Positions 1-64,000 of a stretch of 64,000 nucleotides of DNA are shown here, one piece after another. The first letter of the stretch is position 1. The number at the start of each line of letters is the position of its first letter. The stretch is from Syncephalis plumigaleata (taxonomy: Eukaryota; Zoopagomycota; Zoopagomycetes; Zoopagales; Piptocephalidaceae). The stretch lies in the NCBI GenBank assembly GCA_025201365.1, contig JAIXMF010000013.1, forward strand, positions 62,001 through 126,000, read 5' to 3'. The notes under the pieces are model-generated. The model had not been told where the DNA came from, made no database searches, and saw only the letters and a program-made list of their open reading frames with translations. The position numbers and the translations under genes were made by a program.

Positions 1-3000
1 ACCGTAACAACGCGCAATTCAACAATTATGACAAAAACCGTAATAGTAACAGTAATAGACATCATAATCCTTTCCGTAGAAACAACGCCATTACGACCGA
101 CGATCCGAACCTACAAATTGACGATCACTTTGATCAAATCAACAATGCTCAGAATACGGGAAACGAATCCCACCAGTAAACAACAGCGGTGTTACTGGTG
201 AAGCGCTCGATACCGCTGATACACCATTTCTCTTACCTACTTGTTTAACCGAAGAACTTGGTGAATTATGGATAGCACGCAAGAGTAGACCCTTGATATC
301 AGTTCAATTGCCCTTTAATGGAATAATGGCGAACGTATTAATTGATTGCGGTGCTACCGACAATTTCATCGATACCTCGTTTGTTAAGCGGATCAATCAC
401 CCGCTTATTCCCTATGAGAACAAACAATCAGTTACCCTAGGAAATGGCTCTGTTGGCAGTGTCTTGTATTGTGCGCATAAAATACCTTTATTAATACAAA
501 ATTATTTACTATATCTTGATTTTGATGTTATGCAATTGGGGAAATATGACGCAATATTAGGCATGCCTTGGTTCGAACAGTACAATCCTAAGATTGATTG
601 GTTAAGTAGAATCGTTACATTTTACATCGATAACGAACTAGTTACTATTTACCAAAGTAGCGATACTATGACCAAGCCCAAATTCATGACATTGAATGAG
701 TTAAGCTCCTGTTTCGACGAACCTGACACTATTAGTTATTTAGCCATTGTACGTGAATCCGATTTGAACACTGGTGAATACAATGGCGATAAGCGTTACC
801 ATAGCTTAGTAACAGAGTTCACTGACGTAACACCCGATAACTTACCCCCTGGGCTACCTCCACGTCGTAACGTGGATTTCGCCATCGAATTGGAACCACA
901 TATAACACCTCCTGCACGCACACCCTATAGAATGGCAAGAGATGAACAAGAAGAAATGAAACGTCAAATAGATGAACTATTGGAGAAAGGATTTATACAA
1001 CCGAGTACCTCTCCATTCGGCGCACCAGTTCTATTCGTTAGAAAGAAGGATGGACCGCTACGTATGTGCGTTGACTATCGTATGTTGAACAAGATCACTA
1101 TCAAAAACAAGTATCCATTACCACATATTGAATCATTATTCGATCAACTAGAAGGTGCAGCGGTATTTAGTAAGATCGATTTACGGTCTGGTTACCATCA
1201 AATTCGAATCAAAGAGGAGGACGTACATAAGACGGCTTTCACTACTCGTTATGGCCTATATGAATTCAAAGTGTTGCCATTCGGATTATCGAACGCGCCC
1301 GGTACATTCATGCGACTAATGAATGACGTTTTCAGACCGCTTCTCGACCAATGCGTAGTAGTATTTTTAGACGACATACTGGTGTTCAGCAAGAGTCACG
1401 AAGAACATGCCGCTCATTTACGACAAGTATTCGAATTGCTACGACAACATCAATTGTACGCAAAGCTCAGTAAATGTGAATTCGGTCGCGATAAAGTCGA
1501 CTTCTTAGGCCATACTATCAGTAAAGAAGGCATTCAAGCGTCAGAAGATAAAGTCATTAGCATACGAGATTGGCCAGAATTAAAAGACGTTACGAGTGTT
1601 AGGTCATTCCTAGGACTTACCGGGTATTATCGTAAATTTATTAAAGGTTATGCTTTCATTGCAAAGCCTTTAACGAATCTATTACGCAAGGATGTTCCAT
1701 TCAAATTCGAAAAAGAAGAAAGAGATGCTTTCAATCAACTAAAAGAAAGAATGACTAATGCACCGGTATTGCGTTCTAGTAATCCTAGTTTACCATACAC
1801 CGTTACAACGGACGCGTCAAATGACGCAATCGGCGCTGTATTAATGCAAGACGACGGTAACGGTGATAGGCCAGTAGCTTTTATGTCAAAAGTATTGAGC
1901 AATTCACACAAAAAGTACATTACTTACGATAAGGAATTTTTGGCCATTAAAGAAGCCTTACGTATCTGGCGACCGTACTTAATAGGACAAAAATTCACTG
2001 TGTACACTGATCACCGGCCATTGACACATTTGCAAAATCAAAATGACTTATCAGATAGACAGACAGATTGGCTAAACGACATGTCAAAATTTAACATGGA
2101 CATTGTATATAAGCCTGGAAAAATGAATGTTGTAGCCGATGCCCTCTCAAGAAAACCCGCGGCAATCACGTCTGAATCGAATGCCATTACTCGACTCTCG
2201 TCAAATAACGAACTACTAGATCATGTTCGAAACGGATACAACAATGATCCTTACTTCTTGGAAGTGAAGTCTGTTCTTAAGGGGGGTGGAAGCACGTCAA
2301 AAAGCGGTTATTCAAAACGATTTCGACTAACAAACGACGGCTTAATCTACGAAATGCGTAGAGAAATACCACGCCTATGCATTCCTCAAGGAGAACTACG
2401 TGCGAAAATACTACGTGAAAAGCACGACATACCGATATCAGGTCACTTAGGCGTTGATAAGACCCTAGCCAGAGTAGCGCAACAATACTGGTGGCCTGAA
2501 CTGAAAAAGACAATAGAACGATACATATCATCTTGCGACAAATGTCAACGTAACAAGCCGTCTCAAAGGAAGCCAGCTGGATTATTACAACCGTTACCAG
2601 TACCCAACGAGAGATGGGAAGACATCACTATGGATTTTATTGTTCAACTTCCACGTACTAAAAACGGAAAAGACGCAATATTAGTAGTAGTAGATAGACT
2701 CACAAAGTACGCACATTTTATACCTACTACTACTACTGTAACTGCAGCGGAAACAGCTCAACTGTTTATGGACAACATATTCCGTTTACACGGCCTACCA
2801 AAAAGCATTATTACAGACAGAGATGCTCGTTTCGTCGGAAATTTCTGGCGTTCCTTCTTCAGCATATTAGATGTCCAACTTAAACCGTCAACCGCTTATC
2901 ACCCACAAACGGACGGTCAAACTGAACGAACGAATAGAACGCTAGAACAAATGCTACGAAATTATGTCAATTATAAGCAAGACAATTGGGATCAATTATT

Positions 3001-3890
3001 ATCTGCAGTCGAATTCGCGTACAACAGCGCCGAACAAGCTTCTATAAAAATGTCTCCATTTTATTGCTATTTAGGAAAACAACCTCGCGCCGTCGACACA
3101 CTAGGCACGAAAGTAGACAAAATTACACATGTAGCCAGCACAATCGACATGGTCAACAAGATCAACGAGATAGTACAACTAGCTAAGAACGCCATTAGTA
3201 ACGCACAAGATCGACAGAAACACTATGCCGATCAACACAGAAGAGAAGACGATTTTCAACTAGGTGATCAAGTCTTATTATCAAGTGCTCATATTATTCT
3301 AGACATCGACAAAGAAAGACCTTCGCGAAAATTCACCTCTCGTTTCATCGGTCCTTTTCAGATCACTCAGATAGTGAGTAAAACCGCTTACAAATTACAA
3401 CTACCAACAACAATGAAAATACATAATGTCTTTCATGTCTCACTACTTAAACGCTATGAGCCAAATACTGCGGAATTTCCACATCGAGAGAACGATAGAC
3501 CACCTCCCGACATAATCAACAATACAGAAGAATACGAAGTAGAGCGTATATTAGATGTACGTACAAAACGAGGAAAAGTACAATACCTTGTTAAATGGCT
3601 CGGTTACCCAGACGAAGAAAATACCTGGGAACCTGCAATTGGATTAACTAATGCAAAAGCAAAAGTAGCTGAATTCAAACGAACACTTACTACGTAGGTT
3701 CGTTCTTAAGGAAGGATGATTGTAACAATTGTTACGATAGTGAAAACCTTCGGTAAGACTTACCGAAGCGGTAGTTAGACTTACCATATTTCACACAGTA
3801 ATCGAATTAATTTTATCCCTATAAATACTTTATTACTTTTATTTAAAATAAAGATCATCTATCTTCTCGTCTAAAGTTGTGCGTATTACA
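1..3890 (+). mobile_element. Ty3/gypsy LTR retrotransposon with chromodomain (chromovirus), 3' part
   Basis: Only the 3' part lies in the window; the 5' LTR and most of gag are outside it. The first ~180 nt read as an Asn/Arg-rich gag tail. The polyprotein that follows (long open frame to 3697) has the family order: aspartic protease with an Asp-Cys-Gly-Ala site, reverse transcriptase with FLDDIL, RNase H, integrase with an HHCC zinc region and DDE core, and a C-terminal chromodomain around [18 protein letters not shown] purine-rich stretch precedes the LTR. The visible coding part looks whole, which suggests a fairly young copy, but the LTRs cannot be compared, so no age is given. It lies antisense to VAC14 and inside it. 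Confidence 0.93.
3721..3890 (+). repeat. 3' LTR of the Ty3/gypsy element
   Basis: The repeat begins TGTAACAATT just after the polypurine stretch. It can be closed at 3890, where the sequence ends in TATTACA, giving TGTAA/TTACA inverted ends and a short 170-bp LTR. It contains TATAAATA and AATAAA-like signals near 3820-3852. On the complementary strand, VAC14 coding sequence resumes in frame exactly from 3891, which independently supports this edge. The next five bases, GTCTC (3891-3895), would be the target duplication, but the other side is outside the window. An alternative end near 4056 is less likely because it would put VAC14-like coding sequence inside the LTR. Confidence 0.65.
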
Positions 3891-5741
3891 GTCTCTGATG
3901 ATGATACTGTCATACTCGCTTCAGTTGTATCCTGAAATCCATCCGTTGTTTCCGCTTCACTACCCGTAGTTAGATTCGTGCCATCATCAGAGGCAGCAGT
4001 CGACATATTCCCAATACCCGTACGACTATTGATAGAGTCGTGTTTTGTTTCTAACAATAATAGTTTGTATTAATACTTTGATATTGCAAATAAGGGAAAT
4101 AACATATTGTCCTACATACGTGGTGGTATCTCAATATGTTGTATCAATTTGAATAGATTACGATTGGCACGCGTTGCTATCTCCCTTATAGAGGAATACA
4201 ATCATTAATAACATCTTATTGCTGCTATTGCTGCTACATACCTGATATCAGATCTTTGATGAGAAAGACTAGGAAGGATGGCTCGTAATAACTCGGGTGT
4301 AAATGGCACGACAACACTCTGAGCAATGTGCATGAATTCATTGAGCCATCGAATGGCCGTCAACTGAATCTCTTCATCTAATACGCGATAGATTATATGA
4401 TTAATACAACATTGGGAATAGTAACACTAACATAGTTCAAATAACACTTACCTGTAGATATCAAATGTGGCTGAAGTATCTTGATAATCTGCGTGTAATC
4501 AATCTCGATACCTTGACCCGGTGTCCATACACCCGCCATCGGATTGTTATTGTCACGTTCATTCAACGTGGAATGATTGACATCATCTGTGGTGCCATTC
4601 GACTCGACACCGCCGATCTCGGTTGTTTTCGCTTGCTGTTCATTACGTAGTATAGCGATATCACGTATCTCCTGCAGGAAATCAGCGAGTAATAATGCGG
4701 TGGCATTCCGTATCTCCTGATTTCGATCACTCAGGAATTTAATCAGCTCGTTCAGGAATGCAGGCAAGTAGTATACAAGTTCGAGATCGGGAACGGAATT
4801 CAACACGGTAAGCCATTGAACGAGGAACATGCGTACGTGCTCGTTCGTGATATGCATACGTTCAGCGAGTACGGGAATGAACTTGGTTAGCGTGAACGGT
4901 CTCAAGAAACTCGACGCAGTTATCGGCGAATGAGGAGCGCCCTGACCCACGGTTATCGGATAATCATCCAGCTCATTGGTGGCCGGCATATGCACCGATG
5001 TATGCTCTGCTACAATATTCTTAATAAGCATGTTCAAATGATTCGCTCCCTTGGCCACCTGTTTGTCGGGATCAGCCACCAACTAACAGTATATACATAT
5101 ATATATTATATCGTTAGTATATCGAATAAATAAAGCTAGACACGATGCACGTCAATGCTAATCACCTTGCTTAACCCGTCAAATATCTCGGTAAAGAAGC
5201 GTAGAATACCCGCTTTAGCCGCATTGGCTATATTGTACATGGCTTCACAGGCACCATACCGCACCGTACTATCCTCAGCCGTGAATAATGGTGTAATAGA
5301 TGGTATGAGTACACTGAGATAATTGTTGACTTCCTAGATAGATATATAGATATATATCGTTGAATGACTATTAATGCATGCATATATGTATATACTCAGC
5401 CTGTTCTAACTATCACTCCACTTACCGTGCCCAATCCAATAGCTACCGCTGCCAGTCCAATAGCTCCACCGTTACGTACGTTGGGAAGTAGACTGAGCGT
5501 GTAGTCATCTGTAAGACAGCGAATTACGAACATGATTCGTTCATAGTCTTTAACTTCCACCAACTGCCGTATTAGCCTATTATGCAAAATGTAAATACAA
5601 TGACGTCTATTATCTCTGGCATATATATGTATATATGTATACGAACTTCTCCACTTCAAGAGCAGCAGCCTTTCGCCGCTCATACACTTTATCTTGTAGG
5701 CCACGCAGGGTGTTCGGGGTCAAGGGCGAGATTTCAGACAT
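3839..5741 (-). CDS. VAC14: Vac14-like HEAT-repeat scaffold, truncated by the retroelement
   Basis: Vac14 scaffolds the Fab1/PIKfyve-Fig4 complex that makes PI(3,5)P2 on the vacuole or endosome. The start is the ATG at 5741 ([14 protein letters not shown]-like N-terminus). About seven exons follow, with conserved blocks such as [31 protein letters not shown] and [15 protein letters not shown]. The exon at 4051-3891 reads in frame as a Ser/Thr/Glu-rich linker, as expected after the HEAT region. From 3890 the frame runs about 17 residues into the antisense LTR and stops, giving roughly 490 codons. The C-terminal Fig4-binding domain is not in the window; it is either lost or lies on the far side of the element. 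The family call is firm; the fate of the protein is inferred. Confidence 0.88.
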
Positions 5742-6056
5742 GATGACAAAGAGGGATAAGAAGGAACAACAATAGTACGCTAAGAATCATGATGACATCA
5801 GACAATTCATTAACTATTTATAATTTATTGATTGAGTACAATTCCATAACATTCATTGAAGCGATAATAAGATAGGCTAACCTCTTATTAGTAGCATATG
5901 AATGTAATGATAATGATAATGATTCGGCTTAAATTAACGCATATGTATATATAAAACAGACAAACCTATTATAGTAAATATATCTATCTATCAGTTAATA
6001 CTATTCTATAACTCGTATAGTATATCTAACCTATTATGAGGATTCTATCATGATTA
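5742..6056. other. Spacer between VAC14 start and ORC6 stop
   Basis: AT-rich spacer of about 315 bp. It holds the VAC14 upstream region and the ORC6 3' end, both on the minus strand. Apart from AT-rich TATATA stretches near 5940-5990 I see no gene. Confidence 0.5.
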
Positions 6057-7596
6057 TTATTCCTCATTCATATTAGCAGCATTGGATGCCTGTCTTGATG
6101 ATGAGCGTAGTTTCTGTAACATTTTTTGTTTCCAATCCTTTGCCTTTGCAAATTGACGTGTCTCCTTCCATGACATGGGCAATATCTAATTGTGTTCAGT
6201 AGTATAAGTACTCTACTATCATGTCATATCTCATCTATACACTAATAATACATTACCATTGGATTAATGCCGTCAACAGGTGGTTCTCGAAGTTGTATGA
6301 TGCGTTCATTGTTATCATCTTCAGGTAATGTTGCCTTATTTGTTTTAGCTGATGATTTACGACTATTCTCTGGCTCATTATTCGTTGCAGTCTTACGACG
6401 TTGACGTTTTACTTTAGGTGAACTAGGCTCGTTCTTAACCACTGATGTTGATCGAGCCTTACGAGGTTGTCGTGTAGAACGACGTGTTTTAGTAGTGGAA
6501 TCACTCTCATCATGATTGTCATTATCATCTTCGTCATTATTATTATTACTTTCTATCGGTGTTGCTTCCTCCATTATTTCATCGTTATCTTCATTTACAG
6601 TGGCTGATACTGATGCCTCTCCCTTTCCTTCTTTCTCTTCCTCTCCTTCTTGACTCTTTGTCTTTCTTTTACGCTTACCAGCTGCTGTTGATTTGACTGA
6701 TGCTGCTGTTGCCACTTTCTGATCCTCTGCTTTACTTGCTCTCTTTCGAATACGCTTGACTGGTTCTTCTTTAGACGTAGATGCTGTACTAGTATTCGTT
6801 GATGCCTTGCTTGCAACTTTACGTGTCTGTGTCTTCTTGACATCTTTCGTTCGATTTGGTGCAGGCTGTGAATGTAAATTGGATAGACCAAGCGTTTTCA
6901 GCTCCTCTGCTGCATAGTATTCAGTGAGTGTAATCACTTTGTTGATCTCTTCAGCTCGCTCGCCGGACATCAATCTTAGTTTGGCTCGATCAACGCGCAC
7001 CTTTACACATTACAATAAGTATTAGTGATCGCATAACTGACTTGACAGAGGCTTATCACTCACCGATGCCACTTTACAACAAGCTAGGAACACGCCCACC
7101 GGAAATACCGCACGATCCCATTGTACCGCCCCTAGCTGAGCACTCGGTAGTGAGGCTGACCAACGCTCCTTGAAGGCTTTCATCACTTGCTCGCATCGTG
7201 GTAGCATGGAAATCGAACCAAACTGCACCACCAGTGACTTTAGCGTGATACGCATGATATTTGATGATATACCAAGTAAATCGTGTAGTCGCATAAGTTC
7301 ACTTTTATAAATGGTTACAGTTACGCCAGCTAATCGTGCCGTCATACGACGATCTAGCGCTGTACCATATCTGTATGAAAAAGTCAAGATTAGAAAGAAA
7401 ATAAAGAATATTAGCATAAGCTGAGTGCTTACTTTTCTCCAGCTAATTCCAGACAGACAAGTGGTGTTGCGGAATTGGTGCCAGTACGTGCACTCGCTTG
7501 CGTATACAGCTGAAGTGCATACGGAACAATACGTGAATCATGCTCAAGATTGAGCGTTTTAGCAAACTCACTTAGACTATACAGTACATTAACCAT
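6057..7596 (-). CDS. ORC6: Origin recognition complex subunit 6
   Basis: Orc6 is part of the complex that loads MCM helicases at replication origins. The start at 7596 gives an N-terminus with TPLVCLELAGEK and LDRRMTARLAGVT, the first TFIIB-like cyclin fold. The second fold includes LVVQFGSISMLPRCEQVMKAF and RAVFPVGVFLACCKVASV. A Lys/Arg/Glu/Asp-rich linker of nearly 200 residues follows. A separate last exon (about 6190-6057) has the conserved C-terminal helix, MSWKETRQFAKAKDWKQKML, equivalent to the EEWKRKIL element of metazoan Orc6 that contacts the rest of ORC. Four exons are joined by short introns. The linker is longer than in animal Orc6. Confidence 0.9.
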
Positions 7597-7812
7597 GGTG
7601 AATGTTGTGTGGATTCGAGTAGTGTTTGTAGTGGAGAAAATGGAATAAGATACGTTTTAATGATTGGCATAAATCATTACGCACAACCGTTGTTTGAATT
7701 GTTCAAATGCAGAAAATATTGAGTAGCAAATAATGTGACATAGTCATTCACTTCTTATTCAATATTCATTTATCCATTGTCTACAGGCTCATATTCATAC
7801 ATTGACTACAAT

Positions 7813-8668
7813 ATGGATTCATTACCTGCAACAGCTACATTAGCCATACTACATGCAGCTGACTTTGCAGCACGTAAACATAAAAGTCAACGACGTAAAG
7901 ATCCCGAAAAGACACGCAAGTATTAGTATTAGTAGTAGTAATAATACTGGTAAGATACTCGTTTGCTGACTATTGCTTAGCCTATATCAATCATCCTATA
8001 GGTGTGGCCTACTTGCTTGCCGAAGCGGGAGTGACTGATACGGTAGTATTGCAGGCGGCATTACTTCATGATACGGTTGAAGATACGGATACTAGTTTTG
8101 ACGAGGTGAGTAAGGGATATCCACAAGGAAGTAATAAACAACTAATGTAGATGGTAAAGATTGAGCAAATATTTGGAGCACAAGTGCGTTCGGTGGTTGA
8201 TGAATGTACCGATGATAAGAATCTACCTAAAGCTGAAAGAAAACGTCTACAAATAGTGACAGCACCACATAAATCAACTAGAGTAAGTGTACTATGATCT
8301 CACTCAATTAATTATTATTACTAAATAGCAAGCCATCATATCATTCTACTGTAGGCTAAGCAAGTTAAATTGGCGGATAAACTGTACAATCTACGTGATT
8401 TACAACGAGCAACTCCAGAGGGATGGTAATTGGTTATATCCTATTTGATCATTGATGCATTATACTAATCAATTTCATTATAGGACATCCGAGAGGGTGC
8501 ATGATTACTTTGTATGGGCTCGTCAAGTAGTTGATGGTATGTTGTCATAACAACAAGATGTCCTCCTCGTTAATTTGTATGTATATATGTTTAGGTTGTC
8601 GCGGCACTAATGATAGTTTGGAGAAACAATTGGATGAACTGTTTGAACAAGTGTTGACAAACGTCTAA
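7813..8668 (+). CDS. HDDC3: MESH1-type HD hydrolase (ppGpp/NADPH phosphatase family)
   Basis: This is a homologue of metazoan SpoT homologue 1 (MESH1/HDDC3), an Mn-dependent HD-domain hydrolase that acts on ppGpp and NADPH in the animal enzymes. The start at 7813 gives [20 protein letters not shown], followed after the first intron by [20 protein letters not shown]. Metal-site motifs HDTVEDTD and [11 protein letters not shown] are present. The protein ends [21 protein letters not shown] at 8668. The first intron (7916-7980) must use a GC donor (GCAAGT): only that junction gives [11 protein letters not shown] in frame. Other introns are ordinary GT-AG. The gene is divergent from ORC6 across about 215 bp, probably a shared promoter. 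Confidence 0.92.
7916..7980 (+). other. GC-AG intron in the MESH1 homologue
   Basis: Exon 1 ends ...GAAAAGACAC at 7915, the intron starts GCAAGTATTAG and ends TTGCTTAG at 7980, and exon 2 starts CCTATATC. This restores the family motif TPYINHP. Using the GT four bases further on would shift the frame. Confidence 0.85.
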
Positions 8669-8888
8669 GAAGTAATAGTAGTATATCCTATTGACAACAC
8701 AATGCTACACATCAATAAAGTACCAAAAGCTTAATAAATACAGAAAATAACATAGTTTTATTGAAATATATATAAAGCGCTAATCAACATTCATATGGTT
8801 GGCATAAAAGAAAAAGGGAAAACTATCAAGTAAACGGTCAATCATTTGATGCTATTGTCAAAATCAACCCAACAGCTAAGAAGCTGTA

Positions 8889-10756
8889 TTAGGTGTATGG
8901 CATATGTGGAGGTGGTGGCGGTGGTGTCGTCGAGGAAGGATACGGGTGCGGATATTGTCGTAGATTCGTAATATTATAACTATACTTGGACGAGTTTGAC
9001 GTTCGCATTGACCGCTGACTACCCGATGCACGCATATGCGAGCTATCCATCGATGGCTTATGCTCGAGGTAGTGTCGCGGCTCATTGACCGACTCGCCGT
9101 AGCCGTAACCTTCGCCGAATAGTCGTTCCTCCTGTTGACGATTGATCGCGGCAAATGCACGTCGTTGTTCCGCGTAACGTTGTTGATGCAGCAACACCTC
9201 CTGCTCATAGCTACGCTCCTCCGGTATCGGTATGCTTGTCGTGTTTTTATCCCCCGGTGTAAGTAGCAATCCGGTGGATGACTTGACGCTTGTTGGGCTT
9301 TCCAGCGGACGACTAGGCGTGCTCCGCTCTGATTGTTGTTTCTCCTGCTTACGCTGTTTCTCCTGTTTACGCTTGTACTCGTAGGAAATAACAAATGGAT
9401 CATAGTCAACACCGCCAAATGCTCCATTGGCACCGCCTGCGGAACCAGCACCCACCACCGTTGCACCATCATGTCCAACCAGCGGATGGATACCGCCCTT
9501 TTCATTCTCGGCAAGTTGAAGCTTTTGCGTTGATTTACGTGCATCAACCTCGTTCCTTCTCGGTTTACCGTTCGATTTCTTACTATCGAGTGTATTGGCA
9601 TCGCTAATCATCGAGGATGTTTGTCCTTGTCCTTTCTGGATTGTTCTCGTGACATGTCGATTGTCCGCCGCTTCCGAAGATTTAGTCGAGTCAACCACGG
9701 CCATTTCCGTGATACGATCGAGTGTCGACGAGTGTACCATGCTACTCGTGACGATCTTCAAGAATCCCGGCCATACTAGAATTGCCGCACCAACTGCTTC
9801 GAATAATCCTCGTAACATGCTGATATAACCAGCAACTGCTAACTCATACCGGATACTATCGCTTATTGCTGCACAAAGCATGCCAGTTGCTAAAAAGCTA
9901 TTTGCAGTAATGATACGAAGTAATTGCTAATGACACAGGTTAATCATTTACTACGTATATATATATATATATATATGAGTGTATACTTACTGATACTTTG
10001 GCTTTACCAGCCACCAGATCATCTGGCCATTCTCGTGACATTTTCCGATAAAGCATGAACAAATGAAATGGTACAACAAATATAACGAAATAGCCCCATG
10101 AAGAGGTAACGAGCAAGGCAAAGCCACGATCACTATTGGTGCTTGCCCTGTTAATACTACCAGCGATACCGATAGGTGTAAATACAAAAGCCAAAACACG
10201 TAGAATGTTCACTGTCCAGCGCAATTGTCTGCTACTGCCATCACCGTCCATATCGGATGTAATGCTCTGTACATCGTCATTCCTAATTCATTGATTAGCA
10301 TTAAAAGAACAGTGTAGACCGTTGTACATCCCGACAACTTACTCCTCCTCTTCATCATTTTTCTGTCCTCGTGAATCACCAACAACACTCGTATGCCACA
10401 AATAAAGAAACTTTTGCAGTGTAAGCATAAGTAGAACGGTACCAATGACCGTTGTAATACCAGATATGATGGTTAGCACATCGCCGGCAGATCCTACTAG
10501 TATAGAGTCAACGAGCAAGTGTGCAACTTCTGCAAAAGTACGAACTAATAATAGTGACCAAAAACATGCAATATAAGTAATTCTGATGTCACTTCTGTTT
10601 CATATCGATCGTATTCTTACATAATGCAAAAATGACCATATACCAGTAGGGGTGAAATCCATCACGAAAGACATTGATGGCCAAGAGTACTAGAACGCCG
10701 ATGTAGCAGGCTGATGCTATTGCATGTGCCGGTATCAATGAAATGTCATGTATCAT
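8889..10756 (-). CDS. Multi-pass membrane protein with long charged tail, DUF7702-like
   Basis: I do not recognise this with certainty. The start at 10756 gives about seven hydrophobic segments over four exons, including GVLVLLAINVF, YWYMVIFALFRTFAEVAHLL, VLTIISGITTVIGTVLLML and a segment in the last exon (ISMLRGLFEAVGAAILVWPGFL). The Tyr-Trp-Tyr-x4-Phe-Ala-x2-Arg pattern in the second helix recalls fungal DUF7702 membrane proteins; this is a weak likeness. After the last helix comes a tail of about 270 residues, probably cytosolic, rich in Gln, Lys, Arg, Ser and Glu with a likely coiled coil (KRKQEKQRKQEKQQ) and a Pro/His-rich end. It is convergent with MESH1. Membrane topology is inferred from hydropathy by eye. 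Confidence 0.7.
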
Positions 10757-11519
10757 GTGCAATGAATGATTAATGTAATTTAATAATGCGCGAATTAAAC
10801 GATTGGATTAGCGATAAGCGTGCTTGTGGATCAATCACTCCACTCGTAACTCGCTAATAATGCTAGATATGAATTAATGGAGATAACAAGAGGACGGATG
10901 TATAAACAATACTACTTGACGAGGTTTACAATTAGTTTTTGTAGTAAATAGTGGCTAATAGAGAAAAGGAAAGAAACATGGAATGTAGAGCAGAGTAGGA
11001 AAAAACCTCCTACAAGGCAAGGGTAAGTGTAATGCTAGACTGACATTGACATACTAGGAAATGTCAGGTACAATTTAAAGAGCGATATCCGCTAATAGAA
11101 CATTGTCCTTCTAATTAAACGAATCTAGAAAAAAGACAAAAATCTATTATTATTGGCTGTAACATCATTGTAATTCGGGCTTTTAACGAGAAGTGGTATG
11201 TAGATTTGCAAAACTCTAGTATAACAACAACTTGTTACCACGGTTTTATACTTGTATGAAGATGTGGACTGGTTAATGCGATACATGTACATTCGTGTAA
11301 CTATGGATTGACTTCATCGTTGCCATTGTATATCGTGCGTTGATCAGTTGTCGTCATCTAGTTGTCGTTTATTCCTTTATCCTGTCCTGTTCTCTTCTTA
11401 TTCTTCTTCTTTCACTCTTACATTGTTCTGCATTCTAGTTCTTTTTTTCTTTTAAGCATTGACGCATTGCCATTTCGTTTGTTTGTTCGTTCGTTCGTTC
11501 GTTATTAGTATATTCTAGC
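10757..11519. promoter_or_regulatory. Intergenic region between two divergent genes
   Basis: 763 bp with no gene seen. The part next to the plus-strand secreted protein has a pyrimidine-rich tract (about 11380-11460) and a run of TTCG units (about 11478-11502), probably core promoter or 5' UTR. Such CT-rich leaders also precede other genes here. Confidence 0.4.
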
Positions 11520-12005
11520 ATGTCGCCTATTCATAAGCTATCATGTTTAGTGGCAGTCATTGCACTTGCCACCATTATAGTCGTGAGCCACTCGCCAGCA
11601 TGTGATGCCATCCTGCCTGCCAATCAATTCAGTGCTATCGAGTCTAGTGTGGCGAGTAGCACTTCAGAGGAACAGATGAATCCCGTAGATCAATGGACGG
11701 TTACCAGGCTAAGTGACGATAAGCTGGCATCCTTACGAGTATTGGATAGTAAACTGGAGACGGCAATCAATCAACTTGAAATGGAACCACCCAACGTGAA
11801 TGCGGCACGAGAAACCATCGCCAGCATGCGTAAAACAACTTGGGCTTTCCGTCTACCGAATGGACTAAAGGTGGATACACGTCTAGACCATGCGGCCAAG
11901 TTTCTCGAGACGACTAATCACGGATACAAGTATGCATTGTCGCAGTTGAAAGGACTACAAGATGGATTTGTTAAGCCGACCATTGCCATGTCAACAGCAT
12001 CATAA
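11520..12005 (+). CDS. Small secreted protein, unknown function
   Basis: A single-exon gene of 161 residues. The N-terminus has a clear signal peptide (hydrophobic core LVAVIALATIIVV) with cleavage probably around the ACDA region. The mature part is about 130 residues with no cysteine pairs of note, predicted mostly helical: KLASLRVLDSKLETAINQLE and a Lys-Leu-rich segment near the end. No membrane anchor or ER-retention signal is seen. It resembles fungal secreted proteins that hug the cell surface or act as effectors, but I recognise no family. Confidence 0.7.
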   Translation: MSPIHKLSCLVAVIALATIIVVSHSPACDAILPANQFSAIESSVASSTSEEQMNPVDQWTVTRLSDDKLASLRVLDSKLETAINQLEMEPPNVNAARETIASMRKTTWAFRLPNGLKVDTRLDHAAKFLETTNHGYKYALSQLKGLQDGFVKPTIAMSTAS

Positions 12006-12711
12006 ACAAAAGGGAAGCATACGAGTATAGTTGCATCATTGATCCAAATACTGAAATAAAAAATGAATACAGTGTTATTGTATTCATCTACATGGATTAA
12101 TTGGTACAGAAAGGAATTATCTGCGCAAGAGTGACATGATGAGCGTAGTTGCTTTTTTTACTTCCATTTTGTCTGATCCCATAATCACTTACCAATTAGG
12201 CATCCTTAGCCTATTGCCATCAAGCGTGACCACGTACTGGTAGTCTACGTACTATGTTCGCCGTTATTACTTTTGGATTTGGGGTTTTGACTACTCTTAG
12301 TAGTTAGTCAATATCAAACTACTACAGTCCATTGGCTTGTCAGGGCGAATAGAACAAACAACTAATAGAGGTCATATAAATTGATAGTAGCAGCTTATCA
12401 TCCATGCTGTTCTTATTTACTAGTGACCATACATCTACGCTAATTATTACTAAAGATCAATTAAAATAACAATATAGAAAGCATCATCATCATCATCATT
12501 CTACACTTGCAATAACAAGTATATTGAATAAATCTTGTCCAGCTTTGTTAGTATGGTTAACTATTACTATTTATTAGGCTGTTTATAGAATGCGTACAAT
12601 CATTAGCTTTCTCCTCTCTCCTCCTCTTCTGTGTGCGTGTGTGCGTGTTTACATTCTAGTTTTATTTTTTCGCTACGGTACATACGCGTAACAATAGGTT
12701 AATCATATGGT
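12006..12711. other. Intergenic, convergent 3' regions
   Basis: About 700 bp between convergent genes. AATAAA-like signals follow the secreted protein near 12055. A short CAT/ATC microsatellite lies near 12484-12500 and a GTGTGTG-rich stretch near 12630. No gene seen. Confidence 0.4.
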
Positions 12712-13550
12712 TTAGCGCACTACAAGTTCTCCTTCGACTTGTTCCGGTAATAACGATAAACTCTTAAGACAGAGATGGTAGCGTTCAAGGCTTTCCCGCT
12801 TCAAGTAACGCAACATCTTTGCTCGTTTATGAATAAGCTGTCGGTAATTACGGCGATTGTGTACATCCTTTCGATGATCCGTTAGATGTCGTTCCAAATT
12901 GCGTATACGTACCGTCCACACTGCCGCTACACAAACGAGTAATAGTTGCAAGCTCGATTAATAGCCAGAACTAAATGTACTAGTTGTTGCTTACCTTGTA
13001 CTTCAGGACTACCCGTATCCGCTTCTGCTCGACCGAATTCATCGACTGCTTTCTGGACATTCCATCGCACGATCTCTTTCGAATTGGCCGTATCCAATCC
13101 GATAATACGACGCACTTGTTCCGCTTGCTGCTTCACATGCTCCTTCTCTCCCGCCCATGTGGTCGGCGACTCGGTAATGGATGTAGGCAGATCACTCGTA
13201 GCCAGTTGATACTCCTCCAGAGTGACATGATGTTGTATTAACAACGGTGTCGCGCTATTTTGCTCCAATGACGCGTTGATTGGAGTCGTTTTATTCGCAT
13301 TAGTACTTGCCAACAACGACGAGATAAATGGCGATATCGGTGCTTCTTTAGGTGTTTCCGGTAAATTCCGTTGCTGATTTGCCTTTACTTTAGAAGCACG
13401 ACGACTAGCAAATCGAATCTGCTGTCCAAGACAATGACGAATCACGCCTAGTAATTACAATATAAATACCATCTCTCCCAAGGAATCCATAAAATATAAC
13501 CTACCTGACGCCTGCTGGCGTAAACCGAATGCAAATGAACGCGTCAACAT
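12712..13550 (-). CDS. MRPS28: Mitochondrial ribosomal protein uS15m
   Basis: A component of the mitochondrial small ribosomal subunit that binds 12S/15S rRNA. The start at 13550 gives a mitochondrial-type presequence (MLTRSFAFGLRQQASG, then VIRHCLGQQIRFASRR), with the first intron inside it. A poorly conserved middle of about 100 residues follows. The S15 fold is at the C-terminus: DTGSPEVQ, RIRNLERHLTDHRKD, RRNYRQLIHKRAKMLRYLKR. A third exon starts after SPEVQ. The long N-terminal extension is typical of fungal mitochondrial S15 (yeast Mrps28). Symbol by analogy with yeast. Confidence 0.93.
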
Positions 13551-14359
13551 GGATCAACAAAGTAAAGGCAAACTATTGATTTGAAGACAGTAAAATGGTT
13601 TAAATCAATAGAAAAGAAAAAGAAAATAACCAAGATCTGGTTAGTTTCATTATCACCTGGAATGTGATCATCAAATCAGAATAATAATCATTATTTATCT
13701 ATCATTACTAATACGTTTACGAATGATTTGTATCGACTAGCATGTCTATGTTTAATTGATCATTACATCAATGACGATGAATGACACTCACTCGATGCAT
13801 GTCTAATTCAATGACAATAATAGCTCATACGATGTACATTCATGTGGGGAGAGGAATGATACACGATACATTCTATGCAAAGGAGGTAATGCAATCATAC
13901 GACAATTGACCTAGGTAGCTCATGTCGCTGTTGTTTCATATCATATATTTGGAATGCATTACTGGTTGACATAAACAGGTTATCGTGTATTCCTCCATCT
14001 AATTGGTACTAACTTACTCCGTGTACCATCTATTGCTTGTAGATTGGTAGTTCGACTATACTGATATCTGCCATTGCCACGTGTATACCGGTTAGAATAG
14101 ACTTGTACCATCAGTCAGAGAGCGAACATACTGTCCGATACTCACATGTATGGCATGGTACGAATACAGGTTGATTGATGCTCATTAGGAATATCTGTCA
14201 TCATCATCTCGGCTATAAATCGAGCACTTTTTGACACACTCAACTTGCCATCTTCATACTCGCTCTTCTACTCTATTCTCGTTCTATTCTACTCTTACTA
14301 CTCTCTATTCTCGTTCTAGTTAGCTGCGCTATCTATTCATTCCATAGGCCAACATCAAC
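13551..14359. promoter_or_regulatory. Intergenic region upstream of peptide locus A
   Basis: About 800 bp, AT-rich, with no gene seen. A TATAAAT box at 14214-14220 lies about 140 bp before the locus A ATG. It is followed by a repetitive pyrimidine-rich leader (CTCTATTCTCGTTCTATTCT-like, about 14265-14320), fitting a highly expressed secreted-peptide promoter. Confidence 0.5.
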
Positions 14360-16415
14360 ATGAAGTTCTCTGCCATTATCGCTATTGCCGTCACCCGTTG
14401 TCGCTCTCACCAGTCTGGTCGCCGTTGAAGCTAGTCCCGCCTGGATCGTCGTGGTATGTCTGTCCGTGACCCTATCAATTGATGTACTAATGTAGTCTAT
14501 TGTTTCATTGTCACCGATGATTACCGATAGGTGGTAAGTTCATGTATATTAAAGTTGTTTCATATGTTAATCACATTTATGTTTATTCTTTTATTCATAT
14601 GGTAGCTGAATGGGGTATGCTATCTATTGACTATAGCAAGTACTATGCTAATTGTAGTGTAAATCAATATCATGTGTAATTACTTTTTCAAGATGTAAGC
14701 TACCATTCTAATTACAGTGCATGAATGTACTAATCACGATTTGTCACATGATTCGCTTATCATAGTGTGTAAATTACCATTTTGATTGCAATAAATAGCG
14801 TACTAATTTTAACGTGGCACCTGATTTCCTGTATGATAGGACGTAAGTTATCATTCTAACTGCATTGTATGAGATATTAACCACACTATGGCGTATGATT
14901 TGCATATGTTCGTGTATGATAGGACGTAAGTTGCTACCTGATCGTAATGAACGTGATACTAACTCCATGATCCATAATCAATACGTGTTTTCGTATAACA
15001 GCAAGTAAGTAATCGTTTTGACCGTAATGAATAACGTATTAATTGTAACATAACACACGATCCATATGTTTCTGTATGATAGATTGTAAGTTATCATTCA
15101 ATTCTGTGTACGGTGTACTAATCACGCTATGGCACGTAATCCATACGTATGTCCCGGTATAATAGTGTGTAAGTTATCATTCCATTTATAAACTATGGTA
15201 TACTAATTATGATGTGATACGTGATCCATACGTATATCTGCCTATCTCAGTGTGTAGGTACCATTATGGTCGTAATGAATGGATGTACTAACTATGATAC
15301 GGCACACGATCCACATACATTCCTGTATGATAGAAAGTAGGTCATTATTCTGACCATAATATAAATACGCTAATAACAATGTGGCTTATTATCCATGTCT
15401 GCTTGCGTATGATAGGTCGTAAGTTATCATTCTGGTTGTAATCTATGGTGTACTAACTATACTATGGCACACGACTTTTTGTATGTTTCTGTATACAATA
15501 GATTGTAAGTCATTATTCTGACCGTAATGAATGAAGTATTAATTATACTATGGCAACTAATCCACATATGCATGTATGATAGAATGTAAGTTAGCATTTT
15601 GCCTGTGATGAGTGATTTACTACTAACAGCGTTACACATAATCTATATGCGCCATTGCATTATAGGGCGTAAGTTATCATTCTGGCCGTAATGAACGAGG
15701 TACTAATCACGCTATGGCACACCAATCTATATGTTCCCGTATGATAGGAGGTAAGTTATTATTGCGATTATAATGTATGATTACTAATTATGATATGACA
15801 TATGATCCGCACGTACCTGTATGATAGACCGTAAGTTGTCATTCTGGCGGTAATTTATGGCATACTAACTATGATACGGTGCACGATTCATTTACGGTTC
15901 TGTATGATAGACCGTAAGTTACCATTATGGCTGTAACCCATGTGGCACTGATTGTAAATGTGACACATGATCCATATACGTTTGTTTACGATAGGGAGTA
16001 AGTTACCATTCCAATCGTAATATATGGCGTACTAACTACATTATTGCCACATAATCCACCTATGTTTCTGTATGATAGTATGTAAGTTATCATTTTGGCT
16101 ATAATGAACGAATGTACTAATGATAATATGGCATATGATTTCCATACATTTGTGGATAACAGTGCGTAAGTTACTATTCCCGATGATAACGTATGACTGT
16201 ATTGATATTAATACGACACATGGTCTACCTATGCCCTCGTACGATAGAGAGTAAGTGAATATCGCTGACCGTAACGTATGAATGAGTACTAATTACAGTA
16301 TGGGCATGATTCACGTATGTTTGCGTATGATAGGACGTAAGTCATCATTTCGATCGTCATTTATGAGAGACTAATCACAATACAATGTACATCATCTGAA
16401 TAACAGCGTCATTAA
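14360..16415 (+). CDS. Secreted Cys-rich peptide gene made of single-codon exons, locus A (signal exon disrupted as assembled)
   Basis: Exon 1 (14360-14453, 94 nt) matches the signal/propeptide exon of locus B and ends at the Arg-Arg site plus one base of the next codon. Then follow GTG 14531-14533, a 9-nt exon 14606-14614, a 2-nt exon 14693-14694, and twenty 3-nt exons starting at: TGT 14766, GAC 14840, GAC 14923, CAA 15002, ATT 15083, TGT 15166, TGT 15251, AAA 15334, GTC 15416, ATT 15502, AAT 15583, GGC 15666, GAG 15748, ACC 15828, ACC 15911, GGA 15995, TAT 16079, TGC 16163, AGA 16248, GAC 16334. Last coding exon 16407-16418 is CGT CAT TAA GCA. Every exon is bounded by AG and GTAAGT-like sites. 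The mature peptide would have 27 residues with cysteines at 6, 11, 12 and 23 (C-CC-C). As assembled, exon 1 does not stay open in one frame, although its length is kept: pseudogene or assembly error. Function unknown. Confidence 0.75.
14454..16406 (+). repeat. Train of copied introns with 3-nt exons between them (locus A)
   Basis: Twenty tandem units of 74-86 bp (about 83 on average) run from 14766 to 16406. Each unit has the same layout: 3-nt exon, GTAAGT(T) donor, a stretch like TATCATTCTGGCCGTAATGA, a branch site TACTAAT/TACTAAC, a stretch like ATGGCACATGATCCATATG, and an acceptor TGTATGATAG. The intronic parts are clearly copies of one another; the three bases between AG and GT vary. The exon was exactly 3 nt in every one of the twenty units I measured. 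A few donors vary (GTAAAT, GTAGGT). Confidence 0.9.
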
Positions 16416-16470
16416 GCAGTAAGCAACAATCCACAATAATCATACTCATACTAATCCATTACGATTACAG

Positions 16471-16621
16471 AACAAGCAAGGACACCATCAAGTAGATATT
16501 ATAGGTATTCAAGTCAAGAATGTATTGGTGCAAGACCTCATTTAGTGTCCATGCCATTCAAGCCTTATTCCTTAGGCCAAGAAATATATCTACAAGATCA
16601 TTCAATCATTTATTGAATAAA
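16471..16621 (+). other. 3' UTR exon of peptide locus A
   Basis: After the last intron (16419-16470, branch CTAAT, acceptor ACGATTACAG) comes a segment nearly identical to the end of locus B (from 44920). AATAAA lies at 16616-16621. The TAA in the preceding 12-nt exon makes this non-coding. Confidence 0.7.
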
Positions 16622-16693
16622 TATGTCGTATTGATCATTACAATTACAGCTAGTCTAATAAGGAACCTAATTATACCTTTATTATTATTGCTA

Positions 16694-18672
16694 TTATTCA
16701 TCATCACTCCAGTCATCTTCTTCCTCTTCCTCATCATCTATTACAATATTACAATTAGTATTCGTCACATGTAATGAGCAATTATTGAATTATTTACCTG
16801 AATTAGTGGAAAGCACCTTTTGACGAGCAATAAGCGCATTGGCTAATGAGGCCGCCAATCCACCGCCTGTATCCGAGGTGCCATCCGGACTTGACGATGA
16901 ATTAGTAGGCTGACCATTAGCACCAGCAGATGCAGCACCGAGTGGCGTTGATTCACGCGTAGTTACTGATTTCAATTTACTCTTATTAGAGGAGCGAATA
17001 CTTTCCAGTAAGGCATTACGCGAATCCGATGCTGGCAATGGTGATGCCTTATTACCATTACTAGGCAATGGAGGAGGAGGGGGTATGCCTGCACCATTAC
17101 TACTAGTAGTAGTGGTAGTAGGTGGCAATGGAGGAGGGGGAGGAATTCCTCCACTGGTATTACTAGTAGCAGTAGGTGGCAGTGGTGGTGGTGGAGGTAT
17201 TCCTGCATTGTTATTGATAGGTGGCAATGGAGGTGGTGGTGGAATAGGCGAGGATATGGCAGGTGCAGGAGAGGATGTCGCTGTTGTAGTAGTAGTAGAT
17301 GGTGCAGGAGGTGCAGGTGATAGTTTACGAGCAGGCGGCGCAGGTGGTGGCATCTTACTCTTACGTGATGGTGGTGGTGGTGGAGGCTTGCGTCGTTCTA
17401 CGTTCATTTACATTATTCATATTAGCTATATATATGACAAGTATTACAAGTGATTACTTCTTACCTGCAGAGCCGGTATTTGACGCAGATGTCGTTGCTG
17501 GTTTATTTTGTGGTCCACCATGTGCAGTAACATAATTGTACACAAATTGCGCTGTATCTTTGTCTTTTAACGCATCCTAAAATACGTGTATATCATTACT
17601 AATTGTTTACTTGGTATTCTCACTTCATTACTTACCGCAGAAATGCCGTATTTGCCCAAATCTTCAATGAGTAACTTCCAACTTGGATCGACATTCGTCA
17701 TCTAATAGTAGTAGCAATGATATGTTTGGTTATTCAGTCTGCTTTACTCATCATCATCATTGTATATAGTATGACTTACATCGAATCCCTTATCAGGATC
17801 CCATCCAATATGACTTAGATGTCTATTTATCATATCGTGTCCGGTTAGCACGTCTATACTTACTACTCACCAGTTACTTACCGGAAATCCATGGGCAAAC
17901 TAATTTGCGATTTATCAATCTTGGATCTTTGCTTCTTACTACGTGAACCGAATAGGAATCCTCCACTACCACGTCCACTATCGTTCCCGCCACGTTTACG
18001 CGCTACTACATTGTCAGTAAGCAAAAATAAACATTATTATAATTACTAATGATAGCATGCTGTTCACTTCTTACATTTGGCTGATTCACGACCTATTACT
18101 TTCTTGTAGAATACACCAGCTTCATGCTCATCGGCAAAGGCAAATCCCGCCAATGCATTCTACAATGATGGTCAGTAATGATACTCGTATTCATTTAGCA
18201 TAGCCATCATTCTAGTGACTTACATCAATCTCAAATGTATGAAAGAACGGTTTATCTTGATGATAATAAAAGTCGTTATACAACTCTTGCTCCCATAGCA
18301 CACCTTGTCCGTTCTATAATCCATAGATATCGAATAGCTGCTGTCAATCATCTATTTGTAACACTGTGGCCCATTACTGCTTACCATCAAGTCAACTAAT
18401 CGAAAAAAGAATGCGTTATTACGACTCTGATCACGTAGTAGCACAATGGCACCCATCAGTCCGGTATAGGTCCATACTTCCGGGTCAGGATAAGCGACGT
18501 AGAGTCGTGCCACAGTAGCAGTGAGTATTTTCTATAGATACAAGGAATAAGTCGACCAAGAAGTAAGACTACTCGTCGGTTGCATAGCTAAACTGCTTAC
18601 ATTGACTTTGCTTGGCAGTGCCTTTTTAATAGCAGCCTTATCTTCCGTGTTAGGAAGAGTTGCAGAAGGCAT
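16694..18672 (-). CDS. LAS17: WASP/Las17 actin nucleation-promoting factor
   Basis: It activates the Arp2/3 complex at endocytic actin patches. The start at 18672 gives a WH1 domain (NKILTATVARLYVAYPDPE, WTYTGLMGAIVLLRD, FFFRLVDL, FADEHEAGVFYKKV). A basic segment follows, then a CRIB-like motif ISLPMDFRHLSHIGWDPDKG with a downstream GBD-like helix. Next are several PPPPPLPP runs, a WH2 motif (RNALLESIRSSNKSKLKSV) and, in a separate last exon, the acidic region EEEEDDWSDDE ending at 16694, whose Trp binds Arp2/3. About eight short introns interrupt the gene. Yeast Las17 lacks the CRIB; its presence here implies Rho/Cdc42-type control as in animal WASP. ARP3 is encoded elsewhere in the window. 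Confidence 0.93.
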
Positions 18673-19114
18673 ACTGTTTACGAGTTAAATGTAGTACACT
18701 GGCTAAGAGGAGGATAGCGGTAGTAGCAAGTCAAAGTAGTGAAATAGTAAGATGAATAAAGTGAAGGAAAGAATGGCAGTATTGGTTGTTAACGAGGACA
18801 AGTACCATTAAATGTGGTAGACATGTGACGCAGTATTAGAACAGCACAACATGTGTACGTGACATGTTGTTTCTTTACCCGCAAAACATGATCATCATGA
18901 TCATCATCGCTATTATCATTTATATTTAGTAAATAGTACGCTACACTTGCTACTAAGGATACCACGATAATAAAGTAAACAGAATACTGAAATGATTAGA
19001 ATGACGCATGTGCCTCTTTCTTTGGTCTCGTTCATTTGATTGTATTTTATCGTGTTGATTGTAATACGGATTTCCTTCCTTCCTTCCTTCCTTCTTCTTT
19101 CTTTTCCTTTCATA
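18673..19114. promoter_or_regulatory. Divergent promoter region, WASP and Nudix gene
   Basis: About 440 bp between divergent genes. It contains tandem ATGATCATC units (about 18889-18906) and a CTTC-rich run (TTCCTTCC repeats, about 19072-19108) directly before the Nudix ATG. No gene seen. Confidence 0.4.
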
Positions 19115-20399
19115 ATGGCTACTGTACCCACTGTTATAACTCTAAAGGAGCTTGTTCAACGTTGTGATTGCTTTCCCTATACACGAGTGGATATAGAAAG
19201 GCAATACGGTCGTTTAACGCCCTTGATAGTCGATGGACATGTCGTTGGTCTACTGGTATCTGATGTATTAACCGCGTTAAGGGAGGATGCTCGTCATTTA
19301 TTCAACATCACCGATGAATCTGTTACATTTACGGATGATTACACTGACCAGGATGGTCGATCCAAAGGATTGGCACTTCTTCTCGAACAATGGCGTGAGG
19401 CAGATCGTTTTCCAGCACTACAAGGTAAATCGAATCGATCTAGACAACAATTAATTATACACATCAGCTCAATGGCCATTATAATGGATAGGATGGCGCA
19501 ATGAATTATACGCTGTCTATAGCGATCCTTATGCTGCCATCGATGATAGTCAGTGTATTGCATTTGTCATGGAACGTTCAGCTGCTGTACTCTTTGGTGT
19601 GTTAACATTTGGCGTACATTTAAACGTGTACACTAAATGTCCCGATACTGGCAGTATTAAGATGTGGATTGCTCAGCGTAGTGCCACGAAACCAACCTGG
19701 CCTGGTCGACTAGATAATGCGGTGTGTTCACAATTCGTATTGTCACTGTTTCATTGTCTAATATATGACGATGATGATAATTTAGGTGGCTGGTGGTATT
19801 GCATTCGGTGATAGTATTTATGGAACAGCCATCAAGGAATGTATGGAAGAGGCTAATCTACCGGAACATGTTGCTTGTAAGGTAACTATTAAGTAAGTAA
19901 CATGTCATCAAGTATTCTATAGTGATTATCCTGTTTGTACAGGCTAGACCCACTGGTACCATATCGTATTTCACAGTTACGAAATTAGGACTAGCACCTG
20001 AAATACAATACATTTATGATTTGGAACTATTGCCACCAGATACTACTGCCCTCATTCCAAATGATGGTGAAGTAGGCAAGTACTATTTGTGGGACATGGA
20101 TGAGGTAAGCATCGCTAATACAAATCAATTACTCGTTTATTCATTCATCATTACACAACTATTAAGGTTCGATCGAATCTACAGGCCGATAAATTCAAGC
20201 CAAATTGCGGCATGGGTCAGTACATATATATATATATATAAATATACATACATCAACTAATCTATGCTCATGCTCATGCCTACTATTAGTGGTGATCGAT
20301 TTCATGTTTCGACACGGTCTACTTGATGTGACTGAACCAGATTATCGCGAGATACAACAACGATTACATCGACGTCTAGTATTAGACGATTATAACTAG
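19115..20399 (+). CDS. Nudix hydrolase with DUF4743, YJR142W/Tnr3 type
   Basis: Fungal and plant members of this family hydrolyse damaged (oxy/oxo) thiamine diphosphates. The start at 19115 gives the DUF4743 N-terminal region (KELVQRCDCFPYTRVD; VGLLVSDVLTAL). The second part contains the Nudix fold: FGVLTFGVHLNVYTK, RLDNAVAGGIAFGDS and the box core KECMEEANLP, corresponding to REUxEE. The glutamate expected five residues after the first box glycine appears as Asp. The protein ends RRLVLDDYN. There are about five introns. The family is clear; the substrate is inferred from relatives. Confidence 0.85.
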
Positions 20400-20429
20400 C
20401 GTTCCTACTACTCGAATGGAGGATCATAG

Positions 20430-21456
20430 TCATGATTTATCCTGCCAGTATTCCGCTTGTTGTAGTGCGTAGAAACGCCATTGCAACCAGGCAATCGCTT
20501 GCAATAAACAATCGCTTAAGTCATCTCGCTTACTGTTATTCATAAAGTGATCCCTTAATGATTCCGGACATTTTAACACGTCGTTTCGACTGAGCAACGA
20601 TGTCACAAGCGTGACCGAGTTATTCTTCTTCTCCTTCGCTTTACGCACCGGTCTTTTACTCGTTTTCACGCCTTTCCTTGTTGATTTTGCTCTGCTCTTG
20701 CCCTTACTCGTGGCGGCATCCAGTTCGACCGCGTCAAAAGCTTGTGGAAAGTAGCGAGCTACATGATCGGGTCGCACACTCTCCACTTGCATGTTCTTTT
20801 TACGAAGTAGCGCGTGCAACATGGCTTCAATCACATTGGCACGTAAAACAGGCTCCGGTATAATTCGCATGTTAGCGGAACGAAAACGTTGTCGCTCCAC
20901 CAAGCACGTACCAATACCGAGATGTAGCGGTAACTCGTCGACAAACTGATTCACCGCCACAGCATAAGCACTAGGCTCATACGATGAATCAACCTCAATA
21001 TTCGTTAATTGCCAGTCCAGGAGATCGAGACTTGGTGTGACAACCGCATAGGCAATATTACGATAACCGACATCAATCGACAATATCGGTTGTAATAGCG
21101 TGTCGCTATCTTTCTGTTCGAGCATTTTATGGAAATGTTGTCGTAGTCGTTCAGATTGTTCCGTTTTATTACCGGTAACATTCAGTCCGCAACGCTCAAG
21201 CATATCAGACAACTCTTGTTGACGTAGTTGTTCTAGCCTATATTTCACGTATAGAATAGGATATCATACTAAGCAAACCGACATTGTATATAGCGAATGA
21301 GAATACTTACTTTTCAACATTACGAGTAGAACTATACTGACGAATTACTACTGGACTGCATACATAATAGGCTGTTTGTTGCAATAGACCTTTATAGCAA
21401 TACCAAGTCAGTGATCTAGAGTAGGCTGAAAGCCTAAAGGACGATAAATAGAACAT
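20430..21456 (-). CDS. CCE1: Mitochondrial Holliday junction resolvase, Cce1/Ydc2 family
   Basis: It cuts four-way junctions in mitochondrial DNA. The start is placed at 21456 in a first exon that codes an Arg/Ser/Tyr-rich mitochondrial presequence and splices into LEQLRQQELSDML at about 21240. A SAP-like helix pair follows (LRQQELSDMLERCGLNVTGNK), then the RNase H-like core: ILSIDVGYRNIAYAVV with the first catalytic Asp, TCLVERQRFRS with the catalytic Glu, a Lys/Arg-rich insert, and KRDDLSDCLLQAIAWLQW with the C-terminal acidic pair. SAP plus resolvase is the S. pombe Ydc2 arrangement. The gene is convergent with the Nudix gene (30 bp between stops). The core also fits starting at the internal Met at 21248, but the presequence exon is more likely. 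Confidence 0.9.
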
Positions 21457-21671
21457 TAGCAATAGGAATAAAGTGAAACTAAAAAAACCCGATTATCAAA
21501 TTTGTAATTATGTATCTTTATAGATTTAGTAAATTACACGTAACATTATTACTCTCATTCTATAAAACGATCATATATAAAGAACAACTAATATGCTTTA
21601 TTAAGACATCTAGTCTCTTTCAACAAATCGACCATTGTGCTGCTTCATTGTCATTGTGTAGCGCATCAGGA

Positions 21672-22685
21672 TTAATCCTTTAAATAGTATTCGCGATTAG
21701 TATAATCATTCCATAATACATGTATTGTTATTCCACTTACTTGACGTCCCTTTAGCGTACGTGTAATCACCTTTTCAGGTGTACTAAACAACATGTTATG
21801 AGTAAGGGAAATCTAACATTCATTGATGTATATATGATTGAACTTACATGACATGAACTACCGCGCCCCAACCACTTAATGCATCACGATCCATGGCACT
21901 AAGCAATGCTTGCGATATGGTTTCAAACAAATCCTCTGGCTCCTACATTAAATAAACAAGGGGAACATATTATTATTTGTTAGTATCATCAGTATATTTA
22001 TTAATACGAAACTACTTACAAGATCAGGCTCCCACAAGGACTCGCACATACCGAACAGATTAGGTGAGGAAGTACCGCAAACCACGAAATCTTTAGCAAA
22101 GTTAATACAACCGATCAAATCCATACCACAAATGAACGGCTGCTTCTTATCATCCAATCCAGCTACAACTGGTTCCGCAAAGTATGGTCCAAATCTATGA
22201 AATAATAAAATAATGTTTTCTCTTTAGCAATCTAGGCTGATTATCCTGTAATCATTCATGAATACTTGCCTCTTCTCATACAATGTCGATGATAACATAT
22301 GAGCAAATGTCTTTGGCTGGATGACACGTTCCTCGCGCATCTTGTACATATTGACTTTGAAACGTAATAATTCCGACCTAAATCGATGCAAGTAAATACG
22401 TAGGTAAATAGTCATAATAAGAGTATCTATTCTGACTTACATTGTTTGTACATCGGTTGCAAGACCAGCGAGTCCGTAGTAGGTGTTCTCGGTAGCGGGA
22501 AAGATCTTTGGGAACTCAGTCGACACCGTCATAGCCTGCATACCTAGACGTTTATCACTGGCGATGGCAACACAGTTCTTGCCGACCATTGCGACTAAAG
22601 AGCCGCCATTATATTGCATAATAGACTAGTTACAACACAATACAGTTAGTTGTTATGCAGTAGTAGACGATGATCCTACTACCAT
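21672..22685 (-). CDS. PUP3: 20S proteasome subunit beta-3
   Basis: A non-catalytic beta subunit of the 20S core. Conserved blocks: [102 protein letters not shown] and the C-terminal RTLKGRQD. Six exons. The first exon is predicted to be only the ATG (22683-22685), followed directly by a 57-nt intron (22626-22682); exon 2 then gives Ser-Ile-Met-Gln-Tyr-Asn, matching the animal N-terminus Met-Ser-Ile-Met. The last exon adds only Asp and the stop. The alternative start is the Met at 22619. Confidence 0.93.
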
Positions 22686-22943
22686 TGTGTGATTTCAATA
22701 GGACAGCAATCCAAGTGTGATGAGTGAGTCAGTTATTGTACGATGCAACGAGAATAGAATAAGAAGAAGCGGGATACTGACGCACAAACACACATACACA
22801 CATACACACATATACATCCACGTCATCATCACTTATCAAGTCATATTGTTAACACCAGTTTCATTATTACTACTTTATTGCATACGTTTTATTGACTAAG
22901 CGATTACTATTGTCTACCGCATAGTATATACAACTAGACTAGA

Positions 22944-23256
22944 TTATTTACGTCCAAGCTAATTAGAATAATAGATATTATTAATAAAGATTATTCTAGT
23001 CACTTTAATATTCAATCCACTACTTACTGATCGACGCATACACTCTTTAAATAGCTGGAATTCAGCCTTACAAGCATCTCGTTGGATATTCTGATAGGTA
23101 TTAACGATACACTGTCCATACTTTGCAGCCTATACGAGTGGATAAGCTCTAAATGAGTGACACGTCATCACTATGTCGTATACTTACTTGTACTGAGCAC
23201 TGCGCCATACTATGCTCAATTTTAGCAATATTCTTGATAACTTTTTCACCTTTCAT
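22944..23256 (-). CDS. NDUFAF8: Complex I assembly factor with paired Cx9C, NDUFAF8-like
   Basis: A small intermembrane-space-type protein of about 62 residues in three exons. The first exon has MKGEKVIKNIAKIEHSMAQC. The two motifs are CSVQAAKYGQC and CKAEFQLFKEC, both Cx9C, with spacing and flanking residues like human NDUFAF8 (AAAYGRC, CAREFEALRSC). The last exon gives Leu-Gly-Arg-Lys and a TAA at 22944. The family helps assemble respiratory complex I, which implies this organism keeps complex I. Other twin Cx9C families are possible but match less well. Confidence 0.75.
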
Positions 23257-23435
23257 ATTATCGAATAGAGTTGACTAATCCACGTTAACTAGAGAGAGAG
23301 AGAAAGGAGATAAATAATGGCATATGTATGATTGGTTACGGTTATTGTCAAGAACAACAACAGCAACAGCAATAAAAAATAAAAATGTTTTTCTTTTGAG
23401 ATATCAGTCCTATTTCATAGTAGTATTGTTATTGA

Positions 23436-25739
<2,304 letters not shown>

Positions 25740-25830
25740 TAACAACAACAACAATAAAATAATACACTATTGATTGATATATACTTGCTAATATCCAGTT
25801 CATTTTATTATATTCATTCCATGCTTATGC

Positions 25831-26454
25831 CTATTCTTCTACGGCTTCTTCGCCTTCCTCAGCAAGAAGCTGTCGCTTTTCCTCGGCACGTAATGCTTTA
25901 TCCATAGGATTCTTAATAGCTGGCAATAACATCCAGTCGTGCTTTAATGCTGCCGTAATCAATACCGGTTTAGCAGTAGCGTATCGTTCTACGAACAAGC
26001 AATATTATGATTAATAGTGCATCCATATATACTATAAAGTATATGCATACCTTTCCACATAAGACGACCTTTTACTTCACCGTTACGAAGTTCCTATTAT
26101 CATCATCATTGTCGGGCTAGTTAGCAACTACAAAAGACGCAACAACTATTATCGTATCACTCACTCCTTTAGTAACCTTAAATTCTGCACTCTCTATCTT
26201 ATAGCATGTATTCGTCTCTCCATCGGGTCCAACCTTTTGGCGTACATCAGCCTACACCATTGATTATCATCTTAGTCATACGAGTATTGAGTATATGGAT
26301 TGAGCAACAACACTCTATTACTTACTACTCGCTTGCCTACACCATAGTTAGGTTCCACGCTGATTAGTTGCAACAAGTTTTTAGGCTTTCTCGACCAAGT
26401 GATTGTCGGCAATTCACTATAATTCAAGAGAACACGAGCAGCTACACGCGACAT
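25831..26454 (-). CDS. MRPS34: Mitochondrial ribosomal protein mS34-like
   Basis: About 148 residues in four exons. Core blocks: PKNLLQLISVEPNYGVGKRVADVRQ, CYKIESAEFKV, GEVKGRLMWKE and KHDWMLLPAIKNP. They line up in order with human MRPS34 (LLQLL...FGLGRLV; CYWRLTRV; GKAWGILTFKG; HDWRLVP). The C-terminus is Glu-rich. The gene is convergent with the Glu-tRNA synthetase (91 bp) and divergent from KAE1 (187 bp). The call is by motif order only. Confidence 0.7.
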
Positions 26455-26641
26455 ATTGGCATTAAATAAAGAAGACGTAGAAGCTACTATAATCACGCTT
26501 ATAAAAGAAACAAGAAAAGAATCTGAACGAAAAATTAAAAAAAGCAATTCATCACTCTAAACGTATCACCACCACTCTATTATTCTATCTCCTCCACTTA
26601 CCTGCTTTTAGTTTGTTGTTGTTATTGCTATTGCTATTGCT

Positions 26642-28109
<1,468 letters not shown>

Positions 28110-28239
28110 AGTGTGAATCATACAATGTCAATGTGACAATGAAATAAAATAATATTGAAAAAATTGAAATCCCATTCCATTTCATTCCCTACTTTTTTCT
28201 ATTACATTTTCAACGCTTTTATTAAGACTATTTGTACGG

Positions 28240-30700
28240 ATGGTGCGTAAATTAAGTAAAAACAAAGCGAAAGACTCGCTGGCACACGGGTCAGACTTTG
28301 TACCGCTGAACGATCGTGGGTCTGGCTCCTCTCGAGGAAATAGACAACGCGGTGGACGTGGTGGTGGTCGTGGTGGACGTGGCAACAGCAATAGCAATGG
28401 TAATGGACGAGGACGTACACGTAAGACTGGACGATCACAACACCATTCTGCTCCTGTACAAGGCCGTGGACCGGGTCTAGTAACGCAAATTATATCGAGT
28501 CTACAAAACCAGCCTAGTAAAGGACCAGGTCGCACCATTCAGATAAAGAATCATGGAGGTCGACAAGCGAGAGAGTCTGCTTATCAGCATAGACCTACAG
28601 GACGTCGCAATAATGGCGAGTATTTACGTAAGTTAATTTGATTAATGGATAAGCAAACCTATTAATTCATGTCTATGTACGTATAGCCATGTCAGATGAA
28701 GACGAGGATGATGATGATGATGCCTATCTAATGTATGGTGATTATGATGATATACTACATACTGAAGATGAAGAGGATTATCTAAGGGTAAGTGTTACTA
28801 ATAGAGTATGATGCATACAAGCATTCCTTTGTTTAACAAGTGACATACTTCAAATAGAACATCTTAGAAGAACTTAGCATTGCAGGTGGTAATGAGCATA
28901 CGATTGAACCCACTCTGTTGGAACAATTCATACAAGATAATGCATTCCTTAATCAATTGAATCAGACTGATGATCCATTTATGTATGAAGATGAAGAAGA
29001 CAGCAGTAGTGAATCGAATGAATCGTCTACAGAGAATCGAGACAATGATCATCGTGGACCAATATGGATGCAAGCATCTACAGCATCATCTACAGTAGTA
29101 AATACAGCAACGATTACTGAAGTGTCTTCATCAACAAGTGATGAAAAGGACAAGAAGGATCTATTCTATGTTGATGTTGCGGGAGAGGAGAATACACTTG
29201 ACAATAATGGCAGTACTAGTGCTACCATTGCATTATCCGGTAAATCTAAAGGCCATTTAGTTGTAGAAACGATAGCTAGTGATGAAGAGGACATATCAGA
29301 TTCAGATGAAGATATACCCAATGTATGGTATGCTAGAGCAGTATCCGATGATGATGATGATGACGATGACGACGACGATGACGATGTGATACCAAGTAAT
29401 AAGAACTTTGAAGGCAACTTCCAATGGAATGATACGAGCGATGATAACAACAATGACATCGATAACATAGTGGATCAATCAGCTCGTGGTCATCTAGATA
29501 GAAAGCATCGATTAAAGAAGACTAAATCGACTGAAAAGTTTGAAGCAATATTGTCGGGTGATTTCTCACGTACACATAATACAAACAAACGAGGTAAATA
29601 ATAATGTAGTTAGTATATATATTGAGAGTAATAGCTAACAAGTAACATTGTATTATTGATACTAGTGGAGAGACGAGTTAATCGATCACCCAAATGGATA
29701 ATGATGTCGGATGATATAGAGGAAAACAATTGGTCGATAACGTCAATGAGGACATCCAAGCCAAAGAAACAGAAACAGAAAAAGTTGAGCAAACTAGAAA
29801 GGAAACAAGAACGAAAGGAGAAATTGATCAGTCAACGAGCAATCAATTTACGAGAGGTCAACAGGTAAGTAGATTACATGGAGGACATTAGTCATTGCTA
29901 ATCATGAACTATTCAGGACAATACAAGAGTTTATTATGGATCCTACACTACTAAGGTAAATATCAATCAAGCATGATAATAATATACATTTACGCTAACA
30001 TTACTCTATAGTACACCATTACCACCAATGGATAAATTAGCACGACGTATGGTGCATCAACTGGCATTGCAATACAATGTAAACTCAAAGAGTACAGGTT
30101 CGGGTAGTAAACGGTAAGAAAACAATGGAAATACATCTAGCATCATTGTACTCATTCATCATTGTCAAATTAGCTATACGATACTGTCAAAGAAACGAAC
30201 AAGTCAACTGCCAGAAACAAATCGAGTTGTCAATGCCATTATTCGACAATACGATAATATGACAAACTACGTAAATCCACACCAATCCAAGTTGAAGAAA
30301 CAGAATAAGGAACGTGGCAAATCATCATCATTACCATCATCATCATCGAATACTGGATCGAAATCAGCCAAACGTAAGTGACAATATACACATAAGTATT
30401 TCCTTGTTTCTAATCGATTATTACTACTTTCATAGTTCGACCTGGTACAGTTGTTGGTAGTAATGTACCAGCATTATCAGCAAGTAATCTTGGACATCAA
30501 TTACTCGCTAAGATGGGGTAAGTTAATTGCTAATAGACAAGAAGAAATGCTATACATGTTTACTCATTATCTCTATCCATTATAATGAATCAAATAGATG
30601 GTCACCGGGTGAAGGATTAGGTTCAAGTGTCACGGATGGTCGTGTTAATCCAGTAGAGGCTATTGTACCGATGGGACGACGTGGTCTCGGTCATCAGTAA
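28240..30700 (+). CDS. SQS1: Sqs1/Pfa1-like G-patch and R3H protein
   Basis: In yeast this protein activates the DEAH helicase Prp43 in ribosome biogenesis and splicing. The N-terminus (start 28240) is Lys-rich with RGG-type runs (about residues 30-60), followed by acidic regions and a run of Asp (coded near 29345-29390). The R3H-type region is MDKLARRMVHQLALQYNV...YTILSKKRTSQLPE. The C-terminal G-patch reads GHQLLAKMGWSPGEGLG, VNPVEAIVPMGRRGLGHQ, ending at 30700. About eight short introns. Domain order (RGG, acidic, R3H, G-patch at the extreme C-terminus) matches Sqs1. Confidence 0.88.
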
Positions 30701-31038
30701 GCCATAGCATCATTATTCTAATATAGTGTACATATCTACAATGGAATATTCGTGAATCAACCTATATCGATATTAACACACACATATATATATACGTACA
30801 CATCCCATTGCAATCAAGATTTCGTAAAATAATACTAGATGGTCATCTCTTTCTGTTTCTCACTAATAAATTTGGCATTTATTCATTATTCGAAATGCAC
30901 AATGTCTAAACAAGACTAATGAATCAGGCCAGTGGATATTGCTGTGTTTATGCGTTGATCATGTTTATCGACTAAAATGATGTAACAATGATGTAACAAT
31001 GATAATGTATTCTGTAGACTTTGATAATCCATAGCACG
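30701..31038. other. Spacer between SQS1 and the TIR element
   Basis: About 340 bp, AT-rich, with a CA/TA microsatellite near 30776-30800. No gene seen. Confidence 0.4.
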
Positions 31039-31040
31039 TA

Positions 31041-32267
31041 CAGGCCATTTCCATCCAATTTGCGCAGTTAGCCTTCTGTTATTACGAATAAATAATGATG
31101 ATGTTAACACTTACCGGCCTTTTGAGCCCCCTGCATTCTGTTTCCCAGCCCCCCTCTGGAGAAGAACTGGGGTGGTTGACGATACAACCCCGGTAATTTG
31201 TTATTTGTTGTTTGGTTCCTCGATGTCCTTGTCCTCCTTGTCTTGAATGATTGGAAGCAACGACCCTTGGATGAAGTTGTGTTGGAACATCGGTTCCACT
31301 ACGAAGGCATTTGGTGATTTGAATGAAATCCAGACGAGCAACCATAACCCCGATTCCACAAACGATACTCGTATCCTTTAACTTGCATGTCCTCTTTATA
31401 TTGTTTGATGTGTGCATCTAGTAGAATAATGAATTAGTATACTGTAATAAATATCAAAGTGTAATGAGGTATACTTACCGTAAGGGATCATGACAAGTAG
31501 TAGGACACTTTCTCATTGATAGTGTGGGAGCTATGGTTGCTCGATTGCTCAAGCACAATATGTAGGCGATATACAATAAGGTAGTGTGAGTAGAGTGTAA
31601 TAGGGACGATTGAACTGGAAGATGAAGATAAGTTTGTTCAATTCGTACAAGATAGGACCCATATTTATAGTGGATAATGTAACAATATTCAATATTGAAA
31701 CTATGGTGAGTGTTGAAGGGACATGGCTGTAATGCCAACATAGACACCAATCTCATGATGCAGGAATGGTTGGGGGTAATAATGAGCAATAAGGAGCGCA
31801 TCTCAGAAAGGATTACGTATACCTCTAGATACATTTAGTCAGTGGTGTTACCTTCAGATGCTCAAAAAAAGAGGATTACGTATACCTCTAGATACATTTA
31901 GTCAGTGGTATTACCTTCAGGTGCTCAAGAAAAGGAGGATCAATGCATCAAAGTGGCACAACTCCAAAGGTTCAAGAAAAGGAGGATTAGTGCAACAACG
32001 AGGATCAAACAGCGGAAAACAACTTATCCGTAATGGTTATCACTTTGCATCCAAGGTATGTAAGTTCTATCAACATGTCTATTATTAATATCACTGATTG
32101 CAATATGTGATATCGCTATCATTAACATTTCCCTCAACTGCTAGGGCAATGACAACTACTCAATAATAATAGCAATGCGATAATGGTGTTAACAATTGTG
32201 TAAATCTGTTTATTAATAAACTGCAAATGTTAAAGGATAAATGCGCAAATTGGATGGAAAAACACTG
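31041..32267 (-). mobile_element. TIR DNA transposon (Tc1/mariner-like ends) with a Fanzor/TnpB-like remnant
   Basis: Imperfect terminal inverted repeats of about 33 bp share the core TTTCCATCCAATTTGCGCA; both ends start CAG and are flanked by TA (31039-31040 and 32268-32269), the Tc1/mariner target. Inside, on the minus strand, is a decayed reading frame. MRKCPTTCHD (about 31510-31480) looks like the zinc-finger part of TnpB/Fanzor. After a short intron, YEYRLWNR is followed, in another frame, by ARLDFIQITKCLRSGTDVP, like the RuvC-III block (WNRD..A..NF). The shorter element at 55207-55789 has the same ends and the same block. Fanzor nucleases are known as passengers of eukaryotic transposons including mariner. 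No transposase is visible; the copy is degraded. Confidence 0.6.
31810..31935. repeat. 63-bp direct tandem repeat inside the TIR element
   Basis: Two near-identical 63-bp units begin GGATTACGTATACCTCTAGA at 31810 and 31873. A partial third echo (CAAGAAAAGGAGGAT) follows twice near 31925-31990. The shorter sister element lacks this stretch. Confidence 0.75.
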
Positions 32268-32413
32268 TATAGTAAAAAAAGTAAAGATAAAGAATGATAT
32301 AAAAATGATAGTAGTACTTGTTGTAGTTGTTATATGTCATAGTAATATAGGTAAAGGTAATTATAAGAGGTTATTGTCATTATCATTAGAGTAGTATCCC
32401 ATTAGATGACTAT

Positions 32414-33597
32414 TCATACTTGACGTCGTTTGCCATTATTGTGATCATCATCATCATCATCATCATCAAGTGAGATAGTTTCCATGATGACTGATTCATC
32501 TACCGCATTGATATTCGCGTTGGATTGAGGATACGTTGCATCCTTATGCTTTGTATCGATTCGTTCCTCTTCCATTGCCGTGGCATCCATCATAGTGCCT
32601 TCATGACTATCGGGTGGCGAGGGCTGACCCGGTGCCAAATGATAATTGGCTAGAGCCCGCGGCCATGCTGCAATACAGAACCAGGCAAACAATAGAACGT
32701 AGCCAGCGTATTGCAAGTAGACATAGTACATCAGAGCGAATCCATCAAGGAAATAATAAAGGAAGAGAATGAAATTCAAGATAAATAACCGAATTACTTG
32801 CTAATAATGGAGAAGACAATAATGATCACCATCATATCATTCATTTGTATTAGTAATAGGTTAATATGGAATGCAATTCTACTATGAATGACTTACATTA
32901 CGTTTGCGTCGAATATCAACGGATGTTGGCAGTGCACGAATCTTCTTCCAACCTACGAGACCCGATAGAATTGTCATATACAGCGTGAGTATGCCGTAGC
33001 ACCACATGAACGCATACCACAATTTGAACGACATATAAAGCTGGCTCGGTTGTGTCATGAGCCATATGGCCACGGCAGCCACAATGGCAAATATACCGTA
33101 TAATCCCAAAAGAACGCGAGCAGACCAAACAATTAGTTTATGCGGATAATTAGGAATAATAATCTTGACAGAAGATGACCTAATAGTTTCCATAGGATAC
33201 AAAGAGAGAGAGCCAGGACAAATCAAATGATATTAGTAAAAATGATGCTTTCGACTCCGCTTTAATTGCCACGCTTACCAGATATGCAATAGACGTGCCG
33301 AGACAAGTGTAATACCGACAATGGCAATGAGTAAGAAGCCATAGGCTACAGCAACAGCCGTAACGCTATAGTTACCTGGCCATGCCATTAATGCGATATC
33401 CGAGCCACATTGTACTAATATACATACGAATTAACTAATTGCTGGTAGATGCATGAAATTACAAGACACTTACATAAACAGATGGTCAATAGGAACCAGT
33501 ATGACTTGGCTCGAGTGATAATGGCATTGGCCAAGAATGCAAATGACAATAGTCCATACACCACAAGGTGTACAATAGTCGTGGTAAATATAATCAT
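32414..33597 (-). CDS. Multi-pass membrane protein, unknown
   Basis: Not recognised. The start at 33597 gives at least seven hydrophobic segments over four exons: TIVHLVVYGLLSFAFLANAI, YWFLLTICLL, VAVAYGFLLIAIVGITLV, VLLGLYGIFAIVAAVAIWL, LWYAFMWCYGILTLYMTILS, FILNFILFLYYFLDGFALMY and YAGYVLLFAWFCIA. The last exon carries a hydrophilic tail with a run of Asp (coded near 32440-32467) and ends GKRRQV. The size and layout, about seven helices plus an acidic C-terminal tail, recall 7TM-type proteins, but I see no diagnostic motif. Topology judged by eye. Confidence 0.7.
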
Positions 33598-34285
33598 TCG
33601 TTAAGCGAGCGAGAGAGCGAGAGAGAGAGAGATAAGAGAGAAAAATACCACTGCTTGCAATAGACGTATCACAAAAGAAGTAGAGACGATATACACAATA
33701 GTTTACTATCCAGCAGATAGATAGATATTAAGTAAAGGATTAATTGATGTGTATCTTTATAGAGTGTGATATACAGACTATACAACTAAAGGCTAGGAAT
33801 CTTAATAGTAGCAAGTAATGAAGTGGCATGAGATGGTGAAGACGGATAGAATAAGAGAAATACTGGTGGAAAGACAGGCAAGTAAACACATGCAATAGCA
33901 ATAGCAACAGCAATAACGACCCTGATGGTAGTGGCATATCACACGGACTAGCTGTGGGGTTTAATACAGGTAGTCACTTCTTAAAATAGATAATATAAAT
34001 GGTGTTCAAGCCGCATGATTGATCACATTGTATTGTAACAAGTCTGTATTAATACATTTGGCCTTTAACCATTAATGACGAATATAAATGGATTCATATT
34101 AGATGGTACGAGTGTTTTATAATGACTATGATCTATCCATTACAATAGTGAATGACATCATCTGCATCATCGTGTAACGTAATAGATTATTATTATTATT
34201 CAATAAAAAAGATGTTTATTATCTTATTTGATCAACTACTATTAGACTGAATACGTGCTCTAAATAGTGTCTTCCTCTTCGTCTT
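33598..34285. other. Intergenic region between membrane protein and ARP3
   Basis: About 690 bp. A GAGA run (33606-33640) lies directly upstream of the membrane-protein ATG and reads CT-rich on its coding strand. The rest is AT-rich with no gene seen; the ARP3 3' UTR occupies the right edge. Confidence 0.4.
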
Positions 34286-35931
34286 CTATTCAATCGTATT
34301 AAAGACCCGGTTGTGTCGAGCAATGCTTGGTCCGTATTCTTCGTATTCCGCCTTTGTATGACAGTAAGAGTAGAACTCGTTCTAATATAAATAGATTATA
34401 GATAGCTATATATTACTGTTACTCATTTCATATAATTGTAATCACTTACTGTTGAGGCTAATAAACTACCACCAAACCATACGGCATATCGTTGTTTTCT
34501 ATGTGAAATAACGTTCACTTCCATAGGTGTGGACTGTATTGTATATTGATTAATTAGCTAGCTAGCAAAGTATGCTATTGAAATATCACTAACCTTTAAT
34601 CGACCACCGCTCAACTCTTCACTACGACGTAGACGAGCATCTACCGTACGTTTAATGTCGCGGTGTAGACGTTTACCGAAATCCTTGAACATGGTGGATC
34701 CACCCGATAGCACGATATTCTTATAGAGACCGCGTCGCGTGTCAATAGGACTCGTCTGAATGACATTGTCCACCACATCGGGCAACGGTGTTAGGAAATC
34801 GGAACTGGCAATTTCTGGATTGAAAAAGATCTCAGGTGCCAAGAATCGCTCGTAGCCAACATCCACTTCGTAGGGGCGTTGTGTCACACTGTGAACGCCT
34901 TCGTATTTGCGGAACATACTAGGATCCTGATCGTATTTACGGAATTCCTTCACAATATCCTGACAAACATACGAGTGGCTTTCTTTGATGCGTTTAGCCA
35001 CCTCTAATGAATCCTCCGGTGGAATAGCCGATTCATTACGATCACGTAGCAATTGCTGTACAAATTGCGTGATATCTCGACCTGCAATAGGAATATGCTT
35101 AATAGAACTACCGATAACATAGCCATCCGCCTAGATAATACTTAATCAATTTACTATTGCTCTTAATATCCATGGGAAGACACTTACCACGGGAATGACG
35201 TGTGTGACACCGTCACCACTATCGATGACCGTACCGGTAAGTGTACGCTCGGAAACTTTACCAGAGACCCAACTTGCAGCTAGAGCAAGCACGGCTTGTA
35301 CTGCAATGTACATGCCTGGAATATTAAATGTTTCGAAAAAGATTTCTGCTGTATTTTCACGATTCTCTGGTGCATTAAGCGGTGGTTCGGTCTACATCAT
35401 TGTCATTGCCATTATTATTATCGTTGTTGCTTATCCACTCGCATCGAATAATGACACTTACCAATAGAAAGTAGTGATCTTCTGGTTCGCAGCGTAAATA
35501 CTTGAAAATCGACTGCTCCCATAGACGTTCCATATGATCCCAGTTCTCAATTTGACCATGTCGGATTGGATAGTTGAGACCGTAGGACTTGCTGTGACGT
35601 ATGGCTTCGTGACCGATATAAAAATCTAAATCCTCCGTGCCACGTTTCGAGGCAAGGTGACCGGAGGCACCGCTCATACCCGAGGACTGCGACGCCATCG
35701 AACGCGTTGAACCACCGACTGCACTCTCGCGAGTAGCAATCACGGTAGGGAAAATGAATTGCGGGTCGCTATTACCTGCAAATCCCATTTTTGTATAACT
35801 ATAATATATGTTTATGTTAGCATAACAGTAACAATAAGCAATAGCTGCTATATAGACTATATGTTTGTGTGTTTGTATGTATGTGCTTACCCAGTGCCAT
35901 TGTCAATGACCACTGGCGGTAGATTGGTCAT
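34286..35931 (-). CDS. ARP3: Actin-related protein 3 (Arp2/3 complex)
   Basis: Core ATPase subunit of the Arp2/3 actin nucleator. The start at 35931 gives [19 protein letters not shown] (phosphate loop 1), [64 protein letters not shown] (phosphate loop 2), [48 protein letters not shown] and the C-terminus [16 protein letters not shown]. Six exons or so. A Ser/Gly-rich insertion of about 20 residues lies just before [10 protein letters not shown], where Arp3 proteins vary. It works with the WASP homologue at 16694-18672. Confidence 0.96.
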
Positions 35932-36313
35932 GGTGATAAAGTAGATAGGAGAGACGTGGTAGATAACTAAACTGGAGAGATACTATAGGAACAAATTGGA
36001 TGAAGTGTAGTGATGCGTGGTGTTCAAAGCGAGAGTGAAAGAGAGAGATGACGAAGTAACGAGTCGAGAACAACACACTACAATGATCGTTTGTGGTGTG
36101 ATGTGTGCTATAGTAACAATTACAAGAGGAAATCCATGCCACGCAAGAAACGCAATCCTCGAATGTGTGTATCAATTGATCAACATTTAGACATTCAATA
36201 TCGTCGTCAAGTAATTCTTTATTATTCTTTCATATATCCAGTATTCTACTTTAGTAATGAGCTAGAGCAAATACTTGTGTTATTACGTAGAACACTGTAT
36301 ACTTTTATAAATC
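35932..36313. promoter_or_regulatory. Divergent promoter region ARP3/COA4
   Basis: About 380 bp between divergent genes, with CT-rich sequence toward ARP3 on its coding strand. A short plus-strand ORF starting MPRKKRNPRM (36136) overlaps the COA4 start and is listed under rejected. Confidence 0.45.
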
Positions 36314-36610
36314 ATGAGTTGGTTCACTTCCACTAATCAGCCCAAGGAGAAGGAATCAGAACAAAGGGATACAATGGAGGACAAGTCAAAAGCAGAGGAA
36401 TCTAGTAAAAAACAAGCGAAAGTAGTAGTAGAAGACGATGATGAAGAAGAAGATCCATGGGATCAACGAATACGCAATACTGGATGTTACGAGGAGAACA
36501 CAAAGCTACACCATTGTTATGCTAAGCATCGTGACTGGCGAGCATGCAAGGATGAAATGGAGGCATTTCGACAATGCTATGCTCGTCATGCCAACACGAA
36601 CAAGCCATAA
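36314..36610 (+). CDS. COA4: Cytochrome c oxidase assembly factor COA4 (Cmc3)
   Basis: A single-exon gene of 98 residues. An acidic, Lys-rich N-terminal half is followed by DDEEEDPWDQRIRNTGC and two Cx9C motifs, CYEENTKLHHC and CKDEMEAFRQC. Human COA4 has the closely similar DDEEEDPLDQLISRSGC and the same cysteine spacing. Such proteins are imported into the mitochondrial intermembrane space and oxidised by Mia40, and they act in complex IV assembly. It is convergent with CUL3 across about 100 bp. Confidence 0.92.
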   Translation: MSWFTSTNQPKEKESEQRDTMEDKSKAEESSKKQAKVVVEDDDEEEDPWDQRIRNTGCYEENTKLHHCYAKHRDWRACKDEMEAFRQCYARHANTNKP

Positions 36611-36709
36611 AGTAATAGTAGTAACTAGCTAATTGAACCATCAATCTACAAAGCTAATAATAAATGATTTATTAATGGGATGCTGTGAAAAGTGTAATAA
36701 ACATCATAT

Positions 36710-36758
36710 CTACATTAATCGGTATGTTCCTCTATGAATATACTTGAGCGAGTGAGTT

Positions 36759-36790
<32 letters not shown>

Positions 36791-39700
36791 TTGTTAGCAT
36801 ATAGCAATAATAGCAATAATAATAGCAATAGTAGTAGAACAAATCGTTTAAGCCAAATAATGATAAGTTTTCTAGATAATCATAGGAATATGTATGTGTT
36901 AGCTATTTCTACAAATCATCCTATTAATAACGAAAAACTACTTACAAATCATCAGGTGCTCGTTCCAGGTATTCTCGTTCAATTAACGAGTCAATACGTC
37001 GTTTAATAATCGAGGGATCAGGTCGGAAACGAGATAGTAATTGTCGAGTGACCTCGGCCACCAGTGTATTATGCTCCATGGTACGTCTCGACTTCATGAC
37101 ACGTACAATACACGCGTCCGTTTGAATCTGTCGTTCTTCATTGACACGCTCCATGGTCACTTTACGTTCGGCCGCTTGTTCAAGACGTGGGCCTGATGAT
37201 GTGATACGAATTCTTAATAGTTTACTCTTGAATTCATTGTTGAAACGGAATCGATGATCCGGTTGAACTTGTGGCATTGTCTTGACCGGTGGATCTTTAC
37301 ATAGAATAGGATGCTTTGGTGAGATTAACGATTGTAGATTTCGTTGTAGTTGTTCCGCTGGAATGCCAGTCTCTGCTAATAGTTGCTCGTAGCTTATCCA
37401 GTCGTCTGTTTGATTGAATAGCATTAGGATAACGAGCGAGTATGTCGGGACAATCAGATCGTGTCGTTTCCCGTTGAAATAGGCACGCACCTCGGCAGTA
37501 CCCTATATATATATATATATATAATGTACATGTAATATTAGTGAATATCAACTAATTATCATCTGTCTACATGAGCATCTCCATTAATATTTACCATATT
37601 CAGTTGGAACATTAATTTACGCCCACTGTATCGACTAAGATAGTAATTGGTAAATTGCTCCTGAGCTTCACGTAGCATCAATGGCAGCACGCATTGATCG
37701 GTCTTTTGGGCCATTGGCCAATAAGTGGATGTGAGCACTTGAACGTTAATCTCGCCAAATGATGACTACATATACATATACATATATACGTAAGCATTAT
37801 CGCGATTATTCATCACTTTACTATTTCCCTTTACCTTATTCTCTTCTGATTCTGCTTGTGCCTCTTTGAAATCATGCATAATATCCGAGGATAGTTTCAT
37901 ATCATTGAACATTCCCTCCAACTTGGATGTAAATTGTACACCACATTCAATCTATAGCGCACATGTTAAGCATCAAGACTGGACTAGATATCGTTGCTAT
38001 TCGTGCTAAATGACTTACACGCAATTTGGCAATCATACTTCGTTCCGCGTCATCGGATGCACTCTTCGACTGTAGTAATCGTAATGCTAGATGCTGCTTA
38101 TAGTACCGCTCGAATAGATCCTTATTGTCGACGTAGCGGAATAGTGAAATGGCATTGTCGAGAATGGTATCCACCTCTTGCTCGATCTTACCCTTGATGC
38201 TTCGCTGTAGATTCTCATCGATGAACAACGAGATATACTCGACCGACGACTCGTTCTCATTGATAAACACCGAGAATGCCTGTATTATTCGTGTGTAAGC
38301 GTGTGACTATTTGCTAGGTGCCGCGTAATATGTCATTGCCACTCACCTCGCTAATACATATTTGAAATGATTTATCGCCACCGAATGCCTCATTAAGGAT
38401 ACGGTTGAACTTTCCTGTAGTATAAGTACTAGTTCCACCCATCGAATTGCCAGTCTAACGCTTCTCTCCTTGCTACTACTCTTCTTTTGCTCTTTCTTGT
38501 CGGCAGCTCCATCGGTGGATGCAGTCGCTCTTTCCTTTTCCTCTTCAATAACCGTCTGATTGATATCTCGACCACAAATGTGGATGTAGTTATTCATCGT
38601 TTTACGCATAGTATTATGACCTTGTTCCACGTAGCTCAACATACGATACATGCGATTCAAATCTAGTAGAGCATCGATTAGACGATGATAGCTAACTCGA
38701 TGTCACGTAGCCATAATGATACTTACCTTGCATCTTCTCATTGGCCACATAGATCGCATACCGGTTCGTTCCATCTATTGTACGTACAAACAAACAAACA
38801 AACTATTAGTGATGATTGTTATTATGTACTATTTGTGTTCAGTGCTATTTACATCAACAATGGTGTCAAGATAATTCGATACTAGCTCCTGTTCCAAAAG
38901 ACTTCGAACTTTCTGATTGGTCATCTCTGTCAAGTATCGTCGAGCGCGTGATGTCTCCTCTTCAAACCAGTGCTCAATCTATCGCAAGCTATCGGATTAG
39001 CCTAGCTTACGGCTATGATAGATCATCCTCCTACCTTTATCAAGTAATCGGCTATATCGCCGGTAGCCAACAAGTTTTGCGCCTGAACATTGTAGTACTC
39101 TTTTGTCGCCTTAAGGAAATCGTTCTCGAAATCCGCCTCGTACACCGTAGACTGACCATCCTTACTGGCATTGTCGTTCGATAGCTGTAACTGCAACTGC
39201 GTCACTCGACGTATATCGATTGTGTTGATCACTTCACCGCGTCGTTCACGTTCAATCATCGTCAATAGAACACTGAGTATTTGCGCATGTACGGGATGAT
39301 CATCCGATCTTAGGATAACATCACGGAATATATCCATGCCAACCTCGTAGACCGGTTGCGTATCCAAGGTTCTTACATAAACTCGATCCTATAGCTCACC
39401 TGTTAGACTAGTACCACACATGCGATTATACGTTTTTACAGCATACCATATACATTAGAATATCACGAATCATCACCATACTTCGGTATGTTTATCCCAA
39501 ATATCGGCCAGTATATTAAGGAACCGACTGCAATCGTCCAAATTGTCACGATTAGCCGGGAATGCCACCACTACTCGATCCGTTGTCGTTTGTTGAAGTA
39601 TCGACTTTAGCTTGCGACCAACATCCTGGTACAATTGACTGCCTTTTTTATTAACCACGAGTGTGTAGCTAGCACGGTATAGTTCCTCGAAAGAAAGCGC

Positions 39701-40303
39701 CGATGAATTCATACCATAGATTTGTTGAATCGCTTGCTCTATCTTTGTCCATAGTTCGCCGTATAGATCAGCGCTATGTGCCTACCACGCTATGAGATTA
39801 GACCGTGCTGCCACTCGATAATCATCAAAGCTGCCTCTCGTTCTACTTACCGGTCTACGTGGTGGAATAATACGCGACTTTAGCCGCTTATTACCAGGCA
39901 ATGCTGATGCAGACGATGACGAATTCATAGCGAGTGAACGACCTTTGCATGCAGTGGCTGCTTCCCCTGGAATAGAAAGGTATAGGTAAGCGTAAGCAAA
40001 AACACAAATGCTACCACCAGATTATTCTGTCTCTAGGTAGAATCTCAAATAATAAATAGTGCACAGCGGATAGTAATCCCCGAATAAAGACTCGAAAGAA
40101 AGCGAGATGTCAGCTGGTTAAAGAGTAGGTTTAATACTGGGGAAACGAGGGAACACGTATTACACTGTCAGGTTCAACGCTACAACTCACGGAAATAGCC
40201 TGCAAACAAGATTCGAGAAATGATGTGCGAAACAACAAAGATCTCATCGACCTAATAATCTCCTCCTCCATCACCATCATCACTTACCAATGGTAACGGT
40301 CAT
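36710..40303 (-). CDS. CUL3: Cullin-3 E3 ubiquitin ligase scaffold
   Basis: Scaffold of BTB-substrate-receptor ubiquitin ligases. A tiny first coding exon (MTVTI, 40303-40288) is followed by an unusually long intron of about 320 nt and then [11 protein letters not shown]. Cullin repeats: [59 protein letters not shown]. Cullin homology: [75 protein letters not shown]. The C-terminal winged helix has [16 protein letters not shown] with the neddylation Lys, [18 protein letters not shown], and a last exon giving Gly-Thr-Tyr-Arg-Leu-Met (YTYVA in human). More than ten introns. The SFEELYR N-terminus marks it as CUL3 rather than CUL1 or CUL4. Confidence 0.94.
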
Positions 40304-41420
40304 TTTTACTGATTGACACGGCAACCACCACTAAAGAAACAATAGTAAAATAGTAAAAATAGTAGTCGTAGTAACAAAATAGCAATAAAATGATTACATT
40401 GTAGTATTCTATGTTTGTCCCTGTTGTTGCTCTTATTATAATGTCTATCCGATGTAATCAAGATTGTCGTTGACTCATCGGCATTCGAGTCATATTTAAT
40501 AATGACACATACGAGTTGTTTATTGACAGATAACTAGACTAGAGATACTAAGCATAACCATGCGTCACTATTGAATAGTAATGCCATTGTGACTAATAGG
40601 ATGAGTAAGTGCATAGCAATATTGCCTATGGAAAATAGTACAATTGCACGGTGATAAGTTGACGCGACACTGATGATGCGCGTTGTATTATCACGCGTAG
40701 CACCACACTCTTTTCACAGTCGATAGTATGAACTGGTGTCACTCGAACTACTTTGCCATGACCTAAGCTATGTGTTTACACTACGGCAATAGTAGCTGCC
40801 ACGTTGAGCAACACGAGCAGTCGACTTGTCTTTACACTGCTCTTTCGGAATACCATTTCTTGGAGTAAACGATGATGACGATTTGGCAGTAATCATCTAT
40901 GAGGTAAACCATATCAATAATACTATAATCGTATAACAAAAGACTTGCGTCATATCGTATGACATCCTTATCGTAGTATCAAGCAGCAGTATGTATGTAT
41001 GTATGTATATTGATATCATTTCCTTTTTCAATCTTCAAAGGGGAGTTCGGTAGTTTACCCATGTTGACCCCTGGCATGACATATACAAGCCAATTAAAGC
41101 CATTCCAATATACTGGTTAAACAGTGGATCGACCCTTGAGCATCCGTATTCCTACGTCATGCACGGTTACGGATTGGCTGTTGTTTGTCAAAAGTAAAAG
41201 CAGTATTCATACAAAGCGCGTCCATGATGATATTTTACTCTTTCACATGAAAGCTCACCATTCCATTACTTATAAATAAAGCGTCGATCGCATGTCCAGT
41301 TTGTCTATCCATGTCAAACATTCATTCATCTTGCACTCAACACCATTTAGCATTGCTACCACTGTTTTATATCATCATTGCAATCAGCTTACCATTCCAT
41401 CATATCAAATCGACATCAAC
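40304..41420. promoter_or_regulatory. Intergenic region upstream of peptide locus B
   Basis: About 1.1 kb with no gene seen. It holds a GTAT microsatellite near 40988-41010 and a TATAAATA box at 41271-41278, about 150 bp before the locus B ATG, the same distance as in locus A. The left part is the CUL3 promoter side. Confidence 0.5.
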
Positions 41421-44400
41421 ATGAAGTTCTCTGCCGTTATTGCTATTGCCGTCGCCGTTGTCGCTCTCGCCAGTATGGTCGCCGTTGAAGCTAGTCCCGT
41501 CTTGGATCGTCGTGGTATGTCTGGCTGTGACCCAATCAATTGATGTACTAATTGTAGTCTATTGTTTCATTGTCCACCGATGATTACCGATAGCTCGTAA
41601 GTTTACGTGTATTAAATGGTTGTTTTGATATGCTAATCACGTTGCAATGGTTATTCTACCTATCAATTGATTAGCTAAATTCAGTAAGCTAGTTTATTGA
41701 CCATAACAAGCACCATGCTGATCATAGTATAATATTTACTCCACCTGCTAAATGGTCAGGTAAACCTGGTAAGTTATTCCATTGACTATAACAAATATCG
41801 TACTAATTGTAATACAAATTGATCATACGCAATATCATTTACAAGCTTTTGTAAGTTCAAGCAATAATTGTAACGCATTGTATACTGATCACCATATGAC
41901 GTGTAATCCGCGCATGTTCATCTATACCAGTGGGTAAGTTGTCATTCTGATTTTAGCATACGCCGTACTAATTATCATATGGCACATGATTCACGTATAC
42001 CTGAATACGATAGGGAGTAAGTCATCATTCTAGTTACGATGTATACGAGGTATTAATTACAACTATGGTGTATGATTCACGTATATTTGTGTCCGTATTA
42101 GGTGGTAAGTCGCCGTTATAATGGTAACGCATAGTCTATCAATTGTAATCTGAAATATATTCCTCACATTCGCTTGTTTACAGAATAGTGTAAGCTTTTT
42201 TATTTTTTTTTTATTTTTGCCAATCAGCTTAAGCTGAACCACCATTGTCCTCCGTTGGGACGTTTGGGAAGCTGTATACTGAAAAAAACCCAGCATACTG
42301 GGAAAAAAGTACGTTGTAAAATTCTAGGGTAATAAAAGTAATAATAAGAAATAACTGAAAGGAAGGAGCGTGTCATTAGTTTAGTATACTTGTGTCCGAA
42401 TCTGAGGCGTCTTCGCCCACAGTCCTCGCTCTCCTCGACTCTGGTATAGTAGTAGACTGGTTGAACGACATATCCTTCCTTTTCGTGTTTAAGTACGTTG
42501 AGATTCGGGCTTGTGATTTCTGCTTCGGTTCCGATTCCAATTCGTGTTGTGACGGCGTACTTTGAGTTGCCTCATTTCCTGTATCGTCTGGAGTATGTAC
42601 TAGGTTGCCAATACTAGTCGAACCCACTTCCTGTGGAGCGCTTGCTGTTGGAGGGGCTGTATTCTCTATTCCGTCCATAGTGGCCGGCTGCTTCTTCTTT
42701 TGTCTGCGACGTCGCTTGCCTTCCTTCACTTCATTATCTGCTGCTTCTGGAGCATCGGTTGATTCGGCCGCTGGCTTTGTGATCGAGATGACTTCATCTC
42801 TGAGCTCGGATTGCCAAACTGCGGCGTACTTCTCTTGGATGGATTCGGGCATTCGCTTAAGAATTGTCTGTAAGCCCGCTCGGAGCTTCTCCTTACTTTC
42901 TTTGATAGCTTCCTCGTTTAGGCCAGGGCGCTCGGCTTCTTTCGTCCAATCGTAGTTGGGCTGGTATCTCATTCCAGAGTCGTTAATGATGCTTAGGAAT
43001 TCTTCCACGTAATTCTCTGTTACCAGAAACTGAGTTGCATTGCGCGTAAACATAATGTTTGCTACGAATGTCGTCTTGACTCCTATCAAGCGTAAGTGAC
43101 TGCGGATCTTGCCAATTGCTTGGCGCTCTAGATTCGTTACGTAAATCGCTTTTAACGCATGCGGCGTATCGGGAATAATCGTTTTCTTGATAATATCGCT
43201 AATAATATTGCGTTTCGTTTGTTTATTCGGCGCTATGCCATTACTGGCAGCTAGAGCGTACGTTTTGACGGTGTTCGTGTTGTTGTTGACTGCAGCCTGA
43301 GCTTCAGCTCCGTTGGTCGTATTTACGGTAGCTTGGTTTCGCATCTTACTTAAATCTGCGATTAGTGTGCCCGCCTTTGCCATCAGCTCGGGCATCTCCA
43401 TCGATTTCGCTTGATCTCCGATCAGCGGCGTAAACAGGTTTCGTAGGTGTTCGTGAATCTGCTTTATTTCGCGTTCGATCGTAGTGAATCTACTATTAGT
43501 CTCTTCGTTAACTTGATTTGAATGTATACTCAAATTCGTATTACCACTTTGTGGTTGTGTAGCGTTTACACTACGGGGGCTGTTATGGCTCATGTTAGGT
43601 GAGCTTGGTGCTATTCCGACCATATCCATGGGAGACGACGACTCATTTTCGGTATCGTTATATTCTACTGAGATATTGTGGATTATTGAGCTATTGGGAA
43701 TAGCCGATTGATCCCAGAATTCGCCATCGTTATTGCTGTAAATGAGAGCTGATTGGTCCTGTGGTGTAGGTCGTGTGTTGACGGTGATTGGCTGTATACC
43801 AGTTGTACTACCCATTGCGTGCGTCTCTGAGTCACTCCATTCCTCTGGTCTCGTTTGGTGTCTCCTCGTTGGGGTTGCCAACGGTCGGTGTACGCTAGTC
43901 AGTAGCGACTCTGTAGATTCGGCTGGGCCGCCATTGCCCAGGGCATCGTATACTCGCTGTTTTGTTCGTGGTGAGATCATCTGGAGTCCAGCGTTCAGTA
44001 TGTCGTCGTCAGAATACTGATTATCACCAACATGTCCACAAAGCTGATCGACGATTTGGGTCGAGGTGTATGCGCATGGTGCGCAGGGGAACTGCTGTGG
44101 TCCTCCTCTTCTGACGTTGGGATTGCATTTCCAGTTCCATATCCTTTCTTTGTCGCTTTTAGCCCGTTGAGGCACCAAGTCGCTGAAAAAATTACTACAC
44201 CTCGTTCGATGTAAGCGACCGACCAGGTGTATGAGGCCCGCCGCTCTGGCGTTCTTTATGCTCGGGCGTGCTTCCGGGTCTGGAGGCATATTTATTGTCA
44301 ATAAATTGCTGGTGTACGCTTCAAATTATGTAGGTAGCACAGAGGGGAAAAAGGGATAGTAGAATAGTGTAAGCTGTCATTCTAATGACATCGAATGATG

Positions 44401-44865
44401 TACTAATTACGATGTGACATATGGTCCCATATGGCTGTGTGTAGCAAGATGTAAGTGACTATTCTAATTGTTACCAGCAACGTGCTAATTGTAAGTTGAA
44501 ATGCACTCCACGCATGTTTGTAAACGATAGAAAGTAAGCTATCATCTCGGCTGTAATGCATCGTAAAGTACTTACATTAGACTATTATGACCATTGATTT
44601 GCGTATATTTGTGCACGATAGCTTGTAGGTCAATATTCCGATCGTAATACATGCGGTACTAACAAACTATAACGCATGATCTACGCATATTTATCCATAA
44701 CAGTGGGCAAGTTAATGTTTCGGGCTTACCGTATAATGCGCTAATAATGATATCGTGCATGATTCACGTTCATTTACGCATAATAGGAAGTAAGTCGATA
44801 CACCCCACTGTGATACAAACGTACTAATTACAGTATGGATTGCATCACTCATACAGGGACTTTAA
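41421..44865 (+). CDS. Secreted peptide gene made of tiny exons, locus B
   Basis: Exon 1 (41421-41514, 94 nt) codes a 24-residue signal peptide (MKFSAVIAIAVAVVALASMV...), a short propeptide SPVLD and Arg-Arg, plus one base. Then: CTC 41594-41596; 9-nt exons 41675-41683 and 41760-41768; 5-nt exon 41846-41850, which brings the frame to phase 0; TGG 41931; GGA 42014; GTG 42102; 6-nt AATAGT 42184-42189; [LINE insertion]; 6-nt CAAGAT 44445-44450; AAA 44531; CTT 44622; TGG 44704 (followed by a GC donor); GAA 44787; last coding exon 44857-44868 = GGA CTT TAA ATG. Spliced total 162 nt, 53 residues, no internal stop. Mature peptide after Arg-Arg: 22 residues (APKFSKPAF..., ending WEGL) without cysteine. 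Boundaries of the two 6-nt exons are the least certain. Function unknown. Confidence 0.8.
42182..42196. repeat. Target site duplication of the LINE, left copy
   Basis: AGAATAGTGTAAGCT at 42182-42196 is repeated exactly at 44361-44375 on the other side of the insert. The 15 bp span the 6-nt exon and its GTAAGC donor. Confidence 0.92.
42197..44360 (-). mobile_element. ORF1-only LINE-type retroelement inserted in locus B
   Basis: A 2,164-bp insert flanked by an exact 15-bp target duplication. On the plus strand it starts with a T-rich tract (42197-42217), i.e. an A-rich tail of a minus-strand element. It holds a single long ORF and no reverse transcriptase, so it is either a half-LINE that keeps only ORF1 or an internally deleted copy mobilised in trans. 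Its 5' end is near 44360, about 60 bp before the ORF1 ATG. The intact ORF and perfect duplication point to a recent insertion. Confidence 0.8.
42376..44301 (-). CDS. LINE ORF1-type protein
   Basis: 641 residues in one exon. The N-terminal part has a Cys/His cluster (FPCAPCAYTSTQIVDQLCGH), possibly a zinc-binding knuckle. The middle is low-complexity, Ser/Asn/Pro-rich. A likely coiled coil follows (FTTIEREIKQIHEHLRNLF), then a region like the nucleic-acid-binding C-terminal part of ORF1 proteins (ALKAIYVTNLERQAIGKIRS; TRNATQFLVTENYVEEFLSI). The end is Lys/Arg- and Ser-rich. ORF1 proteins coat the element RNA. No endonuclease or reverse transcriptase motif is seen. The call rests on layout and element context. 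Confidence 0.65.
   Translation of the reverse strand: MTINMPPDPEARPSIKNARAAGLIHLVGRLHRTRCSNFFSDLVPQRAKSDKERIWNWKCNPNVRRGGPQQFPCAPCAYTSTQIVDQLCGHVGDNQYSDDDILNAGLQMISPRTKQRVYDALGNGGPAESTESLLTSVHRPLATPTRRHQTRPEEWSDSETHAMGSTTGIQPITVNTRPTPQDQSALIYSNNDGEFWDQSAIPNSSIIHNISVEYNDTENESSSPMDMVGIAPSSPNMSHNSPRSVNATQPQSGNTNLSIHSNQVNEETNSRFTTIEREIKQIHEHLRNLFTPLIGDQAKSMEMPELMAKAGTLIADLSKMRNQATVNTTNGAEAQAAVNNNTNTVKTYALAASNGIAPNKQTKRNIISDIIKKTIIPDTPHALKAIYVTNLERQAIGKIRSHLRLIGVKTTFVANIMFTRNATQFLVTENYVEEFLSIINDSGMRYQPNYDWTKEAERPGLNEEAIKESKEKLRAGLQTILKRMPESIQEKYAAVWQSELRDEVISITKPAAESTDAPEAADNEVKEGKRRRRQKKKQPATMDGIENTAPPTASAPQEVGSTSIGNLVHTPDDTGNEATQSTPSQHELESEPKQKSQARISTYLNTKRKDMSFNQSTTIPESRRARTVGEDASDSDTSILN
44361..44375. 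repeat. Target site duplication of the LINE, right copy
   Basis: Exact second copy of the 15-bp target site. It contains a second copy of the exon AATAGT (44363-44368) and of its donor, preceded here by GATAGTAG, which could act as a weak acceptor. Confidence 0.92.
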
Positions 44866-44919
44866 ATGGTGAGTAATTAACTATAGGATTGTACTCATAC
44901 TAATCCATTACGATTACAG

Positions 44920-45073
44920 AACAAGGCAAGGACACCATCAAGTAGATATTATAGGTATTCAAGTCAAGAATGTATTGGTACAAGACCCTTTAGTGTCCAT
45001 GCCATTCAAGTCATTATTCCTTGGTACAAGAAATATATCTACAAGATCATCATTCAATCATTTATTGAATAAA
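44920..45073 (+). other. 3' UTR exon of peptide locus B
   Basis: It follows an intron (44869-44919) with branch CTAAT and acceptor CGATTACAG. It is nearly identical to the locus A 3' exon and ends with AATAAA at 45068-45073. Confidence 0.7.
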
Positions 45074-45292
45074 TATGTCCTATTCTAAGCATTATAATCA
45101 TTGCTTCATTCTACTTCTGCAATACACACACACAACTATTGTTAACATGAAAACATAGAATGTTGATGATGTTAAGTTATACGATTTACTAAATGAAAAA
45201 TGGACCACTCTAATAATGTTATTTACATTGAATAAATCAATGAATATAAAAAGGAATAATGACTACTGCTACGCTCTCCTTAGCACGCTTGT

Positions 45293-46572
45293 TTATAGAT
45301 TCAATACCATCCAACCGCTAAGCACTAGACCGGCCATCGAGATGATGGTCACGGTCGAGCTTGCACTGCCGAATGGTGCGTGTACGGAGCTAGCGGTATT
45401 CGCGTCATCACCTGCTGTAGCACCCATTTTCTTGGTACCTGGCACTACTACCAATTGCGTAGGCGTTACCACCACGAGTTGAGTTCCACTCGTAATCGTG
45501 CTGGGAGGTTTACGGATGGTGAGCGAGCCATCGGTACCAGATGTGGTCGTGGAACCATCCTTACCAATGCTGGAGGTAGGTGTGGATGGACTACTGTTGT
45601 TGTCCGAGTCGGATGAGGATGGCTTGCCACCACTGCTAGTACTGGTGCTAGTGCTAGTGCTGCTGCTACTAGAGCTACTGCTGCTACTGCTACTGCTACC
45701 ATTACCGCTGTCGGAAGCCGATGCCGAAGGACTTGGATTGCCTGACGATGGTGTGTCTTTCTTGTCACCTATATTAGATAAAGGTACATTTTGTCCATTG
45801 GTAAGTTGGGATAGAACATTGTTTGTAGTAGATATCGCACCATTGTTATTGGCATTTTTAGAAGAGTCCGTAGTACTCTTATTGTCACCACCACTACCAG
45901 AAGTACTAGTGGTAGTAGTGGATGTGGAGGTGGTGCCTGCACCTAAAGATGGAACCATGAGTGGAATGAACAGAAAAGAGCACACACACACAACAATCAA
46001 TCAACACGAATATCAAAAATGCTCACATCCTTTTCCTTTCCCATTTAGTTGTGGTACACTACTAATGATGTTCGCAACGAGAATGATCCGTCACACATCA
46101 TTTCTTATTCATAGATCGACATCCATTCTAGGTGACAATCAATGATTAAAGAATAGAATAGAATGAATGAACATGATATGCTTGTCATTTATAATGAGTA
46201 TCCTATTAGCAACCACATCCATTCATACTACTATTCTCTATCACATGCATGTGGTGTGTGTGTGCCATGAACACATGTCACAGTTGAACATGATCAATCA
46301 TTCTATTCACATAATTGCCAAGGCCATTGATACGCGTGTCATTTTTATCCCTTATTCTCGCTCCTCTTTAGATAGACAATCATTATCCTCTATCTAAGAG
46401 GAGTGTAGGTGTGTGTGGCTATAGAAGAATGACGTTACTTACCAGCTTTATCCTTCAACAATGAATCGAGAAATCCTTTGTTCTCTTGTGGTACAGCTTC
46501 AGTAATACTGACAGCCGTAAGAGCCACCACAAGCAAACCGATCATGGCAAGGGTACGAGTTGAGAAATGCAT
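45293..46572 (-). CDS. Ser/Thr-rich cell-surface protein, probably GPI-anchored
   Basis: Two exons. Exon 1 (46572-46443) codes a signal peptide (MHFSTRTLAMIGLLVVALTA). Exon 2 (45942-45293) codes a long Ser/Thr/Gly/Asn-rich stalk with a pure Ser run (coded about 45655-45700), a short ordered part (LTIRKPPSTITSGTQLVVVT) and a hydrophobic C-terminus (VTIISMAGLVLSGWMVLNL) preceded by small residues, as in GPI signals. 259 residues in all. It is probably heavily O-mannosylated and placed in the cell wall or membrane. The intron (45943-46442) is 500 nt, far longer than its neighbours. No catalytic domain seen. Confidence 0.8.
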
Positions 46573-48177
46573 GTTGATAGTTGGAGTATCACGCTGACGA
46601 CGATAGAAAGCAGAACGTAGAACTGTATGGAATGATGGTGTGTGTACGTGTATAGGAAAGTCGGAACGAGAGAATGAAAGCGCTGTTTATATATCTCGAT
46701 GAACGGATAGATAGAGTGGGTTAATCCTAGGGAACGCTGCGTGTACGTGTACGTGTGTGCTTTAGTAGATGCTAATGTGATGGATAGTGACGTTGTGAAT
46801 ATAAATGAAATAAAAGGTGAGAATGGCTCGCTTCTTCCTTATCAAAGATACACCTAATAGATGCAGCAGTAATAAAGATAGTAGTAGTAGTAGTAGTAGT
46901 AGCAGTAGTGGGAAAAAAGCTGAAATGCAATGAATACGCGAGGATAAAGCAGCTCAAAAGCAATGGGTTGCTTTATAAGTGTACGAGGTAACGAGATAGT
47001 GAGATGGTGTGATAGGGAAGGGAAAAAAACACGGAGTATCGGCATTCTATTTATGGCTGTCGCGCTACAAAGCCGAAACGTGCAATGCTCCTCACCATGA
47101 AGCATTTTTCATCGCTTTTTACTGTATTACCGGTTTAGGATGAGTACATACGGTTATCATCATTCTATGGTGAGCACTGATGTTTGTACGTGTGCTCATC
47201 CGCCTTGTATCCTTGACTCATTTGTTCATCTGTCTTCAGGTGAAATTACTCACACTCTCACATACAACGCAGTCATCAGGTTGAAGTCAACCGCACAAAG
47301 GTGTCGGCGCATATCTATCCGTATCCACCTCATAGGACGGCCTTGTCATTGTAATAGCCGATAATTGTTTGCCTATCAAAATAGCAATTTGATATATGAA
47401 TTGGCCTTATACTAAATGAATAAATTACTCGTGAAATAGAATGACACTGTGATGCATTAATTATCCAGCAATGAGAAACAACACGCCATTATTGCCATGT
47501 GTATTCCTAAACACTGCTATAAGCAGATAACCAGTGACTTTAGCAGTATGAACTGGTTTTCCCTTTTCTACACGCGTGTATGGAATAGAACAAGTAAAAA
47601 CTATCAATGGACATCCAGATCGATATAGTAATCCCGCATGGCTCTATGACAGAATACAACGAGAGAGAGAGAGAGAAAACACTTGACATTCTACTATACA
47701 GTTCTTTTTGGTATGATTTGTACCCATTGAGTAGCAGTTTAACATACACACATGACACCATTACTATCGTGTCTATGTACTTGCCTACCAATCTAGCTTG
47801 TTTTCTCTCGATATTTCCTGTATATTGTCTGACATTCCGGTCTCTCGCATAACCCCTCTTCCCTCCCCGAATAGCCATTGTTGAAACAACCGTAACAATC
47901 AACGTGTACTGTTTCATTGAAATACGCGTTAGATATCATCTATCATGTACTAGTGGTAGCCATGTGGTCTAAGCCCATTTAGACATGATAAAACAAAACA
48001 CAAACAAACACACATATTGATTCAGTATATCCAATAGATTTCGCGATTTATTACGGCTAGTAGCCAGTTGCCAATCATTCACTCATTCATGCACACATGT
48101 ACACGTACATACGCAATAGAGTTGCACTTCCATTGGTGTCTAGTGGATCTACTCGGTAATTACACTCGGTGGTGTGC
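46573..48177. other. Long intergenic region
   Basis: 1.6 kb with no gene I can support. It has a GTGTACGT-rich stretch near 46740, an AGT trinucleotide run (about 46877-46908) and a GAGA run near 47660. Small ORFs here have no recognisable content. The left 150 bp are the promoter of the Ser/Thr-rich protein; the right edge is the EBP1 3' region. Confidence 0.4.
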
Positions 48178-49919
48178 TTAGGCCGTAGCGGTAGATTTAC
48201 CACCAGATCGCTTCTTGTTCTTCTTCTTCTTCTTGGCAAGTGTTTGAGCCAATAGAGTGTTGATCGTTTCATCTTCAATCTTGTGCTCGGACTGAATGAC
48301 TGACGTATCCAAAGCGGGATTAGTGGTGATGCGTACTGGTCCATTGGCCGTGACAAACACGGTGTATTGCACTTGAGCCACAATGTCACCTATACATGAC
48401 AATGATTAATCACGATTATTATTACAATATTGCTGCTGCTGCTACTACTACTTACCAGATTTCTCGGTAAAGATTGGATATGGATAGATGACACCAGTCT
48501 TGGTACATTCAGTAATGGCCAAACGTGCCTTGTTGCTATCCTCGAGTGCACTATTACAAACGTGTACGTGTCAGCTATCTCACTGCTAGACTAGTCGTCG
48601 TCATTTCATATGCGACTTCTTACCGTAGCGTGAATGGGAAGTTGCCAAACTTTTGCTTAACTTCACTCACAAGGACACGGGAGGCTGCCACTTTAAGTTG
48701 ATAGTTGTTGTCGGTCTTTTTGTAGATGGTAGTACGCAATTCCGATGGACGAGCCTATTATATCATACGATTAGTATTCGGCTCTACCCTCTACTAGTGT
48801 ATTCACGATTGATTACCTTGCCATCACCTGACGACATGATCATATCGATGCAGTAAACCTCGCCAGCCTCAAGGGTTTGCTCCTTATAGTCACGACGTTG
48901 TTGTTCATTGGGATTAAGCATGATGTTCTTCTCGCCATCCACTTGATTTTGCTCTTGTTGATACGACATCATACCTAATAAATAAAAGCATACTTGTTAC
49001 TATTATTTGCCGACCACTCATCAATCAATGTCATTACCCTCGACTGCCTTGACCTTGTAGGCATCAGCAATCTTGTCAATGGTTTCGGTGATTTCCTTGT
49101 TCTAATAGATTGAAGAATATAAGTTGGTTGTTGCAACCACAACAATTTGTATTCATCATGTACTTACGCTACGACCTGGTGTCATCATACGTAGAACGGC
49201 TTCACCAGCCATGTAGGCAGCTGTGATAACATCAGCCTTGGCACCAGTAACTGGATTGCTCTATAACAACACTGTTGTTAGTATTACATTCGATATATAT
49301 ATATAGCCTAATATTACCTCAGAGGCACCAACCACCACGGTGTGACCGGTCATGGCACTGAATCCATCAATCTGAGCACCCAATACACTATGTAACAATC
49401 ATTAGACACTAGACAAAAGATGTACTCGTTGACTACTTACATCTTCAATACATCGCCTTCAGCAATAACAGTGTTGGCCTCGGCATCAGTAGCCAATGGG
49501 TTCAAGTGGCACACCAAGTGATTAGGCGTGATGGTAGTAGGGAAGGCAACACCTAAACCCATACATATTGATTGGTTATACACCGTGACAATGACATTGA
49601 CATAGCGACGCATCGATGCACTTACTCTTGTGGATTTTGCCTTTGGTGTAGACGCCCTTCAGTTCATTGGTAATAAACTCGTCGCCCAACTTGCACACGT
49701 CGATCAGTTTAGCGTCAGCCACACAAGCTTCAATCACTTTGGCCAAAGCACCTATAATAGCAATAAGGTAGAAACAGCATAAACATAAAGCATAATAGAC
49801 GTAGTCAAGTGCCACTTACGATTGGCAATATCGGCTGCCTTGGTGTACTTGGTAACAACGTCCGAGTTGTTAATGGTAGTGTCTACCGGAGTAGTATCGG
49901 ATTTTTCCACGGTCGACAT
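48178..49919 (-). CDS. PA2G4: EBP1/PA2G4-type methionine-aminopeptidase-fold protein
   Basis: Members bind ribosomes and rRNA near the tunnel exit and have the pita-bread fold without peptidase activity. The start at 49919 gives KYTKAADIANRALAKVIEAC, CKLGDEFITNELKGVY, GVAFPTTITPNHLVCHLNP, VLKIVLGAQIDGFSAMTGHT, AYMAGEAVLRMMTPGRSN, EQTLEAGEVYCIDMIMSSG, QKFGNFPFTLRALED, KTGVIYPYPIFTEKSGDIVA, and a Lys-rich tail KKKKKNKKRSGGKS that suits RNA binding. About eight introns. The metal-ligand residues of true aminopeptidases are not all present. Homologues include S. pombe Cdb4/Nuc2-type proteins; the animal symbol is used. Confidence 0.93.
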
Positions 49920-50261
49920 GATCAAAACAAGCGTTTACGGAATACGAATAAACGCGTACAGATAGACGGGCAGTAGCAAACACCAACAGAACGTAAGGTG
50001 TACAAGCAAGTAAACAAGAAAGACAAGAAAGAAGGAGCAAGATTAGCAAGATCAACACGTCTGGTTCTTTTTTTCTAGCTATGATAGCAGCAAAAAAAGA
50101 AAGAGAGAAAGAGGAAAAGCGTATCTGAACGTGTAGTGTGCGTCAGAGTGAGTGAATAAGTGAAAAAGGGTGGGGTTACTATCGACAGTTAATAAACTAT
50201 ATACCATGATATGCATCATCAGTGTTATTGTTGTTATTTTCTCTTGCTCTAACCGTTCGAT
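49920..50261. promoter_or_regulatory. Divergent promoter region EBP1/ITPA
   Basis: About 340 bp between divergent start codons, with purine-rich (AAGAAAGAGAGAAAGAGG, about 50090-50115) and CT-rich stretches. No gene seen. Confidence 0.45.
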
Positions 50262-51232
50262 ATGTCCACTGTTCCGATACTGCGTACGTTGACATTCGTC
50301 ACTGGCAACAAGAATAAACTGGCCGAAGTCAAGGCCACACTGGATGGCATCATCAATGTGGTATCGGCTAAAGTAGACCGTAAGTCTATACGGATATCAT
50401 GTAATAGCACTACACTGATATATTCTTTCCTATAGTACCTGAATTACAAGGTGATCCACGAACTATTGCAGAAGAGAAATGTCGTCTAGCTGCCCAACAG
50501 GTATTGCACACTAACAACTGTTACCATGTCAATACAGTAGTTCTAATAAATAAATGCGTAATATCTAGGTGAATGGTCCAGTTATCACTGAAGATACATG
50601 TCTATGCTTTAACGCTCTCAACGGCTTACCTGGTCCTTATGTGTACGTGATCATGCTGCAGCTGTAGCAATCATGTATCATTGATTAATTGAACGTCATT
50701 GCTTTATTGATATAGGAAATGGTTCATGGATAAGATTGGTCATGATGGTAAGTGAAGATAATCACGTCAACAGTCAAGTATCATAATATGTTATACGATA
50801 TGTGATACACTAGGGTTGAATCGTATATTAGCGGGATACGAGGATAAGTCTGCCTACGCACTCTGCACATTTGGCTATTGTCCCGGTCCCAATGAGGATC
50901 CGATCATCTTTGAAGGCCGTTGTCCGGTAATGACCTACCCTATTACGATAATATTATTACTGATGCTTCTCATTGTTGTACCATAGGGTCGTATTGTACC
51001 TGCTCGTGGACCATCTAATTTCGGTTGGGATCCAATATTTGAACCTACTGGTTACCAACAAACGTAAGTCACTTGACATGTAGTAATACAAGCAATATTA
51101 GTAATATGATTATGTGCTCTTGTAACATTTAGCTTTGCCGAGATGCCATTATCGATTAAACTCGAGATCTCGCATCGTTCTCGTGCATTGGATGCATTAA
51201 AAGATTACTTTGCTCAAGCTGACAATGTTTAA
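50262..51232 (+). CDS. HAM1: Inosine triphosphate pyrophosphatase
   Basis: Cleans ITP, dITP and XTP from nucleotide pools. The start at 50262 gives [20 protein letters not shown], then [81 protein letters not shown] and [20 protein letters not shown], all in family order and at normal length. Six introns or so. Convergent with ZC3H15 (about 105 bp). Confidence 0.96.
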
Positions 51233-51338
51233 ACAAATAAATCATTATCATCATGCCATGACTATACTGTAAATTACGAAGCTCATTTTTATTATTTTAC
51301 TACTACTGCTTCTGCTTCTGCTTCTGCCTCTACAGTCA

Positions 51339-52699
51339 TTACTCGTCTTCGTCCAAATCGCCTAAATCTTCCTCTGCGAACAAGTCTTCATCGACCTTAA
51401 GCGATGCTACACCAGATGCCACACCGTCTACGACTGCATCCTGCGGCGATTTACCCTTCTCCGCACTGATCAGCTGATCCTCGTCGGCCTTTTCTTGTTC
51501 TGCTCGCATACCCGCGAGATCAAATGCATCGTCATCATCCTCGTTCCATTCGCCGTCATTAATAAGATCCGGATTAAAGTCGAACAATTCACGACCGGAC
51601 ATTTGAAGTGATTTACCCGCTTTGAATGCAGCCTCCTTCTTTTGACGTGCATCCTTCTCCTCGGCTTCCTTACGCTCTTTACGCGATTTCTTCCATGCTG
51701 TGAAGGTCTCCCAAGTCACCGGTGTAAGATTAGAACCCAATTTATGACGCTAATCATGTACATGCCATTAGATTCCATATAATAACAATAACAATTACAG
51801 CCATTACCTCAGTCTCCAAGAATTCCTCGAGTGTAATCTTATCTTTCTCTTCATCCTCTTTACGCTGTTGCTTCGATTTCAATACGAAACCAGGTGGCAA
51901 CGCATGTCGATAAATACATTTAGCGCCTATCATGTATTATTCATAAATATATATATATATATATATATAATACGCGAAACAATCACTCACCATTAGGACA
52001 TTCCCAGAACCAACCGTATTTTCCATTATCAATAGCTTCCAAAAAGTATTTGCATACAATATCCGTTGTGGTACGTGGATTACCATGCTTACTGAGTACC
52101 ACCTTCTCCAGCTTACTCTGATCCCAAGTATCCATCGTGTCTATTCGTTGTCAATATCAGCATTACTATCCTGCTTCTCTTGTCACGCATCATTACCTTC
52201 TTCCTTGTTGCCACGCTTATCGGTATACAAATCGATCTTGTCACGCTTACGACCAACATTAGGATCGTGCGAGAATCGACACTTGTCTCCTTTAGCACAG
52301 TGGCCATTCTTAAAGTTGACACAGTATACGGTCTTGGGATCCGTGCCAAATGGTACCTTCTGCTGTATTTGAGCCACTTTGAATAGCTCGGCCAACTCGG
52401 CCTTACGCGCAGCTTCCGCTTCCTTCTTACGCTCTTGCTCCTTCTTACGCTGCTCCTTCTCTAGCTAATAACACACAGGTATTAGTACTCGTAGTAATCT
52501 CGGTAGAGTCATCGATAGCATCACTTGCCATTTCCTTTCGATTACCCGACACCTCCACTTGTTGCTTCACTTGTTGGACATATCGATTAACTTTAGACGA
52601 CCGATTCTTATTCTTCAAGCCAAATGTTTTGTCATCGATAATCTTGGCCTTCTCCTTCTTGACCGACTTGTCTCCCTTGCCTGCTTTCTTTGGCGGCAT
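51339..52699 (-). CDS. TMA46: DRG family regulatory protein 1 (ZC3H15/Tma46)
   Basis: Binds and stabilises the translational GTPase DRG1 (Rbg1) on ribosomes. The start at 52699 ([20 protein letters not shown]) matches the animal N-terminus. [20 protein letters not shown] follows, then two CCCH fingers ([41 protein letters not shown]...[11 protein letters not shown]), then the DFRP region ([25 protein letters not shown]-like [32 protein letters not shown]) and an acidic C-terminus. Four or five exons. An in-frame Met three codons upstream (52708) is less likely. DRG1 lies 750 bp upstream in the same orientation, with OST4 between them on the other strand. Confidence 0.94.
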
Positions 52700-53119
52700 A
52701 TTGATCAATGAATCCGTTAATAAATGTAGGTAATAATAGCAAACTATATGTCGATGTCTTTAGTCGAATTGCAACGACACCGAAAAGTGTAAAAACAACA
52801 AGAACTCACAAAGTAGAATTGGCAGAAAAGTCCGTATGTAAAAACTGTAAACTTGTACTAAATAGATGAGCACATCATTATTACAACCACTCCTGCTACG
52901 TGTTGCCACATCTTTTATCTTGCTACTTTCACTACAAGTACACTGCCAGGATAGTCATTGTCTAAAAGACACGCTACTGCACTGCCATCTTTATTGTTAC
53001 TGCTACATTACTCATTCACAGGTAGTCTACCATAGCATATAAAAGTAGATGTAGACACTAATAGCGTATATATACCATACTCATCGTACTTGTTATAGGA
53101 AGAAACACACACTTACAAA
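52700..53119. promoter_or_regulatory. Divergent promoter region ZC3H15/OST4
   Basis: 420 bp. It holds the upstream regions of both genes, including TATAAAAG near 53038. A 58-codon plus-strand ORF (52866-53042) starts MSTSLLQPLLLRVATSFILL and looks like a signal peptide followed by a Cys/His-rich tail; it may be chance and is described under findings. Confidence 0.4.
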
Positions 53120-53233
53120 ATGATGTCTGATGGCCAACTCACCGCGTTCTGCAATCTATTGGGTGCTACCGTTGTCTTTCTAATTATATTGTATCATTTC
53201 ATTTCAGTGAATGCAAAGACAAAACAAGGATAA
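53120..53233 (+). CDS. OST4: Oligosaccharyltransferase subunit OST4
   Basis: A 37-residue, single-helix membrane protein of the ER oligosaccharyltransferase complex. Sequence MMSDGQLTAFCNLLGATVVF then LIILYHFISVNAKTKQG: it matches human OST4 (ITDVQLAIFANMLG; VVLYHYVAVN) along its full length, and the length is the same as in human. Single exon. Start could be either of the two adjacent ATG codons. Convergent with DRG1. Confidence 0.93.
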   Translation: MMSDGQLTAFCNLLGATVVFLIILYHFISVNAKTKQG

Positions 53234-53447
53234 ACATTGAATAGTAGTAATTGTCGTCGTAATAGGAGATAATAACCCATCCGCGAGTTTTATTGTGAAT
53301 GTTATTACGTGTATATTGATATACACACACCGGGAAACAACTAGGATGCTGACGATGACGATTATTATACTCTACAAATGAATACACGCGTATTAATAAT
53401 AGGCAGATAAAGAGTGACTATGTCACTAAGTAATAAAACACTTTAAC

Positions 53448-55076
53448 TTACTTTTTAACAATCTGCACAACATCCTCGTCCATTAGTACATGTTCCTTGC
53501 CTACTCGCTGTGGATTATGCTTCACGGAACTACCCCATACCAATGCCCTAATAGATATGTCATCATCATTTATGATTAGTTAGTCAGGTCTTCTGTTTGT
53601 TTACGTTAAGAAGAGAGCAAGCAATGACTTACATTCTGAACTGACTAAGAATCGATCGATGAATCGAGTTACAGAAATCTTCAACGGTGCATCGTCCATT
53701 GGTCATCACCACCGGTTGCGCGTAGTCGGGCAGTTGTCCCTTGGGTTTGGTATAACTAGAGACAAGCCATTAAGCATTAGTAACAAGTTGTATATCATGC
53801 ATTACTGCTTCTTACATTCGCACGAGATTGAGATACTCCCAGGACCTTTCCAGTAATTCGTCAAAGTTCCATTCGTGATGTGCGGAAATAGGAACAGCAT
53901 GAGGAATCTTGTAGACTAGATCCAATTCCTACATGTAATACGAGTATTAATTTACATTTGAATGACAATAAAACACCAAGCTTACCTCAATGGAAATCTG
54001 ATCAATCTTGTTGAGCACATAAATGGCTGGAATATACACACTATAATGTACACTCGTTTATAACATTGCTACCATTACCATTTATACTGCCACACTTACC
54101 GATTGCCTTCGATAATATCGATAAGATCATCGGGTGTCGCGTCACACTTGAAGCTAACATCAGCATTATGGATCTTGTATTCCGATAGAATAGCCTTGAC
54201 TTGCTCCAAATCCAAATAAGTCAATGGCACGGTATTCGTCATATTGATACCGCCACGCTCCTTGCGTTTAAAGTAAATGTTGGGCGGTTCTTTATTCAAT
54301 CGAATGCCGAATCCTTCCAATTCATGCTCGATGACATGCTTGTCCGTCAATGGCTTAAGCACATCAAGCACTAGATAGATGAGCGAACAGGTACGCGCCA
54401 CTAAATCACCATGCCAATGTTAGCATCCTATTACTATCACTATTATTCTATATTCATGTTGCCGATAACTTACCCGCAATAACTTGACGACCACGACCCT
54501 TGCCATCTTTGGCACCTTCGATAATACCCGGCAAATCAAGAATCTAATCGTAGAATAGTGTTTAATACTAGCAAGCATCAATAATAATACAAAAAGAAGG
54601 ATAACCTACTTGAATCTTGGCTCCTTTATACTGAATCATACCTGGCACCGTAGTCAACGTTGTGAATTCATACGCGCCCACTTCAGAGAATGTGCCCGTC
54701 ATTTTAGACATTAGCGTGGATTTGCCCACTGACGGAAATCCTATATAATAGTAGAATCGTTGATTAGACGCTTGACTATAACCAGTATACCACCGCACTT
54801 ACCGATGAAACCAATACGCGCTACACCCGTCTTTGCCACTTCGAATCCAACTGTAACAAGACAAGATTCAATCTATCCGTTCATAATAAACGCTATATCG
54901 ATGCTGTAGCACTTACCACCTTCACCGCCACCGCCACCACCCTTTGGTGTCAGTAGTTCACGACGTAATTTAGCAAGCTTCGCTTTTAGAATTCCCAAAT
55001 GATACGAAGTCGCCTTGTTCTTTTGGGTACGAGCCATTTCGGCCTCGATTTCCTTAATCTTTTCAACAGTCGACAT
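53448..55076 (-). CDS. RBG1: Developmentally regulated GTP-binding protein 1 (DRG1/Rbg1)
   Basis: A ribosome-associated TRAFAC GTPase. The start at 55076 gives [20 protein letters not shown], then [20 protein letters not shown], a Gly-rich stretch, [26 protein letters not shown] (G1), TTLTTVPGM (G2/G3 lead), [20 protein letters not shown] (G3), [10 protein letters not shown] (G4), [12 protein letters not shown] (G5), then the TGS domain: [43 protein letters not shown] and the end [10 protein letters not shown]. About ten short introns. Its binding partner ZC3H15 is the next minus-strand gene. Confidence 0.96.
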
Positions 55077-55206
55077 GTTGAGAGATATTCGCTAGATTAT
55101 CGTAAATGTGAAAGAATGAGTGAGAGAAAAATGTATACCAAGTGGAACAAAAATCAATACATAAGTAGAGAAAATTAACATCAAAAATAATCATCATCTA
55201 CGAGTA

Positions 55207-55789
55207 CAGGCTATTTCCATCCAATTTGCGCAGTTAGCATTTTGTTTTTACGAATAAATAATATTTAACACTTACAAGTACAAGTACCCCCGTATTCTGT
55301 TTCCCAGCCCTCCTTCCCTTGGGGAAAGACTGGGGTGATAGCGATAACCATCACGGATGAGTTGTTTTTTGTTGTTTGGACCCCCGTTGTCCTTGCTCAT
55401 CATTGCTTGAACGTTTAGAAGGAACAGCACCTCGTCGGAATTGTTCTGGAATACCATATCCATTACGAGCACTGTGGATAATCTGAATGAAGTTCAGACA
55501 TGCTGCCATATCCTGATTCCATACACGATAATCAATAGCTACTTGTAAGTACATGACATGGCAATATCCAACTATACTAGTACACTTGTATCATCTACCT
55601 TATAGAATTGATTATGATAGTTATCGCTATCAATAAATGATCCATTACTAATACTGAATTATTATTATTATCATGCTGTGTCAATTGGCATTTCTATGGT
55701 AATAATGGTATTAACAATTGTGTTAATCTATCTATTAGTAAACTGCAAAAGCTAAAGGATAAATGCGCAAATTGGATGGAAAAACACTG
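55207..55789 (-). mobile_element. Short TIR element related to 31041-32267, with Fanzor-like fragment
   Basis: 583 bp bounded by the same inverted repeats (CAGGCTATTTCCATCCAATT and, inverted, CAGTGTTTTTCCATCCAATT) and TA on both sides (55205-55206, 55790-55791). The minus strand carries YRVWNQDMAACLNFIQIIHS (about 55535-55475) followed by ARNGYGIPEQFRR, the TnpB/Fanzor RuvC-III-like block, in a better state than in the longer copy. The rest of the gene is missing, so this is an internally deleted derivative. It lies between the DRG1 promoter and the PX protein gene. Confidence 0.65.
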
Positions 55790-55837
55790 TACTTCATGAA
55801 ACGAAAATAAAGTGAGAATATAAGGTATTCCTCTAGA

Positions 55838-58800
55838 TTATGTAACAACATAGGATAGATGCGACTCGCCTCTAGATGATGATGACGATGATGACGAAGT
55901 AGCAATACGCGCCAATGTTTCCACTAGTTGTTCATCCAACTGCGTTCGTAATTCTCTTATGAATGGATTGACCATTTCTGGTATCACCTTCAATTGCGGT
56001 AATGGAATGGGAGGTTCAACAATGGCATTAACACGTCGATTCATGCTCGTTTCCTGCTGTTGCTGCTGCGACATTGATTCACTATCTCGTTCTTGTCTTG
56101 CTTCTCCTCCTTCTCCTGCAAGTCTATTTGCTTCTTCTTCCATGTAACGCTGCCATTCCAGTAGCATGGCATCATCATCGTCATCACCCTCATCGCCCAT
56201 AACATCTTCAACATCGGCGCTTACACCCAGTTGGTCAAGAATATCCTGCACGTCCTGTTCCGTCCAGTCGTTGACGTTCGTTTGTAAGCGTGCTTGTAAT
56301 TTACGTCGATGTCGCTCCTTGACTTGATGTCGATACCCGGCCAATTGATGTAAATCCTCCTTGAGTGCCGCCGTCTGATCCACGCCAGACGATGATGCCA
56401 CTTGCGAAGCAATCGCTTGTAGATCAATGACACCACTGCCCGATTGAAGGAATTGCATAATGGTCTCGGCCCAGTTGAGCACATTATCAAATAGTCCATG
56501 ACGATCACGCGAATACAGTCGATGCAAGAATTGGTACATATTGCCTCTGTATCGATTGACTAGTGCTCTAAATGGCTCCAATGGATTACGGCCATCATTA
56601 TCTAATAAGCAATTAATAAATAAATATTCTCTTATTATTACAATCGAGTATCACTTACGTATACGCCATTCATCCATTCTCTCGACGGTATGGATTAGAT
56701 CATCGACAAACGCGGCAATATCCATTATATAATCACCGATATTCGCTGCTTTATACACTTCCGCCAATGGGCCATACACTACCGCGATAATATCCTTGAG
56801 TAGATCACTTGTACTACCCTCGAATATAAGGCTAAGTATGGTTTCTTTGTCGTGTTTCTTTAGATATAGCGTCAATAGTTTACGCAATTTACCAAGCAAT
56901 GTTCGATTGGGACGTGCATGACCATTGCTAACAGGCCAGATACGTTCCAATTGAATGGCGTGCAATTCTGGTGCTATACTATTATCGTGTAATAATCGCA
57001 TTAACAACTCATCATCCGACATTTCTACATAGTTTCCATCACATTAATCATACTATCATCATCTAGTGTATATATTATCAAATACTCACCAGCATCATCA
57101 GGATATTGTAACTTGGGATGTGTGATATACTTGTTAATCTTGTGACAAATAGCCAAGTCGCCAATCTCTCGTTCTAGCCTTTCAATATCACCATCCAGTT
57201 CTTTTAATGTTTCATTAACATTAGTAGCAATGATACTAATAGTCATATCATTGTATTATTGCTCAATTAGTAATTGTAATTCATGCTAGATCATCATGAA
57301 ATAACCTACCGTTGCAGTACACTACGCTGTCCAAATGGTCGAGCCAGGAAGAGATCAGTCACGCCTTTGGCCATTCGAGCGGGATTCGATATCTTCAAGA
57401 CAGTGCGTAAAGCACGATAAGGTATCATGCCATTGGTACGCTTTAACGATGCCAACTTGGCAGGTGAATCATCCGAGCTATAAAAGTTGATGTAAAGTGA
57501 AGTAGCAAAACTAGTTTATACGTATATGTATATCTGTCAGTATTGCAACTATCATGTCCTACCATTAATACTTACTTGATGCAGAGATAATTAAATGTAG
57601 CCTGACAATAAGATGGTAACTTATCAACATCATCGACATGTTTCAACATGTCAACAAGTCGTTGCAGTCCACCTAGTCAATATCGTATTTAGTTATTATG
57701 TTGTAGTCACTTTCCTCTTCCCAATGATTATCCCTACCACTAGATAGCACTTCCTTGCGAAGATTCGCCATATCCGCTTGATATTGTTTGGTAAGTCGTT
57801 CCGATTCCTCTTGCGCCCTCACCGACTCTTCATACAGCTGCCATTCTCGTGCTGCACGACACTCGGCATCCAGGAGAGATTCGCCTTGCAAGTCAATCGG
57901 TTCATCCGTTAGAAATGAATGAAAGATTGGCGAGTGTGCCACAGGTCGAATAACAACAAGGCGACGCAAATGAGCTCGCATTAATAGCCGGTCCTTCTCG
58001 CGGTAGAATACTTCATGTTGCATTGCTTTATTATGTGTTTTTGGCGGTGGAAATGGTAATTCCAATGATGGCATAGCTCGACGTATCTATAATTAGTAGT
58101 AATGATCATGAGTATACTATATATTGATGTCACTCATCATTTACCTGCTTATGCAATCGACGCAGATCATGAAATCGTCTCGCAACATAGAGATGATTAC
58201 CATTATCAAAGGTAACCGACAATATAAATTCCTATTATTCCACCGTACATTTGTTAGATGAAATACTACTAATAAACGTTCAATCACTTACAGCATGCGT
58301 TGTATCACGAAGTTTACCCGATTTCTGCACAGGGCGTACGGTGACCACATTCAAATTAATACCGTTGACACCTTTTGGTGGTCCTACACTCGGCTCACTA
58401 GGTTTATCCTCGTTGGCAGTGGTGGCTGTGGTGGTGGTGGTGGTTGCATCGTCTTGCTCTCGATACTCTCCACTTAGATCGATCGATTGTAGAGAATGCT
58501 CATGCGTGTCAGCATGCTCTTCATTCTCTGTTTGCTGCGTAGATGTATCCGTGGTATTATCAGCTGGCAGTTTACCCGCACTATGACTACCCTCCACGAG
58601 ATCTGGCTCACTTAGTAGTGCAATGGAGGGTGCTTCCGTTAATTTGGTACCCGAATAAAAGAAAAGCGTCAATAGTCGATTCAGTCGTTTCATCATCTGT
58701 TGTCGTTTATGCTTCTCGCCTGATTCGCGACTATTACCAATACCGCGAGCAGCCAACTGATCGAGGAATCGTTGTACTCGAGGCCAGAATGAAGGACCAG

Positions 58801-59428
58801 CATCGCGGAATAGCGGGAAACTCACCACGTAGCGCAAGTAGATGTAGCGCAACAAGGGAGTGGGATCAAAGGTGGACGGGCTAATCCGCGTGCCAACTGC
58901 GCCAGCTGGTAATCGACGTAGATATTGCAATGATGGATTAGCCGCTAAATAGACTAGCTCCTGAGTTATCTCGCGATTAATTAACTCGCGAGTAACCAAG
59001 CGTTGCTGTTGACTGTCCAATAATGTTTGAGGAGGCGCATTAGTACATATAGAATCAGTAATGTTATTAGTAGTCGATGATAATGCATCTGGCTGATTTG
59101 ATGTATTTATAGTATTATTAGTAGCCGATTCAGTTGCTGATATATCTGTTGGATTTATCTCACTGTTATTGGTACTATTGCTATACAACTGCTCTTTTGC
59201 AGAAGTAAATGATTTTGCACGCCTATCGTCGTCGTCTTCGTCGTCGTCATCTTCATTGTAAAGTACAAACTCGTATTTCTGACTATCCGAAGAGGTTGTA
59301 TGGTTGTGGTGACTACTAGAACTTGTTGTTGTAGCTGTACTGCTACTACTAGTTAATGGCTGGTCACTAGCATCTACAAATGTAGACAATGGAGACGGCG
59401 TTCTCGTGTCCGGTCGTTCATTAGACAT
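55838..59428 (-). CDS. PX-domain protein with PX-associated (DUF3818) regions, Lec1/Ypr097w type
   Basis: Start at 59428. A low-complexity, Ser/Thr/Asn- and Asp-rich N-terminus is followed by a PX-associated region (LVTRELINREITQELVYLAA; RYIYLRYVVSFPLF; FWPRVQRFLDQL). The PX domain is split over three exons: VNGINLNVVTVRPVQKSGKL, EFILSVTFDNGNHLYVARRF, MPSLELPFPPPKTHNK with the Pro-rich loop, and LRRLVVIRPVAHSPIFHSFL. After it come helices with DUF3818-like blocks (RVLRALLK-like YRALRTVLKISNPARMAKGV, DLFLARPFGQRSVLQR; NGHARPNRTLLGKLRKLLTL; DLIHTVERMDEWR). The tail is acidic with a Gln run and a Ser run. Yeast Ypr097w/Lec1 binds phosphoinositides and affects sterol distribution; that role is inferred here. 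Confidence 0.85.
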
Positions 59429-61213
59429 TATACACGATAGAATATAAGATAAATGGGAATACTCTGCTAATAGAATGCCAATTCGATAAAATGAATAAAA
59501 GAATGAATAATAAAGAGACTTGTAATGTGCTAGTATTGTAGAAAGGAAGAAAAATAATAGAACGATGGGTTGTGCAGTCCTACATCAGTGTCTTATTCAA
59601 TTGTAAGACAAACCAGCCATGGCATAAAACGGTTTTGCGTAAAACACGGTGATATTCACATTTGTTCACTGCTTGGTCGATTAACATCGTAAGTGATTTG
59701 TAATATGTTTGTATTAATAACTATCTAATAAGAACATACTAGTAGTAATGACGATGACGATGACGATGATGATGATGACAAGTTGCGTCATAATGTATTA
59801 CAAAGAGTATTCTAAATAATCAGCTCTATATATATATCTATTGATATAGAAAAGCATCACCTCAAGACAAACAAAAAGATGTTACTGCTGCATAATTATC
59901 TATCATACAATAGCTTCAAATAGAGCGATGATCTACATGCTTAAAATGCTTAATGGAATGTGCGCTTGAAAGGAGGCGGTTAATTGATCATTATCGCCGA
60001 CTGCTTGGCATCACTACTACTAGTTTTCTCAGCTCTATCCTCGTCAAGCATCACATTCATAGTCTTGAATAAAAGGCTCGGCAACGGAATAGACAGCGAT
60101 GACACTGTTATACATTGACATATCTCTGCCTATCTTTTTTATATGTGTGTATAGCTTACCTTGAGCAAACCATTTTACGCAGCCCATGTTCTCCTTGACA
60201 GTCACCATGTGAAATAGGATACCTGCGTTTCTACGAACTGTTCCATGGATATGGATACAATATCAGTGTCATTATCACTCGTATTATTCAATGGCACTCT
60301 TATCCACATGAACACCTTTCTGTTCTAATTACGGATAATGAAGTCGCAAGGCTTACAATAGCCCTACTCTATAATTACTATCCCATGTGGTGTAAGACTA
60401 CGATGTGCATCGGTATATGTGTGGATGAGTGTGGATGTGTGTATGGATGTGTGTGTGTGTGTGTGTCTACCGTATGAAGATGGTTTCTTTTTTAGATATT
60501 CTCGACCATCCATCGCCTCTTCCCCTCCTCCTCCTCTGCCACTACCGCTGTTGCTGCTGTCATATCTCCTTTTTTGCGTGTTATTCAACCTCCACAGGTT
60601 GCTTTTAAACATTGCTCGCGCGGCATCAACCTTGGAGCCTGCCATTGACGCTTCTCTTTCCATTTCCTCCACTCATTGTTTGTCTGTGTATGCGTGTATG
60701 TGTGGCATTATACCGTCACGGCTTGCAGTACTACACTCGTCTTTATTATTTCCCTTTATTAACTTGGTATTACGCTTTGCTAAGCAAGATTAAAAGTATC
60801 ATCTTGGTGTTCCAGCCAATAGGCGTTTAAAATTTATTAGTATTACTTACTATTAGCGTGTTCTAGTGAGACACGCGTTTACACGTAAGTAGATAGCAGC
60901 AGAGCAGTGTAATAACTCAAAGAAACAACCAGCTAACTGCGCGTTTACCACTCTCCTGTATAACTGTTACGAATCCACGTCATGACTAGTATATTCATCC
61001 ATCTTTCTACCATTTCAGCAGAAGCCGTACACTTATACTCCACTTACGCAACCGTGCAAACACGCGCATTAGGTGCAGTGTTGAATACTGTCATCTTGTC
61101 AATTATCATCATATACCTATAGTAAGTGCAGGATGAGTCTTTGTAGATTCGACTATATAAGCAGGAATAGCTAACATGTCACACTGTGCGGGTGGTTAAT
61201 AGGAATATCGTAG
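59429..61213. other. Long intergenic region before the CAF120/SKG3 gene
   Basis: About 1.8 kb. It contains GATGAC-type repeats near 59750-59778, a GT-rich microsatellite (about 60420-60468) and CT-rich sequence near 60520-60560. A small spliced minus-strand gene is possible at 59980-60208 (separate entry). No other gene seen. Confidence 0.4.
59980..60208 (-). CDS. Possible small two-exon gene, unknown
   Basis: Start at 60208 (MVTVKEN) or, more interestingly, at 60187 (MGCVKWFAQ, which resembles a myristoylation plus palmitoylation N-terminus). A GTAAGC donor at about 60160 and an ATAACAG acceptor at about 60108 join in frame to VSSLSIPLPSLLFKTMNV, then MLDEDRAEKTSSSDAKQSAI and a TAA at 59980. 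About 50-60 residues. No family recognised; the splice sites and codon context are the only support. Confidence 0.25.
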
Positions 61214-64000
61214 ATGAGCGAATCAGCCGTCAACATGGAAGCTAGTGACCAGCAACTACCTCCTCCGCTAACCGACCCTTCTCCGACTACACCTACCGGT
61301 GGTGGTGGTGGTGGTGCAGTATCACCGTCTGCTGCCAACACTGGTAGTATTAGTGCAGGTATGTCATTTTGCATATAAACTAATTAAAAGATGTCTTACT
61401 AATCAGCTGTCAATATTGTATTTGCCGAACAATAGCTTCATCACCAAGTGGTAATGGAATGACCGCACAAGAACCTGCCACGTTTAATCCTGCAGGTATA
61501 CCCCCGGAAATAGTACCTATAGCGCAGCGTTTCTTCACCTTTACCAATAAGGTTTACATGCGTGGTCTTCTTAACAAAAAGAACGATATCATGCCGGATG
61601 GAAAACCGTTTAGCGTACGTGACTGGACCTCGTGGTATGTTGAACTACGCGGGCCTGTTCTGACATTCTGGACCACTACCGATTTAGTCGGAGATGCAGC
61701 TCGTCTACAACTACTTCATGATCCGCAAGTATTGAGCGCTCACAAATCGCAAACCATACCAAACTACATCAACATTACGGATTCGGTGGCCGAGGTCATT
61801 GGCATGTTCGAGGATCGTCAATTCGTGCTTAGTCTTAACACGGCCGGTGCCAATCGATTCTATCTGGAGGCCACCGGGCCACAGGTCATGCTAGCCTGGG
61901 TACGCTGCATTCGTTTAGCGTGCTACGAGGTCACTCATTTGTGCGAGATCTACACGCAAGCCTTGATGAGTCGACCCGCATTCAGCAAGGGTGCCTCAAC
62001 GCGATCCGGTAAACGTACAGAAGGCTGGCTACAAGCACGAGCCACCGGCAGTACGGAATGGAAAAAGTACTGGACGGTCATTGATGTGGCGGGCCCAGTA
62101 CCGCGAGTGGTATTCATGGACTCGAAACGATCCAAGAAGCCTATCTTCGTGATGACCAACATTTCACAGGCATACGCCATTTATCCGGAGAAACCGCAAC
62201 TGGTCGACCTATCAACAATTCATAAACTGGAGGGTTTAGTATTACACGGCGAGGATTCATCACCGGTGCCTGCATTCGTTCAATTAATGGCACCAGCACC
62301 CGCGGAAATGGCACGCTGGCTATGTGCCGTCCATGATGCCTTCTACCTGTATGGCTGCCCGGGTATGCCACAAATCATACCGCTACCTGACGAGCATAAT
62401 CTCTATTTGGATCCCGCCGAAGTGGCCGATGTACCGGTGGACGGGCATAGTCTAGCCGCCACCAAACAGATATTTGATCGAATTGCTAATGAAAAACAAC
62501 AGCAACGTCATCGATCGCCTGCTACTAGTAATTCGGGTAGTTCGGCTGCATCTCCATTCGCACCACGTCCTCCCACCATGAGTCGTAGCAATAATAGTAG
62601 CTCGCAACATCCTAATATGCAACACTCTGGTATATTCGCGCCATCTAGCCATCGACAAGGACATGTTCATCAGCCAAGTCTACACAATCCCAGCGGTAGT
62701 GGACCGATGCCACCGCCACCTCCTCCTCCAGTGAATCCCATGAATCCCAACTATTATTCTCCTCCCCCTCTTGGTAATAATGGTCCACCATTACCACATC
62801 CACCTCCACATCCGATACAACACCAAATGAATGTACCATCACCACCCGGTTCACGTAATAGCTCACTCAGTGATCGCGCTCCTCATAATCGACCGCCATT
62901 GTCGCATAATCCGAGTAACATGAGTGTGTCATCGAACCATCAGTATGTGCCACCGCCACAGCAGAATGTTATCAATCCAATGGTGCACAATCATGTTGGT
63001 ACTACCAATCCAGGTCACACGGCCAACTCTTCTATCTCGTCCAATAACAACAGTCAAGATCGTCAGCTGCCCATTACTAATACATCGTCGATATCGCCTC
63101 CAATGGCATTGTCCTCATTGCCCGAGATTCCATCTATTAGTGGTGATTTAATGGGAGATGGACTGCATGGACTATCACTGACCGAGAAAGATACGAAATC
63201 AGAGAAGAAAGAAGAGAAACCACAACGACGACGTAAACCGGCTCGTCCATTAGCCAGTGATTCTGAAGAGGAAGAGGATGATGACGACGACGACGACGAG
63301 GATAACGAAGAAGATGACGAGGATGAAGATGAGCCAGCTGAGAAGAAGAAAGAAGTGGCAGCACCTGTCAAGCCATCTCCACCTGTATCGCAAACTAGTC
63401 CACCCATTATTCATCCTAGCAGCGATCTATTGCCACCCATTGGTGGTCTAATATCATCCGATATCAACTTGTCATTCCTTAATGTCGACCCTCATGCAGC
63501 GGAATCGGCGGTAACCAGTACGAAAGCAGACACATCAAGCACTACAGCGAAACCTGCTACCGAGGAGAGTGCTGCAGAGGCACCATTAAGTGCAGCAGCT
63601 AAACGACGTAATCGACGATTAGCCAAGGCACAGGCACCACTTCCATCGGATAGTGAAGAGGATGATGACGATGATGACGATGACGATGATGGCGAGAATA
63701 AGCCAAATCTACCAATGACGACCACGACGATTAATACGACAGGCAACAATCCGATACTAGGCACATCCAACGCCAATGCCTCTACACAATCATTAGGTAT
63801 GAATGAAGCAATGGATTCGATAGCACGTCCACGTACGGGTAGTGTTCCAATGCTTAGCGAGGGACGTCGACCATCAATGCCATTCGACTGGCAATCCAAT
63901 AACTCTGGTAATTTACTAAAACATACTATCATCATATACAATTACTAACAACGTTGTTAATAGAAACCACACTTCCATCCATGCAATCAGGTCGTCCTCA
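61214..64000 (+). CDS. CAF120/SKG3-type PH-domain protein (runs off the window)
   Basis: Start at 61214 (MSESAVNMEASDQQ); a Gly run precedes the first intron, and exon 2 begins near 61436 with ASSPSGNG. Two PH-like units follow: KVYMRGLLNKKNDIMPDGKP, WTSWYVELRGPVLTFW, QFVLSLNTAGANRFYLEATG, and EGWLQARATGSTEWKKYWTV, VVFMDSKRSKKPIFVMTNIS, QAYAIYPEKPQLVDLS. The rest is disordered: Pro/His/Asn-rich, then acidic runs (coded near 63266-63330 and 63655-63690). An intron starts near 63910 (branch TACTAAC, acceptor GTTAATAG near 63962) and coding continues past the end. Yeast Caf120 and Skg3 act with CCR4-NOT and at the bud neck; function here inferred. Confidence 0.85.

Follow-up and report, generated by a model that had tools for sequence, protein, structure and literature searches.

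Trains of putative one-codon exons in a predicted secreted-peptide gene family of Syncephalis plumigaleata

Can a gene deliver the residues of its product one at a time, each on an exon of its own? The question is raised by a locus of Syncephalis plumigaleata. The window (C35:62001-126000, the whole stretch of 64,000 nt that was analysed) contains, from 14766 to 16336, twenty segments of exactly 3 nt, which the original prediction took for exons of one complete codon each. All twenty are present, base for base. A PH-domain protein encoded at the end of the window is 99% identical to BDF22DRAFT_745026 of Syncephalis plumigaleata (Zoopagomycota, Zoopagales). Based on a comparison with related loci in the genome (32.6 Mb and 383 contigs searched), the array is very probably the stretch of a spliceosomal gene that encodes the mature peptide, with a separate 3-nt exon for almost every residue, and this gene would belong to a family encoding secreted peptides.

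Exon map of the window copy

All features of the window copy are on the forward strand. A TATA box, TATAAAT, is located at 14214..14220, about 145 nt 5' of the ATG. TATAAA is seen at a similar distance from the ATG in most loci read, and was not found in L016, L018, L034, and L048. Exon 1 (14360..14453, 94 nt) corresponds to a putative signal peptide and a dibasic RR site. It is followed by exon 2, GTG (14531..14533; 3 nt, phase 1), exon 3, CTGAATGGG (14606..14614; 9 nt, phase 1), and exon 4, AT (14693..14694), a phase-setting exon of 2 nt that leads to phase 0. The one-codon exons begin here: TGT (Cys, 14766..14768), GAC (14840..14842), GAC (14923..14925), CAA (15002..15004), ATT (15083..15085), TGT (Cys, 15166..15168), TGT (Cys, 15251..15253), AAA (15334..15336), GTC (15416..15418), ATT (15502..15504), AAT (15583..15585), GGC (15666..15668), GAG (15748..15750), ACC (15828..15830), ACC (15911..15913), GGA (15995..15997), TAT (16079..16081), TGC (Cys, 16163..16165), AGA (16248..16250), and GAC (16334..16336). 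The terminal coding exon, CGT CAT TAA GCA (CGTCATTAAGCA; 16407..16418, 12 nt), holds the stop. The upstream exon lengths (94, 3, 9, and 2 nt), this terminal exon and a predicted mature peptide of 27 residues with a C-CC-C pattern agree with the original prediction.

The train exons lie inside a span of 21 introns (14695..16406; 70–83 nt each), whose units look like tandem repeats; the train was not reported by Tandem Repeats Finder. YAG precedes and a GTA-type donor follows every one of the twenty segments, and most of the introns contain a TACTAAY-like branch site. Downstream of the stop, a 3' UTR intron was read by eye at 16419..16470, for which the splice model placed the acceptor elsewhere; the corresponding place is joined in intronless copies. 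The 3' untranslated exon (AACAAGCAAGGACACCATCAA...; 16471..16625) ends near the motif TGAATAAATATG, its end being approximate, and similar sequence is present at other loci.

The sister locus L002 on contig C15 is 99.2% identical to the window copy over 4.7 kb. Compared with L002, exon 1 of the window copy has one extra base and one missing base, so that its length is still 94 nt. The length originally given for this exon is thus correct, while its frame is not intact: these two indels put a TGA in frame within the signal peptide, a point that had been missed. L002 is open through to TAA, and encodes MKFSAVIAIAVTLVALTSLVAVEASPVLDRRGAEWD-CDDQICCKVINGETTGYCRDRH. Because the signal exon is disrupted, the window copy as assembled may represent either a pseudogene allele or a misassembly.

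Family, reading frame, and codon composition

A genome-wide search with the strict pattern TATGATAG-NNN-GTAAGTTA returned 340 matches, versus 0 for the backward control, which is well beyond chance. The triplet starts with T in 41 of them, all of which are listed and none of which is a stop; therefore, no stop occurs among the 340 strict matches. The signal-peptide exon has 144 genomic copies at up to 2 mismatches, and a protein search of the genome lists 150 places for the family. Among the best candidates, the window train matches at least 119 stretches, grouped manually into 40 regions. Viral contigs, searched with a metagenome relative, gave no matches.

Forty-four array loci were read (L001, L002, and L009–L050, sister copies included), and L051–L057 were added later. 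The first splice model was built from donor and acceptor sequences as training data and applied to 40 loci with exon length left free between 1 and 120 nt. It yielded 895 exons of 3 nt, 2 exons of 2 nt, and no other lengths below 32 nt. Pieces of 32–93 nt appeared where an intron was missed, and introns were 51–115 nt long with a mode of 80. The 6-nt exons of L014 and L015 are counted in later models only, as the best path of the first model stopped before them. The second splice model was more sensitive and overran stops into the flanks, and the excess exons were trimmed before counting. In the resulting 32 non-redundant models, the trains hold 880 exons of 3 nt, 25 of 6 nt, 4 of 2 nt, and 1 of 27 nt. 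The longest train, that of L014/L015, is composed of 63 exons, of which 45 have 3 nt and the other 18 have 6 nt.

The donor is GTAAGT in 799 of the 942 train introns, the branch site TAYTAAY is present in 735, and the acceptor is TAG or CAG in 933; these counts are partly circular, the models having been selected on the same signals. The median intron length is 80 nt. The train introns thus have the donor, branch site, and YAG acceptor of spliceosomal GT-AG introns.

Exon 1 has 94 nt in most models and leaves phase 1; the exceptions are L047 (97 nt), L046 (92 nt), and L049 (93 nt). Its translation is predicted to be a hydrophobic leader of the type MKFSAxIAIAVAVVALTSLVAVEASP..RR in nearly all models. 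Phase 1 is then kept by small exons of 3, 6, 9, or 12 nt until a phase-setting exon, 2 or 5 nt long in most relatives and 11 nt in L011/L013, leads to phase 0. At the end of the gene, the terminal exon consists of codons, TAA, and GC[AG] or AC[AG].

The splice model is blind to frame, and frames are closed in 24 of the 32 models. Twenty of the 24 close directly (L044 at its penultimate exon), L015 closes by lengths, and L020, L026, and L027 close via the first AG. Six are unclosed (L012, L024, L030, L033, L046, and L049), and the other two, L050 and L034, the latter with its start at the end of a contig, were left unjudged. The acceptor of the phase exon is ambiguous in six loci, for which three choices were compared. 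With the upstream AG, the frame became closed in five of them (L020, L026, L027, L031, and L045), and none of the choices closed L024 at the terminal stop. By manual count, a C ... CC ... C pattern is seen in 23 of the 32 translated trains; those without it are L017, L040, L043, L044, L046, and L047–L050.

None of the 880 exons of 3 nt is a stop codon, versus 34.6 expected from their own position-specific base frequencies and 45.6 expected from pooled frequencies, although the 880 codons are not independent because the units are duplicated. Among the 50 codons of the 6-nt exons, two are TAA (L044 and L046), both in the penultimate exon. These facts support the original reading of each segment as an exon of one complete codon.

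They also bear on the alternative of a non-coding tandem repeat with chance splice-like motifs, in which case either the gene product would end soon past the signal peptide or the locus would be dead. The arrays at different loci are indeed related repeats, mostly 65–73% identical among the best candidates, and the first exon of the window copy is broken. The stop-free triplets, the closed frames, and the recurrent cysteine pattern are hard to reconcile with such a repeat.

Codon usage was compared with that of 2,311 codons from six open frames in the window, four of which were tested against Pfam, as an ordinary coding reference. As a test of coding, similarity in codon usage failed: relative synonymous usage in the trains and in the reference is correlated at r = -0.18 over 59 codons. 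This dissimilarity could be counted in favour of the non-coding repeat. Codons with CA or TA as their last two bases create YAG together with the G of the donor; they account for 10 of 880 codons in the trains and 376 of 2311 in the reference (p = 5e-43). The strength of 3' splice sites decreases in the order CAG, AAG, GAG. CAG is seen in 0 of 880 train codons versus 41 of 2311 reference codons. Lysine is encoded by AAG in 10 of 67 cases in the trains and 37 of 90 in the reference (p = 4e-4), but as a fraction of the total AAG is not reduced (10/880 versus 37/2311, p = 0.41). GAG is not avoided within its synonymous pair (29/51 versus 71/142), and codons ending in AA or GA, which create the weaker RAG with the donor G, are common in the trains (151/880). 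GTA and GTG together are found once in 880 codons, versus 74 in 2311. Avoidance of splice sites leaves two biases unexplained, TTC in 1 of 25 Phe codons and TAC in 0 of 27 Tyr codons. The unusual codon use of the trains seems to be caused by a splicing constraint, namely the avoidance of YAG, an explanation that was found post hoc.

Copy divergence, intronless copies, and public gene models

In six close sister pairs (L001/2, L009/10, L011/13, L022/28, L032/35, and L041/42), the exons show 2 differences in 714 positions versus 287 in 17,395 for the introns. The seventh pair, L014/L015, shows no clear exon constraint (6/257 versus 139/5273). The diverged pairs L037/38 (16/77 in exons versus 144/2046 in introns) and L026/31 (18/96 versus 287/2536) behave differently from L018/23 (3/125 versus 263/3115) and L025/30 (10/183 versus 262/3914), in which exon change is not faster.

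A unit-by-unit comparison was made where both flanking introns are at least 90% identical, with expectations drawn from intron triplets and summed by hand over bins. In near-allelic units 3 of 251 codons are changed versus about 8 expected, and in units of other pairs 47 of 166 are changed versus about 18 expected; units from overlapping pairs are not independent in these figures. Among the 47 changed codons, 17 are changed at two or three positions versus about 2 expected, and 28 changes are non-synonymous and 19 synonymous, which does not in itself prove selection for new residues. Between L021 and L029, ATT is swapped with AAA and CTG with CGT between introns that are 96–100% identical. Twelve units separate the close relatives L017 and L027; in the unit alignment, 11 of the 12 form one contiguous block, and the train still consists of whole codons. 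Outside near-allelic pairs, change is greater in codons than in intron triplets and comes in larger steps.

Some members of the family are intronless. In L051, exon 1 continues straight into CTGTTGTC-AACGCCGTGCTCCTCA, and this segment can be aligned with the predicted exons of L047 in 24 of 25 columns with one gap. The L047 exons matched are CTG, TTG, TCGAAC, GCC, GTG, and CTC, and the start of CTCAAGACA. L052 contains the same first six as separate exons (read by eye), the fused form being CTG-TTG-TCRAAC-GCC-GTG-CTC. In L051, the 3' untranslated exon also follows the stop region without an intron between them. This fused 3' junction is found at 37 genomic places with up to 2 mismatches; at 3 mismatches there are 60 places, nearly all of which are ordinary genomic acceptors. 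Exon 1 is fused to the following CT at 24 places, and at 17 of these the fused 3' junction follows 24–138 nt on; the 17 were paired by eye from two lists, and some may be alleles of one another. Of five such copies read, L054 is open from ATG to TAA (MKFSAILAIAVAVVAVASLVAVEAKPALDRRAPNTQFPGMPAGMPMPPGLIPMPGMPGQ), no stop occurs in the 191 nt read for L053, L056 lacks the ATG at its usual position, and the extracts of L055 and L057 begin inside exon 1.

Neither DNA and protein searches of the genome nor the copies read yielded an intronless version of a C-CC-C train. The predicted spliced form of L047, used as a DNA query, had no matches, which says little because this insensitive search missed even L051. 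The second splice model proposed GTAGAT as a donor in the 3' UTR; this sequence is retained in the intronless copies read there, and is therefore probably not a donor. Whether derived from cDNA or ancestral, the intronless copies carry the predicted junctions.

The intronless copies, together with the 3-nt segments that change unlike introns and the avoidance of YAG, argue further against a non-coding repeat, which is very improbable. A simple repeat or satellite is rejected because of the stops, the frame, and the substitution pattern. The same three observations (competing 3' splice sites avoided, predicted exons joined in intronless copies, and codon change unlike that of introns) strengthen the reading of the segments as codon exons.

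The outer splice sites of the array resemble the inner ones, and the whole train could be imagined to be usually removed as one large intron, the 5' exons being joined to the terminal exon and the codons being used rarely or never. This is extremely improbable. The absence of stops and the conservation of frame require that the codons are used, the fused copies read retain sequence between both junctions, and NCBI gene models include train codons.

Another scenario derives the trains from intron gain and not from duplicated units: introner-like elements might have invaded intronless peptide genes after every codon, the intronless copies then being ancestral rather than derived from cDNA. The train introns are similar to one another, and intronless members are present. 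Introner-like elements are near-identical introns scattered in unrelated genes. Among the best candidates scored, the listed matches of train sequence lie in arrays. The units by which the close relatives L017 and L027 differ, 11 of 12 being contiguous, also speak against this scenario, and the fused junctions are compatible with either direction. Intron gain of this kind appears unlikely.

Among the public models, NCBI BDF22DRAFT_685769 contains NPINGSMDYVYWKPIVPGYWGPINGLCYTPSMEKECAPEK, which equals the L010 model minus five codons. All five omitted codons can be assigned to donors other than GTAAGT, while two other such codons are retained. BDF22DRAFT_685685, from the sister locus of L040, follows the L040 model in order minus several codons. 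As the omitted codons can for the most part be assigned to donors other than GTAAGT, it is suggested either that the NCBI models come from a splice-score gene finder rather than from transcripts, or that skipping is real.

A further reading is a combinatorial output: phase-0 codons would be skippable in any subset without shifting the frame, and each gene would produce a pool of peptides that vary in length and sequence. The train introns are in phase 0 with interchangeable signals, and several of the codons omitted by NCBI have non-GTAAGT donors. On the other hand, the signals are nearly uniformly strong, as the predominance of GTAAGT indicates, and the recurrent cysteine pattern favours a single defined product. 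We regard a combinatorial output as rather unlikely.

A family profile search among the best 8000 candidates gave 27 proteins in the matches listed, 19 named as Syncephalis plumigaleata and another 8 that carry no species name. In some of those without a species name, a similar signal peptide is read into apparent intron 1 sequence. For this reason, the family is probably wider than the present assembly.

Proposed mechanism and comparison with known systems

The preferred reading, a spliceosomal gene delivering its mature peptide codon by codon, can be worked out as follows. Exon 1 would provide a signal peptide ending in the dibasic RR. The small phase-1 exons would follow, and phase 0 would be set by an exon whose length is 2 mod 3, in most cases 2 or 5 nt. 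The codons would then be delivered singly by introns of some 80 nt whose donor, branch, and acceptor signals are very strong, and the terminal exon would bring TAA. Splicing would proceed by intron definition, the one mode that appears workable, intron by intron, because a 3-nt exon could hardly be recognised as an exon. It would also have to be sequential in the train, since 3' and 5' sites 3 nt apart could hardly be bound simultaneously. One intron plus one codon would be the evolutionary unit, whose gain or loss is frame-neutral; codons would be changed or exchanged, and Cys codons mostly kept.

Syncephalis species are mycoparasites. The predicted leader, the dibasic site, the cysteines, the family size, and the codon change point to a secreted and diversifying function; most likely, the peptides would be interaction or effector-like molecules aimed at the host fungus or at competitors. 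It can be speculated that the exon equals the codon in evolution as well, the 80-bp module of intron plus codon being a unit of protein evolution. Whole codons would be inserted, deleted, and exchanged between near-identical introns, for which the conserved splice sites perhaps provide short arms of homology, and skipping could give pools of peptides. Such codon-level diversification of secreted peptides in a mycoparasite is a tentative proposal, to which we give slightly less than an even chance.

If true, trains of up to 63 exons, almost all of one or two codons, in dozens of genes would be a natural test of pure intron definition, of splicing order and fidelity, and of how the spliceosome handles 3' and 5' sites only 3 nt apart. 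They would also represent a new way of evolving proteins, as a peptide would grow or shrink by exactly one residue whenever an 83-bp repeat is inserted or lost. Exons of this kind readily escape gene finders and RNA aligners, so that more of them may exist unseen.

Among the matches listed in searches of open-access literature (small exons and microexons, fungal effectors, and Syncephalis), no description of one-codon exon trains was found, and the architecture is without precedent found in that literature. Single exons of 1–3 nt are already known and regarded as curiosities. Examples are the 1-nt exons in plant APC11 and VPS55 and a 3-nt exon in Drosophila homothorax, which indicate that exons of 1–3 nt can be spliced (PMC8831610, PMC4674806, PMC7392893). 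For intronless copies of APC11, the same sources infer RT-mediated intron loss (PMC8831610, PMC4674806, PMC7392893). Unlike the Syncephalis exons, these are isolated tiny exons in ordinary genes, with no train in the parts of the sources examined. Xlr2 of Trichoderma resembles the present case in having a functional microexon in a filamentous fungus, and differs in that this is a single exon in a transcription factor (PMC11121469).

Two animal systems are closer in design. The MEGs of Schistosoma are families of secreted proteins of a parasite, with a conserved signal peptide and many short exons whose lengths are mostly multiples of three; the exons are given as 3–81 bp in the abstract and as 6–81 bp in the text, most of them 15 bp, and the introns as 0.1–5 kb (PMC10526429). 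The Syncephalis trains differ in being found in a fungus, in having exons of 3 or 6 nt (with five exceptions) and introns of about 80 nt, and in having a unit of one intron plus one codon. Their exon and intron sizes are therefore not those of MEGs, while their translation predicts a comparable leader. The bicycle genes of aphids are a divergent family of putative effectors with many unusually small exons of the same phase; they have about 17 exons on average, and almost all internal exons are in phase 2 (PMC9168663). By contrast, the Syncephalis train is in phase 0 with one codon each, and the small exons upstream are in phase 1. Paired cysteines are a feature that bicycle proteins share with the Syncephalis family.

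In conotoxins, a conserved signal is combined with a variable mature peptide that has a fixed cysteine pattern, and with a dibasic site; their genes have few ordinary exons. The Pfam Conotoxin profile matched 1 of 12 predicted Syncephalis peptides (E=0.007). The likeness between conotoxins and the Syncephalis family lies in this plan of signal, mature peptide, cysteines, and dibasic site, and the difference lies in the exon structure.

Acceptors and codons in the trains

Across all the trains, the identity of the acceptor is linked to the codon on its 3' side. ACCAG and ATCAG are mostly followed by CCT (20 of 28), GCTAG often by TGG (19 of 46), and CACAG by a Cys codon in all 24 cases. The codons TTC and TAC are almost missing from the trains.

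In the loci L014 and L015, the tail from about 4822 mixes 18 six-nt, two-codon exons with one-codon exons, and the predicted C-terminus is Pro/Arg-rich. The train of L048 (C1:1741000–1745500) is translated as PALKAKAKAKL and repeats a two-codon unit with a period of 163 bp; the repeat seems to have arisen by tandem duplication not long ago.

Copies of the loci

The flanks of paralogues, such as L011 versus L020 and L039, are 88–95% identical over about 1 to 1.7 kb in loci whose trains show no alignment of comparable identity, the matches listed being those at least 88% identical. Several loci have a second copy with 96–99% identity on a short contig (C35/C15, C362/C186, C112/C323, C2/C263, and others), the pattern expected of alleles or haplotigs.

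A second member, a retroelement polyprotein and an open frame in the window

A broken second member of the family lies at 41421–42195 on the forward strand. Its 94-nt exon 1 is followed by CTC and then by small exons and a few one-codon exons (TGG, GGA, and GTG), as read by eye. Beyond these, the gene is cut short by T-rich sequence and an apparent insertion. It is adjoined by a 649-aa open frame on the reverse strand (42376–44325), which has no Pfam match and is possibly a retroelement protein. A Ty3/gypsy-type retroelement polyprotein with a chromodomain is encoded at 134–3697 on the forward strand.

Related proteins

Seven proteins listed by the profile search (P0033 and P0035–P0040) have a signal peptide related to that of the family. 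Some of them continue from the signal peptide into apparent intron 1 sequence. These proteins are perhaps relatives in other lineages.
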